From Paenibacillus sp. FSL R7-0273 (GTDB lineage Bacteria; Bacillota; Bacilli; Paenibacillales; Paenibacillaceae), in contig NZ_CP009283.1 in NCBI RefSeq assembly GCF_000758625.1, positions 3,421,501 to 3,485,500 of the forward strand: a DNA stretch of 64,000 bases, written 5' to 3'. How positions within the stretch are numbered: position 1 is the stretch's first letter; each line of letters starts with the position of its first letter. The notes under the pieces are model-generated. The model had not been told where the DNA came from. It did no database searches and saw nothing but the letters and a program-made list of their open reading frames with translations. Position numbers and translations under genes: made by a program. Below are positions 1 through 64,000 of this stretch, in pieces.

Positions 1-933
1 CGTTACATGGCTAAATATATTATCGGCGAGGAAGAACTGAAGAACAGGGTGGCTGAATATAACCAGCGCTTTATTCATATGGGGGACGAGGTAGATACCC
101 ATACCATTACTGCTCCTGTGACTGAAGCTGCTGCTGAAGCTGCAGAGGTGAAGGATGAGAAGCCGCTGGTGGAGATTGAACAGGTTAGCGGATCGGGCTA
201 TTCGGGTTATGTCATGACCGTCAACGATCCTACCAAAGTCCGTCTGGGCATTCCGGATAAAGCGGGCTCGGGTGAAAAGGTATCCAGTATGGTAGCTCGT
301 ACGGGAGCCATTGCCGGAGTGAACGGCGGAGGCTTCGCAGATCCGGAATGGAAGGGCAACGGATTTAAGCCGATCGGGCTGGTGATTTCCCAGGGAAAGC
401 TTTTTTATAACGGGCTTGGCGGAAAGACGTCCACACAGATTGTGGGGATCGACAAACAGGGCAAAATGATTGCCGGAAACTATTCGCTGGAAGAGCTGGG
501 CAAGCTCGGAGTCCAGGAGGCTGTTTCGTTTCAGCCGCGGATTATCGTGAACGGTAAAGGGCTGATCAAAAATGCGGCCGAAGGCTGGGGCATCGCCCCG
601 AGAACGGCCATGGGCCAGCGTGCTGACGGCGCGCTGCTGTTTGTGGTAATCGACGGCAGACAGCCGGGCTACAGCATCGGTGCCAATCTGTATGATGTCC
701 AGCAGATTATGCTCAAGCATGGCGCAGTGATTGCGGCCAACCTGGACGGCGGCTCATCCACAGTGCTGGTGAAGGACAATGAGATCGTCAACAAACCGTC
801 CTCGCAATACGGCGAACGCTATTTGCCGACAGCCTTTCTGGTGTTCGAGCATCCGGAGCAGGTGAAGATCGATAATATCTGGGAAGGGCTTGATCCCTCA
901 CAGATCGATGCCGCTAAAAAACGGCCCCGGTAG
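1..933 (+). CDS. Phosphodiester glycosidase (NAGPA-like) domain protein, 5' end cut off
   Basis: The product carries a phosphodiester glycosidase (NAGPA/DUF2233-type) domain. Diagnostic segments are NGGGFADP, APRTAMGQ, IDGRQPGYSIGA and NLDGGSSTVL, in the family order, filling roughly residues 60 to 285. The reading frame is open through base 1, and relatives in this genus normally have an N-terminal membrane anchor, so the gene probably begins upstream and the ATG at 7 is internal. Family members act outside the cell on surface polysaccharide or modified sugars; the exact substrate cannot be inferred. The next gene starts 85 bp downstream with its own ribosome binding site, so co-transcription is uncertain. 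Confidence 0.85.
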   Translation, partial: RYMAKYIIGEEELKNRVAEYNQRFIHMGDEVDTHTITAPVTEAAAEAAEVKDEKPLVEIEQVSGSGYSGYVMTVNDPTKVRLGIPDKAGSGEKVSSMVARTGAIAGVNGGGFADPEWKGNGFKPIGLVISQGKLFYNGLGGKTSTQIVGIDKQGKMIAGNYSLEELGKLGVQEAVSFQPRIIVNGKGLIKNAAEGWGIAPRTAMGQRADGALLFVVIDGRQPGYSIGANLYDVQQIMLKHGAVIAANLDGGSSTVLVKDNEIVNKPSSQYGERYLPTAFLVFEHPEQVKIDNIWEGLDPSQIDAAKKRPR

Positions 934-1018
934 ACACCGGACCTGAATTAAAGGTATTCTACTAGTTATAAGCCAGATACGCAGAGGGCAGCAGCCTTGG
1001 GTAAGAGGAGGAACAGGT

Positions 1019-1951
1019 TTGACATTGCAGCAGCTCCGCTATGCCATTGAAATTGCAAACAGCGGCTCGATGAACGAAGCGGCCAAACGGCTTTTTGTGT
1101 CGCAGCCCAGTCTATCCAATGCGATTAAAGAGCTGGAGAACGAGCTGGGCATTACTATTTTTGAACGGACTAACCGGGGAATCAGCATTTCAGCCGAAGG
1201 TGTAGAGTTTCTGGGCTATGCCCGGCAGATTATCGAGCAGACCGAGTTCATGGAGAACCGGTATACGGGGAAAAAGCGCAGTCCGGTTTATTTTTCCGTG
1301 TCCACCCAGCATTATGCCTTTGTTGTGGATGCCTTTGCGCACCTGATAAAGGAACGGAAGCTGGCCGAGTACAATTTCAGTCTGAGGGAAACACAAACCT
1401 TCGACATTATTGAAGACGTGCGCACGCTGCGCAGCGAGTTAGGCATTTTGTATATCAACGAGAGCAATTATAAGGTAATGAACAAGCTGTTCAGTGACGG
1501 AAACCTCAAATTTACGCCGCTGTTCAATACCAACCCGCATGTCTATGTAAGAGCTGCCCATCCGCTCGCTGCCAAAGAGACGATTGTGCTGGAGGATATT
1601 TTGCCGTTCCCGTATATTACCTTTGAGCAGGGGGACAACAATTCATTGCATTTCTCTGAGGAGATGCTCAGCTTCACCCAGATTGAGAAAAATATCAAAG
1701 TAACAGACCGCGCAACGCTTACGAACCTGCTGCTGGGCAGTGATTCTTATACCATCGGGACCGGTATTATGGCTTCCGACCTGAACGGTGATGGAATGGT
1801 GACGATCCCGTTTGAGAGCAATGAGGTTTTTACTGTCGGCTGGATTGCCCATAAGGACCGCAGGCCGAGTGAGATAATGTCCGCCTATATCGATCTGCTG
1901 AATGATCTGGTGGCCAGCAGTTATTTTGACATGAATCAATTCTTACTATAA
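1019..1951 (+). CDS. LysR-family transcriptional regulator
   Basis: This 310-residue protein has the length and layout of LysR regulators: an N-terminal winged helix-turn-helix (residues 1-60, with AAKRLFVSQPSLSNAIKELE as recognition region) and a C-terminal effector-binding domain from about residue 90. Translation starts at TTG 1019, supported by AGGAGG at 1006-1011 with 7-nt spacing. It lies 15 bp upstream of a MetE-like methyltransferase on the same strand, so the pair is probably one operon. Methionine or sulfur metabolism is therefore a reasonable regulatory theme (inference). The effector is unknown. Confidence 0.9.
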   Translation: MTLQQLRYAIEIANSGSMNEAAKRLFVSQPSLSNAIKELENELGITIFERTNRGISISAEGVEFLGYARQIIEQTEFMENRYTGKKRSPVYFSVSTQHYAFVVDAFAHLIKERKLAEYNFSLRETQTFDIIEDVRTLRSELGILYINESNYKVMNKLFSDGNLKFTPLFNTNPHVYVRAAHPLAAKETIVLEDILPFPYITFEQGDNNSLHFSEEMLSFTQIEKNIKVTDRATLTNLLLGSDSYTIGTGIMASDLNGDGMVTIPFESNEVFTVGWIAHKDRRPSEIMSAYIDLLNDLVASSYFDMNQFLL

Positions 1952-1966
1952 CAGCAGGAGGGCACT

Positions 1967-3085
1967 ATGATCAGTCCAATTACCGGTACCGCCCGAAACG
2001 CCCCGCCCTTTCGCTATGATATTGTTGGCAGCTTTTTGCGCACTGAGGGGATCAAGACCGCACGCAGCCTGTATGATCTGGGAGAGATAACTGCTGCACA
2101 GCTCCAGGAGGTTGAGGACAGAGAGATTGCTGATTTACTGGGGCAGGAAAAGGCTCTGGGACTTAAGGCTGTTACCGACGGCGAATTCCGCCGCTCCTGG
2201 TGGCATCTGGATTTCTTCCTCGGGATAACGGGCACCCAGAAAATTATTCTTAACCAGGGAAGCGGCTCGGCTAAGGAAAACACACAGCGGGCGGAGAGCT
2301 TTAAGATTACGGGGAAAATATCTTTTGGCAATCACCCGATGTTAGCTGATTACATGAAGCTGCAACAGATGTCCGGCGATACTATGGCTAAAATGACGAT
2401 TCCTGCCCCGTCCCTGTTCCACTTTGTGCAGGATTATAACGGAAATGAGATCTATCCTGACCGGGATCAGCTGTTTCAGGATATTATTGCGGTGTACCGT
2501 TCAGCTATACAGGCATTTTATGATGCGGGCTGCCGTTATCTGCAGCTGGATGATACGACCTGGGGGACCCTGTCGAGCGGGAGGCACCGGGCACATCTGC
2601 GGAGCAGAGGCGTTGATCCGGATCAGCTGGCCCGTGACTATGTACGGCTGATTAACGAAAGTATCGCTGACAAGCCCGGGGACATGACGATTGCGCTGCA
2701 TGTGTGCCGCGGCAACCTGCGTTCAACATGGTTCGCGGCCGGAGGCTATGAGCCTGTTGCGGAGGTGCTGTTCGGCGGGGCCCGGGTGGATGCTTTTTTC
2801 CTCGAATACGATAACGAGCGTTCCGGTGACTTCGCGCCGCTGCGGTTCATCAAAGACCAGTTTGTGGTGCTCGGCCTTGTCACTACAAAGCATGGCGGTC
2901 TGGAGAATAAAGAACAGCTGAAGCTGCGGATCGCCGAAGCTGCCGAATATGTGGATATCGACAAGCTGTGTCTCAGCCCGCAATGCGGCTTTGCCTCGTC
3001 GGAGGAAGGAAATATTCTTACCGAGGAAGAGCAGTGGGACAAAATCCGGCTCGTAATTGAGACCGCGAATGAAGTGTGGGTGTAG
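1967..3085 (+). CDS. MetE-like cobalamin-independent methyltransferase (YxjG/YxjH type)
   Basis: This 372-residue protein resembles the C-terminal catalytic domain of cobalamin-independent methionine synthase, as in Bacillus YxjG/YxjH, and lacks the MetE N-terminal half. The expected zinc ligands are visible: His245 and Cys247 (LHVCRGN), Glu280 (FFLEYDNE) and Cys340 (LSPQCGF). The opening YDIVGSFLRT and TDGEFRR motifs also fit. Likely role: methyl transfer to homocysteine or a related thiol from a short methyl donor; the donor is not known from sequence. It follows the LysR gene by 15 bp and is followed by a terminator-like hairpin. Confidence 0.88.
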   Translation: MISPITGTARNAPPFRYDIVGSFLRTEGIKTARSLYDLGEITAAQLQEVEDREIADLLGQEKALGLKAVTDGEFRRSWWHLDFFLGITGTQKIILNQGSGSAKENTQRAESFKITGKISFGNHPMLADYMKLQQMSGDTMAKMTIPAPSLFHFVQDYNGNEIYPDRDQLFQDIIAVYRSAIQAFYDAGCRYLQLDDTTWGTLSSGRHRAHLRSRGVDPDQLARDYVRLINESIADKPGDMTIALHVCRGNLRSTWFAAGGYEPVAEVLFGGARVDAFFLEYDNERSGDFAPLRFIKDQFVVLGLVTTKHGGLENKEQLKLRIAEAAEYVDIDKLCLSPQCGFASSEEGNILTEEEQWDKIRLVIETANEVWV

Positions 3086-3114
3086 AACCGCTGAAGTAAA
3101 TTAGGACAGGGAAA

Positions 3115-3165
3115 ATAGGGATGTTCCGGTCTGCCTGAGCGGCGGAGGGACATCCCTGTTTGATA
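3115..3165 (+). terminator. Terminator-like hairpin after MetE-like gene
   Basis: The 8-bp inverted repeat AGGGATGT (3117-3124) / ACATCCCT (3150-3157) is followed by a T-rich stretch (TGTTTGATATTTT). The loop is long (25 nt), so efficiency is uncertain. Confidence 0.5.
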
Positions 3166-3217
3166 TTTTGCCGGTACCGGGTTAAGCTCGCTTTTGTTGG
3201 AAGCTCTGCTGCGAGGA

Positions 3218-3404
3218 ATAGCTGCACTCTGTACACTTAAAAAGCACGAAACTCTGCGGCTGCAGCGTTTAGCTGTAGTTTGTGCAACTATTCCTGCCGG
3301 AAATAACCAAAATGAGCATTTTGCTGATTTTTAGTTGCACAGAATACACTTATACGCGTAATCCGGGGAAAAACAGGCATTTTAGTTGTATAATGTGCAG
3401 TTAT
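3218..3404. repeat. Four-palindrome dispersed repeat element, copy A
   Basis: Four degenerate 23-nt units begin at 3218, 3269, 3331 and 3382, with start-to-start spacing of exactly 51, 62 and 51 bp. Each unit approximates an imperfect palindrome of the form TTAACTGCA-N5-TGCAGTTAA. A second element with the same spacing lies at 42670-42856. The stretch is intergenic, and I see no gene in 3086-3464. Function is unknown; it is either a mobile or dispersed intergenic repeat or a cluster of protein-binding sites. Confidence 0.75.
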
Positions 3405-3464
3405 CCTGTGAGTATGGATTTGTTGAATGGAGGTTACTCAGCAGCGGCCAGCCCGTCAACCATT

Positions 3465-4202
3465 CTACTGCTTAGTTGTCGCCGCATCGGCATTAAATCC
3501 CCTGTTAGTCACATAGTTGTCGATGCTCCAAACCCGGAGCCCGGTTTCACGAGCCTTCGTTTCAATTTCCCTGAAAGCATCAACATACCTGGTGTCCGGC
3601 GGGAAAACAGCCACTCTGGCCAGCCCCTTCTCCAGCAGCAGCTCATTAACCATCCGATTATCCACATATACGTAGGCGAGCAATCTGCCGTATTGATCAC
3701 GCTCCGATTCGTCAAATTCAAGTTGTACGGTTTGTCCTGAAAGGAGCTCCTTCGTGTATTCACGCGCTTCCAGAGCATAGGGCTCTGGCTGTTCTCCAAT
3801 TTCCGGGGTATCAATCAGCAGCATGCGTACTTTTTCAGTACTACCTTCATTGGTCCGGATTCGGAAGGTGTCGCCGTCAATGACAGAGGTAACTTCAGCG
3901 TCCATTGTTTTTGAAGTGTATATGAATGTGCCAATCACTTTGAAGTCTCTAAATATAAAAAAATTCTGTAATGAAGTAGCCTTTTCAAGCAGCGTGGTTC
4001 CCGGTGCAGTAACAATAGTAAGAATTAAACTTACAGCCACTGCAAGCAGAGAGAATTTTTTAACACGCTTGCGGGATTTCCCGGAGGAAGCATTTCTGCG
4101 GCTAAGCATCGACGGTTTGATGAAGCTGATCACCCAGACGATGACTGCCAGTATGGTTAGTAATAGAAATAATACTGCTGTAAAAGCTTCATTTGATAAC
4201 AT
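3465..4202 (-). CDS. Membrane-anchored thermonuclease-like (SNase) protein
   Basis: The protein has 245 residues. Two hydrophobic segments (about residues 8-30 and 50-66) precede a staphylococcal-nuclease-type domain from about residue 101. Catalytic residues typical of SNase are present: Arg126, Asp131 and Glu134 in VRMLLIDTPE, and Arg173 in DQYGRLLAYVY. The C-terminal region (LEKGLARVAVFPPDTRY) is also standard. It probably acts as a calcium-dependent nuclease on the outer face of the membrane; substrate preference is not predictable. The gene is single, with copy A of the dispersed repeat just past its 3' end. Confidence 0.87.
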   Translation of the reverse strand: MLSNEAFTAVLFLLLTILAVIVWVISFIKPSMLSRRNASSGKSRKRVKKFSLLAVAVSLILTIVTAPGTTLLEKATSLQNFFIFRDFKVIGTFIYTSKTMDAEVTSVIDGDTFRIRTNEGSTEKVRMLLIDTPEIGEQPEPYALEAREYTKELLSGQTVQLEFDESERDQYGRLLAYVYVDNRMVNELLLEKGLARVAVFPPDTRYVDAFREIETKARETGLRVWSIDNYVTNRGFNADAATTKQ

Positions 4203-4355
4203 CCGTCAGAGCTCCTCAATAACAATAGTGAAGCCAGTGTAGCAGAAAATAGCGGCATTGAATACCTGCCTGTAGCATTCAGCTGCGCTGAACCCAGTAC
4301 AAACATCATTTACATATATACCCAAATGAATTATGGTTACAGAAGGAGGGATGAT

Positions 4356-4712
4356 ATGGACCCATATTTTGATCAGCAGGTTGAGCGCCGGGCCAAGCCG
4401 GGAAGAATCAGAAATTTGTTTATTTTGCTTGTGATTTTGGCAGGGGTGCTTGCGCTGCTTAATCCGTCCATTGAGGATTTTGCGGAATATGCTGTGGAAG
4501 ACCTGAAGGAAATACTTGGCGCGTCGCTGCCAGAAAGCCTTAATCAGGCTGTAGTCCGGCCGCTGGTGGAGAACATTTCAGAGCGGGATAATTACATAAT
4601 CTTTTCCGTTTTCAGTCTGCCGGACATTCAGGACAGCAGCACCTTTATTGGCGATATCACAGCGAAGAAGCGTTACTTAGGCGTATTCAAAATCTTTTTC
4701 ATTGAGTTGTAG
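4356..4712 (+). CDS. Small membrane-anchored protein, DUF4359-like
   Basis: The product is a hypothetical protein of 118 residues from the ATG at 4356. That start is preferred over the ATG at 4326 because GGAGGG lies at 4344-4349, about 6 nt before it. One hydrophobic segment near residues 20-37 (LFILLVILAGVLALL) is followed by an acidic region (NPSIEDFAEYAVEDLKE) and a C-terminal extracytoplasmic part. The pattern resembles DUF4359-type small proteins, but this is from memory. It is monocistronic, upstream of the T-box leader. Function unknown. Confidence 0.7.
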   Translation: MDPYFDQQVERRAKPGRIRNLFILLVILAGVLALLNPSIEDFAEYAVEDLKEILGASLPESLNQAVVRPLVENISERDNYIIFSVFSLPDIQDSSTFIGDITAKKRYLGVFKIFFIEL

Positions 4713-4738
4713 CTTGATATGCAGCCGAAATTTAAGCT

Positions 4739-4770
4739 TGAAAAATCACAGCAAATCATGTTTAAATAGG
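4739..4770 (+). promoter_or_regulatory. Possible promoter of the T-box/lysK transcript
   Basis: TTGAAA at 4739-4744 is followed after 17 nt by TTTAAA-like sequence, about 40 bp upstream of the conserved start of the T-box leader. The -10 is weak, so this is tentative. Confidence 0.3.
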
Positions 4771-4784
4771 TTTAATCGAATAAG

Positions 4785-5085
4785 AAAAGCGATGAAGAGA
4801 AGAGTAGTTAAGCAAACGTTGCTCCCAGAGAGCTCCAGCCCGGTGAAATGGAGCAGCAATGTGCCTGACGAATAAAGTCTCTGAGCTGCATACGGAATTG
4901 GGTGTTTAGAGCGCCCAAGGATGGTATGACGGGAGCTCCCGTTACAGAGCTAGGGTATAAGCGTGATGGCCGTACCCGAAGAGGCGGTCCTGGCAACATG
5001 TCCGCGAACAGAGGTGGTACCACGGTGCTTATGACAGCTCCCGTCCTCAAGATGACAATCTTGAGGCGGGGGCTTTTTTGTTTTT
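4785..5085 (+). promoter_or_regulatory. T-box riboswitch, lysine specifier, upstream of lysK
   Basis: This is a T-box leader that senses uncharged tRNA. The T-box sequence AGGTGGTACCACGG lies at 5012-5025; its UGGU bulge (5015-5018) matches a tRNA acceptor end with discriminator A, as in tRNA-Lys. In Stem I, CAGAGA (4826-4831) pairs with TCTCTG (4878-4883), and the codon next to it is AAA (4874-4876), a lysine specifier, in the GAA-N-codon-purine arrangement typical of specifier loops. A long terminator stem with a T-run follows at 5037-5083; the T-box can compete with it as antiterminator. It should raise lysK expression when tRNA-Lys is uncharged. Confidence 0.93.
5037..5083 (+). terminator. 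Regulated terminator of the T-box leader
   Basis: A GC-rich stem (CTCCCGTCCTCAAGAT pairing with ATCTTGAGGCGGGGG, one bulge) is followed by CTTTTTTG. It lies directly between the T-box sequence and the lysK ribosome binding site, as expected for transcriptional T-box control. Confidence 0.9.
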
Positions 5086-5112
5086 TATTAAAGAGCAGAG
5101 GAGATTATTAAC

Positions 5113-6672
5113 ATGCATTGGGCACAAAAAATCGCAAACGACCTGATCAGCAGTCATCCTGAGCGCCAGACCTTTGTATGCGCCTCGGGCATAAGCCCGT
5201 CGGGCTCGGTTCATATCGGCAATTTCCGCGAAATTGTCACCACTTCCTTCGTCACTCAGGCGCTGCAGAAAGCCGGGAAGGAGGTCCGCTTTATTTTTTC
5301 GTGGGATGATTTCGACCGGTTCCGCAAGGTTCCCGCGCAGCTGGACGCTTCATATGAGCAGTATATCGGATTGCCCTACACCAAGGTCCCATGTCCATGC
5401 GGCAGCCATGCTTCTTATGCTGAGCACTACGAGCAGGAGTTTGAACAAGCGCTGAGCGCTTTTGGCATCCTGCCTGAATTTATCTATCAGAGCCGTGAGT
5501 ATCAGTCGGGCAGATATAATCAGGCCATACTCCATGCCCTGCGCAGCAGAGGGGAAATTTACGATATCCTGATGATGTTCAAAACAGGCAAAGCCACAGA
5601 GGAGGACCGGGCAGCCTTTTACCCGATTCAGGTCTATTGCGAGCGCTGCGGAAAAGATTCGACCAGCGTCCACGCTTTTGACGGGGAGTCGGAGGACATC
5701 ATCTACAGCTGCAAATGCGGCTGCTACAACACGCTGCACGTTCCCCAGGCCTCAAACATCAAGCTGCACTGGAAAATAGACTGGCCGATGCGCTGGGGGA
5801 TGGAGCAGGTTGTGTTCGAGCCGGGCGGCCGCGATCATTCGTCCGAGACGGGGAGCTATAATGTAGCCAAGGTCATCGCGGAGCGGATATTCGGAAACCA
5901 GCCGCCGTATTACGTTCCCTATGAGTTCATCAGCATCAAGGGCAGCCATGCCAAAATGTCCAGCTCGTCCGGGCATAACTATACGCCGGAGGACCTGCTG
6001 AAGGTATACGGGCCGGAGCCGATCCTGTTCATGTTCGCCAAATACCAGCCGGATGCTGCCTTCAGTATCGGCCTGGATGAGGATGTGCTGCGGAATTACA
6101 CGGAATTCGAGCGCTATTGTAAAGCTTATGCCGCAGGGCAGCTGGAAAGTGAAGACCTGCGTGCGGCTCTCGAGCTGGCCCGGAGAAATCCTGCAGAGCT
6201 GAAAGCGCCGGGCTTCAGCCAGGCTGCGGCCCTGCTGCCGCTGATCAACTGGGACAGCGGGCTGCTGCAAAGGCTGCTGGATCAGGATGGCGGACATGCC
6301 GGTCAAGCCGAATTATTCCGGCAAACCGCAGAACGGGCCGAGCACTGGATCAGACATTATGCTCCGCATAAGCTGGTTACGGCTAACACCAGTCCGGACC
6401 GGGTGTTGTATCAATCGCTTGAACCTGCCGAGCAGGAGCGGGTAATAGCATTCTGCAGCTTGCTCCGTACCGGATTTTCCGATGAAACGGAGTTTATGCA
6501 GCAGGTTTACGCTATTTGTCACGATGCTGACAAAAAGACGATGAGGAGCAATCAAAAGGCACTGTTTTCCATCCTTTATCAGCTGATTCTGCAGCAGCCG
6601 GAGGGTCCGAGGGTTCCTGTACTCGTTCAGGCACTGGGCAAAGAGCGCGTGCTGGCGCTGCTGGACTTCTAA
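5113..6672 (+). CDS. lysK: Class I lysyl-tRNA synthetase
   Basis: This 519-residue class I LysRS charges tRNA-Lys with lysine using ATP. The class I signatures are HIGN at residues 34-37 and KMSSS at 281-285, within a Rossmann-type catalytic domain. Cys pairs (CPCGSH near residue 95; CERCGKD and SCKCGCY near 178-200) suggest zinc knuckles. Class I LysRS is typical of archaea and a minority of bacteria; most Firmicutes rely on class II, so this may be a second enzyme. The T-box leader shows it is induced by uncharged tRNA-Lys. The ribosome binding site GAGGAG lies 9 nt before the ATG. Confidence 0.95.
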   Translation: MHWAQKIANDLISSHPERQTFVCASGISPSGSVHIGNFREIVTTSFVTQALQKAGKEVRFIFSWDDFDRFRKVPAQLDASYEQYIGLPYTKVPCPCGSHASYAEHYEQEFEQALSAFGILPEFIYQSREYQSGRYNQAILHALRSRGEIYDILMMFKTGKATEEDRAAFYPIQVYCERCGKDSTSVHAFDGESEDIIYSCKCGCYNTLHVPQASNIKLHWKIDWPMRWGMEQVVFEPGGRDHSSETGSYNVAKVIAERIFGNQPPYYVPYEFISIKGSHAKMSSSSGHNYTPEDLLKVYGPEPILFMFAKYQPDAAFSIGLDEDVLRNYTEFERYCKAYAAGQLESEDLRAALELARRNPAELKAPGFSQAAALLPLINWDSGLLQRLLDQDGGHAGQAELFRQTAERAEHWIRHYAPHKLVTANTSPDRVLYQSLEPAEQERVIAFCSLLRTGFSDETEFMQQVYAICHDADKKTMRSNQKALFSILYQLILQQPEGPRVPVLVQALGKERVLALLDF

Positions 6673-6764
6673 ACAGAGCTCCTATGCCCTTTACGGGATC
6701 GTCCCAAGAGAGGTATAATATAACGGACTGTTTATAACTTATGTTGGAAAGTGAGTCGAACACT

Positions 6765-7481
6765 ATGGGCCGTAAATGGAATAATATTAAAGAGAAGAAG
6801 GCATCCAAGGATGCCAATACAAGTAAGGTCTACGCCAAATTCGGCGTTGAGATTTATGTAGCAGCGAAGAAAGGCGAGCCGGACCCGGAATCGAACCGTG
6901 CGCTTAAGGTCGTTCTGGAACGCGCCAAAACTTATAATGTACCGAAGGCCATTATCGACCGCGCCCTGGAAAAAGCTAAAGGCAGCGGCGACGAAAGCTA
7001 TGTGGAGCTGCGTTATGAAGGCTTCGGACCAAGCGGCTCAATGATTATCATCGATGCATTGACCAATAACGTGAACCGCACGGCTCCGCTTGTCCGTTCT
7101 GCATTCAGCAAAAACGGCGGCAACATGGGTGTCAGCGGGTCCGTAACGTATATGTTTGATCCGACAGCTGTTATCGGCCTGGAGGGTAAATCCGCTGAAG
7201 AAGTAATGGAGCTGCTGATTGAAGCCGATGTTGATGTACGCGATGTGCTGGAAGAGGACGAGGCGGTCATCGTATACGCTGAGCCTGACCAGTTCCATGC
7301 TGTACAGGAGACGCTTCGCGGGGCCGGTATTACTGAATTCACCGTAGCCGAGCTTACCATGCTTCCGCAGAACTATGTGGAGATCCCGGAAGATGCAGAA
7401 GCACAGTTCGAGAAGCTGATCGACGCACTGGAAGAGCTCGACGATGTACAGCAGGTTTATCACAACGTTGACTCCGAATAA
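6765..7481 (+). CDS. YebC/PmpR-family protein (YeeN-like)
   Basis: The protein has 238 residues from ATG 6765 ([20 protein letters not shown]), the conserved start of YeeN-type members; an in-frame ATG at 6741 would add eight unconserved residues. Hallmarks are the [14 protein letters not shown] segment, [22 protein letters not shown] and the acidic C-terminal domain. YebC-family proteins have been described as transcription regulators and, more recently, as translation factors that relieve ribosome stalling at proline-rich stretches. Which applies to the YeeN branch is not clear from sequence. It is single, with its own upstream region. Confidence 0.93.
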
Positions 7482-7540
7482 TCAGGGCTGCCGGTTGCCA
7501 TAATAAGGTGTAACCATAAGTAACCTTAGGAGGCATAACA

Positions 7541-7720
7541 GTGACAGATCACGCCAAACCGGATAAGAACCTGATGAACACTGTGGATGAGCTGGACCAT
7601 GCGGCAGTAACCAGCCAGCAGGCACAGCAGATGGAGCAGAAGAAGCTCGACATCCGCAAGGAGTCCCTTAGCGATGACAAGACAACTTATAAGAAGAATG
7701 AACAGAATTCTTATAAGTGA
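7541..7720 (+). CDS. Small hydrophilic protein, 59 residues
   Basis: A GTG start at 7541 is preceded by TTAGGAGG at 7527-7534, an excellent ribosome binding site with 6-nt spacing. The frame runs 59 codons to TGA at 7718. The product is highly charged and Gln/Lys/Asp-rich with no hydrophobic stretch (for example QQAQQMEQKKLDIRKES), so it is probably cytosolic and helical. A good terminator follows at 7746-7780, making this a complete small transcription unit. I do not recognise the family. Confidence 0.7.
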   Translation: MTDHAKPDKNLMNTVDELDHAAVTSQQAQQMEQKKLDIRKESLSDDKTTYKKNEQNSYK

Positions 7721-7745
7721 CGTCTGCATCAAGACGGGTTTTAGG

Positions 7746-7780
7746 GAGCGGCAGGAGATGATCCTGCTGCTCTTTTTTTA
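7746..7780 (+). terminator. Terminator after 59-residue protein
   Basis: GAGCGGCAGGA pairs with TCCTGCTGCTC (one mismatch, short loop) and is followed by TTTTTTTA. Confidence 0.85.
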
Positions 7781-7804
7781 TTCCAGGAGAAGGGAGAGAT
7801 TCAA

Positions 7805-8239
7805 ATGCCGGACTTCCGGTTGCTCAGTGTTGTGCATATCATGCTGGTCAAGGACGGCCAGGTGCTGCTGCTTAGACGCTGTAATACAGGACATATGGAC
7901 GGTTATTACGGTTTTCCGGGCGGAAAGCTGGACGGCGGGGAGACACTGCAGATGGCAGCGATCCGCGAAGCGCGGGAGGAAACGGGTGTCCGGATTGACC
8001 CGGCACAGCTGCACATGCTGGGGACGATGCATATCAGGACCCCGGGCGGGGAACGGATTGATTTTTTCTTCCGCGCTGAGGAGTGGTCGGGAGAAGTGAG
8101 CAATATGGAGCCGGATAAATGTGATGATCTCAGCTGGTTTGACGCGGACAGTCTCCCGGATAATACCCTTCCATTCATGAAAAAAGCTATGGATACATTC
8201 GGCCGCGGGGATTGGTTTATGGAGCATGGCTGGGATTAG
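7805..8239 (+). CDS. Nudix hydrolase
   Basis: This 144-residue protein contains a complete Nudix box (GGKLDGGETLQMAAIREA then REETGV, about residues 38-61) with all acidic magnesium ligands, so it is likely active. Nudix enzymes hydrolyse nucleoside diphosphates linked to another group; MutT-like or nucleotide-sugar substrates are possible, and sequence alone does not decide. AGGAGAAGGGAGAG supplies the ribosome binding site before ATG 7805. Its stop lies 32 bp ahead of the exporter start at 8272, suggesting an operon with the following three genes. Confidence 0.9.
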   Translation: MPDFRLLSVVHIMLVKDGQVLLLRRCNTGHMDGYYGFPGGKLDGGETLQMAAIREAREETGVRIDPAQLHMLGTMHIRTPGGERIDFFFRAEEWSGEVSNMEPDKCDDLSWFDADSLPDNTLPFMKKAMDTFGRGDWFMEHGWD

Positions 8240-8271
8240 ATACTGACAGTATACATAGCAGGAGGCCGGGG

Positions 8272-9036
8272 ATGGAGCATATTAGTACAGGAATGATCAT
8301 TGTTTTGGTGGTGTGCGGCTTTCTGGCCGGATTTATTGATTCTGTAGTGGGCGGCGGAGGGCTGATCTCGATTCCGGCGCTGCTGTCGGCGGGTATACCG
8401 CTGCATCTGCTGCTTGGAACGAACAAGCTGGCAGGCACCATGTGCTCTTTTACCAGTACGGTCTCATTTATAAAATCAGGTAAAATTAACTTTCAGCTTA
8501 TCAGACTGTTAATACCCTTCTCTATCGCCGGGGCAGTCGCTGGCTCTTTTACTGTCCGGCAGGTGCCGTCGGAGTTTCTGAAGCCGCTGGTCATCGTGAT
8601 GCTGGTGGTGATTACGGTCTACACCTTGTTCAAAAAATCGTGGGGCGATGTGTCCACCTTCTCCGGCAGCAGCCGCAAAACACGGCTGACCGGCATGCTG
8701 GTCGCCCTGATCATCGGGTTTTATGACGGTTTTTTCGGACCGGGCACAGGATCGTTCCTGATCTTTGCCTTTCTGATGCTGGGCTTTGAGTTCGTGACAG
8801 CAGCCGGCAATGCCAAGGTGCTGAATTTCGCCAGCAATATCTCAAGTCTGCTTACGTTCATTGCACTGGGCTCGGTCAGCTATTCATACGGCCTGCTGCT
8901 GGGCGTGCCTATGGTTGCCGGGGCATTAATCGGTTCCAAATTCGCGATCCGCAAGGGGGCCGGGTATATCCGCCCGCTGTTCATTGCGGTAACGGTAATC
9001 TTGATCGGCAAGCAGATCTGGGATACGATGCATTAA
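8272..9036 (+). CDS. TauE/SafE (TSUP) family membrane transporter
   Basis: The protein has 254 residues from ATG 8272, placed 6 nt after GGAGG at 8261-8265; an upstream start at 8212 would overlap the Nudix gene. About eight hydrophobic segments are seen, with the family motifs GFLAGFIDSVVGGGGG-like near the N-terminus and GFYDGFFGPGTGSF in the second half. This two-fold repeat is characteristic of TauE/SafE (DUF81) proteins, thought to export sulfite or organosulfur anions. The ligand here is unknown. It lies between Nudix and GNAT genes on the same strand. Confidence 0.92.
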   Translation: MEHISTGMIIVLVVCGFLAGFIDSVVGGGGLISIPALLSAGIPLHLLLGTNKLAGTMCSFTSTVSFIKSGKINFQLIRLLIPFSIAGAVAGSFTVRQVPSEFLKPLVIVMLVVITVYTLFKKSWGDVSTFSGSSRKTRLTGMLVALIIGFYDGFFGPGTGSFLIFAFLMLGFEFVTAAGNAKVLNFASNISSLLTFIALGSVSYSYGLLLGVPMVAGALIGSKFAIRKGAGYIRPLFIAVTVILIGKQIWDTMH

Positions 9037-9059
9037 ACAGACGTAATCGAGGTGGAAGT

Positions 9060-9518
9060 ATGGATATCAGGCTCATTTCTAAGGAACAGGCATGGCAATT
9101 GAGGCATGAGGTGATGTGGCCGGAGCGTGAGCTGGATTATGTGAAGCTGGACGATGACGATGCGGGAGAGCATTACGGGCTGCTTGAGCAGGAGCGGCTA
9201 ATCTCCGCAGTGTCTTTATTTATTGAAGGCGATGAAGCACAGTTCCGCAAGTTCGCCACTCTGGAAGCAGAGCAGGGCAGAGGCTACGGCAGCAGGCTGC
9301 TGCAGCATGTGCTGGAGGAGGCGGAGTCGCGCGGAGTCCGGAGAATCTTTTGCAATGCACGGAGCAATAAAGCCGCTTTCTATCAAAAGTTTGGACTTGC
9401 TGTAACCGGGAAGTCGTTCAATAAGGGCGGTAAAGACTATATCATTATGGAGCGGTTCTTCGGACCAGCCGAAGCCGGAGCTGTAGACAGAAATGGAGCG
9501 AAGCAGACTAATGACTGA
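9060..9518 (+). CDS. GNAT-family acetyltransferase
   Basis: This 152-residue protein has a GNAT core: the central strands RKFATLEAEQGRGYGSRLL give the acetyl-CoA pyrophosphate-binding loop (QGRGYGS), and ARSNKAAFYQKFGL forms the C-terminal part of the fold. It probably acetylates a small molecule or peptide; the substrate is unknown. The start ATG 9060 follows GAGGTGG. Its stop codon overlaps the ATG of the alaX gene (ATGACTGA), implying translational coupling. Confidence 0.88.
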   Translation: MDIRLISKEQAWQLRHEVMWPERELDYVKLDDDDAGEHYGLLEQERLISAVSLFIEGDEAQFRKFATLEAEQGRGYGSRLLQHVLEEAESRGVRRIFCNARSNKAAFYQKFGLAVTGKSFNKGGKDYIIMERFFGPAEAGAVDRNGAKQTND

Positions 9519-10680
9519 TAAATTATATTATGAATCAGCTTATATACAGGATTGGGAGACAAGGGTCAGCCGGATTGAGGAAAAAGAAGACGGGCTGTAT
9601 CTCGTTCTGGAGCAGACAGCCTTCTATCCGCATGGTGGCGGGCAGCCGTGCGATACCGGAACCATCGGCGGCATTCCGGTGCTGGATGTCATACTTGAAG
9701 AGGGCGAAGTGTTCCACAAAGTGGCCAGCCTTCCGGGAGGCGCTGAAGTCAGCTGTACAATCGACTGGGAGCGCAGATTCGATCACATGCAGCAGCACAG
9801 CGGCCAGCATCTGCTGTCAGCAGTGTTCCGTGAGCTGTGCGAAGCGGTGACGGTAAGCTTCCACCTCGGAACCGATTATGCGACGATCGATGTTGAGCTG
9901 ACAGAGCTGTCACCGGCCCGGATGCTGGAGGTGGAGGCTGAGGTTAACCGGCAGATTGTTCTGAACCGCAGCATCACCAGCTATTTCGTGAGCGGGGAAG
10001 AGCTTGCCCGCCTGCCGCTGGTGAAGCAGCCTACAGTAACCGAGAATATCCGGATCGTGGAGATCGAGGGCATTGAATATAATGCATGCGGCGGCACTCA
10101 CGTCCCTTCAACCGGAGCGATCGGAATGATCAAGCTGCTGAGAGCGGACAAGCAGAAGGGTAACATCCGGGTGACGTTTAAATGCGGCGGCCGCGCACTG
10201 GCCGAGTTCAATGATAATGTGCGTATTCTGAGCGCCTTGTCCGCCAAATTCAATACCGGCAAGGACGAGATTATGGACCGGATTGAAAAAATGGAGCAGG
10301 AGCAAAAGCAGCTTCAGGCCGAGCTTACAGCGCTAAAAGAGCTGAATGACGGCTATGCAGCAAATGAGCTGCTGGCGGCACAGGAGGAAGGCAGCCGGAT
10401 CATCGCGCAGACTTATGAACAGAAATCACTTAAGGATCTGCAGAGCCTCGCTGCTAAGCTGACTGCCTTGACCGATCTGCCGGTCCTGCTGCTGTCAGCG
10501 GCTGAGAATAAGCTGGTGTTCGCCCAGAGCGGAAATGCCGGGCTGTCCTGCGGAGCGTTCTTTAAGGAGCACCTCAGCGGCTTCGGCGGCAAAGGCGGCG
10601 GCAGCGACAAGCTGGCCCAGGCCGGCTTTACGGACTATGGGCAAGCCCTGGCGTTTTATGAATTTGTAAAACAGCAGTAA
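9511..10680 (+). CDS. Alanyl-tRNA editing protein (AlaX-type, with DHHA1 domain)
   Basis: This 389-residue trans-editing factor resembles the AlaRS editing domain: zinc ligands in HSGQH (near residue 92) and CGGTH (near residue 194), then a coiled-coil stretch (residues 250-290) and a C-terminal DHHA1-type domain rich in glycine (GGKGGGSDKLAQAG). It hydrolyses Ser-tRNA(Ala) or Gly-tRNA(Ala) to keep translation accurate. ATG 9511 overlaps the GNAT stop by four bases, so it is preferred over ATG 9493. It is the last gene of the Nudix/TauE/GNAT/AlaX cluster and is followed by a terminator. Confidence 0.92.
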   Translation: MTDKLYYESAYIQDWETRVSRIEEKEDGLYLVLEQTAFYPHGGGQPCDTGTIGGIPVLDVILEEGEVFHKVASLPGGAEVSCTIDWERRFDHMQQHSGQHLLSAVFRELCEAVTVSFHLGTDYATIDVELTELSPARMLEVEAEVNRQIVLNRSITSYFVSGEELARLPLVKQPTVTENIRIVEIEGIEYNACGGTHVPSTGAIGMIKLLRADKQKGNIRVTFKCGGRALAEFNDNVRILSALSAKFNTGKDEIMDRIEKMEQEQKQLQAELTALKELNDGYAANELLAAQEEGSRIIAQTYEQKSLKDLQSLAAKLTALTDLPVLLLSAAENKLVFAQSGNAGLSCGAFFKEHLSGFGGKGGGSDKLAQAGFTDYGQALAFYEFVKQQ

Positions 10681-10685
10681 TACAC

Positions 10686-10748
10686 AAAACCTGTCCTAGG
10701 AAGGGATGGTCTGAATGGCTTATCCATTTTCCTTGGCAGGTTTTTTAG
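10686..10748. terminator. Terminator between convergent alaX and bstA-like genes
   Basis: AAAACCTGTCCTAGGAAG pairs imperfectly with CTTGGCAGGTTTTTT around a 25-nt loop. It has A and T runs at both ends, so it can serve both strands. Confidence 0.75.
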
Positions 10749-10764
10749 TTGTATTGGGATTGTT

Positions 10765-11289
10765 TTACCAGCCCAGGCGGCTGTACAGCGAGGTAATATG
10801 GGCAAGATGATGCTTGCCGTGCCAGGCATAAATGCCGATGTTTCTGCCTAATGAAACTACGCCGGATTCCGGATGGATAAAGGTCTTTTCCAGATCGGCA
10901 GGAGTCAGTTCATGCAAAACGGTAACCCAGCGCTGATGCAGATTTTCGATGAGCAAAAGGGATGGCTCAACCGGCAAAGCATAATCCGGCAGCCCGGCCC
11001 ATTCTGCCTCGTCATAGGGCTTAATTACCGGCTGGTTCTCAGTAAGCGCCAGTTTAAAGCGTACATAAGCATTCATGTGACTATCTGCAATATGGTGGAC
11101 AACCTGCCGCACCGACCATCCGCCCGGACGATAGGCGGTATCCAGCTGTTCATTGTTCAACTCTTTTACGGCCTCCCGCAATTGTCCCGGTAATTCTTCA
11201 ATTTCCTTGATCCACGCGGTGGTAACACCAGCGGTAATCTCACCGGCATGCTCAAACGGGCCAATCGGGTATCTCAAATTCGTCTCCAT
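10765..11289 (-). CDS. DinB-superfamily metal protein, BstA/YfiT-like
   Basis: The protein has 174 residues from the ATG at 11289 (TTG at 11295 is also open), with a G-rich ribosome binding site. It matches the YfiT/BstA branch of the DinB four-helix family: VRQVVHHIADSHMNAYVRFKLALTE in the first half and WHGKHHLAHI near the C-terminus supply the three metal-binding histidines. YfiT of B. subtilis is proposed to be a bacillithiol S-transferase (BstA) acting in detoxification, and that role is a reasonable transfer here. It stands alone, convergent with alaX and divergent from the ABC permease. Confidence 0.85.
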   Translation of the reverse strand: METNLRYPIGPFEHAGEITAGVTTAWIKEIEELPGQLREAVKELNNEQLDTAYRPGGWSVRQVVHHIADSHMNAYVRFKLALTENQPVIKPYDEAEWAGLPDYALPVEPSLLLIENLHQRWVTVLHELTPADLEKTFIHPESGVVSLGRNIGIYAWHGKHHLAHITSLYSRLGW

Positions 11290-11373
11290 AGTCAAAATCC
11301 CCCCCAGTTAAGGATTATTTAATAACTTCCCCATTATAATCACTTCAGAGGATATGAGAAAGGGGAACGAAAA

Positions 11374-13725
11374 GTGTTTCTGAACATTCTGAAAAAGGAT
11401 CTGCGCCGCAAAAAAACGATGAACCTCGTACTGCTCGTGTTAATCACACTGGCTACAGCCCTAATTGCCAGCGGAACGAACCTGACGTATACCACCACAT
11501 CAGCCATCGGGTATTTCATCGACAAGAGCAGGGTAGCAGACCATAATGTCACTATTCCCGACACTCCGGAGAACAGGCAGAAGATCAGTGACTGGTCCGC
11601 CGGCCAGTCTATTATTGCAGAAGTAGTCGAGGAGCTGCAGATTGGGGTGACCAGCCGGGAGGTTTCACTGCCCGCAGGCCGCAAAGGCTTTTCGAGCAGC
11701 CTAGTGCTTACACTGGCAACGGTTCCTGACAAGGTGAATCTTATTTATGATCATGAGGACCAGCGTTTTACATTAAAGGAGGGCGAAATCGGCATACCGG
11801 TAAGCATCAAAAATGCAACCGGGATGGAGCTAGGTGACAGCATCAGGATTGATTTTGACGGCATCTCCAAAATCTTTAAGCTTACGCACATCTTTAAGGA
11901 TGCCTACATGGGCGCCGATCTGCTGGGGCTGAAGCGGCTGGTCATCTCTCAGCAGGATTTTGCAGACATTAAAGATGCGTTGCCAGAAGAGGCGGTGATG
12001 GTGCAGTACAGTTTTGTGGCTGCTGCAGGAGTCGAGTCTGCGGCGGTTACGGCAGCTTTTGCTAAACAAGATCTGGCCGCTAACGTTCAGATTGACAAAG
12101 GTGTGGTGCGGATGTCATACATGACAGACCAGATTATTTCCGCCATGCTATTTGTGATCAGCCTGTTTCTGATCTTCATTGCCTTTATGACGCTTAGATT
12201 TACGATTGTATCCACGCTGCAGGATGAATACAGGGAGATAGGCGTAATGAAAGCCATTGGCTTCAAGAACGGGCCGGTCAAAAGGCTTTATCTGGCTAAA
12301 TATTTAGGGCTTGCTGTTACAGGCGGAACCTTTGGGTTATTGGCCAGTTTTCCGCTGACCGCTCTGATGTCCCGCAAAACCTCAGAATATATTATCCTGC
12401 CCGGGGGCATAGCCAACATAGTGATTTCTATAACCAGTGCTATTGCCGTTATTTTGCTGACCCTGCTGTTCTGCCTCTTGTGCATGCGTACAATCAATAA
12501 AGCCTCAGCTATCGACGCGATCAGACAGGGGCATACCGGAGAAAGGTTCCAGCCTTCCCGCAGCATTCATCTTCACCGCAGCAAGCGGCTTCATCCGATG
12601 CTCTTTCTGGCGCTGAGTGATATTCTGAGCCGGCTAAAAAGCTATACCACGCTAATCCTTACCTTTATATTAAGCACAGCCATTATCATCATTCCAATAA
12701 ATCTGACCAATACGATCCTAACGCCGAAATTTATTAGCTATCTGGGGACAACGGAAGCTGATTTCTATACCAAATCGGTTGTTGCTGAAAAGCCGCTGGA
12801 TGAGATCCGCGGGGAACTGGTGAGGGTTGAACAGGAGTTTAAGGAGCGGCAGTTTGATGTGAAGCTCTCACTGGAGTATACGATTTTGACTAAGTACATC
12901 TCAGAAGACGGTGAGAGTAACAGAAGTATTACCGGAACCAAAAACGAGCCTATGTCAGAGCTGGAGTTCTTGCAGGGATCTGCTCCTAAGCTGGCCAATG
13001 AGATTGCGATTACCAGCATTATGTCTGAGGTCTATGATAAAGGGCTTGGGGATTATATTACATTCGAAATAGACGGGCAGCAGCATTCGTTTCTGATTAC
13101 CGGGATTTTTCAGGCTATCTCTAATGAAGGCTACATGGTACGGCTGGCTGAACAATTTAATCCGCAAATGACAATGTCCTATATGATAACCGGCATGATT
13201 CATGCAGCAGACAAGGATAAAGCTGCAATCACCGCAGAGATGAAGCAGGTGTTCAGTAAGTATGAAATAAAGACTGCCGATGAAATGCTGGCTGAAATTA
13301 TAGGCGGCTTCGTCGGACAATTGAAAAGCGTCATCAGCCTGCTGACGGTCATTGTGTGTCTGATTATCTTTTTTATTACCAGCTTGTTTGTGCGACTGCT
13401 TATCAGCAAGGAGATTCAGGGCATTGCGGTTATGAAAAGCCTTGGCTTTACAGACGGGCTGATCCGGCTGTGGCAGGTGCTGCGGATTATGATTCTCCTG
13501 ACAGGCTCGCTGATTATAGGGGTGCTGGGAGCCAATATTCTCGGAGAACGGCTGTTTGGCTTCGTCTTCCGGATGTTTGGGCTTACCGAGCTTCACTTTC
13601 AGATTATGCCGCTGCAGGTTTACGTGCTGTATCCGCTGATCATTCTCGCTGTTGTTGTAATAGCGGTATATACGAGCTGCGGACAAATCAAAAGAATTCA
13701 TGTCTGGAATATGAATAAAGAATAA
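11374..13725 (+). CDS. ABC transporter permease with two FtsX-type domains
   Basis: The protein has 783 residues. A first transmembrane helix (17-38) is followed by a large extracytoplasmic region, then an FtsX-like three-helix block (residues 252-380). A central segment follows with another membrane helix (about 425-447), a second extracytoplasmic domain, and a second FtsX-like block (650-780). This is the MacB/LolC/BceB-style layout used for lipoprotein, antibiotic or envelope-stress transport. The start is GTG 11374 behind AGGGGAA. It is followed after 16 bp by its ATPase and then by a two-component system, so a peptide-antibiotic sensing or efflux module is likely (inference). Confidence 0.9.
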   Translation: MFLNILKKDLRRKKTMNLVLLVLITLATALIASGTNLTYTTTSAIGYFIDKSRVADHNVTIPDTPENRQKISDWSAGQSIIAEVVEELQIGVTSREVSLPAGRKGFSSSLVLTLATVPDKVNLIYDHEDQRFTLKEGEIGIPVSIKNATGMELGDSIRIDFDGISKIFKLTHIFKDAYMGADLLGLKRLVISQQDFADIKDALPEEAVMVQYSFVAAAGVESAAVTAAFAKQDLAANVQIDKGVVRMSYMTDQIISAMLFVISLFLIFIAFMTLRFTIVSTLQDEYREIGVMKAIGFKNGPVKRLYLAKYLGLAVTGGTFGLLASFPLTALMSRKTSEYIILPGGIANIVISITSAIAVILLTLLFCLLCMRTINKASAIDAIRQGHTGERFQPSRSIHLHRSKRLHPMLFLALSDILSRLKSYTTLILTFILSTAIIIIPINLTNTILTPKFISYLGTTEADFYTKSVVAEKPLDEIRGELVRVEQEFKERQFDVKLSLEYTILTKYISEDGESNRSITGTKNEPMSELEFLQGSAPKLANEIAITSIMSEVYDKGLGDYITFEIDGQQHSFLITGIFQAISNEGYMVRLAEQFNPQMTMSYMITGMIHAADKDKAAITAEMKQVFSKYEIKTADEMLAEIIGGFVGQLKSVISLLTVIVCLIIFFITSLFVRLLISKEIQGIAVMKSLGFTDGLIRLWQVLRIMILLTGSLIIGVLGANILGERLFGFVFRMFGLTELHFQIMPLQVYVLYPLIILAVVVIAVYTSCGQIKRIHVWNMNKE

Positions 13726-13741
13726 TCAGGGGGAATGAAGG

Positions 13742-14518
13742 ATGAGTACTGTGCTTGAGGTTACGAATCTGTGCAAGACCTATATTGTGAACAAAAGCCA
13801 GCATAACGTGCTGCGGAATATCAATTTCACATTGCATGAAGGGGAGTTTGTGTCTATTATGGGCCCGTCGGGTTCCGGCAAATCTACACTGCTCTATACG
13901 GTTAGCGGGATGGACCGTCTCACGGCGGGAGAGGTGCTGTTTAACCGGAAGAAGCTGTCCGTGCTCTCGCAGAATGAGATGGCAGAGGTCAGGCTGCATG
14001 AGATGGGTTTTATTTTTCAGCAAATGTATATGCTAGGGAATCTGTCGGTCTATGATAATATCATATTATCGGGTTATCAGGCGATTAAGGGCAAAGGGGA
14101 TTCCCGCAGCCGCAGTGATATCAACGAATATGCCGACAAGCTGATGCGGAAGCTGGGGATCATCGAAATAGCCGGACATGATATTGCCGAGGTGTCGGGC
14201 GGACAGCTGCAGCGGGCCTGTATCTGCCGGGCCTTGATCAACGCTCCCAGAATGCTGTTCGCCGATGAGCCGACCGGAGCCCTGAACTCCAAAGCCGCCA
14301 AGGAAGTGATGGAGGAGCTGTGCCGGATCAACAGGGAAGGTACGACGATCATGATCGTTACCCATGATGTGAAGGTAGCTGCACAGACCGATAAGGTGCT
14401 CTATATGGTGGACGGCAACATCCAGGGCGAGCTGAAGCTTGGCAAATCCGCTGAGGCGGAGGGTATCAGGGAACGGGAGCGCCGGCTGAATGAGTGGCTG
14501 ATGGAACAGGGCTGGTAG
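13742..14518 (+). CDS. ABC transporter ATP-binding protein
   Basis: This 258-residue ATPase has Walker A GPSGSGKST (near residue 42), Q-loop FQQMYML, signature VSGGQLQRACI, Walker B RMLFADEP and the H-loop VTHD. The TGALNS segment after Walker B is typical of the MacB/LolD/BceA branch that works with FtsX-type permeases. It drives the permease encoded 16 bp upstream. The response regulator begins 67 bp downstream on the same strand. Starts at ATG 13742 with a GGGGGAATGAAGG ribosome binding region. Confidence 0.94.
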   Translation: MSTVLEVTNLCKTYIVNKSQHNVLRNINFTLHEGEFVSIMGPSGSGKSTLLYTVSGMDRLTAGEVLFNRKKLSVLSQNEMAEVRLHEMGFIFQQMYMLGNLSVYDNIILSGYQAIKGKGDSRSRSDINEYADKLMRKLGIIEIAGHDIAEVSGGQLQRACICRALINAPRMLFADEPTGALNSKAAKEVMEELCRINREGTTIMIVTHDVKVAAQTDKVLYMVDGNIQGELKLGKSAEAEGIRERERRLNEWLMEQGW

Positions 14519-14585
14519 GCGGTGGAAGTGATAAAGGCTGATTGCCGCCCTGCCCTATAAAGTGAAGGATACAGGAGGGATGGCA

Positions 14586-15266
14586 TTGGCTGATATTTTG
14601 GTCATTGAGGATAATCTGGAGCTGTCTGCGGTTATACGGGATTTTCTGGAGGCGGAGGGCTACTCTGTAGCTTCTGCTTCCAGTGCCGAAGAAGGACTGG
14701 AGCTCCTGGACAGCCAGGCGGTAAAGCTGCTGCTGCTCGATATTATGCTGCCCGGGATTGACGGCTTTGCTGTGTGCAGGCTGGCCAGGGAAAAATTCAA
14801 TCTGCCGATTCTGATCATGAGTGCCCGGCACGGGGATGACAACAAGATTATCGGGCTGGAGCTGGGGGCGGACGATTATCTGGAAAAGCCGTTTACCATT
14901 CAGCTGCTGATTGCCAAGGTAAAAGCGCATATGCGCCGGAGCTATGAGATGAATGACAACAGGCAGCTGCTGACGGACGGCAACCTGCTGGTCAACCGCT
15001 CGTCCATGCAGGTGTTTCTCTCCGAAGCTCCGGTGTCCGTGACGATGAAGGAATATGAGCTGCTGGTGCTGCTGCTGAATAACCGGGGCAAGGCGCTGCG
15101 CAAGGAGTGGCTGTTCCAGCAGGTGTGGGGTGCGGACAGCTTCAGTGAGCCGTCAACCCTTACTGTACATATTAACAAGCTGCGCGAAAAGATTGAGCTT
15201 AATCCGAAGCAGCCGAAACGGATCGTAACGGTGTGGGGAGTGGGCTACAAGTATGAAGCGGTTTGA
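14586..15266 (+). CDS. OmpR-family response regulator
   Basis: The protein has 226 residues from TTG 14586; GGAGG at 14573-14577 is 8 nt away, whereas the ATG at 14580 is too close to it. The receiver domain has the acidic pair in VIEDN, phospho-acceptor Asp52 (LLLDIMLPG), conserved Ser/Thr in IMSAR and Lys in EKPF. A winged-helix DNA-binding domain follows (TVHINKLREKIE, VWGVGYKYE). It should be phosphorylated by the kinase gene that overlaps its 3' end by 14 nt, and it probably controls the upstream ABC genes, as in resistance modules of this layout (inference). Confidence 0.94.
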   Translation: MADILVIEDNLELSAVIRDFLEAEGYSVASASSAEEGLELLDSQAVKLLLLDIMLPGIDGFAVCRLAREKFNLPILIMSARHGDDNKIIGLELGADDYLEKPFTIQLLIAKVKAHMRRSYEMNDNRQLLTDGNLLVNRSSMQVFLSEAPVSVTMKEYELLVLLLNNRGKALRKEWLFQQVWGADSFSEPSTLTVHINKLREKIELNPKQPKRIVTVWGVGYKYEAV

Positions 15267-16533
15267 CCGGCTGATTCTCTGGACGATAAGTATCGGAATT
15301 GCAGTGATTGCCCTGTTTGCCGCCTATGGCTTCAGGCTTGCAGGCGATTTAGGAGATAAAACATACCGGATTGAGGTTAACCGGATTACCCGTGAGATCA
15401 GTGACGGACGTGAGCCGGATGAACTTAAGCTGGAGGAATACACTCATGTGCGCAATGCTGCCTGGCTGGAGTGGAATGCGGAGCCGGAGGCCGTGCGAAG
15501 ATTTTTTGACGGTACAGGTGTGCAGAACAATGCTGAGTATACGGTTAAGCCTATTTTCCATGGGGAGGAGCCTGCGGGTTATTTGAGGCTGGAGTATGTA
15601 TCCGGCACAAGCCGTTCGCCGCTGCTGCTGCTGACGGTAATGCTGCTTGGTGCAGTGCTTGCGGCCATATCCAGCCTGCTGCTGTACATCCGCAGGCAGA
15701 TCATCAGGCCGTTCCATACGATCGAGGAGCTTCCTTATGCATTGTCCAAAGGCAAGCTGACCCAGGATATGAAGGAGAGCAAAAGCCGGTTTTTCGGCAG
15801 GTTTATTTGGGGCCTTAATCTGCTGCGCGAGACACTGGACCGGCAGAAGCAGACCAACCTGCGGCTGGAAAAAGACCGCCAGACCCTGATTGCCTCCCTG
15901 TCTCATGAGCTCAAAACACCGGTCGCGGCGATTAAGCTATACTCCAGTGCGCTGGCGGAGGGACTCTACGACAACGAAGATAAGCGCAGGGCATCCGCCG
16001 GTCTGATCGGCCAAAAGGCTGCACAGATTGAGGAGATGATCAGCAGCATCATCGCCGCATCCGTATCCTCCTTGCAGGAGACAGAGGTGCACGTAGCGGA
16101 ATTTTACCTGAAAGAATGGATCAGGCGGGTGGTGGAGCATTATAAGGAACGCCTTGCTTTGCTGAAAATTCCATTTGAAGTGGCTGTACCTGAAGACAAG
16201 CTGCTGCTAGGTGATCCGGACAAGCTGCTGGAGGTTATGGACAACCTGCTGGAGAACGCGATCAAGTACGGCGACGGTTCCCTGATCAGAATCAGCTTCC
16301 GGGAAGAGGATTACCGCCAGCTGATCATCATTGAGAACACCGGCAAGCCTGTTCCGGCTACCGAGCTGCCGCATATCTTCGCCAGCTTTTGGCGCGGCTC
16401 GAACAGCGCCGGCAGGCAGGGCAATGGCCTGGGCCTGTTCATCTGCCGCCAGCTTATGCGCAAAATGGACGGGGACATTTATGGCGAGGCTTATGATGAG
16501 GGGATGCGGTTTGTGCTGGTGCTTCGGTATTGA
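15253..16533 (+). CDS. Sensor histidine kinase
   Basis: This 426-residue membrane kinase has a first membrane helix at about residues 8-28, an extracytoplasmic sensor of roughly 85-90 residues and a second helix at about 119-143. A HAMP-like linker and HisKA domain follow, with phospho-acceptor His218 in SLSHELKTP, then an HATPase domain with N box DNLLENAIKYG and G box GNGLGLF. The sizeable external domain differs from the short-loop BceS type, so it may sense a ligand directly. The start overlaps the response regulator by 14 nt. The substrate of the linked transporter is unknown. Confidence 0.93.
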   Translation: MKRFDRLILWTISIGIAVIALFAAYGFRLAGDLGDKTYRIEVNRITREISDGREPDELKLEEYTHVRNAAWLEWNAEPEAVRRFFDGTGVQNNAEYTVKPIFHGEEPAGYLRLEYVSGTSRSPLLLLTVMLLGAVLAAISSLLLYIRRQIIRPFHTIEELPYALSKGKLTQDMKESKSRFFGRFIWGLNLLRETLDRQKQTNLRLEKDRQTLIASLSHELKTPVAAIKLYSSALAEGLYDNEDKRRASAGLIGQKAAQIEEMISSIIAASVSSLQETEVHVAEFYLKEWIRRVVEHYKERLALLKIPFEVAVPEDKLLLGDPDKLLEVMDNLLENAIKYGDGSLIRISFREEDYRQLIIIENTGKPVPATELPHIFASFWRGSNSAGRQGNGLGLFICRQLMRKMDGDIYGEAYDEGMRFVLVLRY

Positions 16534-16567
16534 GTAGGTGAATGATTAAGATACATAATGGTATGAG

Positions 16568-16602
16568 GAGCAGCTTGCATGTCCGGGGGCTGCTCTATTT
16601 AA
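16568..16602 (+). terminator. Terminator after histidine kinase
   Basis: GAGCAGC (16568-16574) pairs with GCTGCTC (16589-16595) and is followed by TATTTAAATT. The T-run is weak. Confidence 0.6.
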
Positions 16603-16672
16603 ATTGAAGGAAATAAGGATACTTTTAACGAATAAGTATTAAATTAACTGGCTATGGACCAAGGAGGTTTAC

Positions 16673-17233
16673 ATGCCTTTTCCTTTTGATAGCATTACAG
16701 ATTTTATGTTTTTTGAAACAGAGCTGGGACAATCCGACGTTATACTAATTCCGGGAGGAAGTCATCCTCAGCTAATGAAGCAAGCGGCGTTGTTATACCA
16801 TGAGGGAATTGCCCCATTGATTTTACCTTCTGGGGGTGCCACTTCCCATGTAGAGACAACGGAGTGGGAATTCCTGCGAAACGTGGGCATGACGTCAGGT
16901 GTTCCTCCAGAAGCAATACTCAAAGAGGATAAAGCAACACATACCTTTGAAAATGCCCGTCTATCTTTGGAGGTTCTACATCGGCGGGGAATTCACCCTG
17001 AAAAAGTGGTTCTGGTCTGTAAAAACTATCATGCGCGAAGGGCGCTTTTAAGCTATCAATTTATTTTTCCTAAGGAGACTATATTCTATGTAAGTCCGGT
17101 AGTGGATAAGACAGGGATCACAAAAGACAACTGGTTCACGAATGAAGAAAACATAACCCGCGTTATGAATGAGCTGGAGAAGGTCGGGAAATATTTTAAA
17201 ACCGCAATATACCGTACCGGGGCAAATGTTTAA
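16673..17233 (+). CDS. YdcF/SanA-like DUF218 protein
   Basis: This 186-residue protein belongs to the DUF218 (YdcF/ElyC/SanA) family. DVILIPGGS near the N-terminus, LPSGGATSH, the ATHTFENA segment and VVLVCKNYHARRA form the usual Rossmann-like core with a conserved acidic/His cluster. The family is linked to envelope biogenesis or to nucleotide-cofactor binding, without an established reaction. There is no membrane segment, so a cytosolic location is likely. AAGGAGG lies 6 nt before ATG 16673. A small membrane protein gene follows. Confidence 0.88.
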   Translation: MPFPFDSITDFMFFETELGQSDVILIPGGSHPQLMKQAALLYHEGIAPLILPSGGATSHVETTEWEFLRNVGMTSGVPPEAILKEDKATHTFENARLSLEVLHRRGIHPEKVVLVCKNYHARRALLSYQFIFPKETIFYVSPVVDKTGITKDNWFTNEENITRVMNELEKVGKYFKTAIYRTGANV

Positions 17234-17287
17234 TAATAATATGAACTGTCTTTATAACAGCTGACAAGTGCAAATTATGAAAGGAAG

Positions 17288-17512
17288 TTGGATGTGGGAA
17301 ATGCAGTAAATAATCTGACGGAGGACAAAAAAGCAGAGTTAATAGATAAATATGGTCTTTCTGTTGAACCCGATCCTTCAAAAGACAATCTGTTTCAAGG
17401 TGACTTCGGCTTCACCATCCATCATCCAATATTAATTGCTGCAGTTGCAGTTATTGTTTTATTGGCGGCGGGTGTTCTGTTGTATTTCTGGTTTCAGAAA
17501 AGAAGGTTGTGA
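17288..17512 (+). CDS. Small protein with C-terminal membrane anchor
   Basis: The reading frame encodes 74 residues from TTG 17288; GTG 17294 (72 residues) is equally plausible since AAAGGAAG precedes both. A hydrophilic N-terminal half is followed by one strong transmembrane helix (LIAAVAVIVLLAAGVLLYFW) and a short basic tail (QKRRL), giving a tail-anchored topology with the N-terminus probably outside or in the cytosol. No family is recognised. It lies between the DUF218 and GNAT genes. Confidence 0.6.
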   Translation: MDVGNAVNNLTEDKKAELIDKYGLSVEPDPSKDNLFQGDFGFTIHHPILIAAVAVIVLLAAGVLLYFWFQKRRL

Positions 17513-17555
17513 AGGCTTTTATTGATAGTCAATGCAGGAACCTTGGAGGTGTATA

Positions 17556-18365
17556 ATGGAGGAAATATTTGCTGAGGAGTTTAAGGCGGCAGAGTCCTTT
17601 TTTAACCGGAAAAAACAGCACATTCCTGCGTTATCAGTCTTGCGGGGACATTATCCGGGACGTGTGTTTGTAGATTGGCCGGATAAACCGGAGTTGGCAA
17701 TTGTGTGGCCCACTGGCAGATGGATGTATGCGGCTGGAGATGCGGGTGCTGAACGGAACATAGCGCTGATTAGACTGTTTTTGCAAAATACGGTTATACC
17801 GGATTGTATCAGAAGGGGGGTTGGCTGGTTTGAGATTTATGCCGATGACTCGGAAGCTTGGAATAGGCTGTTTCTTTCCGGGCTCCCGGGTGTAAGAGCG
17901 GATAAGCTTTTTGAAACCGTCTATGAGCTGCAGATTGGTCCGTTTAGAAGCTTAGAGGAGCTCCTTCAGGCGGATCAAGGTGAGTTTGAGATTGAAATTG
18001 TTGAGTATCCGATTGTAGCCGGGAGCGACATTCTGTCGCTGGGTGCGGATCATCATTTTATGGATAAGAAAACGGTTGGAGCGTCGGTGAATGTTGGAGG
18101 ACAAACCGTTTCGTTTTGCAGAAATAACGGCTTTACAGTAGGCAATGAATATTTTATTGATGCAGATACATACGAAACAGCTGAGCGGAACAAGGGACAC
18201 GGGACTCAGGCGGCTGCGGCTTTGATCGGATATTATCTTGATCAGAACATGCTTCCTTTATGGGAGACAACACAGGACAATCTGGCCTCGAATCGTCTCG
18301 CTTTAAAGCTGGGTTTTCTCCCGGCAGAGCAGTACCCGGTCTATACTTTCAAATTGCAAAAATAA
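17556..18365 (+). CDS. GNAT acetyltransferase (GNAT_acetyltran-like)
   Basis: The protein has 269 residues from ATG 17556, with GGAGG at 17544-17548; the ATG at 17532 lacks a site. The N-terminal half resembles the DUF-type domain of PF12746-like GNAT proteins. The C-terminal half carries the acetyl-CoA-binding region (NKGHGTQAAAALI) and a terminal WETTQDNLASNRLALKLGF stretch typical of GNAT folds. Substrate unknown. Single gene. Confidence 0.85.
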   Translation: MEEIFAEEFKAAESFFNRKKQHIPALSVLRGHYPGRVFVDWPDKPELAIVWPTGRWMYAAGDAGAERNIALIRLFLQNTVIPDCIRRGVGWFEIYADDSEAWNRLFLSGLPGVRADKLFETVYELQIGPFRSLEELLQADQGEFEIEIVEYPIVAGSDILSLGADHHFMDKKTVGASVNVGGQTVSFCRNNGFTVGNEYFIDADTYETAERNKGHGTQAAAALIGYYLDQNMLPLWETTQDNLASNRLALKLGFLPAEQYPVYTFKLQK

Positions 18366-18455
18366 CAGAAAAAGTACATAACTTCTATCTTTTAGAGTGA
18401 TTTCCACCAGTATGGGTAATATTGGGTATAACCTGAATGAAGTGGAGGCGGGAAA

Positions 18456-18635
18456 ATGAGAACTTTTGGACGGGGTGTGCTATATTCCATTATAGTCATA
18501 GCTGTACTGCTTCTGATTTCGTTTGTAATCGGTGACACGGTAACGCTTCCCTGGTTTATTTTTATTCCTTTGTTTGTGCTGGTCTGGGCACTGGCCGTCT
18601 ATCAGGAGGGCCGTAACCGGTCCGGACAGGGATAG
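18456..18635 (+). CDS. Small two-helix membrane protein, 59 residues
   Basis: ATG 18456 follows AGTGGAGGCGGG with suitable spacing, and the frame runs to TAG at 18633. Two hydrophobic helices (about residues 9-26 and 31-49) are separated by a short polar turn (GDTVT). The C-terminus is basic (EGRNRSGQG). A strong terminator follows at 18669-18716. The family is not recognised; it may be a small envelope or stress protein. Confidence 0.65.
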   Translation: MRTFGRGVLYSIIVIAVLLLISFVIGDTVTLPWFIFIPLFVLVWALAVYQEGRNRSGQG

Positions 18636-18668
18636 TTAAGCAGATTCATTCACATAGGATTGATCATA

Positions 18669-18716
18669 CACGGCAAACCGCCCATAATGAGAAGGGATGG
18701 TTTGCCGTGTGTTTTT
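18669..18716 (+). terminator. Terminator after 59-residue membrane protein
   Basis: ACACGGCAAACC pairs with GGTTTGCCGTGTG and is followed by TTTTTG; the loop is about 20 nt. Confidence 0.85.
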
Positions 18717-18785
18717 GTATGAGGTACATAGTAGAACTTATTTCAAACGAAAACGCTCACAACCTGCGTAACGAAAGGGCGAACA

Positions 18786-19820
18786 CTATATTTGATTAGT
18801 TTCGTCGTTACTAAAATGTGGAAGGCGTAACCAATTAATAATTAGGAACGAGGTAGTGAAATACCAAAGTTTAAACATATTTAAAAATTGTTCATCATTG
18901 GGTAGTGTATGATTGTTCTTCCATTTATCAATCGTCGTTCTTAAATCAATATCTACTAGTGTATTTACACCTGTAATACCGGCAATTTCATTGCTACTAT
19001 GCCGGGAGTAGGCACCTAATAAATCCGAAGCATTGAATATACCGAAAAAGTATTTTCTCCAGGACCCTTTATCTACTTGACGAATAATTGAATAAACAAG
19101 TTGATTTACCTTCTGGTTTTTAGATTTTTCAGTATATTCTTCTGTATTTCTATATACATCATTAATTATTACTTCTAAAATATTACTCAGTCTTTTAATA
19201 AAATCAGATTGAACAAAACTATTTATGTTAGCCCACTCATATAATACTACGCTGATTTCCTTCTTGACGATGGCTCCTTTAAATATATAGCTCGACTTCA
19301 AAATGCTCTTTTCTGCTATTTTCACTCTATCAAAGGGAGATATATTATAAGATTCTAAGAGTTCACTCATTTGTATGGACCATAAATATTCTTGGAAAGG
19401 ATTTGTCTCGATATATTTTTTGACTCCATCATTAGATATATAATTTGCATATTTTAAAATCTTTGAATCATTAATATAGATATTATTAGACTTTAACATA
19501 GTTTCTATATCGCTAATTAACAATGTATCCTCTTTGTCGAATATTTGCTGGGGAATCCCAAAGTTCCAAAAATCTCTTAGCTTATTGAATGCTTCGTAAT
19601 AACTTAGAAAAACACGATGTAAAGAAAAGAAGTTGCTTTCTCCCATTTTAGATATGAATTCATTTAGTTGTTTATGATTTATCCAAAAATAGCGTTCGGA
19701 CTTAGTGTCATAGCCACCTTCAATATTTTCTGAATCTTCATTCTCGTATTCCAGATAAAAACTATTTAGTGAGGGTAACGTACGACTTTTTGTAGCAACA
19801 ATAAGACCGTATTCATACAT
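18786..19820 (-). CDS. AT-rich orphan protein of unknown function
   Basis: The gene encodes 344 residues. I recognise no family. The gene and its flanks (about 18.7-19.96 kb) are visibly much richer in A and T than neighbours, with AAT/ATA/TTA codons, which suggests recent acquisition. The protein is Asn/Ile/Tyr/Lys-rich and mostly predicted helical, without a signal peptide. A short hydrophobic stretch near the C-terminus (FKLWYFTTSFLIINWL) could be buried or membrane-associated. It is transcribed alone, opposite to both neighbours. A defence or phage-related role is possible, but nothing in the sequence proves it. Confidence 0.7.
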   Translation of the reverse strand: MYEYGLIVATKSRTLPSLNSFYLEYENEDSENIEGGYDTKSERYFWINHKQLNEFISKMGESNFFSLHRVFLSYYEAFNKLRDFWNFGIPQQIFDKEDTLLISDIETMLKSNNIYINDSKILKYANYISNDGVKKYIETNPFQEYLWSIQMSELLESYNISPFDRVKIAEKSILKSSYIFKGAIVKKEISVVLYEWANINSFVQSDFIKRLSNILEVIINDVYRNTEEYTEKSKNQKVNQLVYSIIRQVDKGSWRKYFFGIFNASDLLGAYSRHSSNEIAGITGVNTLVDIDLRTTIDKWKNNHTLPNDEQFLNMFKLWYFTTSFLIINWLRLPHFSNDETNQI

Positions 19821-19964
19821 TTAAAAAGCCTCCCAACCATTATTTTTACTATATAATCTTAACAGTTTAAGTAGAATATATTAAGCTAAGTGTGAATTTT
19901 TATATCCTTTGGTTAATTAATTTTTTATTTTGAAGTTTTAATTGGAGGTGTACTAGCAGCAAGA

Positions 19965-21929
19965 ATGACAAAGAATATAACAATCGGTCTGCTTGCCCAC
20001 GTCGATGCCGGAAAGACGACCTTCGCCGAGCAGCTGCTCTACCATACAGAAACGATCCGCAGCAGGGGAAGGGTGGATCATAAGGATACTTTTCTGGATA
20101 CCCATGAGATTGAAAAAGCGCGCGGCATCACCGTATTCGCTGACCAGGCGGAATTCAGCTACGGCGGTTCACACTACTTTTTGCTGGATACGCCCGGGCA
20201 CGTCGATTTTTCAGCGGAGATGGAGCGGGTGCTGCAAATTCTGGATTATGCCGTTGTAATTGTTAGCGCAGTAGAAGGAGTGGAGGGTCATACGGAGACT
20301 GTATGGCAGCTGCTGCGTTCACACTGCGTCCCTACGTTCTTTTTTATCAACAAAACAGACCGGACCGGTGCAGATCCGCAGCGTGTGCTAGGTGAGATCC
20401 GTCAGCTGCTAAGCGGTGATGCTGTTATGCTGCCTGGGCTTGCTGCTGGTGCTGTGGGTGAGGAGCTGCGTGCTTTTTTGGCGGAACGGGATGAGTCACT
20501 GTTTGAAGCCTATCTGGATGGAAGCTTGGACGAGCCTGCCTGGACGGATGCGCTGGTTAAGCTGGTGAGGCAGGGAAAGATTTTTCCGTGTATGGCCGGC
20601 TCCGCCCTGCTGGATGAAGGGATCGGCAGCTTCCTGAACAATCTGGATACACTTGCTGTAACGGAGTATGATCACCGTCTGCCTTTTGCCGGAAGGGTCT
20701 ATAAAGTCCGCTACGATGAAAAAGGTACAAGAATTACTTATATTAAAGCGCTGCAGGGTGTGCTAAAAGCACGGGAAGAATTGACCTATGGCCTGGAGCA
20801 AAAACGGATTTCAGAGCGGATCACCGGAATCCGCCGGATTAACGGGGCGAAGACGGTATCGGCCGACTGGGGGGCCGCAGGTGAATTATTTGCGGTTACC
20901 GGCTTAACAGCTGCCGGACCGGGCGAAGGTGTCGGAGAGCTTAAGGATACGGTAAGCAGCGGACTCGTTCCCGCCCTTAAATCCAAAGTCTGCTTCGAAC
21001 CGCCGGTTCATCTGAAGGAAGTGCTGCAGGCGTTTCAGCAGCTTGGGGCAGAAGACCCGTCGTTGAATGTAAGCTGGGATGAAACGCTACAGGAGCTGCA
21101 GATCCAGGTTATGGGGCAGATCCAGCTGGAGGTGCTGGAGCAGGTGCTCCGTGAGCGGTTCCGCATTCCGGTTACTTTTGGTGACCCGGAGATTATGTAT
21201 ATGGAGACGATTAGTAACGTAGTCTATGGCTGCGGGCATTTTGAGCCGCTCGGCCATTATGCCGAGGTCCATTTGAAGCTTGAGCCGGGTGAACGCGGGA
21301 GCGGTGTAACCGTACATAATAAGTGCCATCCTGATCATCTGGCTGTGGGCTATCAGAACAATATCGTTCAGGTGCTTCTGGAAAAAGGGCATCACGGCCT
21401 GCTGACAGGCTCACCATTGACCGATGTGCAGATTACGCTGCTGAGCGGCAGAGCGCATAACAAGCATACCTCAGGCGGTGATTTCCGGGAGGCGGCCTTA
21501 CGCGCATTACGTCAGGGTCTGGAGCAGGCGGAGAATGTGCTGCTGGAGCCGTTTTATGATTTTAAAATCCGAATTCATTCAGATCATGTAGGCAAGGTAA
21601 TGTCGGATATTCAGCAGGCCAGCGGCAGCTTTGCTGCACCGGAGATAAATGGTGAAACAGCCATCCTTACCGGAACGGTGCCGGTTGCCACCTTCATGAA
21701 TTATCCGATCAGGCTGGCTTCCATGACCCAAGGCAAAGGAGCCTTGTCTCTGCGGGCCGGCGGGTACCAGATCTGCCATCAGACCGGACATATCATCAGC
21801 ATGAAGCAGTATGATAAAAATGCCGATCCGGCGTATCAGTCGGCTTCAATCTTTTGCTCCAAAGGGCAGGCCTATCCGGTTCCCTGGAACGAGGCGGCCG
21901 GTCATATGCATGTCAAGCTGGAGCACTGA
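19965..21929 (+). CDS. TetM-like ribosomal protection GTPase (EF-G family)
   Basis: This 654-residue translational GTPase has G1 AHVDAGKTT (residues 10-18), G2/G3 ARGIT and DTPGHVDF, and G4 NKTD. EF-G-like domains II to V follow, including a domain IV segment SGGDFREAALRALRQGL equivalent to the ADFR region of TetM/TetO, and a C-terminal EF-G-like domain. Such proteins dislodge tetracyclines from the ribosome, but this is a divergent member, so true tetracycline resistance is uncertain. A GGAGG lies 17 nt upstream of ATG 19965, longer than usual. No leader peptide attenuator was recognised. Confidence 0.85.
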   Translation: MTKNITIGLLAHVDAGKTTFAEQLLYHTETIRSRGRVDHKDTFLDTHEIEKARGITVFADQAEFSYGGSHYFLLDTPGHVDFSAEMERVLQILDYAVVIVSAVEGVEGHTETVWQLLRSHCVPTFFFINKTDRTGADPQRVLGEIRQLLSGDAVMLPGLAAGAVGEELRAFLAERDESLFEAYLDGSLDEPAWTDALVKLVRQGKIFPCMAGSALLDEGIGSFLNNLDTLAVTEYDHRLPFAGRVYKVRYDEKGTRITYIKALQGVLKAREELTYGLEQKRISERITGIRRINGAKTVSADWGAAGELFAVTGLTAAGPGEGVGELKDTVSSGLVPALKSKVCFEPPVHLKEVLQAFQQLGAEDPSLNVSWDETLQELQIQVMGQIQLEVLEQVLRERFRIPVTFGDPEIMYMETISNVVYGCGHFEPLGHYAEVHLKLEPGERGSGVTVHNKCHPDHLAVGYQNNIVQVLLEKGHHGLLTGSPLTDVQITLLSGRAHNKHTSGGDFREAALRALRQGLEQAENVLLEPFYDFKIRIHSDHVGKVMSDIQQASGSFAAPEINGETAILTGTVPVATFMNYPIRLASMTQGKGALSLRAGGYQICHQTGHIISMKQYDKNADPAYQSASIFCSKGQAYPVPWNEAAGHMHVKLEH

Positions 21930-21951
21930 GACATTTACGGAGATGACAGTG

Positions 21952-21967
21952 TAGGACATATGTCCTT
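21952..21967. promoter_or_regulatory. 14-bp palindrome AGGACATATGTCCT, site 1
   Basis: A perfect palindrome (AGGACATATGTCCT) lies about 65 bp upstream of the Nudix gene. An identical copy lies upstream of the YdcZ-pair genes at 22525-22538. It is probably an operator for a dimeric regulator not encoded here. Confidence 0.6.
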
Positions 21968-22029
21968 TAAGGAGCAGCAGAGATCGCTTTTAATAAATAA
22001 AAGCGAAGGCCAGAATTTCAAGGAGGATA

Positions 22030-22434
22030 ATGATGACCACAGTGATAGACAAGATTGCCTGGATTCATGTTGTAGACGGGAAGGTGCTGGGAGCACGTTC
22101 TCACGGTAAAGACACCTATTATTTCCCCGGAGGCAAAAGGGAAGCGGGCGAGACGGACAACGAAACGCTGATCCGCGAAATTGAAGAGGAATTAACCGTA
22201 CAGATTGTTCTGGAGAGCATTAGACATTTTGGCACATTTGCAGCTGCGGCACACGGTAAAGAAGCTGGTGTACAGGTCCAGATGACCTGTCTTACAGCAG
22301 ATTATAACGGCACACTTGCACCGGCAGCGGAAATTGCTGAGCTGGCCTGGCTTACGTTTGCAGACAGAGAACGGGTGTCGGCGGTCAGCAAACTGATTTT
22401 TGACCGTCTGCATGAGCTGAAGCTGTTAGACTAA
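22030..22434 (+). CDS. Nudix hydrolase
   Basis: This 134-residue protein has the Nudix box GGKREAGETDNETLIREI followed by EEELTV, about residues 35-57, with the catalytic glutamates intact. The short N-terminal part (WIHVVDGKVLGARS) fits MutT-like members. Substrate not predictable. AAGGAGG at 22020-22026 precedes ATG 22030. The shared 14-bp palindrome upstream suggests co-regulation with the YdcZ transporter pair downstream, though a terminator separates them. Confidence 0.9.
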   Translation: MMTTVIDKIAWIHVVDGKVLGARSHGKDTYYFPGGKREAGETDNETLIREIEEELTVQIVLESIRHFGTFAAAAHGKEAGVQVQMTCLTADYNGTLAPAAEIAELAWLTFADRERVSAVSKLIFDRLHELKLLD

Positions 22435-22452
22435 TGTAGTTTGTGTATTTCT

Positions 22453-22496
22453 AGCCCGTTTTAGCCTCATTGGTTGAGGTTGAAGCGGGCTTTTTG
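22453..22496 (+). terminator. Terminator after Nudix gene
   Basis: AGCCCG...CCTCA pairs with TGAGG...CGGGCT in a long interrupted stem with a TTGG loop and is followed by TTTTT. Confidence 0.85.
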
Positions 22497-22523
22497 GTGC
22501 AATGCTAAGGGGAAATTATATTT

Positions 22524-22539
22524 TAGGACATATGTCCTT
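22524..22539. promoter_or_regulatory. 14-bp palindrome AGGACATATGTCCT, site 2
   Basis: Second exact copy of the palindrome at 21953-21966, here about 60-75 bp ahead of the first YdcZ-like gene, at a distance typical of promoter operators. Confidence 0.6.
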
Positions 22540-22599
22540 CACGGATAACGCCGGATGTCATTTAATTAAGTCAGAGATCACATAGAGGAGAGAGAAGAC

Positions 22600-23025
22600 A
22601 TGAAGGGGATTATTTTTGCTTTTATAGGCGGGGCGTGCATTACGCTGCAGGGGGTTGCCAACGCAAGGATCAGCCAGGACATTGGCACATGGCAGGCAGC
22701 AACTATAACACAATTAACCGGTTTTATTATGGCTTTGGCTATTCTGCTGTTTGTTCGCGACGGTAAGAAGCAGGGCTTCAAAAAAGTAAATCCGCTGTAC
22801 CTGACCGGAGGCGCACTGGCAGCTTTTATTATTTTCAGTGAGGTTACTGCTATTCAGCATATCGGGGTTACGCTGACTATATCTGCGCTGCTGATCGCCC
22901 AGCTGTTCATGACCTTTATGATCGACAGCAACGGCTGGTTCGGGGTAGTGAAGCAAAAAATGCGCCTGCCGCAGTTCATCGGCATCGGGATGATGATTGC
23001 CGGCGTGCTGATTCTTAAACTTTAA
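22600..23025 (+). CDS. YdcZ-like (DUF606) DMT transporter, first of a pair
   Basis: This 141-residue membrane protein has about five helices. GACITLQGVANARIS near the N-terminus and AFIIFSEVTAIQHIGVTLTISALLIAQL are typical of the YdcZ/DUF606 branch of drug/metabolite transporters. Such short proteins are often encoded as adjacent pairs and probably form heterodimers; the partner starts 25 bp downstream. Ligand unknown. ATG 22600 follows GAGGAGAGAG. An upstream palindrome suggests regulation. Confidence 0.9.
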   Translation: MKGIIFAFIGGACITLQGVANARISQDIGTWQAATITQLTGFIMALAILLFVRDGKKQGFKKVNPLYLTGGALAAFIIFSEVTAIQHIGVTLTISALLIAQLFMTFMIDSNGWFGVVKQKMRLPQFIGIGMMIAGVLILKL

Positions 23026-23050
23026 TGCACAGCGAAGGAGATAACATTTT

Positions 23051-23554
23051 ATGATAATCGGGATTATATTGGCACTGGTGGCCGGGGCGCTTGTGGGCCT
23101 GCAGAATATTTTTAACATTAAAGTGAATGAGCATACAGGCTCCTGGTCTACAACGACGCTGGTACTCGGTATGGGCTTTATCGCTTCACTGGTTATGGGG
23201 CTGATTACTCAGGGGACAGGGATGTTTACACTCCAGCATATGCAGCCGTGGTACTGGTTCAGCGGAGTGATCGGCGTCGGCGTGGTAATCTGTCTGGTGC
23301 AGGCCACGAAGCTGCTGGGAGCAACCTTTGCAATTTCGATTGTGCTGACCTCACAGCTTGGCTTCGCGCTGTTATGGGATTCCCTGGGCTGGATGGGTCT
23401 GGAAAAGGTTCCGTTTAGCTTCAACCAGCTGCTTGGCGTTCTGGTTATCGTCGGCGGGATTCTCGTCTTTAAGCTTGGCGGAAGAGGAGAGAAGGGCGGG
23501 CAGGAAACTGCTGCGGCGGATAAGGCGCGTCAGACTGCGCTGGGTACGAAATAA
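23051..23554 (+). CDS. YdcZ-like (DUF606) DMT transporter, second of a pair
   Basis: This 167-residue paralogue of the preceding gene has GALVGLQNIFNIKVNEHTGSW and FAISIVLTSQLGFALLWDSLGW as family segments. Roughly five membrane helices are followed by a charged cytosolic tail (RGEKGGQETAAADKARQ) absent from its partner. It likely works with the 22600 product as a two-subunit exporter. A strong terminator follows directly. Confidence 0.9.
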   Translation: MIIGIILALVAGALVGLQNIFNIKVNEHTGSWSTTTLVLGMGFIASLVMGLITQGTGMFTLQHMQPWYWFSGVIGVGVVICLVQATKLLGATFAISIVLTSQLGFALLWDSLGWMGLEKVPFSFNQLLGVLVIVGGILVFKLGGRGEKGGQETAAADKARQTALGTK

Positions 23555-23559
23555 ATAGA

Positions 23560-23596
23560 GGCCGGAGCTCCCAGGGATGGGAGCTCCGGCCTTTTG
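23560..23596 (+). terminator. Terminator after YdcZ pair
   Basis: A perfect 13-bp stem (GGCCGGAGCTCCC / GGGAGCTCCGGCC) with a 6-nt loop is followed by TTTTGG. Confidence 0.93.
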
Positions 23597-23695
23597 GTTA
23601 GCTTGTTAGTTGGAAAGCTGTGGAAGGGGGAGGCTGGAAATGTAGGGGGACGAGGTGGGAAAGTTGGCTAGAAGGCGGGGGAGAGTCAGTTGAGT

Positions 23696-23955
23696 AAAGG
23701 GAGAAATCCCTTTGAATAGGCCGTCGGCACGCGAAAGGAGGCCCGTCAAAGGGAAAAATCCCTTTGATTAAGCTGTCGGCGTGCGAAAGTGGGCCCGTCA
23801 AAGGGAAAAATCCCTTTGATTAGGCTGTCGGCGCGCGAAAGGAGGCCCGTCAAAGGGAAAAATCCCTTTGAAGAGGCCGTCGGCGTGCGAACGGCGGCTC
23901 GTCAAAGGGAAAAATCCCTTTGATTAAGCCTTCGGCGTGCGAACGGCAGCCCTTC
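23696..23955. repeat. Tandem array of five 52-bp repeats
   Basis: Units begin at 23696, 23748, 23800, 23852 and 23904, an exact 52-bp period. Each begins with a hairpin-forming core AAAGGGA-AAAA-TCCCTTT (first unit has loop GAAA), followed by a more variable GC-rich part containing GTCGGCGTGCGAA-like sequence. The whole unit is conserved, so this is not a CRISPR array. It fills the gap between the convergent YdcZ pair and the TrpD2-like gene. Since 52 is not a multiple of 3, the period does not reflect repeated protein. Confidence 0.9.
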
Positions 23956-23983
23956 CCACCCCAGCCGCCCGCCAAAAGCCGGC

Positions 23984-25039
23984 CTACACCTGGCCGACCC
24001 GGCCCACAAACGGCGCTTTGCTGCCAAGCAGCGCACTCCGCCACTGCTCATACACCGCCCAGGCTCTGCCGTTGTCGAGCAGATGCTTGCAGGTGTATAC
24101 ACCTTCCTCCAGCGAACCGGCTTTACCGGCCAGGTGCAGCCGGGCCCCGCCGTTCAGCAGGGTCTGGTTGTAGAAGGCCATATGGCCGCCGCCCTGCAGC
24201 ACCGCTTCGGCGGTGCGCAGCTGAAGCTCCGGCGTCCAGTCCAGCTCCGGCACCTCCGTCTCCAGCCCCAGCAGCTCGGGGTCAATAATGTCGAGCTGCG
24301 CCTGCCCGTCAGCTACTGTATACACACGGTTTGGGCGGTCGATGAACAGATCCTCTGACCCTTCAACGCCCTGGACAACCAGGCCTTTTTGGTAACCAAG
24401 CTTGATGATCAGCCGGGAAATCCGGTCGAAGACGGTATTATGGTAGATACCAAACACAATATACGGAGAGCAGGAGTAGTCGATCAGCTTCTCAGCGGTA
24501 TTCAGAATCGTCCGCATCCCGATATCCTCTCTTAACGCCCGCAATGCTCCAAGCGGCGGACACCACTGATCCGCCTGTGCGAACAGCACACCGCTCTCCC
24601 TCGCTGCTGCAACAGCCTCGTCCTGTGAGAGCCCGGCAATGCGGACACCTGATGCCTCAATAATATTCTGCAGCGTAATTCCCCATTTCGGCGGAAGCGG
24701 TGCAGCCCCGTGCAATGTAACAGGAACACCGGCCGCAGCCAGCAGAAATGCTGTCGGGAAGGTAGCAATGAAGGAGTTCCTCCGGCCGTCATACGGTCCG
24801 GCGCAGTCCAGTCCCTGCTGCACAGGCTCACGGCGTGCATACTTGCGGCATACCGCTACAAAAGCCTCCAGCTCCTCAATACTCTCCAGCTTAATCCGCT
24901 CGGCGATCAGAAAAGCGCCGATCTGCACAGGGGAGGCTGTCTGGCAGAGAATCGCCTCAGCTGCCGCCAGCGCTTCGTCATAGCTCAAATCGCGGGCGCC
25001 GCGCTTGCCTCTGGCTACTTCTTTTAACAGGTTGATCAT
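23984..25039 (-). CDS. Anthranilate phosphoribosyltransferase-like (TrpD2/YbiB type) protein
   Basis: The protein has 351 residues in the glycosyltransferase family 3 fold: a helical N-terminal domain (SYDEALAAAEAILCQTASPVQIGAFLIAER) and a phosphoribosyltransferase-like domain with GPYDGRRNSF, TLHGA and DQWCPPL. It differs from true TrpD, where GTGGD is expected, so it is probably a TrpD2-type nucleic-acid or ligand-binding paralogue. It shares a strand with the ANTAR regulator gene, 12 bp downstream of it, and sits divergent from the nitrite reductase operon, suggesting a role in nitrogen assimilation control (inference). AAGGAG precedes ATG 25039. Confidence 0.85.
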   Translation of the reverse strand: MINLLKEVARGKRGARDLSYDEALAAAEAILCQTASPVQIGAFLIAERIKLESIEELEAFVAVCRKYARREPVQQGLDCAGPYDGRRNSFIATFPTAFLLAAAGVPVTLHGAAPLPPKWGITLQNIIEASGVRIAGLSQDEAVAAARESGVLFAQADQWCPPLGALRALREDIGMRTILNTAEKLIDYSCSPYIVFGIYHNTVFDRISRLIIKLGYQKGLVVQGVEGSEDLFIDRPNRVYTVADGQAQLDIIDPELLGLETEVPELDWTPELQLRTAEAVLQGGGHMAFYNQTLLNGGARLHLAGKAGSLEEGVYTCKHLLDNGRAWAVYEQWRSALLGSKAPFVGRVGQV

Positions 25040-25051
25040 ATCGGATTCTCC

Positions 25052-25648
25052 TTAAGTTTGATCCTGGAGCAGCTGGTAGACCTTGACGATCGAGGTGGCT
25101 ACATCCACCATCCGTTTGCGTTCATTCATAGCCTGCTTGCGCAGAAGGTCGTAAGCTTCGGATTCACTGATGTTTTTGGCTTTGGACAGAATGCCCTTGG
25201 CCATGTCGATCCATTTACGTTCCTCGATCCGTGCGAGCAGCTGCTCCTTCTCCTTGTGCCATTGCTGGCGCTCGAAGCATTGCCTGGAGCTGAAATGAAG
25301 AATCCAGTGGATTTCCTGCTCGTGCATGTAAGGGGAGAGGATACCGTCTACAATGATATTGTCGCCGCAGGCGGAGACAGACAGATTAGCGGTAGCTTGA
25401 GTGCACCACCAGAGGAGCGGGGCGGTTTTGTGCCGGAGCAGCTTTTTTCTCCAGCCATCAATTTCGGTTATCGGCATACATAAGAGGGTGGCATCGGCAT
25501 CCTGTATCATAATAGAAGCCTGCTCCTCACTGGCTGCTGTCCAGGTCACGTACCCGCAAGCTTCAAGAATACGCCCTGGACTGTGTTCGGAGCGCGCCTC
25601 TGTGTCGTTCTCTGTTCTGCCGTTCTGAATCAAGAGCAGGGAATGCAT
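25052..25648 (-). CDS. ANTAR-domain RNA-binding antiterminator
   Basis: The protein has 198 residues from ATG 25648, placed 9 nt after AAGGAG; a longer frame to 25738 lacks a site. The N-terminal part looks like a degenerate receiver domain (HSLLLIQNGR..., LEACGYVTWTAAS) without the usual phospho-aspartate context. The C-terminal segment (ERKWIDMAKGILSKAKNISE and AYDLLRKQAM) is an ANTAR domain, which binds paired hexaloop RNA hairpins and prevents termination. Such hairpins are present in the nirB leader just divergent from it. It probably responds to nitrate or nitrite, directly or via an unseen partner. Confidence 0.92.
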   Translation of the reverse strand: MHSLLLIQNGRTENDTEARSEHSPGRILEACGYVTWTAASEEQASIMIQDADATLLCMPITEIDGWRKKLLRHKTAPLLWWCTQATANLSVSACGDNIIVDGILSPYMHEQEIHWILHFSSRQCFERQQWHKEKEQLLARIEERKWIDMAKGILSKAKNISESEAYDLLRKQAMNERKRMVDVATSIVKVYQLLQDQT

Positions 25649-25794
25649 AGCCAGACGCTCCTTTATAGGATCTTCATGATCTGATTCTTCCTGAATTTGC
25701 ATACTGTCCTTTAAACTATATGTAATAATATATAACACGGAAATGGCTGTTTTGTCGATGAATTAAATTATTCAAAATTTATATGTCATAATTG

Positions 25795-25824
25795 TTGACG
25801 TTTTGGAATGATCTGTAGTATAGT
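25795..25824 (+). promoter_or_regulatory. Promoter of the nirB leader
   Basis: TTGACG (25795-25800) and TATAGT (25819-25824) are separated by 18 nt. Transcription would begin near 25831, about 20 nt before the first ANTAR hairpin. Confidence 0.6.
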
Positions 25825-25849
25825 CGGTTTAACAAATTCATCAAATCTA

Positions 25850-25960
25850 CGGATACAACGGTGTATCCGGTTGAAGCGGCAACGGCGCCTGCTTTCACTT
25901 TTATCGCAACGGGAATATTATGTTTCCGGGCGGAGTGAAGCGGGCTATTTCTGTTGATTT
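25850..25960 (+). promoter_or_regulatory. ANTAR-responsive leader RNA with overlapping terminator
   Basis: Hairpin P1 (25850-25869) has a perfect 7-bp stem CGGATAC/GTATCCG with six-base loop AACGGT. Hairpin P2 (25874-25894) has stem AAGCGGC/GCCTGCTT (one bulge) with six-base loop AACGGC. Both loops have A at position 1 and G at position 4, the known ANTAR recognition pattern. The 3' arm of P2 (GCCTGCTTTCAC, 25887-25898) can instead pair with GTGAAGCGGGC (25935-25945), which is followed by a T-rich tract. ANTAR binding would therefore stabilise P2 and block the terminator. Confidence 0.9.
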
Positions 25961-25990
25961 CTGTTGTTCACATAGAGAGGAGAGAGACAT

Positions 25991-28423
25991 ATGTCAGCTG
26001 TACGCAAAAAACTGGTGTTAGTCGGAAACGGAATGGCGGGGGTCAGGGCGATCGAGCATTTGCTCAAGCTTGCACCGGAGGCTTACGAAATTACGATTTT
26101 CGGTGCTGAGCCACATCCCAACTACAACCGGATCATGTTGTCCTCTGTCCTGGCGGGCGGGGCGGATCTGAACGATATCATTATCAACGACCTTGAATGG
26201 TACCGCAGTAACGGCATCCGGCTCTATACCGGACATACGGTAACTTCTATTGATACGGTGAACCGCAAAGTGAAAACCGACAAGGGAGTGGAAGCCGGCT
26301 ACGACGAGCTAATCCTGGCAACCGGGTCCAACCCGTTTATGCTGCCGCTGCCCGGAGCGGATAAAGAGGGCGTCATTGCCTTCCGCGATATCAAGGACAC
26401 GCAGATTATGCAGGAGACAGCCAAAACCCATCGCAAAGCGTTGGTCATCGGCGGCGGACTGCTGGGTCTGGAGGCGGCGCGGGGGCTGCTGCATCTGGGA
26501 ATGGAAGTATCGGTTGTTCACATCAACGAATATATAATGGAACGCCAATTGGACGAAGCCGCTTCGGTCATGCTGCAGAAGGAGCTCGAAGCGCAAGGCA
26601 TGAAGTTCCTGCTGAAGAAGCAGTCTGAGGCCATTCTCGGCAAAAAAAGAGCCAAAGGCCTGCTGTTCGCAGACGGCGAGACAGCTGAGACGGACTTAAT
26701 CGTCATGGCTGTCGGCATCAAGCCGAATGTGGAGCTGGCCCGGGGAAGCGGCATCGGGGTGAACCGCGGAATCATCGTAAATGATTACATGGAGACCAAT
26801 ATTCCCGGCATTTATGCAGTCGGGGAATGTGCAGAGCACCGCGGAATCGCCTACGGGCTGGTCGCCCCGCTGTATGAGCAGGGAGCCGTTCTTGCCAAAA
26901 GACTGGCCGGAGCACAGACCGAAGGCTACGCCGGTTCCGTTACGTCAACCAAGCTGAAGGTATCCGGGGTTGACGTGTTCTCGGCAGGCCAGTTTATTGA
27001 ACAGCCTGGTACCCGGTCACTGCGCTATCAGGATGAGATTGAAGGCGTCTATAAGAAGCTGGTTATTAAGGAAGATAAGCTGGTGGGCGCGGTTTTGTTC
27101 GGGGATACAAGCGACGGTGCGCCGCTGTTCTCAATCATCAAGAATGGTGAGAATATCAAAGGCAAGGAAAAAGAGCTGCTGCTCGGCATCTCCGCTGATG
27201 CACTGGGTTCGACCAAAGGGAATAACCGCCTTGAAGCAATGGCCGATGATGAGATTATCTGCGGCTGTAACGGGGTCTCCAAAGGAGCGATTGCCGAGGC
27301 GATCCAGTCCGGCGGCTGCACCAGTGTCGGTGATATTAAAGCCTGTACGAAGGCTTCTGCCTCCTGCGGCGGCTGTAAGCCGATGGTCGAAGGTCTGCTC
27401 CAGCTGTACGCCGGAGATAAGGCCGTCAAGGTAAAGGAAGGCATCTGCGGCTGTACAACTCTGGGGCGCGACGAGATTGTGGCCGAGATCAAACGGATGA
27501 AGCTGATGACCGTCAAGGAAGTTATGCATGTGCTGGACTGGAACAACGAGGAGGGCTGCACCAAATGCCGTCCTTCCCTGAACTACTATCTGGGGATGCT
27601 GTGGCCGGAGGAATATATCGATGAAAAAGAGTCCCGGTTCACGAACGAACGCTATCACGCCAACATCCAGAAGGATGGAACCTATTCCGTTGTGCCGCGC
27701 ATCTATGGAGGGATTACGACCCCGGCCGATCTGATCAAGATTGCTGAGGTTGCCGTTAAATTTGATGTTCCGATGGTGAAGTTTACCGGAGGCCAGAGAC
27801 TGGACCTGCTGGGTGTCAAAAAAGAGGATCTGCCGAAGATGTGGGAGGAGCTGGATATGCCTTCGGGCCATGCTTACGGCAAGACGCTGCGTACAGTTAA
27901 GACCTGTGTCGGCTCGACCTTCTGCCGCTTTGGTACCCAGGATGCGATCGGGATGGGAATCCGGCTGGAAAAAGCTTTTGAGCGGCTGAACGCACCATCC
28001 AAGGTAAAGCTGGCTGTATCCGGCTGCCCGCGGAACTGTGCGGAAGCGACGATCAAGGATTTTGGCGTCGTGGCGATTGACGGAGGCTGGGAGCTGCATG
28101 TCGGCGGCAACGGCGGGGTGCATGTCCGGGCAACGGATCTGCTCTGTGTAGTGAAAACCGATGACGAGGTGCTGGAATGGGCAAGTGCTTTCCTGCAATA
28201 TTACCGCGAGAATGCGGTCTGGAACGAGCGGACATCAACATGGGTCGAGCGTGTCGGTCTGGAGAGCATCAAGCAGGCGCTGGAAAACCGTGAGGAGCGG
28301 CTTGCGCTCAAGGAACGGATTGAAGCAACGCTGGCCCTGACCACCGACCCGTGGAAGCAGATCGTCAATGAGCCGGAGCTGCGCAAAAACTTCACCCCGA
28401 TCACAGAACCTGAAACGGTATAA
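25991..28423 (+). CDS. nirB: Assimilatory nitrite reductase large subunit
   Basis: This 810-residue NAD(P)H-dependent siroheme nitrite reductase reduces nitrite to ammonium in the cytosol. An N-terminal FAD/NAD(P)H module has GNGMAG, VIGGGLLGLEAARGL and IYAVGECAEH. BFD-type [2Fe-2S] cysteines follow (CGCNGVSKGAI, CKASASCGGCKP), plus a second Cys-rich part (CGCTTLGRDE, CTKCRP). The siroheme/[4Fe-4S] domain has TCVGSTFCRFG and SGCPRNCAEA. It corresponds to nasD of Bacillus. It is the first gene of nirB-nirD-transporter-SUMT and is controlled by the ANTAR leader upstream. GAGGAGAGAG precedes ATG 25991. Confidence 0.96.
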   Translation: MSAVRKKLVLVGNGMAGVRAIEHLLKLAPEAYEITIFGAEPHPNYNRIMLSSVLAGGADLNDIIINDLEWYRSNGIRLYTGHTVTSIDTVNRKVKTDKGVEAGYDELILATGSNPFMLPLPGADKEGVIAFRDIKDTQIMQETAKTHRKALVIGGGLLGLEAARGLLHLGMEVSVVHINEYIMERQLDEAASVMLQKELEAQGMKFLLKKQSEAILGKKRAKGLLFADGETAETDLIVMAVGIKPNVELARGSGIGVNRGIIVNDYMETNIPGIYAVGECAEHRGIAYGLVAPLYEQGAVLAKRLAGAQTEGYAGSVTSTKLKVSGVDVFSAGQFIEQPGTRSLRYQDEIEGVYKKLVIKEDKLVGAVLFGDTSDGAPLFSIIKNGENIKGKEKELLLGISADALGSTKGNNRLEAMADDEIICGCNGVSKGAIAEAIQSGGCTSVGDIKACTKASASCGGCKPMVEGLLQLYAGDKAVKVKEGICGCTTLGRDEIVAEIKRMKLMTVKEVMHVLDWNNEEGCTKCRPSLNYYLGMLWPEEYIDEKESRFTNERYHANIQKDGTYSVVPRIYGGITTPADLIKIAEVAVKFDVPMVKFTGGQRLDLLGVKKEDLPKMWEELDMPSGHAYGKTLRTVKTCVGSTFCRFGTQDAIGMGIRLEKAFERLNAPSKVKLAVSGCPRNCAEATIKDFGVVAIDGGWELHVGGNGGVHVRATDLLCVVKTDDEVLEWASAFLQYYRENAVWNERTSTWVERVGLESIKQALENREERLALKERIEATLALTTDPWKQIVNEPELRKNFTPITEPETV

Positions 28424-28436
28424 GGAGGTCCTATCC

Positions 28437-28754
28437 ATGACAATGACCAAAGTGCTGGTAGGCAATGTAAAGGATATCGATATTAAAGGCTCACGCAAGC
28501 TGCATATGGCGGGCACTGAAATCGCACTCTTTCGTCTAACAAGCGGGGAAGTTCTTGCTGTTGAAAATAAATGCCCTCATAAAGGCGGTCTCTTATCGGA
28601 AGGCATGGTGTGCGGCTCAAAGGTCCATTGTCCGCTCCATGATTCCCGGATCGATCTGCATAGCGGAGCTGTTATGGCTCCCGATACTGGACATGTAAGG
28701 ACCTATGAAGTGGAAGTGGACCCGGACAGCGGACAGATTTATCTGACGATCTGA
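28437..28754 (+). CDS. nirD: Nitrite reductase small subunit, Rieske-type
   Basis: The protein has 105 residues from ATG 28437, 13 bp after nirB and preceded by AAGGAGG. A Rieske-like domain has both ligand motifs, CPHKGG and CPLHD, so a [2Fe-2S] cluster is likely retained, unlike some NirD proteins. It pairs with NirB as the small subunit (nasE in Bacillus). Confidence 0.94.
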   Translation: MTMTKVLVGNVKDIDIKGSRKLHMAGTEIALFRLTSGEVLAVENKCPHKGGLLSEGMVCGSKVHCPLHDSRIDLHSGAVMAPDTGHVRTYEVEVDPDSGQIYLTI

Positions 28755-28785
28755 AAAAGAATGATATTATACAGGGGGAACCGTT

Positions 28786-29661
28786 ATGGATTATGTGAAA
28801 CCGAATGAAGTGCTGTCTTCCATGATTGAAGCCGGAAAAACAAAAGCAGAGCTGTCCATTATGCAGCTGATTGTACGCGGCGGCCTCGGCGGGGCAATCC
28901 TTGCCTGTGCGACCACTCTTGCCTATACTGCAGCGGCGCAGACGCAGCTTCCTATGATCGGCGCGCTTTTATTTCCTGTAGGCTTTGTGATGATTATTCT
29001 GCTCGGCTTCGAGCTGGTTACCGGCAGCTTCGCCCTGATCCCTCTGGCGGTTCTGGAGAAAAAAACGAATTCGGCACGGATGCTTAACAATTTCTTCTGG
29101 GTTATCATCGGGCATCTGATCGGCTGCGCAGTTTATGCTGCGCTGTATGGACTTACTATTACCAAGATGGGTACGGATATGTCGAATCCGATGATCCAGA
29201 CGCTTATCTCAACAAGTGAAGCTAAGACGACGGCTTATAAAAGCATGGGCGCAGACGGCATGGGCCTGGCCTTCATCAAGGCGATCCTCTGTAACTGGAT
29301 GGTAACCCTCGGTGCAGTGCTGGCGATGACCTCCAAATCCACTGCCGGCAAAATAACCGCGATGTGGCTGCCGATCCTGACCTTCTTTGCCCAGGGCTTC
29401 GAGCATACGGTGGTCAATATGTTCGTCATTCCGGCCGGAATGATGCTTGGCGCGAACGTCAGCTTCGCCGACTGGTGGATCTGGAACGGTATACCTGTAC
29501 TGCTCGGCAATCTGGTTGGCGGGGTGCTGTTCACCGGCCTGCTGATCTATCTCGCCCAAAACGGCTTCCGTGCCAGCCGCTCCGTGCCGGCAGCTACCGT
29601 GCCGTCCGGTCATGGTGAAGGCGCGATTGCCAAGACAGCAACACTGGATAAAAGCCTATGA
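28786..29661 (+). CDS. Formate/nitrite transporter (FNT) family channel
   Basis: This 291-residue membrane protein has six hydrophobic helices and FNT signatures (GFVMIILLGFELVTGSFALIP, AILCNWMV, GFEHTVVNMF). It should import nitrite, or expel it when in excess, for the reductase encoded just upstream; NirC is the closest functional label. The C-terminal tail (residues 262-291) is polar and cytosolic. Its stop codon overlaps the start of the SUMT gene (ATGA), indicating translational coupling. Confidence 0.93.
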   Translation: MDYVKPNEVLSSMIEAGKTKAELSIMQLIVRGGLGGAILACATTLAYTAAAQTQLPMIGALLFPVGFVMIILLGFELVTGSFALIPLAVLEKKTNSARMLNNFFWVIIGHLIGCAVYAALYGLTITKMGTDMSNPMIQTLISTSEAKTTAYKSMGADGMGLAFIKAILCNWMVTLGAVLAMTSKSTAGKITAMWLPILTFFAQGFEHTVVNMFVIPAGMMLGANVSFADWWIWNGIPVLLGNLVGGVLFTGLLIYLAQNGFRASRSVPAATVPSGHGEGAIAKTATLDKSL

Positions 29662-30428
29662 AACAAGGACACATCTCTATTGTCGGTGCTGGTCCTGGTG
29701 ATCCGGAGCTGATCACTGTAAAGGCTATGCGCCGTATCCAGGCGGCGGACGTTGTTCTGTATGACCGGCTGGTGAATGAGGAGCTGCTGGAATATGCACC
29801 GGAAAAAGCGCTGCGCATTTATTGCGGCAAAGCGCCCGGCCAGCATTCCATGCCGCAGGAGTCTATCGAGCGGCTGATGATTATGCATGCAGCCGCAGGA
29901 AACCGGGTGGTCCGCCTGAAGGGCGGAGATCCCTTCGTCTTTGGCAGAGGAGGAGAAGAGCTTCTTGCTGCCGCAGACGCCGGGATTCCCTTTGAGGTCA
30001 TTCCCGGGATCACCTCAGCGGTCGGCGCAGCTGCCTCCGCCGGCATTCCGCTGACTCACCGCGGGGTAGCTACTTCGTTCGCTGTTGTCACCGGAAGCCG
30101 CTGCAATGATGCTGCCCAGCCTGTCCGCTGGGATCTTCTGGCTCACAGTGCCGATACCTTGGCCGTCTACATGGGGATGAGCCAGCTGGCTGAAATCACG
30201 GAGCAGCTAATCAGACACGGCAAGGATGCGCAGACTCCGGTAGCCCTGATTGAAAAAGGTACAACGGCCGACGAACGGACCGTTACAGGAACACTGGCTA
30301 ACATTACTAAGCTTGCAGCTGTGATGAAGATCAGCAATCCGGCGATGATTATCATCGGTGAAGTGGTTAATATAAGGGAACAGGTATTCAGTCTGCAGCA
30401 GCATGCAGCCCGTTACCGGACTGGCTGA
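29658..30428 (+). CDS. Uroporphyrinogen-III C-methyltransferase (SUMT)
   Basis: This 256-residue enzyme methylates uroporphyrinogen III twice with S-adenosylmethionine to give precorrin-2, the precursor of siroheme for NirB. Family motifs are VGAGPGDPELITVKA, YDRLV, VRLKGGDPFVFGRGGEE, GITSA and PLTHRG. It equals CobA/NasF. Overlaps the FNT gene by 4 bp and ends the nitrite operon. The dehydrogenase and chelatase steps of siroheme synthesis are not encoded in the window. Confidence 0.95.
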   Translation: MKQGHISIVGAGPGDPELITVKAMRRIQAADVVLYDRLVNEELLEYAPEKALRIYCGKAPGQHSMPQESIERLMIMHAAAGNRVVRLKGGDPFVFGRGGEELLAAADAGIPFEVIPGITSAVGAAASAGIPLTHRGVATSFAVVTGSRCNDAAQPVRWDLLAHSADTLAVYMGMSQLAEITEQLIRHGKDAQTPVALIEKGTTADERTVTGTLANITKLAAVMKISNPAMIIIGEVVNIREQVFSLQQHAARYRTG

Positions 30429-30557
30429 GCTCACAGAAGTGAGTGTGGTCACACGTTATGGAGCTGCAGCAGGACTATACTTGTTTTAAAAGAATGTATA
30501 TGTGCTTTGTGATATACTCTATATACATTTTCCACAGCACCAAGGAGGTAATCACCT

Positions 30558-30890
30558 ATGCAGGTTCAACTGGATGCACTTACTACTGAGCGGCTGCAGG
30601 CAAGTCTTGCCGGACAGCCCGGCGCCTTTAAGCTATTTTATGACACCGAGGATTGCGGCTGTAATGGTGTTCTCGTCGTCCAGATCGTAGACGGGCCGAA
30701 CGCCACTGACATTGTTTATGAGCAGGAGCCGTTCACCTTTATCGTTGACCGCCAGCAGGAATCGCTATTCGATAAGGTTATGCGGATTCAGGCGGAGGAG
30801 AACTATCCTTCTTACAAGGTGACCAGTGATTCCACACTGTTCGGCAGCAATGTCAGATTACGGGATACGCGTCAGCAAGCGGTACAATAA
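30558..30890 (+). CDS. HesB/IscA-like Fe-S biogenesis domain protein (YneR-like)
   Basis: This 110-residue protein has the HesB-like beta fold, resembling YneR of Bacillus. It contains one Cys cluster (EDCGCNG) but not the terminal CGCG motif of canonical IscA, so a scaffold role is uncertain. AAGGAGG lies about 8 nt before ATG 30558. It lies directly after the nitrite operon but has its own upstream region of 130 bp and a strong terminator behind it. Confidence 0.85.
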   Translation: MQVQLDALTTERLQASLAGQPGAFKLFYDTEDCGCNGVLVVQIVDGPNATDIVYEQEPFTFIVDRQQESLFDKVMRIQAEENYPSYKVTSDSTLFGSNVRLRDTRQQAVQ

Positions 30891-30900
30891 AAGAAACATA

Positions 30901-30940
30901 AAAACAGCAGCCCTCAATTGAAGAGGAGCTGCTGTTTTTT
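30901..30940. terminator. Terminator between HesB-like and SDR genes
   Basis: AAAACAGCAGC pairs with GCTGCTGTTTTTT. It lies between convergent genes and has A and T runs on the two sides. Confidence 0.9.
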
Positions 30941-30984
30941 GCTGCAATGAGTTTTGCTTTTATACCGCCGCAACTTAATAAAGC

Positions 30985-31743
30985 TCAATAAGCCGTCCAT
31001 CCGCCGTCGGCAGTAACGACTGCAGCATTCACAAAGCTGGCTTCATCGGATGCCAGGAACAGGGCCAGCCCTGCGATTTCCTCCGGCTTGCCGTTGCGCG
31101 GATTAAGCGCCAGACCTGCTTGGATGCGGCCCATTCCAAATTCGTTAATGTGCGTCATGGTCGAGCCGATATTCGTTTCAACTCCTCCTGGCGCGATGGC
31201 GTTGCAGCGGATGCCTTCCTTGGCATACATGAACCCGGTGTTTTTGGTGAAGCCGACGACTGCGTGTTTGGTGGCCGTATATGAAGCGCCTGCACGGGCT
31301 CCGAATAGCCCGCCTGCTGATGCGATGTTGATGATCACTCCGGCTTTCTTTTCCAGGAAAACAGGCAGCACCTTGCGGGTGGCACGCATGACCGAAGTGG
31401 TATTAACAGCAAAAATCCGCTCCCACTGATCATCCTTTATGTCACCTGCGGGCTCGAAATTGTCCATAATTCCGGCGTTGTTCACCAGAATGTCCACGGT
31501 ACCATAGGTGCTGACTGTGGTATCTATTAAGGCTTGGATGTCTGCTTCATCAGCAACATTGGTCTTCACGGCAATGGCTTCGCCGCCTGCGGACTTAATC
31601 TCCCCGGCAGTTCCCTGAGCCGCAGCCTCATTAATATCTGATACTACGACCTTTGCGCCTTCACTTGCATATAGAATAGTAATCGCCTTGCCCATTCCTG
31701 AGGCTGCTCCGGTTACAACAGCAACTTTGTCTTGAAGTCTCAT
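30985..31743 (-). CDS. Short-chain dehydrogenase/reductase
   Basis: This 252-residue classical SDR has the cofactor motif TGAASGMG (residues 11-18), NNAG near residue 88, and the catalytic Ser/Tyr/Lys set in INIASAGG and YTATK. Asp in VVSDIN after the second strand favours NAD(H). It resembles glucose-1-dehydrogenase and 3-oxoacyl reductase relatives; the substrate cannot be stated. Monocistronic, divergent from the FGGY kinase gene. Confidence 0.92.
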   Translation of the reverse strand: MRLQDKVAVVTGAASGMGKAITILYASEGAKVVVSDINEAAAQGTAGEIKSAGGEAIAVKTNVADEADIQALIDTTVSTYGTVDILVNNAGIMDNFEPAGDIKDDQWERIFAVNTTSVMRATRKVLPVFLEKKAGVIINIASAGGLFGARAGASYTATKHAVVGFTKNTGFMYAKEGIRCNAIAPGGVETNIGSTMTHINEFGMGRIQAGLALNPRNGKPEEIAGLALFLASDEASFVNAAVVTADGGWTAY

Positions 31744-31892
31744 GCTTATTAGCCTCCATATCTTTTATTCTGCGCATCAATCGTTTAGTATAGATTATTT
31801 CGGCAGAAATATGCAGCAGCAATCGGGAAAATTGAATCGTGCCGGATGTGTTGTATATACTAGAGTTACATTTGAGGAGAAGAGGAACGCGG

Positions 31893-33899
31893 ATGAAGTT
31901 TATCGGACTGGATATCGGAACTACGTCCATTACAGGGCTGGTGTATTCCCTTGAGCACAAAATGGTGCTGTGCAGTATTACAGAAGAGTGCAATACGGAG
32001 GTTCCAGGACGGCATCAGGAATGGGAAAGGCTGCAGGATGCTGAGGTCATCTTCGAATGTGCCGGGCGTATTCTGGAGGAACTCATACAGACCGAAGAGA
32101 ATGTCCTGGGGATCGGCCTTACCGGCCAGATGCACGGCATTGTCTATACAGATAATAGCGGACGGCATGTGAGCCCGCTGTATACCTGGCAGGATGGCAG
32201 GGCGGGACTTCTTGGTGCGGACGGCTTATCCTGTGCCGGTATGCTTAGTGCTCTGACAGGCTATACTGTTCCCTCCGGCTACGGGCTTGCTACTCATTAC
32301 TACAATCTACAGCACGGGCTGGTTCCTGACACAGCTGTCAGCTTTTGCACCATTGCCGATTATGTTGCCCTCCGGCTGACGGACAGCACAACTCCAGTTA
32401 CGGATGCTACGCAGGCTGCAGCGATCGGGTGCTATAGCTTTTTAACGGAGGATTTCGATTATGCAGCCATTGAACGGGCGGGGATAGATCCGGGAATGCT
32501 GCCTAGGATCGTCCCGTCCGGCACGCTTGCCGGACATACTCCGGGCGGGATCCCGGTGTATAGCTCACTAGGAGATAATCAGGCCAGCTTCCTGGGGAGC
32601 GTGCCATTTCCGGAGCGGTCGGTGCTGGTCAACATCGGCACCGGCAGCCAGCTGTCCGCACTGTTCCCGGAAGGAGAGTATACCATTCCCGGGATAGAGC
32701 TCCGGCCGTTTCCGGGCGGAGGGAGACTGGCTGTCGGGGCGGCACTCAGCGGCGGGAGATCGTATGCGCTGCTGGAGGGCTTTTACCGGGAGGTGATCCG
32801 CAGTTACACCGGGGAGGAGCCGGGGGAGATGTACAGCCTGATGGAGCTGCTGCTCAAAAGCGGTGACCCTGCTGCACAAGGTTTAAAGGTGAACACGCAG
32901 TTTCTTGGCTCCCGTGTTCATCCCGAAATACGAGGCAGTGTCGGCCGGATTACGCTTGATAATTTCACTCCGGCTAATCTGGCCCATGGATTCCTTCAGG
33001 GAATGGTGAATGAGCTGTATGCCTTTTATGAGACTTTAACCCAGGCGGGCAATTTATCATACAGCTCCATTATTGGCTCTGGCAATGCGCTCAGGCTTAA
33101 CGATACGTTATGTGAGAAGGTGAGCCTGGCCTTCGGGCTGCCGTTTGCATTCAGCCTGTCCCTTGAGGAAGCGGCAGTCGGGGCGGCACTATGTGCTGCA
33201 GTAGGCAGCGGCAGCATTGGCAGCTTCCGTGAAGCCGGTCCATTTATTGGACTGGCTCAGCCGGAGGAGCCGGTGCAAAGTGTGCCGGAAGCTGACAGAC
33301 AGCGGATTATGGGTATCTACGGTCTTTCCGTACAGCCGGAAGAGCCCGTAAATAATAAGCAATACAGCACGTTAAAAGTAAATTATTCAGCAGATCCTGA
33401 GGACATACAGGACGAAGAGGGAGCTACCCCTTACCGGATCATGCTACAGCCGGGGGTGTCGATCGGGCCGCTGTATCTGGGAATGACACAGAGTGAGCTG
33501 GAGCGGGCCGGGGCAGATTTTCCGGTATATTTTAGAGCGGATTACGGCCGGGATGGACTTGCTGACTTTATAGAAATTGCTAATCCATGGGAACACGGGT
33601 ATTGCATATATATGTCGGAAGATTTGTTTCGTACACCTGCTGCAGAGCTCACCGCCAGGCTTGATCTGACCTTGCCGTACGCGCGCAAAAACACGGAAGA
33701 TAACACGCTGTATACTGTTCCTGAGCTTGGGTTTACGCTCTGGCGATCCGGCACATTAACTGAAGCAGACCTGCTGACAGAGGAGTATCAGTCACTCCCA
33801 CCGGATATTTATGAGGATGAGCAACGGTATTTGTATTTTGAGTCGCTTTCTGTTTTTCCGGCTGTCCGGCCATATACAGAATTAATACAAAATGGATGA
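31893..33899 (+). CDS. FGGY-family carbohydrate kinase with extra C-terminal domain
   Basis: The protein has 668 residues from ATG 31893 (GAGGAGAAGAGGA upstream; an ATG-like frame from 31839 has no site). Residues 1-485 form an FGGY kinase: FIGLDIGTTSITGLV phosphate motif, GLTGQMHGI, VNIGTGSQLS and SSIIGSGNALRLN, most like sedoheptulokinase-type enzymes. After a linker (about 486-518) comes an extra domain of roughly 150 residues beginning PGVSIGPLYLGMTQSELE. Its G-x-L-G-M-T pattern is seen at the start of small stand-alone proteins of unknown function. A fusion of this kind is not standard for FGGY kinases. Substrate unknown. Confidence 0.85.
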   Translation: MKFIGLDIGTTSITGLVYSLEHKMVLCSITEECNTEVPGRHQEWERLQDAEVIFECAGRILEELIQTEENVLGIGLTGQMHGIVYTDNSGRHVSPLYTWQDGRAGLLGADGLSCAGMLSALTGYTVPSGYGLATHYYNLQHGLVPDTAVSFCTIADYVALRLTDSTTPVTDATQAAAIGCYSFLTEDFDYAAIERAGIDPGMLPRIVPSGTLAGHTPGGIPVYSSLGDNQASFLGSVPFPERSVLVNIGTGSQLSALFPEGEYTIPGIELRPFPGGGRLAVGAALSGGRSYALLEGFYREVIRSYTGEEPGEMYSLMELLLKSGDPAAQGLKVNTQFLGSRVHPEIRGSVGRITLDNFTPANLAHGFLQGMVNELYAFYETLTQAGNLSYSSIIGSGNALRLNDTLCEKVSLAFGLPFAFSLSLEEAAVGAALCAAVGSGSIGSFREAGPFIGLAQPEEPVQSVPEADRQRIMGIYGLSVQPEEPVNNKQYSTLKVNYSADPEDIQDEEGATPYRIMLQPGVSIGPLYLGMTQSELERAGADFPVYFRADYGRDGLADFIEIANPWEHGYCIYMSEDLFRTPAAELTARLDLTLPYARKNTEDNTLYTVPELGFTLWRSGTLTEADLLTEEYQSLPPDIYEDEQRYLYFESLSVFPAVRPYTELIQNG

Positions 33900-33914
33900 T
33901 GCGATTAATAACAA

Positions 33915-33946
33915 AGACAGCCAGTCCTGCGACTGGCTGTTTTTGT
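33915..33946 (+). terminator. Terminator after FGGY kinase
   Basis: GACAGCCAGTC and GACTGGCTGT pair with a CCTGC loop, followed by TTTTTG. Confidence 0.92.
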
Positions 33947-33949
33947 TAA

Positions 33950-34196
33950 AGTAACGGGCTGGTAAATTAAAGTAAATGAAGAATAACGTTAAGAGGCAAT
34001 GAGGGAATACCCTCCTGATCTTTGTTTTAAGAGAAGTGAATGGTATTTGTGTGGCTAGGGATTAATGAGGCGTTTTGAGTGGGTTATAGAGACTGCGGGA
34101 GCTCTTAAAATCGATATTTTATTGCGATGTGATCTGTGTTAAGGTTATTTTGTTGATTCGAATCAAACACCATTTAATATAAAGTGAGGTTGTTTA
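33950..34196. other. AT-rich non-coding gap before antiporter
   Basis: No open frame with a ribosome binding site is seen here. The stretch is AT-rich and contains a perfect palindrome TTGATTCGAATCAA at 34153-34166, about 30 bp ahead of the antiporter start, and AAAGTGAGGT before ATG 34197. Confidence 0.5.
34153..34166. promoter_or_regulatory. FNR-like palindrome upstream of antiporter
   Basis: TTGATTCGAATCAA is a perfect 14-bp palindrome matching TTGAT-N4-ATCAA, the consensus of FNR in enterobacteria. Whether a Firmicute regulator reads it is unknown. Confidence 0.45.
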
Positions 34197-35357
34197 ATGG
34201 AGTTTGTACTATATCTTGTTCTTATTTTGTCAGGTACCAAATTAGCCGGTCATATCGCAGTCCGTTTTGGACAACCGTCTGTTCTTGGTGAATTGATTAT
34301 TGGAATTATTTTAGGGCCCGCCATTTTAGGATGGATACATGATGGTGAGTTCATCCATATTTTTGCTGAAATCGGTGTTCTGCTGTTAATGTTTATGGCC
34401 GGGCTTGAAACGGATCTGGACCAGCTGAAGAAGAACTGGAAATCTGCATTTGCTGTTGCTGTAGGCGGTATTATATTACCGTTAGCTGGCGGATTTGGAG
34501 CGGGTGAACTGTTCGGATTATCTGCATCCCATTCTTTATTCCTGGGAGTACTGCTAAGTGCAACTTCTGTGAGCATCACTGTCCAAGTGTTAAAGGAAAT
34601 GAACAGGCTTGATTCAAGGGAAGGCACCACTATATTAGGAGCAGCAGTAGTTGATGATGTGCTAGTGGTTGTTCTTCTTGCTGTTCTTACTAGCTTCTAT
34701 GGGACAGGTACTGGAGGGGATATATCAATCGGGCTGCTGCTTGGAAAAAAACTTATGTTTTTTGCTGGTGTCTTCCTTGCTGGTTGGTTGGTGATTCCGA
34801 GAACGTTAAAGTTATTATCCCGGCTAAAGGTTACTGAACCGTTGATCAGTATTGCATTGGTTTTTTGTTTTGCTTTTGCTTATTTTGGAGAAAAAATGGG
34901 GATTGCCGGAATTATCGGAGCTTTTGCAGCGGGGCTGGCGATTTCACAAACGACTTATAAGCATGATATAGAGAATAAAGTAGAGGCCTTGTCATACTCC
35001 ATTTTTGTCCCTGTTTTCTTTGTAAGCATCGGATTAAACGTATCTTTCGATGGAGTAGGGAAGCAAATAGGACTTCTGGTTGTTCTGACGATTGTGGCTG
35101 TATTGACGAAACTTTTGGGTGGTGCTGCGGGAGCTAGGTTAACTGGGTTCAACGGCCGTTCTTCGATTGCTATAGGTTCAGGAATGGTATCCAGAGGTGA
35201 GGTTGCATTAATCATTGCTGCAACGGGTATGCAGTCGGGATTGCTGCTTCCTGAATATTTTACGACTGTTATTATAACGATCATCCTTACTACGCTCATT
35301 GCTCCGCCTCTACTAAAGATTGTTTTTAGTACTGCTGCTGACAGAAATGGTGTATAG
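34197..35357 (+). CDS. CPA2-family cation/proton antiporter (Kef/NapA-like)
   Basis: This 386-residue membrane protein has about 12-13 helices. Family features include the N-terminal FGQPSVLGELIIGIILGP, the GLETDL region and the AAVVDDVLVVVLLA helix with the paired Asp residues of the NapA/KefB type. There is no C-terminal TrkA-N/RCK domain, so gating by nucleotides is not expected. It should exchange K+ or Na+ for H+. The start ATG 34197 follows GAGGT. Regulated perhaps through the palindrome at 34153. Confidence 0.9.
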   Translation: MEFVLYLVLILSGTKLAGHIAVRFGQPSVLGELIIGIILGPAILGWIHDGEFIHIFAEIGVLLLMFMAGLETDLDQLKKNWKSAFAVAVGGIILPLAGGFGAGELFGLSASHSLFLGVLLSATSVSITVQVLKEMNRLDSREGTTILGAAVVDDVLVVVLLAVLTSFYGTGTGGDISIGLLLGKKLMFFAGVFLAGWLVIPRTLKLLSRLKVTEPLISIALVFCFAFAYFGEKMGIAGIIGAFAAGLAISQTTYKHDIENKVEALSYSIFVPVFFVSIGLNVSFDGVGKQIGLLVVLTIVAVLTKLLGGAAGARLTGFNGRSSIAIGSGMVSRGEVALIIAATGMQSGLLLPEYFTTVIITIILTTLIAPPLLKIVFSTAADRNGV

Positions 35358-35380
35358 CATAAAACTCCAGATTTATAGAA

Positions 35381-35426
35381 GACTCCGGCTCAATGCATTC
35401 ACTGGCCGGAGTTACGGGTTTTATTA
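35381..35426. terminator. Terminator between antiporter and arsM
   Basis: ACTCCGGC pairs with GCCGGAGT across an AT-rich loop and is followed by TACGGGTTTT on the + strand. Confidence 0.7.
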
Positions 35427-35429
35427 AGA

Positions 35430-36234
35430 TTATTTTCTCGCTTTAATTACAGCAGAAACGATGTATTGGTCAACGTCCGCACCGGGGACCCAGTCTTTGA
35501 TGAATGTTCTGGATTCGTCCTTTGGCTCAATACTGATTTCATAAAAGCCGCTTTCCCGAAGCATCAGCTCCACATCAGCAATGGAAGAGGCTCCAGAGAT
35601 ACAACCAGAATATAATTCGTCCAAATCATTTTTTATTTCAGGGGGCAGCTCTGCTGTTGTTACAATATCAGATATAGCCAGACGGCCGCCGGGCTGAAGG
35701 ACACGATAGGTCTCACGGAATACTTGCTGTTTGTCAGATGAGAGGTTAATCACGCAGTTAGAGATAATTACGTTTATCGAATTGTCAGCGACGGGGAGAT
35801 ACTCAATTTCGCCCAGTCTGAATTCCGTATTGTTGAACCTGCCTTTATCCGCATTATCTCTTGCACGGCTGATCATCTCAGGTGTCATATCCACTCCGAT
35901 AACATGGCCTTGATCACCTACCTGCCGGGATGCTAGGAAGCAGTCGAATCCTCCACCGCTTCCAAGGTCGAGAACGTATTCACCCGGCTGCAGTTCGGCA
36001 ATAGCCTGAGGATTCCCGCAGCCAAGCCCTAAATTTGCACCCTCAGGAACGGCAGCGAGCTCACTGCTGGAATAACCCAGCTTAGCAGATATGGCATTGA
36101 AATCAGCCGGGGGGTCACAGCAGCCGCTGTCAGCTGGTGTGCAGCAGGAAGGGAGCTTCGGTCTTTTTTACAGCAACTTTGTGGTAATGCCCCCGTACTT
36201 TTTGACGGATCTGATCATTAGTAAGTTTGGTCAT
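35430..36234 (-). pseudogene. arsM: Arsenite methyltransferase ArsM, broken by a frameshift
   Basis: The reading frame starts at ATG 36234, 9 nt after AAGGAG, and gives MTKLTNDQIRQKVRGHYHKV... but hits TGA after about 34 codons. Removing one base in the CCCTTCC run (around 36155) restores a frame reading SCCTPADSGCC and then the full methyltransferase: LDLGSGGGFDCFLA, VIGVDMT, SNCVINLS, SDIV. The three arsenic-binding Cys are kept (LGLGCGNP, NCVINL, SGCISGA). The normal protein would methylate As(III) with S-adenosylmethionine. Either a real inactivating mutation or a sequencing error. Without correction only residues from GTG 35894 are open. Confidence 0.85.
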
Positions 36235-36261
36235 GATTATGCACTCCTTAGCTAAAATAAT

Positions 36262-36274
36262 TTGCAAAATGCAA
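36262..36274. promoter_or_regulatory. Operator-like palindrome TTGCAAAATGCAA before arsM
   Basis: TTGCA-AAA-TGCAA is a perfect inverted repeat, and exactly the same 13-mer lies before the marR-like gene at 36778-36790. It probably binds the MarR-family protein encoded between them. Confidence 0.7.
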
Positions 36275-36291
36275 GTATAAATGAAGAGAAA

Positions 36292-36741
36292 TCACCCTTT
36301 TACAGGTGCACAGCAATTGCTGGATTTCCCCATGGCTTCGTTAAAAAGCTTTATGGACCGCAGTAATGTTTCCACCTCAAACTCACTCATATGTGTGAAG
36401 GCTTCATTCAGGTACTCATTCATTTGTTGATCAATAGTTGTGGCCGTCATTTTCCCTTCAGGAGTAAGTGAGAGGTTATAAATTCTCCGGTCAGTGGGAT
36501 CAGGTGTCTTTTTAACCAGGTTCATTTTGACCAAAGACTGGATTTGTCTGCTGAAGGTTGTAATATCAGTGCCAAGTGTTTCAGCGACTTGTTGCATGGA
36601 AGGATTATGGCTCCGGTCTATCTCATATATCAGGTGGCTTTGGGCTGCGGAAAGATTACACCCCCCCACACTGCAGCAGTCCTTATTGAGTAGTCCTAAA
36701 CGCCGGGTCATGATTTGGAACAGTTCACGTGGAGTTTCCAT
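36292..36741 (-). CDS. MarR-family regulator with cysteine clusters, arsenic island
   Basis: The protein has 149 residues from ATG 36741, with AGAGGTGA 5 nt away; an alternative GTG start is at 36759. Winged-helix features fit MarR: SMQQVAETLGTDITTFSRQIQSL recognition helix and the DPTDRRIYNLSLTPEG wing. Unusual for the family are two Cys clusters, CCSVGGC near residue 22 and CC near the C-terminus, which could bind As(III) or sense thiol oxidation. The gene lies directly upstream of arsM, and both carry the same TTGCA-N3-TGCAA operator, so it probably represses itself and arsM. Confidence 0.88.
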   Translation of the reverse strand: METPRELFQIMTRRLGLLNKDCCSVGGCNLSAAQSHLIYEIDRSHNPSMQQVAETLGTDITTFSRQIQSLVKMNLVKKTPDPTDRRIYNLSLTPEGKMTATTIDQQMNEYLNEAFTHMSEFEVETLLRSIKLFNEAMGKSSNCCAPVKG

Positions 36742-36777
36742 TATGTTCACCTCTTGCACTAGTTATACTGTAATTGA

Positions 36778-36790
36778 TTGCAAAATGCAA
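36778..36790. promoter_or_regulatory. Operator-like palindrome TTGCAAAATGCAA before marR-like gene
   Basis: This is an identical copy of the 36262-36274 palindrome, 37 bp upstream of the ATG at 36741, a position fitting autoregulation. Confidence 0.7.
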
Positions 36791-36835
36791 ATATTTAATT
36801 TACTCGGTTGATAATACGTCATCAAGGCTTTAGAA

Positions 36836-36853
36836 TATAAGTATAGTCTTATA
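36836..36853. promoter_or_regulatory. Inverted repeat before arsR
   Basis: TATAAG-N6-CTTATA lies 24 bp upstream of the arsR start and overlaps the likely promoter. ArsR repressors bind AT-rich dyads of this kind, so it is a candidate operator. Confidence 0.5.
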
Positions 36854-36876
36854 TACGAAGAGAGGAGATTTTAAAT

Positions 36877-37203
36877 TTGGATACATTAAATGATCTTGCA
36901 GAAGATTTAAAGCTCCTTGGAGATAAGACACGTCTAACGATTCTTACACTGCTAAAAGAGCGGGAATGGTGTGTATGTGAATTCGTGGATCTCTTTGATA
37001 TTTCACAGCCAGCCGTTAGTCAGCATCTGCGCAAACTAAAGAGCAGCGGGCTGGTAAAGGAGCAGAAAAAGGGTCAGTGGGTGTATTATTCTTTAAATAT
37101 TGAGGACAAGCCCCATGTTAAAGCGATTTTAAATTTGACTCCAGAGGCAAATACTCTTTTATTAAAAATGAATAAGTCCTCTAATGCTGTTTGCTGTGAA
37201 TAA
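36877..37203 (+). CDS. arsR: ArsR-family arsenical repressor
   Basis: This 108-residue winged-helix repressor has the metalloid site WCVCEFVDLF, matching the ELCVCDL motif of classical ArsR, and the recognition helix ISQPAVSQHLRKLKSSGLV. As(III) binding to the Cys pair releases DNA. A second CC sits at the C-terminus (AVCCE). TTG start 36877 follows GAGGAG. It leads the arsR-arsB-arsC operon and is divergent from the marR/arsM unit. Confidence 0.95.
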   Translation: MDTLNDLAEDLKLLGDKTRLTILTLLKEREWCVCEFVDLFDISQPAVSQHLRKLKSSGLVKEQKKGQWVYYSLNIEDKPHVKAILNLTPEANTLLLKMNKSSNAVCCE

Positions 37204-37318
37204 CATTTTGTTGTTGAATATATAAGCATATAATTATATAATGATGCCTGAGATTTAACTTAACTCTTTAGGGGAGTGTGCTGATGCTTGGATTTTGACT
37301 TAAAATGGGGGAGTTTAT

Positions 37319-38608
37319 CTGGTAGCTCTGGCAAGTCTTATCTTTATAGTCACATTGGTTTTTGTCATATGGCAGCCTAAAAATCTGTCCATTGGTTGGT
37401 CTGCCATCGGCGGAGCACTACTTGCTTTACTTGCCGGCGTAGTCAGCTTTAATGATGTTCTGGATGTTACACTGATTGTATGGAATGCCACATTAGCCTT
37501 TGTTGCGATCATCCTGATCTCCCTGATCCTCGATAAAATCGGCTTCTTTGAATGGGCAGCTTTACATATGGCCAAGGCAGCCAGAGGGAATGGAACCCGG
37601 ATGTTTATCTATGTCATCATTCTTGGCGCTGTAGTAGCAGCATTTTTTGCTAACGATGGAGCAGCACTTATTCTAACACCAATCGTGCTGGCAATGGTTC
37701 GAGCGCTGAAATTCGATGAGAAAAAGGTTTTTCCTTTCATCATTGCCAGCGGGTTTATAGCAGATACTACGTCTTTGCCGCTGGTTGTAAGCAATCTGGT
37801 AAATATCGTATCAGCTGATTTTTTCGGACTTACTTTTATGGAATATGCCGGACGGATGTTAATCCCCACCCTTTTTGCCTTAGGGGCAAGTATTCTTGTG
37901 TTGTATCTATTCTTCCGCAAAAGCATTCCCAGAAGCTTTGATGGCTCCCGGCTGAAAAAACCTGAAGAGGCTATTAAAGACAAGCAGATGTTCAAGCTGT
38001 CATGGTTTGTACTTGCGGTTCTGCTTGCAGGATACTTTGTCAGTGAGTTCCTGAACATTCCGGTATCTGTAGTGGCGGGTATCATCGCAATCTTTTTCCT
38101 GCTCATGGCAAGGAAAAGTCCTGCTGTACCCACACTGGAAGTGGTGAAGGGGGCACCTTGGGCCATTGTTTTCTTTTCGATCGGCATGTATGTTGTCGTG
38201 TACGGTCTGAGAAACGCCGGACTCACGAATGCATTAGCTGACATCATTCAGGCCATTGCGGATCAAGGGCTATTCGCAGCAACGATGGGGATGGGCTTCA
38301 TTTCCGCAGTCATCTCGTCTGTTATGAATAACATGCCTACCGTAATGATTGATGCACTAGCTATTGATGCCACACAGACCTCGGGACTGATTAAGGAAGC
38401 TTTGATATACGCGAATGTCATAGGTTCTGACTTAGGACCGAAGATAACACCGATTGGTTCACTGGCTACCTTGCTGTGGCTGCATGTACTTTCCGCTAAA
38501 GGAGTGAAGATATCCTGGGGCACGTACTTCAAAACAGGTATTATTTTGACGCTCCCTACGCTGTGCATCACACTGCTTGGTCTATATATAACATTGACCT
38601 TATTTTAA
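37319..38608 (+). CDS. arsB: Arsenite efflux pump, ArsB type
   Basis: This 12-helix transporter exports As(III)/Sb(III). Conserved segments include [45 protein letters not shown] and [19 protein letters not shown], matching staphylococcal ArsB. With a CTG start at 37319 the protein has 429 residues, the same as that reference, and GGGGGAG lies 5 nt upstream. The next usable codon, TTG 37355, lacks a binding site and would cut the first helix. So either CTG is the true start or the normal start has mutated. Followed after 21 bp by arsC. Confidence 0.92.
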
Positions 38609-38629
38609 ACTCAAAGGAGAATGCGACTC

Positions 38630-39049
38630 ATGAATAAGAAGACGATTTACTTTTTGTGCACAGGAAACTCCTGCCGGAGCCAGATGGCGGAAGGATGGGC
38701 TAAGAAATACTTAGGTGATGAATGGAACGTATACAGCGCCGGTATAGAAGCTCACGGGTTGAACCCGAAAGCTGTTAAGGCAATGAGCGAAGCAGGTATA
38801 GATATCTCTGGTCAAACGTCTGATATTATTGATCCGCAGCTGCTGAACAGCTCCGATCTGGTCATTACCTTGTGTGGCGATGCTGCGGATAAATGCCCCG
38901 TTACCCCGCCTCAAGTGAAACGTGAGCATTGGGGCTTCGATGATCCGGCGAAAACGCAAGGAACAGAAGAAGAGAAGTGGGCGGTCTTCCAGCGGGTTCG
39001 TGATCAGGTAGGCGAACGCATCAAGCAATTCGCTGAAACCGGAAAATAG
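38630..39049 (+). CDS. arsC: Arsenate reductase, thioredoxin-coupled ArsC
   Basis: This 139-residue enzyme of the low-molecular-weight phosphatase-like ArsC branch reduces arsenate to arsenite. It has the P-loop CTGNSCRS (Cys10 and Cys15) and the redox pair in [11 protein letters not shown] (near Cys82 and Cys89), so reduction uses thioredoxin. The start is ATG 38630, 10 nt after AAAGGAG; the ATG at 38621 is too close to the site. Last gene of the ars operon; terminator follows. Confidence 0.95.
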
Positions 39050-39061
39050 TTCAAAAATAAC

Positions 39062-39095
39062 AAAAGCAGCCGTCCAGTGTGACAGGCTGCTTTTT
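39062..39095 (+). terminator. Terminator after arsC
   Basis: AAAAGCAGCC pairs with GGCTGCTTTTT, loop about 13 nt. Confidence 0.9.
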
Positions 39096-39166
39096 GCTAC
39101 ATTAATCAGGTGCTGTTTTACATTAATAGCTCTCTATTTCCGCTATCCATTCAGAGCAGCATTCAT

Positions 39167-39712
39167 TTACACCGTTCTTTCCAGCAAAATCCCCGCTTGC
39201 TTAGCCATTTCGGCAGGCGGAATAGGCATTCCGTTTGTAATCCACCACTCAACCACACCTACATATGCATTTCCCATGTATTGCAGGATAGCTGCTTCTG
39301 ATAGCTCCCGATTCTTCTCCCCGGCAAGATCAATTTCTTCCTTGAACTCTTCAATAATAAACTGCAGAAACTGAGTGCGGAAGGAAGGGGCACCTTTACT
39401 CGCCAGCATCGTCGAAAAGAACAGGTAGTTCTGTTCAAAGTATTCGAAAAATGCCTGAGTTGCGGTTCTCCAATCTATTTCACAAGCCCAGTCAGTAATC
39501 TCCCGCATAGCAGCAATATGCTCTTGGATGAGCCTGTTTAGCAAATCAAACTTGTCCTGATAATGAAGATAAACCGTTGCACGGTGGACGTTCGCCTTAT
39601 CGGAAATATCCTGGATGGTTATGGCATCAAAGCTTTTTTCAGACATCAGCTCTATGACTGCTTTTTTTATAGCTTCTTGTGATTTCAGGATTCTTCTATC
39701 AACTTTGGTCAT
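39167..39712 (-). CDS. TetR/AcrR-family transcriptional regulator
   Basis: This 181-residue repressor-type protein has an N-terminal HTH (ITIQDISDKANVHRATVYLHYQDKFDLL) typical of TetR. The all-helical C-terminal domain binds an unknown ligand. It is divergent from an aldo/keto reductase and cupin pair, which it probably regulates; the 216-bp gap holds dyads (GTCGAGTAATCGAC at 39761-39774 and a related GTCGAATAGAC at 39831-39841) that could be its operators. Confidence 0.9.
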   Translation of the reverse strand: MTKVDRRILKSQEAIKKAVIELMSEKSFDAITIQDISDKANVHRATVYLHYQDKFDLLNRLIQEHIAAMREITDWACEIDWRTATQAFFEYFEQNYLFFSTMLASKGAPSFRTQFLQFIIEEFKEEIDLAGEKNRELSEAAILQYMGNAYVGVVEWWITNGMPIPPAEMAKQAGILLERTV

Positions 39713-39760
39713 TGCGGGTACACCAGCTTCCTTTAAATGATTGACACTTTTACCCGAACT

Positions 39761-39774
39761 GTCGAGTAATCGAC
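39761..39774. promoter_or_regulatory. Candidate TetR operator dyad
   Basis: GTCGA-GTAA-TCGAC is a perfect inverted repeat about 50 bp upstream of the TetR-type gene. A shorter related dyad occurs at 39831-39841 on the reductase side. Confidence 0.45.
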
Positions 39775-39928
39775 GAATCAGCGGATATTAACGATTGAAT
39801 ACAATTGAGATTATTTTATTATATACATATGTCGAATAGACGAACAGTATCGTTTAATTATTAAGGGGCACCCGAAGGAGGCAAACCCTTAAACAGAGTG
39901 GAAAATATATCATAAAGGGGATATAACT

Positions 39929-40798
39929 ATGTTTACTGAAGCATTTAAATTAGCAAATGATATAGAAATTCCAAAGCTGGGCTTGGGCACCTGGCTTCTT
40001 GATGATCAGCAGGCCGCTCAGGCCGTGCGCGATGCGGTCTCCATCGGCTATCGCCATATCGATACTGCACAGGCCTATATGAATGAAGCCGGCATAGGCG
40101 AAGGAGTAAGGTCCAGCGGGGTCTCCAGGGATGAGCTTTTTATCACGACAAAGGTTGCGGCAGAAGCCAAAAGCTATGATGCTGTTACGCAATCCATTAA
40201 TGAATCCTTAGCAAAAATAGGGCTGGATTACATCGATCTTCTGATTATCCATAGTCCGCAGCCCTGGAATGAATTCCGCGGGGAGAAGCGTTATTTTACG
40301 GAAAACAAAGAAGCATGGAGAGCCATGGAAGATACGTATAAGGCAGGCAAGGTGAAGGCCATCGGGCTTTCTAACTTTCTGCAGGATGATATAGAGAATA
40401 TTCTTGAGAGCTGTGAGATCAAACCGATGGTCAATCAAATACTGGCTCATGTGAGCAATACTCCATTTAAGTTGATTGAGTTCTGCCAGAACAATGACAT
40501 CCTGGTCGAGGCCTACTCACCGATTGCACACGGGGCTATCCTTGATCATCCAGAGGTTAGACAAATCGCAGAGAAGTATGAAGTATCTGCAGCCCAGCTC
40601 AGCCTGCGGTATGATATCCAGCTTGGTCTTGCAGTCATTCCTAAGACGGCGAACCCGGAGCATATGCGAATCAATGCCGAGCTTGATTTTGTTATCAGGG
40701 ATGCAGACATGGAGACTCTGAAAAAAGTTGAGACCATCCAGCATTATGGTGAGCACAGCTTCTTCCCGGTATTTGGGGACAAAAATAAACTGAATTAA
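39929..40798 (+). CDS. Aldo/keto reductase
   Basis: This 289-residue NADPH-dependent reductase of the AKR fold has the catalytic tetrad regions HIDTAQAYMNEAGIG (Asp, Tyr), TTKVAAEAKSYD (Lys) and LLIIHSPQP (His). VIPKTANPEHMRIN forms the cofactor-binding end. Substrates are carbonyl compounds, unspecified. It is divergent from a TetR regulator and 14 bp upstream of a cupin gene; the set may be an inducible detoxification unit. Confidence 0.94.
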   Translation: MFTEAFKLANDIEIPKLGLGTWLLDDQQAAQAVRDAVSIGYRHIDTAQAYMNEAGIGEGVRSSGVSRDELFITTKVAAEAKSYDAVTQSINESLAKIGLDYIDLLIIHSPQPWNEFRGEKRYFTENKEAWRAMEDTYKAGKVKAIGLSNFLQDDIENILESCEIKPMVNQILAHVSNTPFKLIEFCQNNDILVEAYSPIAHGAILDHPEVRQIAEKYEVSAAQLSLRYDIQLGLAVIPKTANPEHMRINAELDFVIRDADMETLKKVETIQHYGEHSFFPVFGDKNKLN

Positions 40799-40812
40799 TC
40801 GGAGGGTACAAA

Positions 40813-41220
40813 ATGGCAAAGCATGAAGAGGTCGCAAACGGTGTGATTTTCCCTGTCGGCGAGAAGAATGAGGCATTTGCAAAATATTTTATCGGACAAA
40901 GCTATCTCAAAATGCTGGTTGCCGATCCTGAAATAAATGTTGGGGTAGGGAACGTGACCTTTGAACCGGGCTGCCGGAACAACTGGCATATTCATAGAAA
41001 CGGGTATCAGCTGCTGCTTGTAACCGGCGGCGAAGGCTGGTATCAGGAGGAAGGGCAAGCGGCACAGCTGCTAAAATCAGGCGATGTTATCGTTACCCGC
41101 GATGGTGTAAAACACTGGCACGGGGCAACGAAGGACAGCTGGTTTGAGCACATAGCCATCACTGCCGGTACACCTGAATGGCTGGAGCCGGTCTCAGAGG
41201 AGCAATATAACAAACTGTAA
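40813..41220 (+). CDS. Cupin-domain protein
   Basis: This 135-residue single-domain cupin has motif 1 PGCRNNWHIHRNGYQLLLVTGGEGWYQEEG split across residues 50-80, with the metal-binding His pair in NWHIH. Motif 2, KSGDVIVTRDGVKHWHGATKD, carries the third His. Relatives near carboxymuconolactone decarboxylase or quinone-related reductases are common. Starts at ATG 40813 behind GGAGGG, in an operon with the upstream aldo/keto reductase. Confidence 0.9.
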   Translation: MAKHEEVANGVIFPVGEKNEAFAKYFIGQSYLKMLVADPEINVGVGNVTFEPGCRNNWHIHRNGYQLLLVTGGEGWYQEEGQAAQLLKSGDVIVTRDGVKHWHGATKDSWFEHIAITAGTPEWLEPVSEEQYNKL

Positions 41221-41244
41221 GCTATAACAATTCCAGAGTATTGT

Positions 41245-41278
41245 AAAGGCAGCCGGTCTTATGATCGGCTGTCTTTGT
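41245..41278 (+). terminator. Terminator after cupin gene
   Basis: GGCAGCCGGTC pairs with GATCGGCTGTC (with G-T pairs), TTAT loop, then TTTG. Confidence 0.8.
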
Positions 41279-41350
41279 TGATGTACCTAATGATGTGATA
41301 TTCTAAATAATAGAACGAAGCGACAGATCCAGGAAGGGCAGGAATATGTT

Positions 41351-41869
41351 ATGAGTCTTATGTTTACACGCGTGGAAACTGTGGAAGAAACCGCCGAGGT
41401 GGCCCGGTTAGCGGCAGAAATATGGCGAGAGTATTATGTTTCTATTATTACAATGGAGCAGATTGATTACATGATCGGGAGATTCCAGTCGGTTCAAGCG
41501 ATTACGGAGCAGATCCATCAGCAGGGCTATGGATATTACCTGGTACATAACCGTGACTCGGCAGTGGGGTATTTTTCGGCCAGACAAGAGGAGGGGAAGC
41601 TCTTCTTAAGCAAGTTTTATATTGGAAAGGAATACAGGGGCCGCGGCTATGCCAGCCAGGCAATGGGATTCCTGGAGCAGCTGTGCCAGGACCACAGCCT
41701 AAGCCATATTTGGCTAACGGTCAATCGTCATAACAGCTCCAGCATTGCGGTCTATGAGAAAAAAGGGTTCCGGACCGTGCGGGAGCAAGTTTCGGATATT
41801 GGAAATGGATTCGTCATGGATGATTTTGTCATGGAGAAGGAAATTCTTATTGGAGCTGAAACGATTTGA
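41351..41869 (+). CDS. GNAT-family acetyltransferase
   Basis: This 172-residue protein has the acetyl-CoA loop YRGRGYASQAMGFLEQ and a C-terminal NRHNSSSIAVYEKKGFRT segment, both diagnostic of GNAT. The N-terminal part (ARLAAEIWREYYVSII) resembles members annotated as ribosomal-protein or small-molecule acetyltransferases. Substrate unknown. Starts at ATG 41351 (ATG 41360 is also possible) with AGGAAGGGCAGG upstream. Confidence 0.9.
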   Translation: MSLMFTRVETVEETAEVARLAAEIWREYYVSIITMEQIDYMIGRFQSVQAITEQIHQQGYGYYLVHNRDSAVGYFSARQEEGKLFLSKFYIGKEYRGRGYASQAMGFLEQLCQDHSLSHIWLTVNRHNSSSIAVYEKKGFRTVREQVSDIGNGFVMDDFVMEKEILIGAETI

Positions 41870-41915
41870 AGGTAGTTCAGTCATAAATTAGGCTGCTGAT
41901 GTGAGGGGGCAGGAT

Positions 41916-42512
41916 ATGCAAGAAAGAGAATTCTATGCTTATCACCTTGTAACCAGGAAGAAGATGAGCTTAGGGCAAGTAATCAGCTTTGACCAAAATC
42001 AAAAAAACACGCTATATCATTTCTTTTTTGAGAAGGAACAGCTAAATTCCAAGGGTGAAGACTTTATTCAAATCTTAGAGAGTCATCTTACTAATGACGG
42101 ATTAAAGCTGGATAAAGAGGATGCAGATGTAGCTATACAGTATGTTGGACAAACCATCAGAGCGATTAGGGAAGTAATCGTTGAAATGGTAAGACTTCAA
42201 GAGTATCCGGGATATCCTTCACGCTTGTCTTGCTTATATGCTGCGAAAAGCTTCCAGGATGCGCTAAAGTGGAAGGAATTATTTGATTCGTACCATCGAA
42301 GGGTTTTGCAGATCGTGAAGCTTAGGGTAATCGGGACATGCTTCGAAGGTGATGCCGGTCTTTTACCAAAGGAAGAAGGGACTCCCTTCTCTCTTAAAAT
42401 TGAACAGGCCAGAGAATATTGGAAAGGCAATGCAAACAACGAGCTTCCTGAGCTGCTGGTTAACGGTCGAATTGAAGTAGCAGAAATTATTGATGAATTC
42501 TACACGCAATAG
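41916..42512 (+). CDS. DUF2441-like protein
   Basis: The protein has 198 residues from ATG 41916, 8 nt after [26 protein letters not shown] at the N-terminus and [20 protein letters not shown] later match my memory of DUF2441 proteins from bacilli. The His in YHLVT, the PSRLSCLYA segment and a later acidic region recall the layout of ADP-ribosyltransferase-like folds, but the similarity is weak and no activity should be assumed. Single gene, followed by a decayed stretch. Confidence 0.7.
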
Positions 42513-42552
42513 AAAACTGATAAGCATGAATATAAACCTGAGGAGGCTGCAC

Positions 42553-42786
42553 ATGGGGCGTGTTCTCCTGCAGACGCTGGAGCATGTGTCATGGCAGAAC
42601 TCCTTTTTGCTGAAGGGACCAGTCCTGGAGGAAGTGCAGCAGCTCAGTCGGTTCACAGTCAAATCAGTTTTAAGTGTACTTTGTGCAATTAAAACAGGGG
42701 AATTTAGGCGTTTTGAGGAGATAACTGTATTCTGTACAACTATCTCCCTTAAAAAGGCCGGTTTCAGGCGTTTTCGGCAAAAATAA
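42553..42786 (+). pseudogene. Short frame with RBS, 3' half replaced by repeat
   Basis: ATG 42553 lies 6 nt after GAGGAGG and encodes MGRVLLQTLEHVSWQNSF..., 77 codons. From about codon 40 the coding sequence is the dispersed repeat itself, so the natural C-terminus is missing. This may be a gene interrupted by the element or a chance frame. Function unknown. Confidence 0.35.
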
Positions 42787-42856
42787 ATGTATAGAGTGCA
42801 GTTAAAACCTGCAGCGGAGCTAATTAGCCAGCTTTAATTGCAGAAAGTGCAGTTAT
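42670..42856. repeat. Four-palindrome dispersed repeat element, copy B
   Basis: Four degenerate 23-nt units begin at 42670, 42721, 42783 and 42834, giving spacing 51, 62 and 51 bp, identical to copy A at 3218-3404. Units approximate TTAACTGCA-N5-TGCAGTTAA. The intervening 28-, 39- and 28-nt segments are less conserved but share GGCGTTTT-like runs. Confidence 0.75.
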
Positions 42857-42938
42857 TTTAGCCCGGCGCATCATTATGCTGTGCCATTAACTACGAAACA
42901 GGACAAGTGCAGCACTGAGTAGAAGGAGAGGCGATAGA

Positions 42939-43096
42939 TTGTCTCCACGTGAGGTTATAAAAGTAATTGCGGTTTACAGTCCGAACGTAAGGCGCAATAT
43001 GAACTTTTTATTAAACATTTTGAGCTAAACAACAGCCGATCGTTGCCGGACATGGTTCTCAATTACTGGGGAACAACCGTTACCGGTTCCGGTTAA
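42939..43096 (+). pseudogene. Possible decayed small gene
   Basis: TTG 42939 with AAGGAG upstream opens a 29-codon frame ending at 43028. A second frame (42977-43096) reads SERKAQYELFIKHFELN then LPDMVLNYWGTTVTGSG and looks protein-like. A single frameshift near 42977 would join them into a product of about 50 residues. Family not recognised. Confidence 0.3.
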
Positions 43097-43252
43097 AGCT
43101 GAAGTTGAAAGGGACACTAACTTTCGGCTCCGGTGTTGTGGTGCTGCGTTACGGTTCTGACCGTTTACAAAGTGCTCTCACTGCGAATAGGTGATTTATG
43201 GAAACACGACCAAACCACTCACGTACTATTGTAGAAAGGGGGTAACGGTAAA

Positions 43253-43837
43253 ATGAAGTCCAAAGTACAAACCTCAATTTTCATAATCATCATATTGTTA
43301 TTCGTCAGTTATATAGGTGGTTACAGGTTAACAGGATTGAGCGCGGCCAGGGCAAACTCCTTTGTACCAAAAGACTCAGTATTGTTAGATACGGTAGATT
43401 ATAGCTGGGGGAGCGTTTATATTTTTGATTCGCCTGAAAAACCGGTATCCGCAATCAGTACAAAGACACTCGGTCTTATGTGGTCTTCAAGGTTGTCTGT
43501 TTACCATTACAATTCAGATGATCCGGTACAAACAATAGGCGGGGTTTCGCAGGGGGATCCAGGACAACAGGCAACAGTTTTAAGCGTTTTGATAAATGAC
43601 CCGGAAGTTTCTTATATTGAAGCGGGGCCCGAAGGTAATAGAGCAAAGAAAGAAGCTCGAATAGGAGAACCCCTGACGTTTTCGTGGGATGAAGCTTTTC
43701 AACTCGATAGGCTATCTCCACAGGCATTTAATTATAATGGTGAACTGCTATACGAATACAAATATCCAGTACAAAATATTATAGATCCAATTAAACTGAA
43801 GTGGTATCCGGCTGATACAGCTGCACAGCAATCCTAA
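43253..43837 (+). CDS. Membrane-anchored or secreted hypothetical protein
   Basis: The product has 194 residues. A hydrophobic N-terminal segment (residues 8-25, IFIIIILLFVSYIGG) is a signal anchor, and the remainder is extracytoplasmic. Motifs such as VDYSWGSVYIFDSPEKP, LGLMWSSRLSVYHYN and SYIEAGPEGNRAKKEARIGEPLTFSW look like a compact beta-rich domain, resembling small Bacillus/Paenibacillus exported proteins of unknown function. GGGGGT precedes ATG 43253 and a strong terminator follows. Confidence 0.75.
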   Translation: MKSKVQTSIFIIIILLFVSYIGGYRLTGLSAARANSFVPKDSVLLDTVDYSWGSVYIFDSPEKPVSAISTKTLGLMWSSRLSVYHYNSDDPVQTIGGVSQGDPGQQATVLSVLINDPEVSYIEAGPEGNRAKKEARIGEPLTFSWDEAFQLDRLSPQAFNYNGELLYEYKYPVQNIIDPIKLKWYPADTAAQQS

Positions 43838-43855
43838 CAACGAACCCTAGCTCAT

Positions 43856-43916
43856 AAAAACAGCGACAGTCCAGGAGAATAGATTCACTCCCTGGCTGCC
43901 GCTGTTTCTTTTTTTA
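43856..43916. terminator. Terminator between convergent genes
   Basis: AAAAACAGCGACAG pairs with CTGCCGCTGTTTCTTTTTTT around a 30-nt loop containing a second stem (CCAGG/CCTGG-like). It serves the + strand gene and possibly both. Confidence 0.7.
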
Positions 43917-44480
43917 TTCAAACGGTATATTGCCCTCATCCGGAGTTTTGCGGGTCCGCTTATTCCACCTGGACAGGACATACTCTCTAATTTGTTCAGC
44001 CACCTGATTGGGCGGGGTCTTGGAGGTATCGATAACCGGCATCGGCGGATTGTAATCGGTCTCCGCATGGTCGAGGAGCCACCGTGCAAAATCCTCATGC
44101 TGCCTCAGCATATCATCCGTCCACATGGCATGATCCTCACGGCTGCGAAGCCGGGCGTTGCGGGTGCAGTCATCACAATGCAGGTTAATGAAGCAGAGCT
44201 CACTGAAGCTGCCATAGGTATCACATTTCTCGGCATCCCAGGTCATGAACGTCCCGCAGATAATGGTGCCTCTCCCGGATTTGGCTACCGCATTCGCAAA
44301 ATGCAGCAGCAAATTATATCTGTCCTGATATTCAAGCTTTGCTGCGGTGGACCCGAAATTATCATGGTCCGTGCTGAGCACGTCGAATTCAGGCATCAAT
44401 GTTCTTAACTCATGCATCACGGTTGTCTTACCTGTTCCGCTTGCTCCGGTAACAATAAACAACGGCAGTTTATGATCCAT
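43914..44480 (-). CDS. P-loop nucleotide kinase-like protein
   Basis: The protein has 188 residues from ATG 44480, whose first base is the last base of the upstream gene's TAA (TAATG), with AAGGAG 9 nt before. Walker A GASGTGKTT lies at residues 12-20. CGTFMTW and CDDCTRNARLRSRED suggest a small AAA/zeta-toxin- or adenylate-kinase-like fold, and MPVIDTSKTPP near the end is typical of kinases that prepare for nucleotide or sugar transfer. Substrate unknown. Coupled to the ParB-like gene upstream. Confidence 0.8.
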   Translation of the reverse strand: MDHKLPLFIVTGASGTGKTTVMHELRTLMPEFDVLSTDHDNFGSTAAKLEYQDRYNLLLHFANAVAKSGRGTIICGTFMTWDAEKCDTYGSFSELCFINLHCDDCTRNARLRSREDHAMWTDDMLRQHEDFARWLLDHAETDYNPPMPVIDTSKTPPNQVAEQIREYVLSRWNKRTRKTPDEGNIPFE

Positions 44481-44926
44481 TATGAACATCTCCTTATGTA
44501 CTCCAAGATATAGTCGCGATCTTCCTCAGAGCTGGTCCAAAATATATCAGGTGCAAGCTTAATGCCCATCTGGTGTAAAGCTACATTCCGGTGTCGTCCG
44601 TCATTGATCTCGAACCTGCCGCCGCAATAGTTGACAATGAGCGGAGGGAAATCCCAATCTGCCCAAATTCGTTTCATCCCTTCAACCACCTGGAAAAAAT
44701 ATTCGATCTCATCAGCTCCCTTCACATAGGAAGGGGCACCTTCCTCGATTCCGAACAACGAAATGTCGGTCTGGACGGGTCCCGCGTAATATCTTGGTTC
44801 AAGCAGCAATCCGTCAGCAAACACCACGTTTTTCCCGTCATTCCTCAGAAATAGCTGAACCCATTCACTAATAGCTCCCCGCCCCGCATATTCCAGTGCA
44901 CAGGCTGTACTGCCGTAATTCATCAT
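44480..44926 (-). CDS. ParB/sulfiredoxin-like protein with DGRHR motif
   Basis: The protein has 148 residues from ATG 44926 (AAAGGTG ahead; longer start at 44941 possible). The segment PPLIVNYCGGRFEINDGRHRNVALHQMG contains the DGRHR signature of the ParB/Srx fold, which can bind nucleotide or phosphotransfer substrates. The rest is not recognised. Its stop overlaps the start of the P-loop kinase gene, so both are translated together. A truncated paralogue follows upstream at 45029. Confidence 0.75.
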   Translation of the reverse strand: MMNYGSTACALEYAGRGAISEWVQLFLRNDGKNVVFADGLLLEPRYYAGPVQTDISLFGIEEGAPSYVKGADEIEYFFQVVEGMKRIWADWDFPPLIVNYCGGRFEINDGRHRNVALHQMGIKLAPDIFWTSSEEDRDYILEYIRRCS

Positions 44927-45028
44927 ACACGCACCTTTCAATTTGAATTAAGGCCTCATATCTGAAATGATAAAGGAGGGTGGTGCAGAATACTATGGCA
45001 AGAACGGTTTAAGTCAAAATCAGCATAG

Positions 45029-45277
45029 CTACATATAGGCTGCGTACTCGTCCCGGAACCGGTCATAATCGGTGAGCTCAGTCATCCAGAGAATGACCAG
45101 ATGCTTTTGCACATTAGCACGGTTTAAAGCCTCCAGTAACGGGTTATCGCAATTCAGCTCAAAAAACCCATGCCCAACATTAACGATTAGCGGTGGTGTT
45201 TCGGCCGCAGCGTTGATCTGATTAAGCCAAGCTGTAACTCTATGTTCAAAAGCCCCGGCGGAAACCTGCCACTTCAT
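45029..45277 (-). CDS. Truncated paralogue of the ParB-like protein
   Basis: This 82-residue protein is homologous to the C-terminal half of the 44480-44926 product: both share PPLIVN, then G-x-FE-[IL]-N, then AL near the middle, and end with W-x-T and Y-[RD] segments. The catalytic-type DGRHR motif is missing here (NCDNPLLEAL instead). It lies 100 bp upstream on the same strand and has no N-terminal half, so it may be a decayed duplicate or an inactive partner. Confidence 0.6.
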   Translation of the reverse strand: MKWQVSAGAFEHRVTAWLNQINAAAETPPLIVNVGHGFFELNCDNPLLEALNRANVQKHLVILWMTELTDYDRFRDEYAAYM

Positions 45278-45347
45278 ATGGATGTAGAGCAGCTTGCCTG
45301 AGATAACGCGAAGAGCTTATCTGGGATTATGCAAAAAGCCTTTAAAA

Positions 45348-45377
45348 TTGCTTCTGCTGCCCGCAGAAGGCTATAAT
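45348..45377 (+). promoter_or_regulatory. Promoter with internal inverted repeat before vanZ-like gene
   Basis: TTGCTT (45348-45353) and TATAAT (45372-45377) are 18 nt apart. Between them sits a 7-bp inverted repeat CTTCTGC-N5-GCAGAAG (45351-45369), positioned like an operator. Confidence 0.5.
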
Positions 45378-45421
45378 AGCTACTATATCTGTTCTAACAC
45401 GCATCAGAAAGTAGGATTACT

Positions 45422-45847
45422 ATGAAAGTTGTAATGCTGTTTCTTTGGGGTATTGTCCTGTTCATTTTCACCTGTGCCGCTGATTCAAGCTTTTGGAGTA
45501 AAGGGGTAATGCCTTATTTTAACTTGACCCCGGATCCGGATTTTTACAACCTGCTCCAGATGGATATAAGGTATACTAAACTCTTTATCACCCGCAAAAT
45601 TGGCCACTTTGTAGGGTTTGCAATCTTCGGAATGCTGCTCTACCGGATTAATAAAAGCTACATAAAAAGTATTGTTTGGTCTATAGTGTTCGCTGTATCC
45701 ACTGAAATTTTCCAGCTCTATTTCGGGCGGGACGGGAGAATATACGATATGGTCAATGACTCCGCGGGTATCGTCGCCGGAATGATTGTTATTGCCGCAT
45801 TCAAAAGGTTGACCAAGACCGCCGGATTAGAGGGCAGACGCAGGTGA
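45422..45847 (+). CDS. VanZ-family membrane protein
   Basis: This 141-residue protein has about four membrane helices. RKIGHFVGFAIFGMLLYR and STEIFQLYFGRDGRIYDMVNDSAGI are the hallmark segments of VanZ. VanZ confers low-level teicoplanin resistance in enterococci; chromosomal homologues are common and their function is unclear. Has a recognisable promoter and a strong terminator, so it is monocistronic. Confidence 0.92.
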   Translation: MKVVMLFLWGIVLFIFTCAADSSFWSKGVMPYFNLTPDPDFYNLLQMDIRYTKLFITRKIGHFVGFAIFGMLLYRINKSYIKSIVWSIVFAVSTEIFQLYFGRDGRIYDMVNDSAGIVAGMIVIAAFKRLTKTAGLEGRRR

Positions 45848-45899
45848 ATATTAAGCTTATTTCGGCCCGCGACCCACAGCAGAATAATTTGTGAAAATA

Positions 45900-45941
45900 A
45901 GACGGCGTCCATTCTAAGAAGCAGAATGGACGCCGTTTTTA
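45900..45941. terminator. Terminator between vanZ-like and MFS genes
   Basis: GACGGCGTCCATTCT pairs with AGAATGGACGCCGTT, followed by TTTTT. Strong perfect stem, probably bidirectional. Confidence 0.93.
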
Positions 45942-45951
45942 CGCATCCTTT

Positions 45952-47199
45952 TTAACTGGATTCGCGCTGTCTCCACAGGGGACTCAACAGGCAGCCGCAG
46001 AAAATCAGCAGATTAGCTGCAATGGTGATCAGGAACACGGTACGCGGGCCTGACAGCTCTGAGATCCAGCCGGAGGCTACGATCGCAAACGGCATACCCA
46101 GCTTAAAGATGGAACCGGTAATGCCGCTTACCCGGCCAATAAGATGGTAAGGTGTTGTCTCCTGGCGGAACGTCCAGATGCTGACTGTACTAATGGTCTC
46201 GAAGCAGCCGTAGAGGAACAGGCCTCCGGCGAGCAGATATACGGAATGCGACATATAGAACAGGATGCTTGTCAGGCCGGTAAATAAGCATGACAGCGTG
46301 ATTAAGCGCCCAACCGGAAACAGAGTCCGCAATTTAACAATCAGCAGGCTTCCGGCCAGTCCGCCGAGCCCTGCAGCTGAGAATACAATACCCAGCTCAA
46401 GGTTGCTCAGCATTAGTTCATCCTTGGCGAAGAAAATAATAGTGGTATCCACCATACCCGATGTACTGTTCAGGAATACCACGGCAATGCTCATCGACAG
46501 CAGCAGGCGGTTGCTGCGCAGCTCGGTCCAGCCTGCCCGCAGCTCCTTCCAGAAGCCCTCTCTGCTGCCGGCCGCAGCTCGTACAGGCTCATTGGTTCTG
46601 ATAAAGCTTAAGGTTACGAACGCCAGACTGAATGCAACTGCAGTAAGCAGCAGGGCTTCATGCATTTTCGGCAGCATCAGCAGAAATCCGCTCAATACCG
46701 GACCGGCAATGCTGATAAAGGTTGTGACGAAATTATAGGAGGCATTCGCAGGCGTTAATAACGCCTGGGGAAGGGAATGCTTGACCATAGCTACCCGGGC
46801 ATTGGAATAGGCATAGCCGAACGTCATTAGCATAAAGCCGGCCACATAAAACATAGGCGCAGCCTGGTACCCGTTTTCAATCGCAAGATACAACACAGCA
46901 AGAATAACAATCTGCAGCAGAATGGCGGTTAAAGACCATCTTTTCTTATGTACCCTGTCGACGATTACACCGATGAACATCGCCAGCAGCAGGTTCGGCA
47001 GAAACTCAATCCCGCGCATCGCGGACATAATTACGGAGGATTTAGTGAAGTCGTAGAGAATCAGGGGGAGCGCAAGCTCGTAAATTTTGTTTCCCAAGGC
47101 CATAACGGCCCCGGCGCCAAGCAGAATCATAAAGGCCGGGCTACGCCAGATTGAGGGGGCTACCGGTTCTGTCTGAATGGTTGGATTGATCATATTCAT
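45952..47199 (-). CDS. MFS transporter, probable exporter
   Basis: The protein has 415 residues and about 12 hydrophobic helices in two halves. IGVIVDRVHKKRW in the loop after helix 2 is a variant of the MFS motif A, as in drug and sugar efflux permeases. It is divergent, with about 109 bp between starts, from an SgrR-like regulator, an arrangement similar to the sgrR/setA pairing of enterobacteria, where SetA exports sugars. Substrate unknown. Confidence 0.88.
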   Translation of the reverse strand: MNMINPTIQTEPVAPSIWRSPAFMILLGAGAVMALGNKIYELALPLILYDFTKSSVIMSAMRGIEFLPNLLLAMFIGVIVDRVHKKRWSLTAILLQIVILAVLYLAIENGYQAAPMFYVAGFMLMTFGYAYSNARVAMVKHSLPQALLTPANASYNFVTTFISIAGPVLSGFLLMLPKMHEALLLTAVAFSLAFVTLSFIRTNEPVRAAAGSREGFWKELRAGWTELRSNRLLLSMSIAVVFLNSTSGMVDTTIIFFAKDELMLSNLELGIVFSAAGLGGLAGSLLIVKLRTLFPVGRLITLSCLFTGLTSILFYMSHSVYLLAGGLFLYGCFETISTVSIWTFRQETTPYHLIGRVSGITGSIFKLGMPFAIVASGWISELSGPRTVFLITIAANLLIFCGCLLSPLWRQRESS

Positions 47200-47308
47200 T
47201 ACTCACTCCTCTTTACTAAACGGGTTGCCTCAAATTATACTGTTACAAAAGTGGAACAAAAATAGAAACATAAATTCCACCCTTTCGCCTTTTAGAGGAG
47301 GAGCAGAT

Positions 47309-49090
47309 TTGGATATAGAGGAATATTATCTGCAGCTGAAAGACCGTTTTCCTGCACAAGCTGACGGCGAATGGTTTCCGGTTACGATAGATGAGCTTGC
47401 ATTAGTCTTTGACTGCACCCGCCGTAATGCGCAGCTTCTGATCCAAAAGCTTAAAGAGCAGCACTTCATTAACTGGAAATCCGGGCTGGGGAGAGGCAAT
47501 TCCTCACAGATGGCCTTGCTGCGCAATAAAGAGGAGCTGATTCTGGCGAGGGCGCAAAGCTTAAGTCAAAAAGGGCAGCTAAGTGAAGCCTTTGCATGTA
47601 TACAGGCGAGTGGGCGGGAGTCGGTGCATGCTGAATTTCATACATGGCTGGGGAACAGGTTCGGTGTGCAGAAGGAGCGGAGTGAGCAGGATATTTTGCG
47701 CTATCCGTTTTACAGGCCTGTCCCGGATTTGGACCCAATGAAGGTAGTGCGGCGTACAGAGGCGCATATAATCAGCCAGCTGTTCGATACCCTGACACGA
47801 TATGATCGGTCCGGCAACGAGCTGAAGCCTGGACTGGCTCATCAATGGGAGCATGATGAAGCATTCAAACGCTGGACCTTTTATCTGCGGAAAGGGGTGC
47901 TGTTTCATCACGGCAAAGCGTTTAAGGCGGAGGATGTACAGTATACCTTTGACAGGATCCGGCAGTGGAACGGAGAGGATTGGCTGATTAACAGTCTACA
48001 GTCTGTAGAGGTAACCAGTTCGTACACTGTCAGCTTTGAGCTGCGGAACAGCAATGCGCTTTTTGCCCATTTTATTGCATCAGAACGATTCTCGATTGTG
48101 CCGGATGATCTGGAGCAGCTGGAGGCCAGACGTAACTTTGCCCGGCTGCCGGTGGGCACCGGACCGTTCAGTATGCGGAGCAATACAGAGTCAATGCTGA
48201 TCATGGACGCCAATGAGCATTATTTTGCCGGCCGGCCTTTTTTGGATGCCGTTGAAATGTGGGTCTGGCCTGATTATGAGGAGGAGCTGCGGCATACACA
48301 GCCCTCCGGACAACCGCAGCTGCTGTATTTTGAAGCGATGGATAAGGGGGAAGCCGAACAAACATTGAATCAGCTGGAAGCGGGCAGCACAGTGCTTACC
48401 TTCAACCTCTCTAAGCTAGGCATTCTTCAGGATTATAGTCTGCGTAAGGCTATACATCTGGCTCTTAGCCGTGAGCAAATGATCCGGGCGCTGAAAGGAA
48501 GAAGAACTAAGCCCTCATCAGGATTTGATCCAAGCTATTATGATGCTGGTTACGGCAGCGGTATATCAATAGCAGCAGCAAGAAAATGCATTGAACAATC
48601 CTCCTATAGCGGAGAAGCGCTGCAGCTCTATACCTATGAATATTATAGTAATGAGGAGGATGCCCGCTGGATTATGAAGGCATGCAGCCAAATAGGGGTG
48701 CATATCGAACTGACTGTCCTGCCGATCCGGGAGCTGTCACAGGCAGAAGTGATCCTCCAGGCGGATATGATCTATGCCGGAGAAGTACTGGGAGATCAGC
48801 CAGTGATCACCTTAATAGAAATGTACCGCTCTAAACACGGGTATATCCGCAATCATCTGCAGAGTTCGCTCAGGGCTGCAATGGATGCCATGCTCGCAGA
48901 TGCTTTGGCTGAAACCGGCGAAGACAAGCAGCTGATTGTGCTTAGAGCAGTTGAGGAGGAGCTGAAGCGGCAGCTGAATGTGCTGTTTGTATACCACAGT
49001 GTCCAGGAGGTCGGCTACGACAGCTCTCTTAACGGCATAGCCCTAAATGCCTGGGGAAAGATCAACTATAAGGATGTCTGGGTAAAATAA
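47309..49090 (+). CDS. SgrR-like regulator: HTH plus solute-binding domain
   Basis: The protein has 593 residues from TTG 47309, with GAGGAGGAGC upstream; the long frame beginning at 47177 has no site. The N-terminal 100 residues form an SgrR-type HTH (IDELALVFDCTRRNAQLLIQKLKE, INWKSGLGRG). From about residue 125 the protein is an SBP_bac_5-like domain (FDTLTRYDRSGNELKPGLAHQWE, WTFYLRKGVLFHHGKAFKAEDVQYTF). No signal peptide, so it acts as an intracellular ligand-binding regulator. Likely controls the divergent MFS exporter. Confidence 0.92.
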   Translation: MDIEEYYLQLKDRFPAQADGEWFPVTIDELALVFDCTRRNAQLLIQKLKEQHFINWKSGLGRGNSSQMALLRNKEELILARAQSLSQKGQLSEAFACIQASGRESVHAEFHTWLGNRFGVQKERSEQDILRYPFYRPVPDLDPMKVVRRTEAHIISQLFDTLTRYDRSGNELKPGLAHQWEHDEAFKRWTFYLRKGVLFHHGKAFKAEDVQYTFDRIRQWNGEDWLINSLQSVEVTSSYTVSFELRNSNALFAHFIASERFSIVPDDLEQLEARRNFARLPVGTGPFSMRSNTESMLIMDANEHYFAGRPFLDAVEMWVWPDYEEELRHTQPSGQPQLLYFEAMDKGEAEQTLNQLEAGSTVLTFNLSKLGILQDYSLRKAIHLALSREQMIRALKGRRTKPSSGFDPSYYDAGYGSGISIAAARKCIEQSSYSGEALQLYTYEYYSNEEDARWIMKACSQIGVHIELTVLPIRELSQAEVILQADMIYAGEVLGDQPVITLIEMYRSKHGYIRNHLQSSLRAAMDAMLADALAETGEDKQLIVLRAVEEELKRQLNVLFVYHSVQEVGYDSSLNGIALNAWGKINYKDVWVK

Positions 49091-49096
49091 TACCGG

Positions 49097-49133
49097 AAAA
49101 ACCTCCCTGGAATACGATTCCGGGAGGTTTTTG
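49097..49133 (+). terminator. Terminator after sgrR-like gene
   Basis: AAAACCTCCCTGGAAT pairs with ATTCCGGGAGGTTTT and is followed by TTGC. Confidence 0.9.
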
Positions 49134-49144
49134 CTTAGGGTGCA

Positions 49145-49765
49145 TCAGCACACGTACAGATATCTCCAGAGGATATCCGCCATCATCAACGCTTCCTGTT
49201 CAATCCGGTCGTACAGCCGGATGCTGGCAGTATAATCTTTATTCAGCATCGTCACAGCTTCCTCTTTGGTCATTGCAAGGTGCTCATAGAACATTTTCCG
49301 GAATTGCTCTTTGGGAAAATAGGGGTTCAGCTGAGTGAGGAAATCCATAATGTGGTCAGCATTTGCATACCAGCGTTTTTCCGCAGCAGCTGCGGCTGCT
49401 GAATCTCCTGCTTTGGCTGCTTTGATCAGGTCAGCGGCGATTACCAGATGCTCCTTGATCAGCGCACTGTACGTATTAGCAGCAGCATCCCCGTAAAAAG
49501 GACGTATCGAATTGCCCATATCCACCGGATTCTGCAGCAGTCTGGCAACTACAAAGTCTGTATCAGGTAATCCGAATACAAGGCTGGTTATGGCCATGCG
49601 GGTCCAGGCGACATGCTGCTCCCACAGGGTGCGTGTCAGGTTCTTGAAAGCGACCTGGGCATGGGTCAGGCAGACAAGCTGAGGACCGTAATAAGACGGA
49701 AAACAGTGCGAATTGCCGTGAGCATTAGCAGCGGCATAAGGGCTGAAGCCCCCGTAAGCATGCAT
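49145..49765 (-). CDS. Hypothetical helical protein
   Basis: The protein has 206 residues from ATG 49765, 8 nt after GAGGGGG; a longer frame starts at 49786. It is largely helical, with KNLTRTLWEQHVAWTRMAI, LLQNPVDMGNSIRPFYGDAAA and a basic/acidic C-terminal half, suggesting a helix bundle. I have seen similar Paenibacillus proteins labelled acetylglutamate kinase in error; no kinase motifs are present. Function unknown. Convergent with the sgrR-like gene. Confidence 0.75.
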   Translation of the reverse strand: MHAYGGFSPYAAANAHGNSHCFPSYYGPQLVCLTHAQVAFKNLTRTLWEQHVAWTRMAITSLVFGLPDTDFVVARLLQNPVDMGNSIRPFYGDAAANTYSALIKEHLVIAADLIKAAKAGDSAAAAAAEKRWYANADHIMDFLTQLNPYFPKEQFRKMFYEHLAMTKEEAVTMLNKDYTASIRLYDRIEQEALMMADILWRYLYVC

Positions 49766-49849
49766 CAAAAAATCCCCCTCGAACATTAATACCCTATCCT
49801 ATGGTACATCCGCCTATTTGGTTCTAAGCTGCGGCGCTGCGCGGACAGC

Positions 49850-49884
49850 AAAAAGGAGAGCCTGCATAATGCAGGCTCCCCGCT
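49850..49884 (-). terminator. Terminator after lacZ
   Basis: On the minus strand GGGGAGCCTGCAT pairs with ATGCAGGCTCTCC, followed by TTTTT. Confidence 0.9.
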
Positions 49885-49899
49885 AACTAACGATACAGC

Positions 49900-53079
<3,180 letters not shown>

Positions 53080-53118
53080 TTAGTGTCTAATAATAAAATA
53101 TGAAACAGGTGGATAACG

Positions 53119-53943
53119 ATGGAGAGCATGATGGTGTTCTGCGCGGTGGATGATACGCTTCAGCTGCCGCTGTACGCTACAACGATTGGATACTGGGAGC
53201 ATCAGGAAGAAACGGCCCGTTCTGCCGGATTTCCCGATTACCAGCTGCATCAGGTGCTGAGCGGCAAAGGGGAGCTGGCAGTCGGAGATAAGCGGTATGT
53301 GGTCGGACCCGGCGAGATATTCTTCACTTTCCCGGATGTTCCTCATTCCTACACGCCAATCAGCCGGGAATGGGAGCTGGCATGGATATCTTTTAACGGG
53401 AGAGAGGCGGGAGGTATGCTCTCTTATGCAGGTATCCGGGAGACAGGAGTGCGCAAATTAAGGGATGCAGAGCTGCTGGCTCCGTTTCATGAGCTGCTTA
53501 AGCTGCCGGATGCCAATGATCTGGACAACAATCTGGAGCGTTCCAAGCTGCTGTATGCGATGCTGCTCGACCTGAAGCGGAATCTTCCGCCTGCCAGCGA
53601 GGAGGATGAGCTAGTGCGGATCAAGCCGGTGCTTGAGCATATTGAGCTGCAGCTGCACCGGGCATTGCCCCTTAAGGAGCTGGCCGAGGTGATTTCAGTT
53701 TCCCCGCAATACCTGTGCCGGCTGTTCCAGCGGACGGTTCATGACCGGCCGGTGACCTATATTAACAAGCAGCGCATTAACCGCAGTAAGCAGCTGATGT
53801 TCCAGCAGCGGGAGAAAAAGCTGTATGAGATTGCCCAGCTGACCGGCTTCGAGAATGCAAGTTACTTCTGCGCAGTATTCAAGCGTTTGACGGGGATGCA
53901 GCCGGAGCAGTTCAAGCAGCTGCACGGGCTGGATAAAGGGTGA
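53119..53943 (+). CDS. AraC-family transcriptional regulator
   Basis: This 274-residue protein has an N-terminal cupin-like sensor (GKGELAVGDKRYVVGPGEIFFTFPDVPHSYTP) and a C-terminal double HTH (LKELAEVISVSPQYLCRLFQRTVHD, YEIAQLTGFENASYFCAVFKRLTGMQPEQFK). This is the usual sugar-responsive design. Starts at ATG 53119 and is divergent from lacZ with about 108 bp between them, so it most likely activates lacZ in response to a galactoside. Confidence 0.93.
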   Translation: MESMMVFCAVDDTLQLPLYATTIGYWEHQEETARSAGFPDYQLHQVLSGKGELAVGDKRYVVGPGEIFFTFPDVPHSYTPISREWELAWISFNGREAGGMLSYAGIRETGVRKLRDAELLAPFHELLKLPDANDLDNNLERSKLLYAMLLDLKRNLPPASEEDELVRIKPVLEHIELQLHRALPLKELAEVISVSPQYLCRLFQRTVHDRPVTYINKQRINRSKQLMFQQREKKLYEIAQLTGFENASYFCAVFKRLTGMQPEQFKQLHGLDKG

Positions 53944-53948
53944 TAGGA

Positions 53949-53997
53949 AAAAGGCACGTTCCGCATAGTCCGGGGTGGACAGCAGAGCGTGCCTTGG
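53949..53997 (+). terminator. Terminator-like stem after AraC gene
   Basis: AAGGCACG pairs with CGTGCCTT across about 30 nt; there is no long T-run, so it is weak on the + strand. On the minus strand it follows the DUF6199-like gene. Confidence 0.5.
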
Positions 53998-54001
53998 CAG
54001 G

Positions 54002-54226
54002 TTAGAGAAACTGAAGCAGGCCAAATATTATGAAAAATGCTCCGATCCAGATGCCTACAGCCCCCCTGAAGGTCATAAGACTGATATAACTGCTGCTGGG
54101 CTCGGAATCCCCTTGTACCTTCCAGGCTTCACTCATTTTCCAGGCATAGTCAGGGTGCTTGCGGATATATAAGCCAAATACGATCGATCCAATACCAAGG
54201 ATAAGCAATATTATTCCAAGTGCCAT
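54002..54226 (-). CDS. Small membrane protein, DUF6199-like
   Basis: The protein has 74 residues from ATG 54226, 8 nt after AAAGGAGC; ATG 54244 would overlap the site. Two hydrophobic helices (ALGIILLILGIGSIVFGLYI and RGAVGIWIGAFFIIFGLLQF) flank a polar loop KHPDYAWKMSEAWKVQG. The pattern W-K-M-S-E-A-W-K-V-x-G-D-S-E-P matches a small family common in Paenibacillus and Bacillus. Function unknown. Confidence 0.8.
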   Translation of the reverse strand: MALGIILLILGIGSIVFGLYIRKHPDYAWKMSEAWKVQGDSEPSSSYISLMTFRGAVGIWIGAFFIIFGLLQFL

Positions 54227-54383
54227 ATCATCAGCTCCTTTCAACGGTTATACGGATAAATTATACACTACGGTGCAAGAAAAAGACTTGCTTTAAATAC
54301 CTGTTGCGGTTATCGTAGATATAAAGAGTCCGGGATAGCTTTTTATAATAACGGACATTATAACTCCGGAAAGGGTGGTATAA

Positions 54384-55307
54384 ATGAACAAAAAAGCAGA
54401 TGTGGTAATTATCGGCGGAGGTCCGGCGGGTCTAAATGCAGCATTGGTTCTGGGGAGGGCACGGAAATCTGTTATTGTGATTGACGATCTGCAGCCGAGA
54501 AATATCGTTACCCGCGAAACGCACGGCTTTCTTACAAGAGACGGAGCCAGTCCGCGTGAGTTCCGAAAGGCGGCGCATGAGGAGCTGGCTGCTTATCCGT
54601 CAGTGAGCCGTGTCAGTGATACTGCTTCTGCCGTTACAGGGAAGGATGGGGCTTTTGAAATTACAACGGCTTCAGGAGCTGTGTATCTTGGTAAGAAGCT
54701 GCTTTTTGCTGTTGGAAAAAAAGATCTTCCGCTGTCCGTTGACGGACTCGCTGAGGTCTATGGCAAAAGCGCCTTTGTCTGCCCGTATTGTGACGGCTGG
54801 GAGCTGCGGGACAAGAAGCTTGTCCTTATCGTAACTGGAGCCCATGCGCTACATTTGGCTAAAGTAATCTCCGGCTGGACGAAGGATTACAGCATTTGTA
54901 CCAACGGGCCGGCGGAGCTGTCTGGTGAAGAACGCGGGGAGCTGGCGCAGCATGGAGTGCTGGTGCATGAAGCAGCAATAGAAACGATAGAATCGGAAGA
55001 GGGAATGGTGCGGCAGGTTATTTTGGCGGATGGAACGCGGCTGCCGTGCGAGGGTATATTCTTCGCTCCCAAGCTGACAAGGGGCTCGGATCTCCCTCAG
55101 GCCTTAGGCTGTGAGATGAATGAAGTGGGCAGTGTAGTGATAGATGATTATGGAAAAACAAACATTCCCGGGGTTTTCTCTGCCGGTGATGCCGCCTCTG
55201 AGAAGTATCAGGCCATTGCCGCAGCTGCTTCCGGCGCACTGACCGCTATTATGATTAACGGTGAGCTGAACGGGGAGGCCTGGGATGCGAGTGTGTCTGT
55301 GGAATAG
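54384..55307 (+). CDS. Thioredoxin reductase-like flavoprotein
   Basis: This 307-residue NAD(P)/FAD-dependent oxidoreductase has FAD-binding VVIIGGGPAGLNAALVLGRA, central dithiol-like CPYCDGWEL in place of CATC, and C-terminal GVFSAGDAASEKYQAIAAAASG. The second glycine-rich loop is poorly conserved (VIVTGAHALHLAKV), as in TrxR-like relatives with altered NADPH binding. True substrate is uncertain. GAAAGGGTGG precedes ATG 54384. Single gene. Confidence 0.9.
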   Translation: MNKKADVVIIGGGPAGLNAALVLGRARKSVIVIDDLQPRNIVTRETHGFLTRDGASPREFRKAAHEELAAYPSVSRVSDTASAVTGKDGAFEITTASGAVYLGKKLLFAVGKKDLPLSVDGLAEVYGKSAFVCPYCDGWELRDKKLVLIVTGAHALHLAKVISGWTKDYSICTNGPAELSGEERGELAQHGVLVHEAAIETIESEEGMVRQVILADGTRLPCEGIFFAPKLTRGSDLPQALGCEMNEVGSVVIDDYGKTNIPGVFSAGDAASEKYQAIAAAASGALTAIMINGELNGEAWDASVSVE

Positions 55308-55418
55308 TGCAAACATGGAAATCTAAATATAGTGCAGTTTAGTGTATGGCCGCTTTTATAATCTGCCGGTAAACTGAAGGTATCTTCAGAATAATCATGT
55401 GCTGATGGAGGGAATTCA

Positions 55419-55970
55419 TTGCGGGCGGCAACTGAAACCATAGATACTGTAAGGTTAAAGCTAAGACCATTTAAAATGGAAGATGCCCCGAGTATGCATG
55501 CTAACTGGATCAATGACATAGATGTCCAAAGCAATTACGGTGAACCTGTTTATAGTAGTATAGCTTTAGTAGAAGAGTTACTGCACCAATGGGTGTTGTC
55601 CTATAATAGAAATGATTTTTACCGGTGGGCAATCATACTTAAAGAACATGAGGAATGTATTGGACAAATCGCCTTTTGTCAGGTTGACACGGACCATCGT
55701 CTTGCAGAAATCGAATACTGTATCGGCCGGCCGTATCAGAATACAGGGTATGCCACTGAGGCTTTAATAGCAGTAATACAGTATACCTTTTCCCATACTC
55801 CACTGCACCGGCTGCAGGCATATCACCGCGGGCAGAATGAGGTATCTGGAAAGGTGATGCAGAAAGCTCACATGCAGTTTGAAGGTACACATAAAGAAAG
55901 TTACTATTATAGCGATACTGGAGAATATGATGATAAGCATTACTACGGAATCGTAAAAGGAACTATATGA
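55419..55970 (+). CDS. GNAT acetyltransferase, RimJ/RimL type
   Basis: This 183-residue protein has VRLKLRPFKMEDAPSMHANWIND at the start, then AEIEYCIGRPYQNTGYATEALIAV and HRLQAYHRGQNEVSGKVMQKAHMQFEG, all typical of ribosomal N-acetyltransferase-like enzymes. TTG start 55419 with GGAGGGAATTC upstream. Target unknown. Followed by a strong terminator and the multi-hairpin element. Confidence 0.9.
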   Translation: MRAATETIDTVRLKLRPFKMEDAPSMHANWINDIDVQSNYGEPVYSSIALVEELLHQWVLSYNRNDFYRWAIILKEHEECIGQIAFCQVDTDHRLAEIEYCIGRPYQNTGYATEALIAVIQYTFSHTPLHRLQAYHRGQNEVSGKVMQKAHMQFEGTHKESYYYSDTGEYDDKHYYGIVKGTI

Positions 55971-55983
55971 TTGTCATTAAAAG

Positions 55984-56008
55984 AAGAGCAGCCGGGGGCT
56001 GCTCTTTG
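55984..56008 (+). terminator. Terminator after GNAT gene
   Basis: AAGAGCAGCC-GGG-GGCTGCTCTT is a compact hairpin followed by TGACTTTT. Confidence 0.88.
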
Positions 56009-56017
56009 ACTTTTCAC

Positions 56018-56277
56018 TCTATATAGATTGAACTTAGGAATTTACGTTAAGGGAAAAGTGGCGGAGGGGAATTTTGGAACTGGAGGAGCGGTAGCGACCG
56101 CCTAAAAGCTTTTCGTAGAAAAGCTAGCTCCGGAAGCATAGGCAGTCTGCGGATTTCAACCGTTAAAAACGGTATAAATCAAGAAATCTGCAGAAGGGCA
56201 GCGGCTGGAAGTCCAAACATTCTCTGGAGTCACATGCAATTCCAAAACAGCAATATTATTAGTTTAATCTATATAGA
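56018..56277. repeat. Multi-hairpin element with terminal inverted repeats
   Basis: A 260-bp intergenic element is bounded by CTATATAGATTGAACT (56019-56034) and AGTTTAATCTATATAG (56261-56276), inverted repeats matching at 15 of 16 bases. An inner pair TTTTGGAA (56072-56079) / TTCCAAAA (56240-56247) is nested inside. Three stems lie between: GCGGT-AGCG-ACCGC (56088-56101), AGCTTTT-N5-AAAAGCT (56107-56125) and an 11-bp stem (56147-56157 with 56183-56193) enclosing CCGTT/AACGG. I recall similar intergenic elements in Paenibacillus genomes. Could be a MITE, a structured RNA or both. Confidence 0.8.
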
Positions 56278-56482
56278 TAAACAGCTTCACTCTGCATCAG
56301 CCAGAGTAACCAGCTAACCAGATAGGCTTTCAGCGGATAGCAGAGCTGGCCATTCCTTTTTTGGAGCAAATTTGAACAGTATGTAAGGTTACTGTACTAT
56401 TTATCTAAAAAAGCTGAGAATACTCCACCCTCGATAGGGTGGGGATGAATCTGCGGTATTTGGACCTAAACCCGAACACATG

Positions 56483-56491
56483 TGCTATAAT
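56483..56491 (+). promoter_or_regulatory. Extended -10 promoter of tnpB
   Basis: TGCTATAAT at 56483-56491 is a perfect extended -10 box about 35 bp upstream of the tnpB start; TTGGAC lies 20 nt further upstream. Confidence 0.6.
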
Positions 56492-56524
56492 ATGAATAAT
56501 ATTACCAAAAATGAGGTGTCGCAC

Positions 56525-57612
56525 ATGCTGATACATCAAGCCTATAAATACCGGATCTACCCCACACCGGAACAACAGCAACTCATAAGGCGTATGTTTG
56601 GCTGCTGCCGCTTTGTGTTCAATACCTTTTTGGACACTTGGAATCAAAGCTATGCGGAAACGGGAAAAGGCTTGTCCTATCACGCTTATGCGACAAAACT
56701 CCCTGCACTAAAAGCACAATACGACTGGCTGAAAGAAGTCGATAGCATCGCTTTGCAGTCGGCTGCCCGTCATGTGGCGGATAGCTTTGATCGCTTTTTC
56801 AAAAAGCAAAATCAAGTGCCACGCTTTAAGAGCCGGAAGCATCCGGTTCAAAGTTACACGACCAAATTCACGAACGGGAATATCGCCATTGAGGGGAGTC
56901 GCTTGAAGCTCCCAAAACTCGGCTGGATGCGTTTTGCAAACTCCCGGAAGCTGGGAGCCGGATATTGTCTGCTACCGTGCGTCAAAACGCCAGCGGGAAA
57001 TTTTTCGTTTCGCTTGGTTGCGAAGTTGAAAAGAACCCACTGCCGCAAGTGGACGCACATATCGGAATCGATCTGGGTTTGAAAGAGTATGCTGTAAGCT
57101 CGAATGGTGAACGGTATGCCAATCCCCGCTTTTACCGCCAATATGAGAAAAAGCTGGCGCTTTGGCAGCGGCGGATGGCTCGGCGTACTCCGGGCGGCTC
57201 CAACTGGAAGAAAGCGAAGCAGCATGTCGCTCGCATTCACGAACGTATTGCGAATAAACGAAATGATTTTCTCCACCAACTGACAACGAAACTGATCCGT
57301 GAAAACCAAACGATTAGTATCGAACATCTGCGTGTCGCGAATATGATTCAGAATCCCAAGCTTTCAAAATCCATCGCGGATGCGTCTTGGGGGGAGTGGG
57401 TACGGCAACTGACGTACAAAGCCCTTTGGTATGGACGAACCCTTCGGATCGCCGATACGTTCGAACCGACCAGTCAGCAGTGTCACGTGTGTGGCACGAT
57501 CCACCCGGAAGTAAAGAATCTTGCGGTTCGGGAATGGACGTGCAACGCTTGCGGTACGCTTCATGACCGTGATGAAAACGCCGCTCATAATATTGCACAA
57601 GTAGCGGTTTAA
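56525..57612 (+). pseudogene. tnpB: TnpB-like RNA-guided nuclease gene, frameshifted
   Basis: ATG 56525 opens a TnpB N-terminus (HQAYKYRIYPTPEQQQLIRRMFGCCRFVFN). The frame is lost near 56950-56960, between FANSRKL and SRILSATVRQNASGKFF, by loss of one base. The second frame continues to 57612 with the RuvC-like residues (GIDLGLKEYAV Asp, ISIEHLRV Glu, DRDENAA Asp) and the zinc ribbon (CHVCGTIHPEVKNLAVREWTCNACG). Total length would be about 362 residues, normal for TnpB. As read, the nuclease is inactive unless the shift is an error. Confidence 0.87.
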
Positions 57613-57736
57613 CCGCCACCTATCCAAATGATAGAACTGCGGGAACGCAGGAATCGCTTGCTAAATAAGAAGAGGTTACTCTTCTGTTCGCAAGAATCCG
57701 CCACTTCAAGCGCTAGCTAAGTGGAGGAGAATTCAA
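57601..57736 (+). ncRNA. Probable omegaRNA (TnpB guide RNA) region
   Basis: In TnpB systems the guide RNA overlaps the 3' end of tnpB and the right end. Here the region holds several stems: GCGG-N4-CCGC at the stop codon, CTGCG-GGAA-CGCAG (57637-57650), AGAAGAG-GTTA-CTCTTCT (57668-57685) closed by CTTGC/GCAAG, and the right-end hairpin (57695-57732). The guide would start just beyond about 57736. Confidence 0.6.
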
Positions 57737-57805
57737 TGTAATTATTAATAGAGTAGGCTCGAAAACTCACTACCGATATTGCTGTGTAAAGGAGCAGGAA
57801 ATGCT

Positions 57806-59473
57806 ATGGATGATTCACTGGAACCCGTTATTGAAGAAATGAAGCAGGAAATAGACAAGTGGATTGCATATATCAACGATAAGGACGCTGAGAAGATTAT
57901 AAAACGCACAACGCTTCAGGCGGGAGTTCACGGGTACGCGCTCCTTAAATATGAGGGTGGCAGAGTGGATGTGACGGATTACCCGCTGGATTTATCTATG
58001 CCGGGCAAAAGCAGGCTGAGCACCAACGGCGGGCTTACAGAGGAGCAGGTGCGGGAGCAGATCGTTCCTGAGCTGGCTCACTATATGCAGCATAAATTAA
58101 AGGCACTCCCTCCGGCAGTACTGGACTACCGGTTTGATTTTGAAGGAAACTTCCAAGTAGTAAGCGGCGGCACTGTCAAAGTGCCTATTCTCAAATATAT
58201 GGACGAGGCGAAGAAGCAGCTGCTGCTGGAGCGGATCAGCTCCTATATCTCCAGCAAGCTCGAAGCCGGCAAATATCCGACCAAACCGTTAGAAACGTTT
58301 TTCTTGGCCCGGCATCTGCTGGATGAAGAATTGTATCCCGTCTTGGATTCCGGCAGAATCATTGGTCTGTATGAGCGGATACAAGAGCTGAATAAGGGAA
58401 GCAAGCATCTTGCAGAGCACCGCAATACACTGACCGTGGCCCTAAAAAATTGGGTTGAGGAGCAGTGGCTGCCAAGATACTTTGAGCTCACCGGCAGCGA
58501 ATGGCAGAAAGAATATAAGAAGAAGAGCGGTGCCGTGCTGGAGGAGAGCGGGAGCGGACAAGAAGCCGTGAAGCTGGTGATCTATGGTGCAGTAAACATC
58601 CTAAGATATGAGCCTTCTTACAGCAGAAGTACGGGGCTCACCTTCCTGAATTGCCTGACTGCCCTCGGCAGCACCCGGGCTGAACAGCTGATCCGCGAGG
58701 GCAGCGGTGTGCTGCCTGTGGATATTACCAGACTGAGGAATGAACGGGTGGAATGTACAGTTAATGATGTGTTTGCTGAGGTAAGTATCCATATGAAGCA
58801 GGAGTCAGGGGAGAGCTACGGTCAGGCGCTCCGGTTTCTGATCAAGCTGCTTGAACAGGGTTTTCCAAATAGCTATCAGATTAAGCTGAAATCCGCAGTT
58901 AAGCGCTGGCTGCCGCTCAAGGGACTGGCCAAATCGGGTACACACCGTTTTTTTGCGAATGCGCTTGAATATCCGGAGGTCCACCCGTTGCTGGAAGAGT
59001 ACGCCAGGGCTGCCATGGAAACCTTCGAATGGTATTCGGATACGGAAGGGGAGAAATGCTGCATGCCGGGCAGCTATGCGGTCTTTGGGCTTGGTCTCAC
59101 AGACAGTGCATATTTCCCGTTGGTCAGAGAGTACATGGAGAAGATAGACATTGAACATCAGTCGGTCCAGAATGGGTTCACAGCAGCATTGTATGGGCAT
59201 TACGGCATTAACATGGAGACTCTTCCTACACTCGTGACGTGTATGCTGTATAGTACGGATTCATTAAAGCTAAAGATGATGAAAGAGATTGAGGATGAAC
59301 AGCTGCTCAGACTGCTGCTGAGTCAGGTCCGCAGCCTCCAGTACTACCAGGCGGAGCATCTTGTATACCTGATTTGGGGCGGTAAGGATAAGCTGAAGAA
59401 GCTTGCTGAGAAGGCTGAAGGGGAGAAGAAGCAGAATCTTGAAGAGCTGATGCAAGCCGCCAAACGCGGTTAA
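57806..59473 (+). CDS. DUF6138-like hypothetical protein
   Basis: The protein has 555 residues from ATG 57806, downstream of AAGGAGCAGGAAA. It is large, mostly helical and cytosolic, with no signal or membrane segment. Recognisable stretches (EPVIEEMKQEIDKWIAYIN, FFLARHLLDEELYPVLDSG, CCMPGSYAVFGLGL, EHLVYLIWGGKDKLKKLA) fit my memory of DUF6138 proteins, which often have HEAT-like helices and are linked to polymorphic-toxin or immunity loci. No function is established. It begins 70 bp after the insertion sequence. Confidence 0.75.
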   Translation: MDDSLEPVIEEMKQEIDKWIAYINDKDAEKIIKRTTLQAGVHGYALLKYEGGRVDVTDYPLDLSMPGKSRLSTNGGLTEEQVREQIVPELAHYMQHKLKALPPAVLDYRFDFEGNFQVVSGGTVKVPILKYMDEAKKQLLLERISSYISSKLEAGKYPTKPLETFFLARHLLDEELYPVLDSGRIIGLYERIQELNKGSKHLAEHRNTLTVALKNWVEEQWLPRYFELTGSEWQKEYKKKSGAVLEESGSGQEAVKLVIYGAVNILRYEPSYSRSTGLTFLNCLTALGSTRAEQLIREGSGVLPVDITRLRNERVECTVNDVFAEVSIHMKQESGESYGQALRFLIKLLEQGFPNSYQIKLKSAVKRWLPLKGLAKSGTHRFFANALEYPEVHPLLEEYARAAMETFEWYSDTEGEKCCMPGSYAVFGLGLTDSAYFPLVREYMEKIDIEHQSVQNGFTAALYGHYGINMETLPTLVTCMLYSTDSLKLKMMKEIEDEQLLRLLLSQVRSLQYYQAEHLVYLIWGGKDKLKKLAEKAEGEKKQNLEELMQAAKRG

Positions 59474-59899
59474 CTAAAGATCCTTCAGATTGTAATGCAG
59501 CCTGGTGAGCATGTCTGTCAGCAGATTCGTCTCCTGTTCACTGAAGCCGTTAAGCAGCTGCTGGATAAATTGGGTCCGTTCCTTGTTAAAGTTTACAATA
59601 AGGCTCCGGCATTCCTCAGTCAGCCGCACAAAAGTCACCCGCTGATCTACCGGATTGCGTCTTCTGGTCACCATGCCTTCCGCCTCGAGCTGCTTTAGGT
59701 GACGGGTAATTGCAGCGCTGTCGATGTGAATGGCCTTTTGCAGATCACTCTGGGTTACTTCATCCGCGAGATATAGCTGATACAGCAGATCGTACCTGGA
59801 AGAGCCGATGCCGGTGCAGCGCTCGAACTTCGGGCTGAGCTCGTTACTCATTTTTTTGAGCAGGTACAATACAGCTTCTTGTTCCATTGAACAATTCAT
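59474..59899 (-). CDS. MarR-family transcriptional regulator
   Basis: This 141-residue winged-helix regulator has VTQSDLQKAIHIDSAAITRHLKQLEAEGMVTRRRN followed by the wing DQRVTFVRLTEE. AAGGAGGG lies 7 nt before ATG 59899. It is on the same strand as, and downstream of, the nitroreductase gene, but a terminator hairpin at 59930-59956 separates them. It may still regulate the nitroreductase. Ligand unknown. Confidence 0.92.
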   Translation of the reverse strand: MNCSMEQEAVLYLLKKMSNELSPKFERCTGIGSSRYDLLYQLYLADEVTQSDLQKAIHIDSAAITRHLKQLEAEGMVTRRRNPVDQRVTFVRLTEECRSLIVNFNKERTQFIQQLLNGFSEQETNLLTDMLTRLHYNLKDL

Positions 59900-59929
59900 G
59901 ATGTTTCCCTCCTTGATGTAATGTTAAAA

Positions 59930-59956
59930 GAAGACGGAGCTGTTCTCCGTCTTCTG
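59930..59956 (-). terminator. Terminator after nitroreductase
   Basis: AGAAGACGGAG pairs with CTCCGTCTTCT around a 5-nt loop; on the minus strand a TTTT stretch follows. Confidence 0.85.
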
Positions 59957-59990
59957 CAATAGCTATTCAAGTAAGCAGATAATGTTTACC

Positions 59991-60629
59991 TTAAGCCCAA
60001 ACCGTTGTTTGGTCAACTGGCAGACGGTAAGAATTGAAGCCCTCACTGGCAGCCTTACCGATGGTCAGCAGCATAACCGGCAGATAGCGCTCTTTGTCCA
60101 TACCGAAAGCTTCAGCGATCTGGTCCTTCTCATAGCCGCCGATCGGATTCGTATCATACCCGTGCGCACGCGCAACCAGCATCAGCTGCATGGACACCAG
60201 GCCGGCATCGAGCAGAATAATATCGCGCATATCCTGATCGCTAATCTGCGAATACAGCGGCTTAAAGGCATTCAGCTGATATTCTTTAACATCTTGCGGC
60301 ATATAGCCGAGTTCAACCGCTTTGCTATAAATTTCTTCTGAGTAATCGAAATTGTTCATGTCTCCAAAGACTGCAATGACAGCAGAGGCCTGAAGAACTT
60401 TGTCCTTATTGAAACGCGAGAGGGGAGCGAGCTTTTGCTTGCCTTCTTCACTGTCAATCACCAGGAAGCGCCATGGCTGCATATTGATAGACGAAGGAGC
60501 TGTGCTGGCTTCCTTCAGAATTTCTGACATTTCTTCTCTGCTGATTTTCACAGAGGGATCATAGGTTTTGATGGAACGGCGTCCATAAACAATCTCATTG
60601 AAATCATTGGTTTGCTGGAATTCTTTCAT
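59991..60629 (-). CDS. Nitroreductase family flavoprotein
   Basis: This 212-residue FMN enzyme of the NfsB-like fold has YGRRSIKTYDPSVKISREEM at the N-terminus (FMN-binding Arg/Ser), EASTAPSSINMQPWRFLVID, and GYDTNPIGGYEKDQIAEAFG near the C-terminus. It reduces nitroaromatics, quinones or related compounds with NAD(P)H. AAGGAGAG lies 8 nt before ATG 60629. It probably belongs to the regulon of the neighbouring MarR protein. Confidence 0.94.
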   Translation of the reverse strand: MKEFQQTNDFNEIVYGRRSIKTYDPSVKISREEMSEILKEASTAPSSINMQPWRFLVIDSEEGKQKLAPLSRFNKDKVLQASAVIAVFGDMNNFDYSEEIYSKAVELGYMPQDVKEYQLNAFKPLYSQISDQDMRDIILLDAGLVSMQLMLVARAHGYDTNPIGGYEKDQIAEAFGMDKERYLPVMLLTIGKAASEGFNSYRLPVDQTTVWA

Positions 60630-60753
60630 GCTGGTTCTCTCCTTGAGGTTTATATTTTTATTTGATCCGTCAATAATTGAGGGGTCAACTATTTATACAT
60701 TCAATATATTTCAGATGCGTTGCGAATGCAACAGGAATGATATTACATCTGCG

Positions 60754-61929
60754 CTATTGAATGGTTTTTTCGAATGACACATGTTGCTGGTCTATCCCGG
60801 CTAAACCCAGCGTTTGCTTCAGCAGATTCAGATCCACCGAGAAGTCCGCAAAGCCCGAAAAACGGTCCTGTACCGTCTCGTCAGCCTGCCCGTACATCAT
60901 ATAGTAATCAAGTTTGTTGTGGTTGCTGATCATCCAGTAAGTAGGCACTACATGCTGTCTATGAAAAATTTCGACAACAACGGTTCCCTTCATGCAGAAA
61001 GCAAGATTGGACAAGCCGGCACCATGCGGCGAGACAATTGCTTCGGCAGAAGCAAACAGCTGAATTTGCTGGGCTACGGTCCAATCCTCCAGACGAACTG
61101 GTACGAAGCCGTATGACTCTAAATAACGGATTACTTCATTCTCATTTGTGATCCGGCGGGAAGAGGCCTTACACCGGGAGATAAAAATGCGGCCCGGAGA
61201 ATTGAGTGTGGTGTCCCGTCCGGGCAGCATGAACCTCCGTAGGGTAGCAGTGGCCCAGGGCGGGTAATGGGAATTCATCATCAGGGAAGGCACCACCAGC
61301 AGCTCGGCCTGAATTTGCCGGTCACCGCCGGTACGGATTACGGACGATTCCGCTACGCCAAACATAGTTAACGTCTCCTCTACGAAAGTTCCATAAGGAT
61401 TCGGGTTCATAATCAGGGTTTGAAAAGGGCAATTTAGAATTCTAAGCATACCCAGACGCGGCAGCACATCATATAACCAATGAAAATAATTATGACTCCC
61501 GCAAAAAGTCAACGCGGCAGCCGTCCCCTGAAGGTTGTAATGCTCCCGGGCCTTCTGGCGGTGCAAAGCCGGGTGTTCCTCGGCTGTCAGCATTCTGTTT
61601 AGTTGTCCATCGTATTCCTGAGAAAGGTCGTAGATCAGCTTATCTTCAGGTGTCAGGATAGAACCGGAGGGTCCCCAGACACGCCCATCCGGAATGTATG
61701 CAATATAACCGCCTTCAGGTTGAAGGGAATAGGATTTTAAGTACGGGTGAAATTCCGTTTCAACCGTTTTGGGGGCCTCGTATTCAGCGGTTTCGCCAAA
61801 ATCGAAAGAGGTAAGCCTGAGCTCGTCTCCGGAGGAAGCCGAAGCCTCCCATTCCCATGCGTCCTGGTAAAAACCGGATGCACATAGATTTGTGTCTGCC
61901 GGTTTAGCCTTTCCGCTCATTTCTTCCAT
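60754..61929 (-). CDS. GT61-family glycosyltransferase (DUF563)
   Basis: This 391-residue protein has the GT61/DUF563 arrangement: NYFHWLYDVLPRLGML in the middle, PGRIFISRCKASSRRITNENEVI, and the conserved ASAEAIVSPHGAGLSNLAFCMKGTVVVEIF near the C-terminus. Bacterial members transfer sugars to surface polymers or to proteins or peptides; the acceptor is not known. No membrane segment is evident. It lies on the opposite strand from the GNAT and PEP-synthase-like genes at the right edge. Confidence 0.9.
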   Translation of the reverse strand: MEEMSGKAKPADTNLCASGFYQDAWEWEASASSGDELRLTSFDFGETAEYEAPKTVETEFHPYLKSYSLQPEGGYIAYIPDGRVWGPSGSILTPEDKLIYDLSQEYDGQLNRMLTAEEHPALHRQKAREHYNLQGTAAALTFCGSHNYFHWLYDVLPRLGMLRILNCPFQTLIMNPNPYGTFVEETLTMFGVAESSVIRTGGDRQIQAELLVVPSLMMNSHYPPWATATLRRFMLPGRDTTLNSPGRIFISRCKASSRRITNENEVIRYLESYGFVPVRLEDWTVAQQIQLFASAEAIVSPHGAGLSNLAFCMKGTVVVEIFHRQHVVPTYWMISNHNKLDYYMMYGQADETVQDRFSGFADFSVDLNLLKQTLGLAGIDQQHVSFEKTIQ

Positions 61930-62022
61930 TATTCATCCCGCCATCCCCTTATAATCTTGAAGCTATTTTATGCGGCCTCGGCTTAACGGGCACGAAGACG
62001 AAAAAAATAGGCGGCACTGAGT

Positions 62023-62619
62023 TCATCCAGGCTCATTCCCGTAGATAAACTGCTCTACTTTGCCCACAGTCACTTCCAGCTCAGGACTCGAATTGTCAAT
62101 GACCGTTACACTTGCTTCCGGCAGCGGCCAGGCGACTGTACGGGGGCTGAAGGCGGTGCGGAACTGCTCCCAGTTCCGGAATTTCCAGCCGTCCAGCGGG
62201 GAGTTCCGGCCGGTAATCCGCTCGCGGAACAGCGCTTCGTCCGCCAGTGTGACTAGCACTACTTTTACATCAACCTCCTGCAGTGTTCTGCCGATCCGGC
62301 GCAGCTCAGCTCCGATCCATTCCGGGTCGGCGGCTTCCTTGGTAAAGGGACCAACCACATAAATATCAGCGGACAGGCCGATGTTATCAAGCGCGGCATC
62401 CATCGTAATCCGGTAGCCCAAATCGCGGCATAAGCGTTTATACTCATCAGAATCGCGGTCATCCGGGTCAAGTCCGTGCATGGTCAGGATGGCGGTAGCC
62501 GCAGGCCTTAATAGTATATCCATATCCATAACTGCTGCTTTGCGGCGGGCAGCTACTGCCTTAGCTAAGGTCGTTTTGCCTGCGCCGCCCGGTCCGAGGA
62601 AAAACACAAGTTTGTTCAA
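62023..62619 (-). CDS. P-loop kinase-like protein
   Basis: The protein has 198 residues from TTG 62619, 8 nt after AAAGGAG; a longer frame to 62664 lacks a site. Walker A GPGGAGKTTLAK lies at residues 9-20 and a hydrophobic strand ends in Asp (VMDMDIL). The central lid part is rich in Arg (CRDLGYRITMD, GAELRRIGRTL), as in small nucleoside or antibiotic kinases. Substrate unknown. It lies 94 bp upstream of GT61 on the same strand. Confidence 0.8.
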   Translation of the reverse strand: MNKLVFFLGPGGAGKTTLAKAVAARRKAAVMDMDILLRPAATAILTMHGLDPDDRDSDEYKRLCRDLGYRITMDAALDNIGLSADIYVVGPFTKEAADPEWIGAELRRIGRTLQEVDVKVVLVTLADEALFRERITGRNSPLDGWKFRNWEQFRTAFSPRTVAWPLPEASVTVIDNSSPELEVTVGKVEQFIYGNEPG

Positions 62620-62747
62620 GAAAGACACTCCTTTAAGTAAGTCAGACTGTATATATCCTAGCATTTTTTGCAGGTTAAGTTCACTATGCAGATTTCATGT
62701 ATAATAGACAAAAGAAAATAGAGAATTACTTTGGAGGCAGTGTGCAG

Positions 62748-63233
62748 ATGAACATAAGACCTATTCAACCCTCAGACAACAGTGCGATCGAACAGGTCAT
62801 CAGGGAATGCCTGATTGAATTCGGAGGCAACCGGGAGGGGCTGGCCTGGGCTGACGAGAGCATGCGGGATCTCTACAGCTACTACAACGAGGCGGATAAC
62901 CGGGCATACTGGATCGTAGAAGAAAGCGGTACTGTTCTGGGAGGCTGCGGAATCGCTCCCTTTGCCGGGTCGGAGCAGGTCTGTGAGCTGCAAAAAATGT
63001 ATCTTATCAGCGCAACGAGAGGCACCGGAATCGCGGCTGAGCTATTGCAGACTGCGCTTGCTTTTGCCGGACAGCACTATAAGCAATGTTATCTGGAAAC
63101 CCTGCAGACGATGGGCGCAGCGAACCGCTTTTATAACAAGCACGGCTTCACAGCGCTGAAAGAGCCGTTTGGCGGCTCTGAGCATTTTGCCTGCGATGCC
63201 TGGTATATCAAGGATTTATTCTGCTTCTCTTAG
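62748..63233 (+). CDS. GNAT-family acetyltransferase
   Basis: The protein has 161 residues from ATG 62748, 10 nt after GGAGG. It has the GNAT core with CELQKMYLISATRGTGIAAELL (acetyl-CoA loop) and LETLQTMGAANRFYNKHGF. The beginning (IRPIQPSDNSAIEQVIRECLIEFG) resembles PhnO- or MarR-associated GNATs. Substrate unknown. A TATAAT box at 62700-62705 serves as -10. The gene lies 24 bp upstream of the PEP-synthase-like gene, so they may be co-transcribed. Confidence 0.9.
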   Translation: MNIRPIQPSDNSAIEQVIRECLIEFGGNREGLAWADESMRDLYSYYNEADNRAYWIVEESGTVLGGCGIAPFAGSEQVCELQKMYLISATRGTGIAAELLQTALAFAGQHYKQCYLETLQTMGAANRFYNKHGFTALKEPFGGSEHFACDAWYIKDLFCFS

Positions 63234-63257
63234 AAATCATTATTAGGAGGATAATTG

Positions 63258-64000
63258 ATGATATTATTAAATGCTCAACTTCCTGATCCGCGCGAAGCAG
63301 GAATGAAGGCGTATAATCTTTCATTGTTAATTTCCAATACCTTTAATGTGCCGGCTGCTGTGGTTCTTCCGAAGGATTATTTTGCTTGTGATGAAGCTGA
63401 ATTAAATCGCAGGCTCACTGAGCTGACGCAGCAATTGATGCAGCTGTTGCCGTCTGCTGACGGCTGGGCGGTCCGCTCTTCGGCAGCCGATGAAGATGGA
63501 ATAACCGGAGCACAGGCCGGTAAATACCGGACCAGAAGGATTGCTCATCCTGACGAGCTTCCTGACGCTGCAGTTGAGGTTCATGAAGGTGGCGTTCCGG
63601 TCATCCTCCAACGGTTTATTGAGCCGGATTATGCCGGAATTTTGTTTACCTGCAATCCGCTGACAGGAGAAGAAAACTTACATATTGAGCTTGTCCAAGG
63701 CAGAGGCGAACAGCTTGCAGGCGGCTGCCTGAATCCGTTATATACTTATAGCAATGGAAGCTGGAGCAAGCCAACGGATGTACCGGAAAAGCTGCTTCAT
63801 CAGCTTAAGTCTGATGCTGCCACTGCGGCAGTATTATTCAAGCACCATGTAGACATGGAATTTTGCATCAAAGACGGTGTACTCTATTGGCTTCAGGTCA
63901 GGCCGGTAACTGCAATACCTGACTCCTGTGATGATTCTGCCGGACTGGATGAGGGCTGGTTTTTGCTGGATCAGTGCACGGAGCCGGTAACCCCGCTGGT
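63258..64000 (+). CDS. PEP synthase-like (PPDK N-terminal domain) enzyme, 3' end cut off
   Basis: ATG 63258 follows TAGGAGG with 7-nt spacing, and the frame is open to the edge (about 247 residues seen). An ATP-grasp module of the pyruvate-phosphate-dikinase type is visible: AVRSSAADEDG near residue 74, FIEPDYAGILFTCNPLTGEE near 127-146 and WLQVRPVTAIP near 215. The following TEPVTPL is the usual beginning of the next domain in PEP synthase and rifampin phosphotransferase-like enzymes. The module is shorter than normal because the segment between RSSAADEDG and the GILFT strand is compressed. Substrate unknown. Confidence 0.85.
   Translation, partial: MILLNAQLPDPREAGMKAYNLSLLISNTFNVPAAVVLPKDYFACDEAELNRRLTELTQQLMQLLPSADGWAVRSSAADEDGITGAQAGKYRTRRIAHPDELPDAAVEVHEGGVPVILQRFIEPDYAGILFTCNPLTGEENLHIELVQGRGEQLAGGCLNPLYTYSNGSWSKPTDVPEKLLHQLKSDAATAAVLFKHHVDMEFCIKDGVLYWLQVRPVTAIPDSCDDSAGLDEGWFLLDQCTEPVTPL

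Follow-up and report, generated by a model that had tools for sequence, protein, structure and literature searches.

The 260-bp intergenic element of the window (the whole 64,000-nucleotide stretch of Paenibacillus sp. FSL R7-0273 DNA that was analysed) is best explained as a young IS630-type insertion carrying a conserved RNA core as cargo, with an inferred cis role of this RNA in the message, and we give this explanation a probability of about 0.8. The best reading is that of an RNA cargo that is found on several kinds of transposon and retained in messages, and the element seems to be a mobile RNA component and not junk. The carrier is of an already known kind, an IS630 MITE like RUP. What appears to be new is an order-wide covarying core that survives without ends and lies between different ends, and that was found neither in our literature search nor in the Rfam 15 scans.

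The window element and its IS630-type carrier

A sequence-only reading of this DNA had pointed out terminal inverted repeats and strong internal stems, and had proposed for them either a non-autonomous mobile element or a multicopy structured RNA. The terminal repeats (56018-56034 and 56261-56277) are indeed present, being 17 nt long and 94% complementary, and so are the internal stems (56146-56157/56183-56194, 56152-56164/56168-56180, and 56107-56114/56118-56125). The 260 bases fold at -91.4 kcal/mol compared with -58.8 ± 4.5 kcal/mol for 200 dinucleotide-preserving shuffles (z = -7.3), none of which was as stable. The nested repeat TTTTGGAA/TTCCAAAA (56072-56079/56240-56247) described in the same reading exists in the window copy, but the conserved pairing of this arm is that of TTTGG (56073-56077) with CCAAA (56213-56217).

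The four close relatives examined, which are those with the closest flanks (87-90% identity), all contain an empty site with a single TA (...TTCACCG-TA-GATAAA..., with small variants among them), whereas the filled site reads TTCACTC-TA-(TATAGATTGAAC ... GTTTAATCTATA)-TA-GATAAAC. One TA becoming two is the hallmark of IS630/mariner-type transposition. The window element is a recent insertion at a TA site, and the mobile element that had been proposed is borne out by the empty sites and the TA duplication. Since the inserted unit, 252 bp without the TA duplications, is bordered by TA both left and right, the terminal palindrome TCTATATAGA is partly target and partly element. Some 25 additional bases directly to the right of the insertion site are also absent in the four relatives.

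The codon-based gene caller predicted no gene within the 252-bp element, which thus has no transposase of its own. Its end motif occurs at 33 places of the genome at two mismatches or fewer, compared with one place for the reversed control pattern. One of these places is the end of an IS630-family element in another locus (L051, 1559-2725), in which two adjoining ORFs correspond to the N-terminal and C-terminal portions of NCBIfam NF033545. The ends of that element, TATAAGTTGAACTAAAG and, on the other strand, TATAGATTGAACTAAAG, match those of the window element. Because of this match with an IS630-family element elsewhere in the genome, the window element is a non-autonomous IS630-type element (MITE), and the L051 element is, to judge from its sequence, a candidate helper for movement in trans. 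A 111-bp copy with an internal deletion and both ends kept is found in L052 (559-669).

The window element is flanked by a gene encoding a GNAT acetyltransferase (Pfam) and by a tnpB gene that starts about 240 bp downstream. This tnpB, which reads as two overlapping frames (56516-57082 and 56965-57612), belongs to an IS200/IS605-type element at about 56404-57731 that is absent in the four relatives, where it has its own empty site.

Table 1. Coordinates (window numbering) of the element, its target duplication and the parts of its RNA core.
Feature	Position	Strand	Evidence
Left copy of the duplicated TA target	56020..56021	.	single TA in the empty sites of four relatives
Inserted non-autonomous IS630-type element, 252 bp	56022..56273	+	empty sites; 48 covariance-model matches in the genome
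Left terminal repeat TATAGATTGAACTTA	56022..56036	+	inverted repeat; genome end-motif count; common to the IS630 element in L051
Conserved RNA core (R1 match, with optional hairpin module)	56056..56236	+	G000:C1:3477556-3477736, E 1.2e-29
Outer stem, 5' arm GTGGC, pairs with GTCAC 56229-56233	56058..56062	+	both-side changes in 4/4 pairs; 86.8% of cells paired
P2, 5' arm, pairs with 56210-56217	56073..56082	+	helix 2 of the 36-row pairing test; other genera have different bases that still pair
GC-GNNA-GC mini-hairpin inside the three-way junction	56088..56095	+	mutual information, 263-copy count, 36-row pairing test
Junction helix CCGC, pairs with GCGG 56201-56204	56098..56101	+	mutual information, 263-copy count, 36-row pairing test
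Optional hairpin module, 39-41 nt	56104..56144	+	BLAST copies and 263-copy count; presence varies among orthologous copies
P3 hairpin, long covarying stem with apical hairpin	56145..56194	+	stems, RNAalifold, mutual information, pair counts
Right terminal repeat, reverse complement TATAGATTAAACTAA	56259..56273	-	inverted repeat; genome end-motif count
Right copy of the duplicated TA target	56274..56275	.	empty-site comparison

Copies, structure and spread of the RNA core

A BLAST search of the 7.29-Mb single-contig genome yielded 57 stretches matching the window element, and the aligned copies have in common a core of about 140 nt plus the optional module. A covariance model of the core (R1), built from 38 copies, gave 48 matches in this genome, 44 of them at E 2.2e-25 or better and the other four degenerate. 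The absence of an open frame, as remarked in the sequence-only reading, extends to all these copies: the codon-based caller placed no gene over any of them (0/48), and in the sister genome G022 only one of 30 copies overlaps a predicted gene. Tandem arrays of three cores, about 215 and 271 bp apart, are found at two loci (L071 and L077), at each of which G022 has a single core, and a locus of Paenibacillus sp. HW567 (L178) contains five cores about 199 bp apart.

The compensatory changes in the core exceed those in shuffled alignments, and this supports a structured RNA with a three-way junction, as predicted from the alignments. RNAalifold on 38 copies gave 41 pairs, 21 of them with compensatory change. 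When mutual information was scanned over 192 unique copies, with an effective number of about 138 sequences and statistics ignoring kinship, the top ranks were nested Watson-Crick pairs (67-109, 65-111, 66-110, 68-108, 63-113, and 36-129), with 43-122, 55-121, and 45-52 at lower ranks. In the resulting three-way junction, a helix continues across the small GC-GNNA-GC hairpin and is followed by P3. When a 45-pair structure was evaluated on 36 distinct rows, with statistics that again ignore kinship, 96.5% of the cells were paired compared with 90.6% after shuffling, both sides had changed in 24 pairs compared with 9.1, and there were 92 such cells compared with 19.2. None of 500 shuffles was as high, and sliding the partners lowered the pairing to 33-47%. 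Further copies and compensatory changes, whose absence the sequence-only reading had named as contrary to its proposal, were thus both found, which supports the view that its two alternatives, the mobile element and the structured RNA, hold together.

A junction-anchored count that dispenses with a structure-fitted alignment covered 263 copies under 14 labels, one of which pools many Paenibacillus genomes, without correction for kinship. The junction pair was GC in 184 copies and AT in 79, with no exceptions, and the next helix pair was CG in 170, TA in 84, TG in 4, and another combination in 5. In the 210 copies lacking the module, P3 was paired in 95.8% of the cells compared with 81.5% after shuffling, with 433 doubly changed cells. 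At fixed offsets the P2 arm reached 67.1% compared with 52.0% over five pairs, two of which paired poorly, and bulges are suggested as the cause. Inspection by eye showed that in other genera P2 has been rewritten with its pairing retained and the junction bases unchanged. In 215 of 227 copies the better fold is that of the sense strand, and in P3 G-U exceeds A-C by 150 to 32, both pointing to an RNA rather than a DNA cruciform.

The module is present in 53 of the 263 copies counted, all of them from the genus. It is absent in five own copies (659651, 4672471, 5447956, 6763671, and 5352018) whose counterparts in G022 carry a 39-nt module, at the same position each time.

In a first sample, R1 matched in all 24 relatives of the same genus and in 4 of 15 genomes of other genera. 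Larger samples gave matches in 100 of 100 genus genomes, own genome included, in 232 of 296 genomes and 32 of 48 genera across the order, and in 5 of 348 genomes across the phylum, own genome included, all five from the family of the window; since these searches used stricter filters and scored few candidates per genome, the order and phylum counts are lower bounds. The highest number seen in one genome was 93 (G116, from another genus). A scan of named genomes with a 19-base pattern gave at least 80 loci, and among the 80 listed, 75 are titled Paenibacillus, four Bacillus sp. FJAT-27264, and one is a MAG labelled Acidobacteria; R1 matched in 74 of the 80. The MAG locus (L189) contains the pattern and has no R1 match at E 1e-5, which may reflect contamination or chance. 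One plasmid record contains the core, flanked by a gene for a dipeptide ABC ATPase and a DUF1177 gene that both point in its own direction, no phage record was found to contain it, and viral contigs gave three hits with one pattern and none with a second. Thus, the core is mainly chromosomal, and on the same counts a plasmid or phage home was rejected.

No Rfam 15 family matched over the element, either at the gathering threshold (the window and 12 mostly distant loci) or in E-value mode (the element and four divergent own loci). The sole gathering match in the window is a T-box leader at 4783-5051. A literature search, mostly of titles and abstracts of open-licence PMC papers, did not find this repeat described, and PMC5670726 does not contain the word 'repeat'. 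The core RNA is apparently undescribed.

Orientation, persistence and carriers

The orientation of the core follows that of the neighbouring genes. We compared 201 copies (from the own genome, G022, and genus loci after removal of repeated cores) using genes from the codon-based caller: both neighbours point with the element in 131 and both against it in 14, while of the rest 20 have only the upstream and 16 only the downstream gene pointing with the element, and 20 have no neighbour in the stretch. The ratio of both-with to both-against is 58:5 for copies with no ends, 29:6 for those with one end, and 44:3 for those with both, the bias being already present in the two-ended class; 28 copies from other genera gave 10:1. 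Transcription and replication are not fully separable, because most copies are also co-oriented with replication (39/47 in the own genome and 32/34 in G022, assuming an origin at coordinate 1 and excluding one own copy near the presumed terminus). Copies are found within evident operons such as pheS-pheT and parE-parC. The own copy 4527045 (L018, 1012-1455) is 42 bp ahead of a gene for a FosB-like bacillithiol transferase.

The RNA core is older and more widespread than the window insertion, and it is still present where the ends have decayed. Sites shared with G022 comprise 2 of 12 own copies with both ends, 4 of 11 with one end, and 16 of 25 with no ends; this comparison covered 30 of the 34 R1 matches of G022 under a loose orthology criterion, and the total of 22 out of 48 includes copy 2206083, matched through its neighbour only, and the two triplet arrays. 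Two ends do not always denote youth, since the two-ended copy 4889429 is also present in G084 among the matches listed. Copy 1038434, among the matches listed, has flanks about 78% identical in three other genomes with the element between them. Identity over 17 orthologous pairs is 84.9% in the core, 69.0% in the 40 nt next to it, and 77.8% in the further flank, which is partly coding, although in four pairs the core is no better kept than both flanks (659651, 2207976, and 5352018) or, in one of the four, than the far flank (5500189). Between some orthologues a whole stem has been swapped with its pairing intact, or the module has been gained or lost, while the flanks are unchanged. Gene conversion between copies is a fair explanation of these differences, and it may raise core identity.

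The core is also separable from its ends, because the same core is found between different kinds of ends. In G164, a genome from another family of the order, it lies between GAGGCCACTGAA and TTCAGTGGCCTC, and 14 of 18 sites show 8-bp duplications matching at 7 or 8 bases compared with none of 306 mispaired controls. In G168 and G142 it lies between GGCTCA and TGAGCC, ends that we take to resemble those of ISL3-family elements, and here 3 of 10 sites have 8-bp duplications matching at 7 or more bases compared with none of 90 controls (mean 5.6 of 8 compared with 3.7). Among the matches listed, ends of GGCTC type also occur in two genus copies (L160 at 3509 and L063 at 168), with no visible duplication. 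This occurrence of one core inside elements with unrelated ends and 8-bp duplications supports a cargo rather than the by-product of one transposase. There also seem to be short elements that have the G164 ends but no core, seen as paired end positions roughly 100 bp apart, and no autonomous partner for the non-TA end types was seen among the end positions.

The carrier with GAGGCCACTGAA ends (L312-L331, G164) is possibly a terminator-targeting transposon. When 17 of its sites were rebuilt, an intrinsic-terminator hairpin spanned 12 of them in the sense and 9 in the antisense direction, several being two-way, so that the sense excess is small; the controls gave 2 sense and 4 antisense of 34 points. 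For the TA type, 1 sense and 4 antisense of 55 sites lie across terminators (controls 4 and 8 of 108), and for the GGCTCA type none in either sense of 10 sites (controls 0/20).

Alternative explanations and known systems

The simplest rival is that of an ordinary IS630 MITE whose palindromic make-up gives the fold and whose recent spread gives the likeness of the copies, the RNA being functionless. The TA duplication and the matching IS630 element are what it predicts, two-ended copies are mostly private to each genome, and gene conversion could keep cores alike. Nevertheless, end-less cores persist at shared sites, junction bases are kept across families while stems are rewritten with pairing, the same core lies between other ends, and the sense strand folds better. 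These observations, with the orthologue comparison and the pair counts, disfavour a recent spread without RNA function, and we regard it as unlikely. The invariant junction with its variable stems and the sense orientation would also suit a ribozyme that cleaves itself, and thereby the message, where the element has inserted; no Rfam family matched, ribozymes included, and this explanation is rather improbable. Somewhat less credible still are multicopy genes for a trans-acting small RNA. The copies are many and conserved and the RNA folds alone, but a simple consensus scan of the window copy found no promoter-like site within and no sense terminator after it, and the position of the copies follows the neighbouring genes.

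The location of many copies 36-170 nt before a start codon, together with the compact and conserved junction, might suggest a leader, riboswitch-like or otherwise, that regulates the genes downstream. Against it, a scan of 20 genes downstream of own copies (16 with NCBIfam matches, four with general Pfam domains only) showed no common function in NCBIfam or Pfam, several copies lie inside operons, and others are found in terminators, convergent sites (20 of 201), and tandem arrays. A riboswitch was therefore rejected on the lack of a gene theme, and the chance of any such leader regulator is very small. A guide-type RNA of the neighbouring TnpB element, to which the proximity of tnpB lends itself, has the slightest chance of all: each of the two is an insertion of its own, with its own empty site in the four relatives, and none of the 20 scanned genes downstream of other own copies is tnpB, the scan of upstream genes having covered four.

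Returning to the cargo reading, the RNA may have been taken up by at least three unrelated end types (the TA-duplicating IS630 type, the GGCTCA type, and the GAGGCCACTGAA type), since a sense RNA would make insertion into transcribed DNA harmless or useful, and it may then have been kept as a resident mRNA element across the order. We consider this carrier-independent history possible, at somewhat below even odds. An intercistronic signal for processing or decay, or an insulating fold, is favoured by analogy with the ERIC, Correia, and bcr repeats, whose transcripts, according to PMC2229807, PMC10969869, and PMC3446304, can affect how mRNA is processed or decays, or which are transcribed as parts of operons. 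Under such a mechanism, the element would insert between co-transcribed genes and its sense RNA would fold inside the message, a host factor or RNase would recognise the invariant junction, and this recognition might set intercistronic processing or decay or shield the operon from the insertion, so that sense insertions would be tolerated or kept and antisense ones lost. Taken as one step, this sequence of events is more tentative than the history of uptake.

If this is an unlisted structured RNA, its tens of copies per genome across the order would represent a sizeable gap in RNA catalogues, and the core would affect operon annotation in Paenibacillus. Its presence on different carriers makes it possible to test an old question, namely whether the RNA of bacterial MITEs has a function or is no more than a fold. 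Experimental handles are offered by the orientation bias, by end-less copies in which the junction is intact, and by the terminator-inserted carrier.

The closest known carrier is RUP (repeat unit of pneumococcus), which is mobilised by IS630-Spn1 and is a small IS630-type MITE with TA ends (PMC2229807). RUP is described there without any other signature of structure or function, whereas here a covarying RNA core outlives the ends. In size class, IS630 type, and terminal TA, RUP and the window element are alike.

The enterobacterial ERIC repeat is about 127 bp long. By description it resembles the window element in its TA termini and intergenic location, and an orientation bias is seen for the core. 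ERIC is transcribed, and in Yersinia it acts on mRNA differently according to its orientation (PMC2229807 and PMC10969869); it is reported as an end-to-end stem-loop, whereas the window element has a three-way junction core. The bcr1-bcr18 repeats of the Bacillus cereus group are likewise MITE-like and occur in Bacilli, where they often lie in UTRs or operons and some have a conserved RNA structure (PMC3446304), but they are named for one species group, whereas the core was found, in the 348-genome phylum sample, only in the family of the window. The Correia or NEMIS elements of Neisseria are also MITEs with TA termini, and their RNA is cut by RNase III (PMC2229807 and PMC10969869). The cut site lies in their terminal repeats, whereas the conserved part of the window element is its interior.
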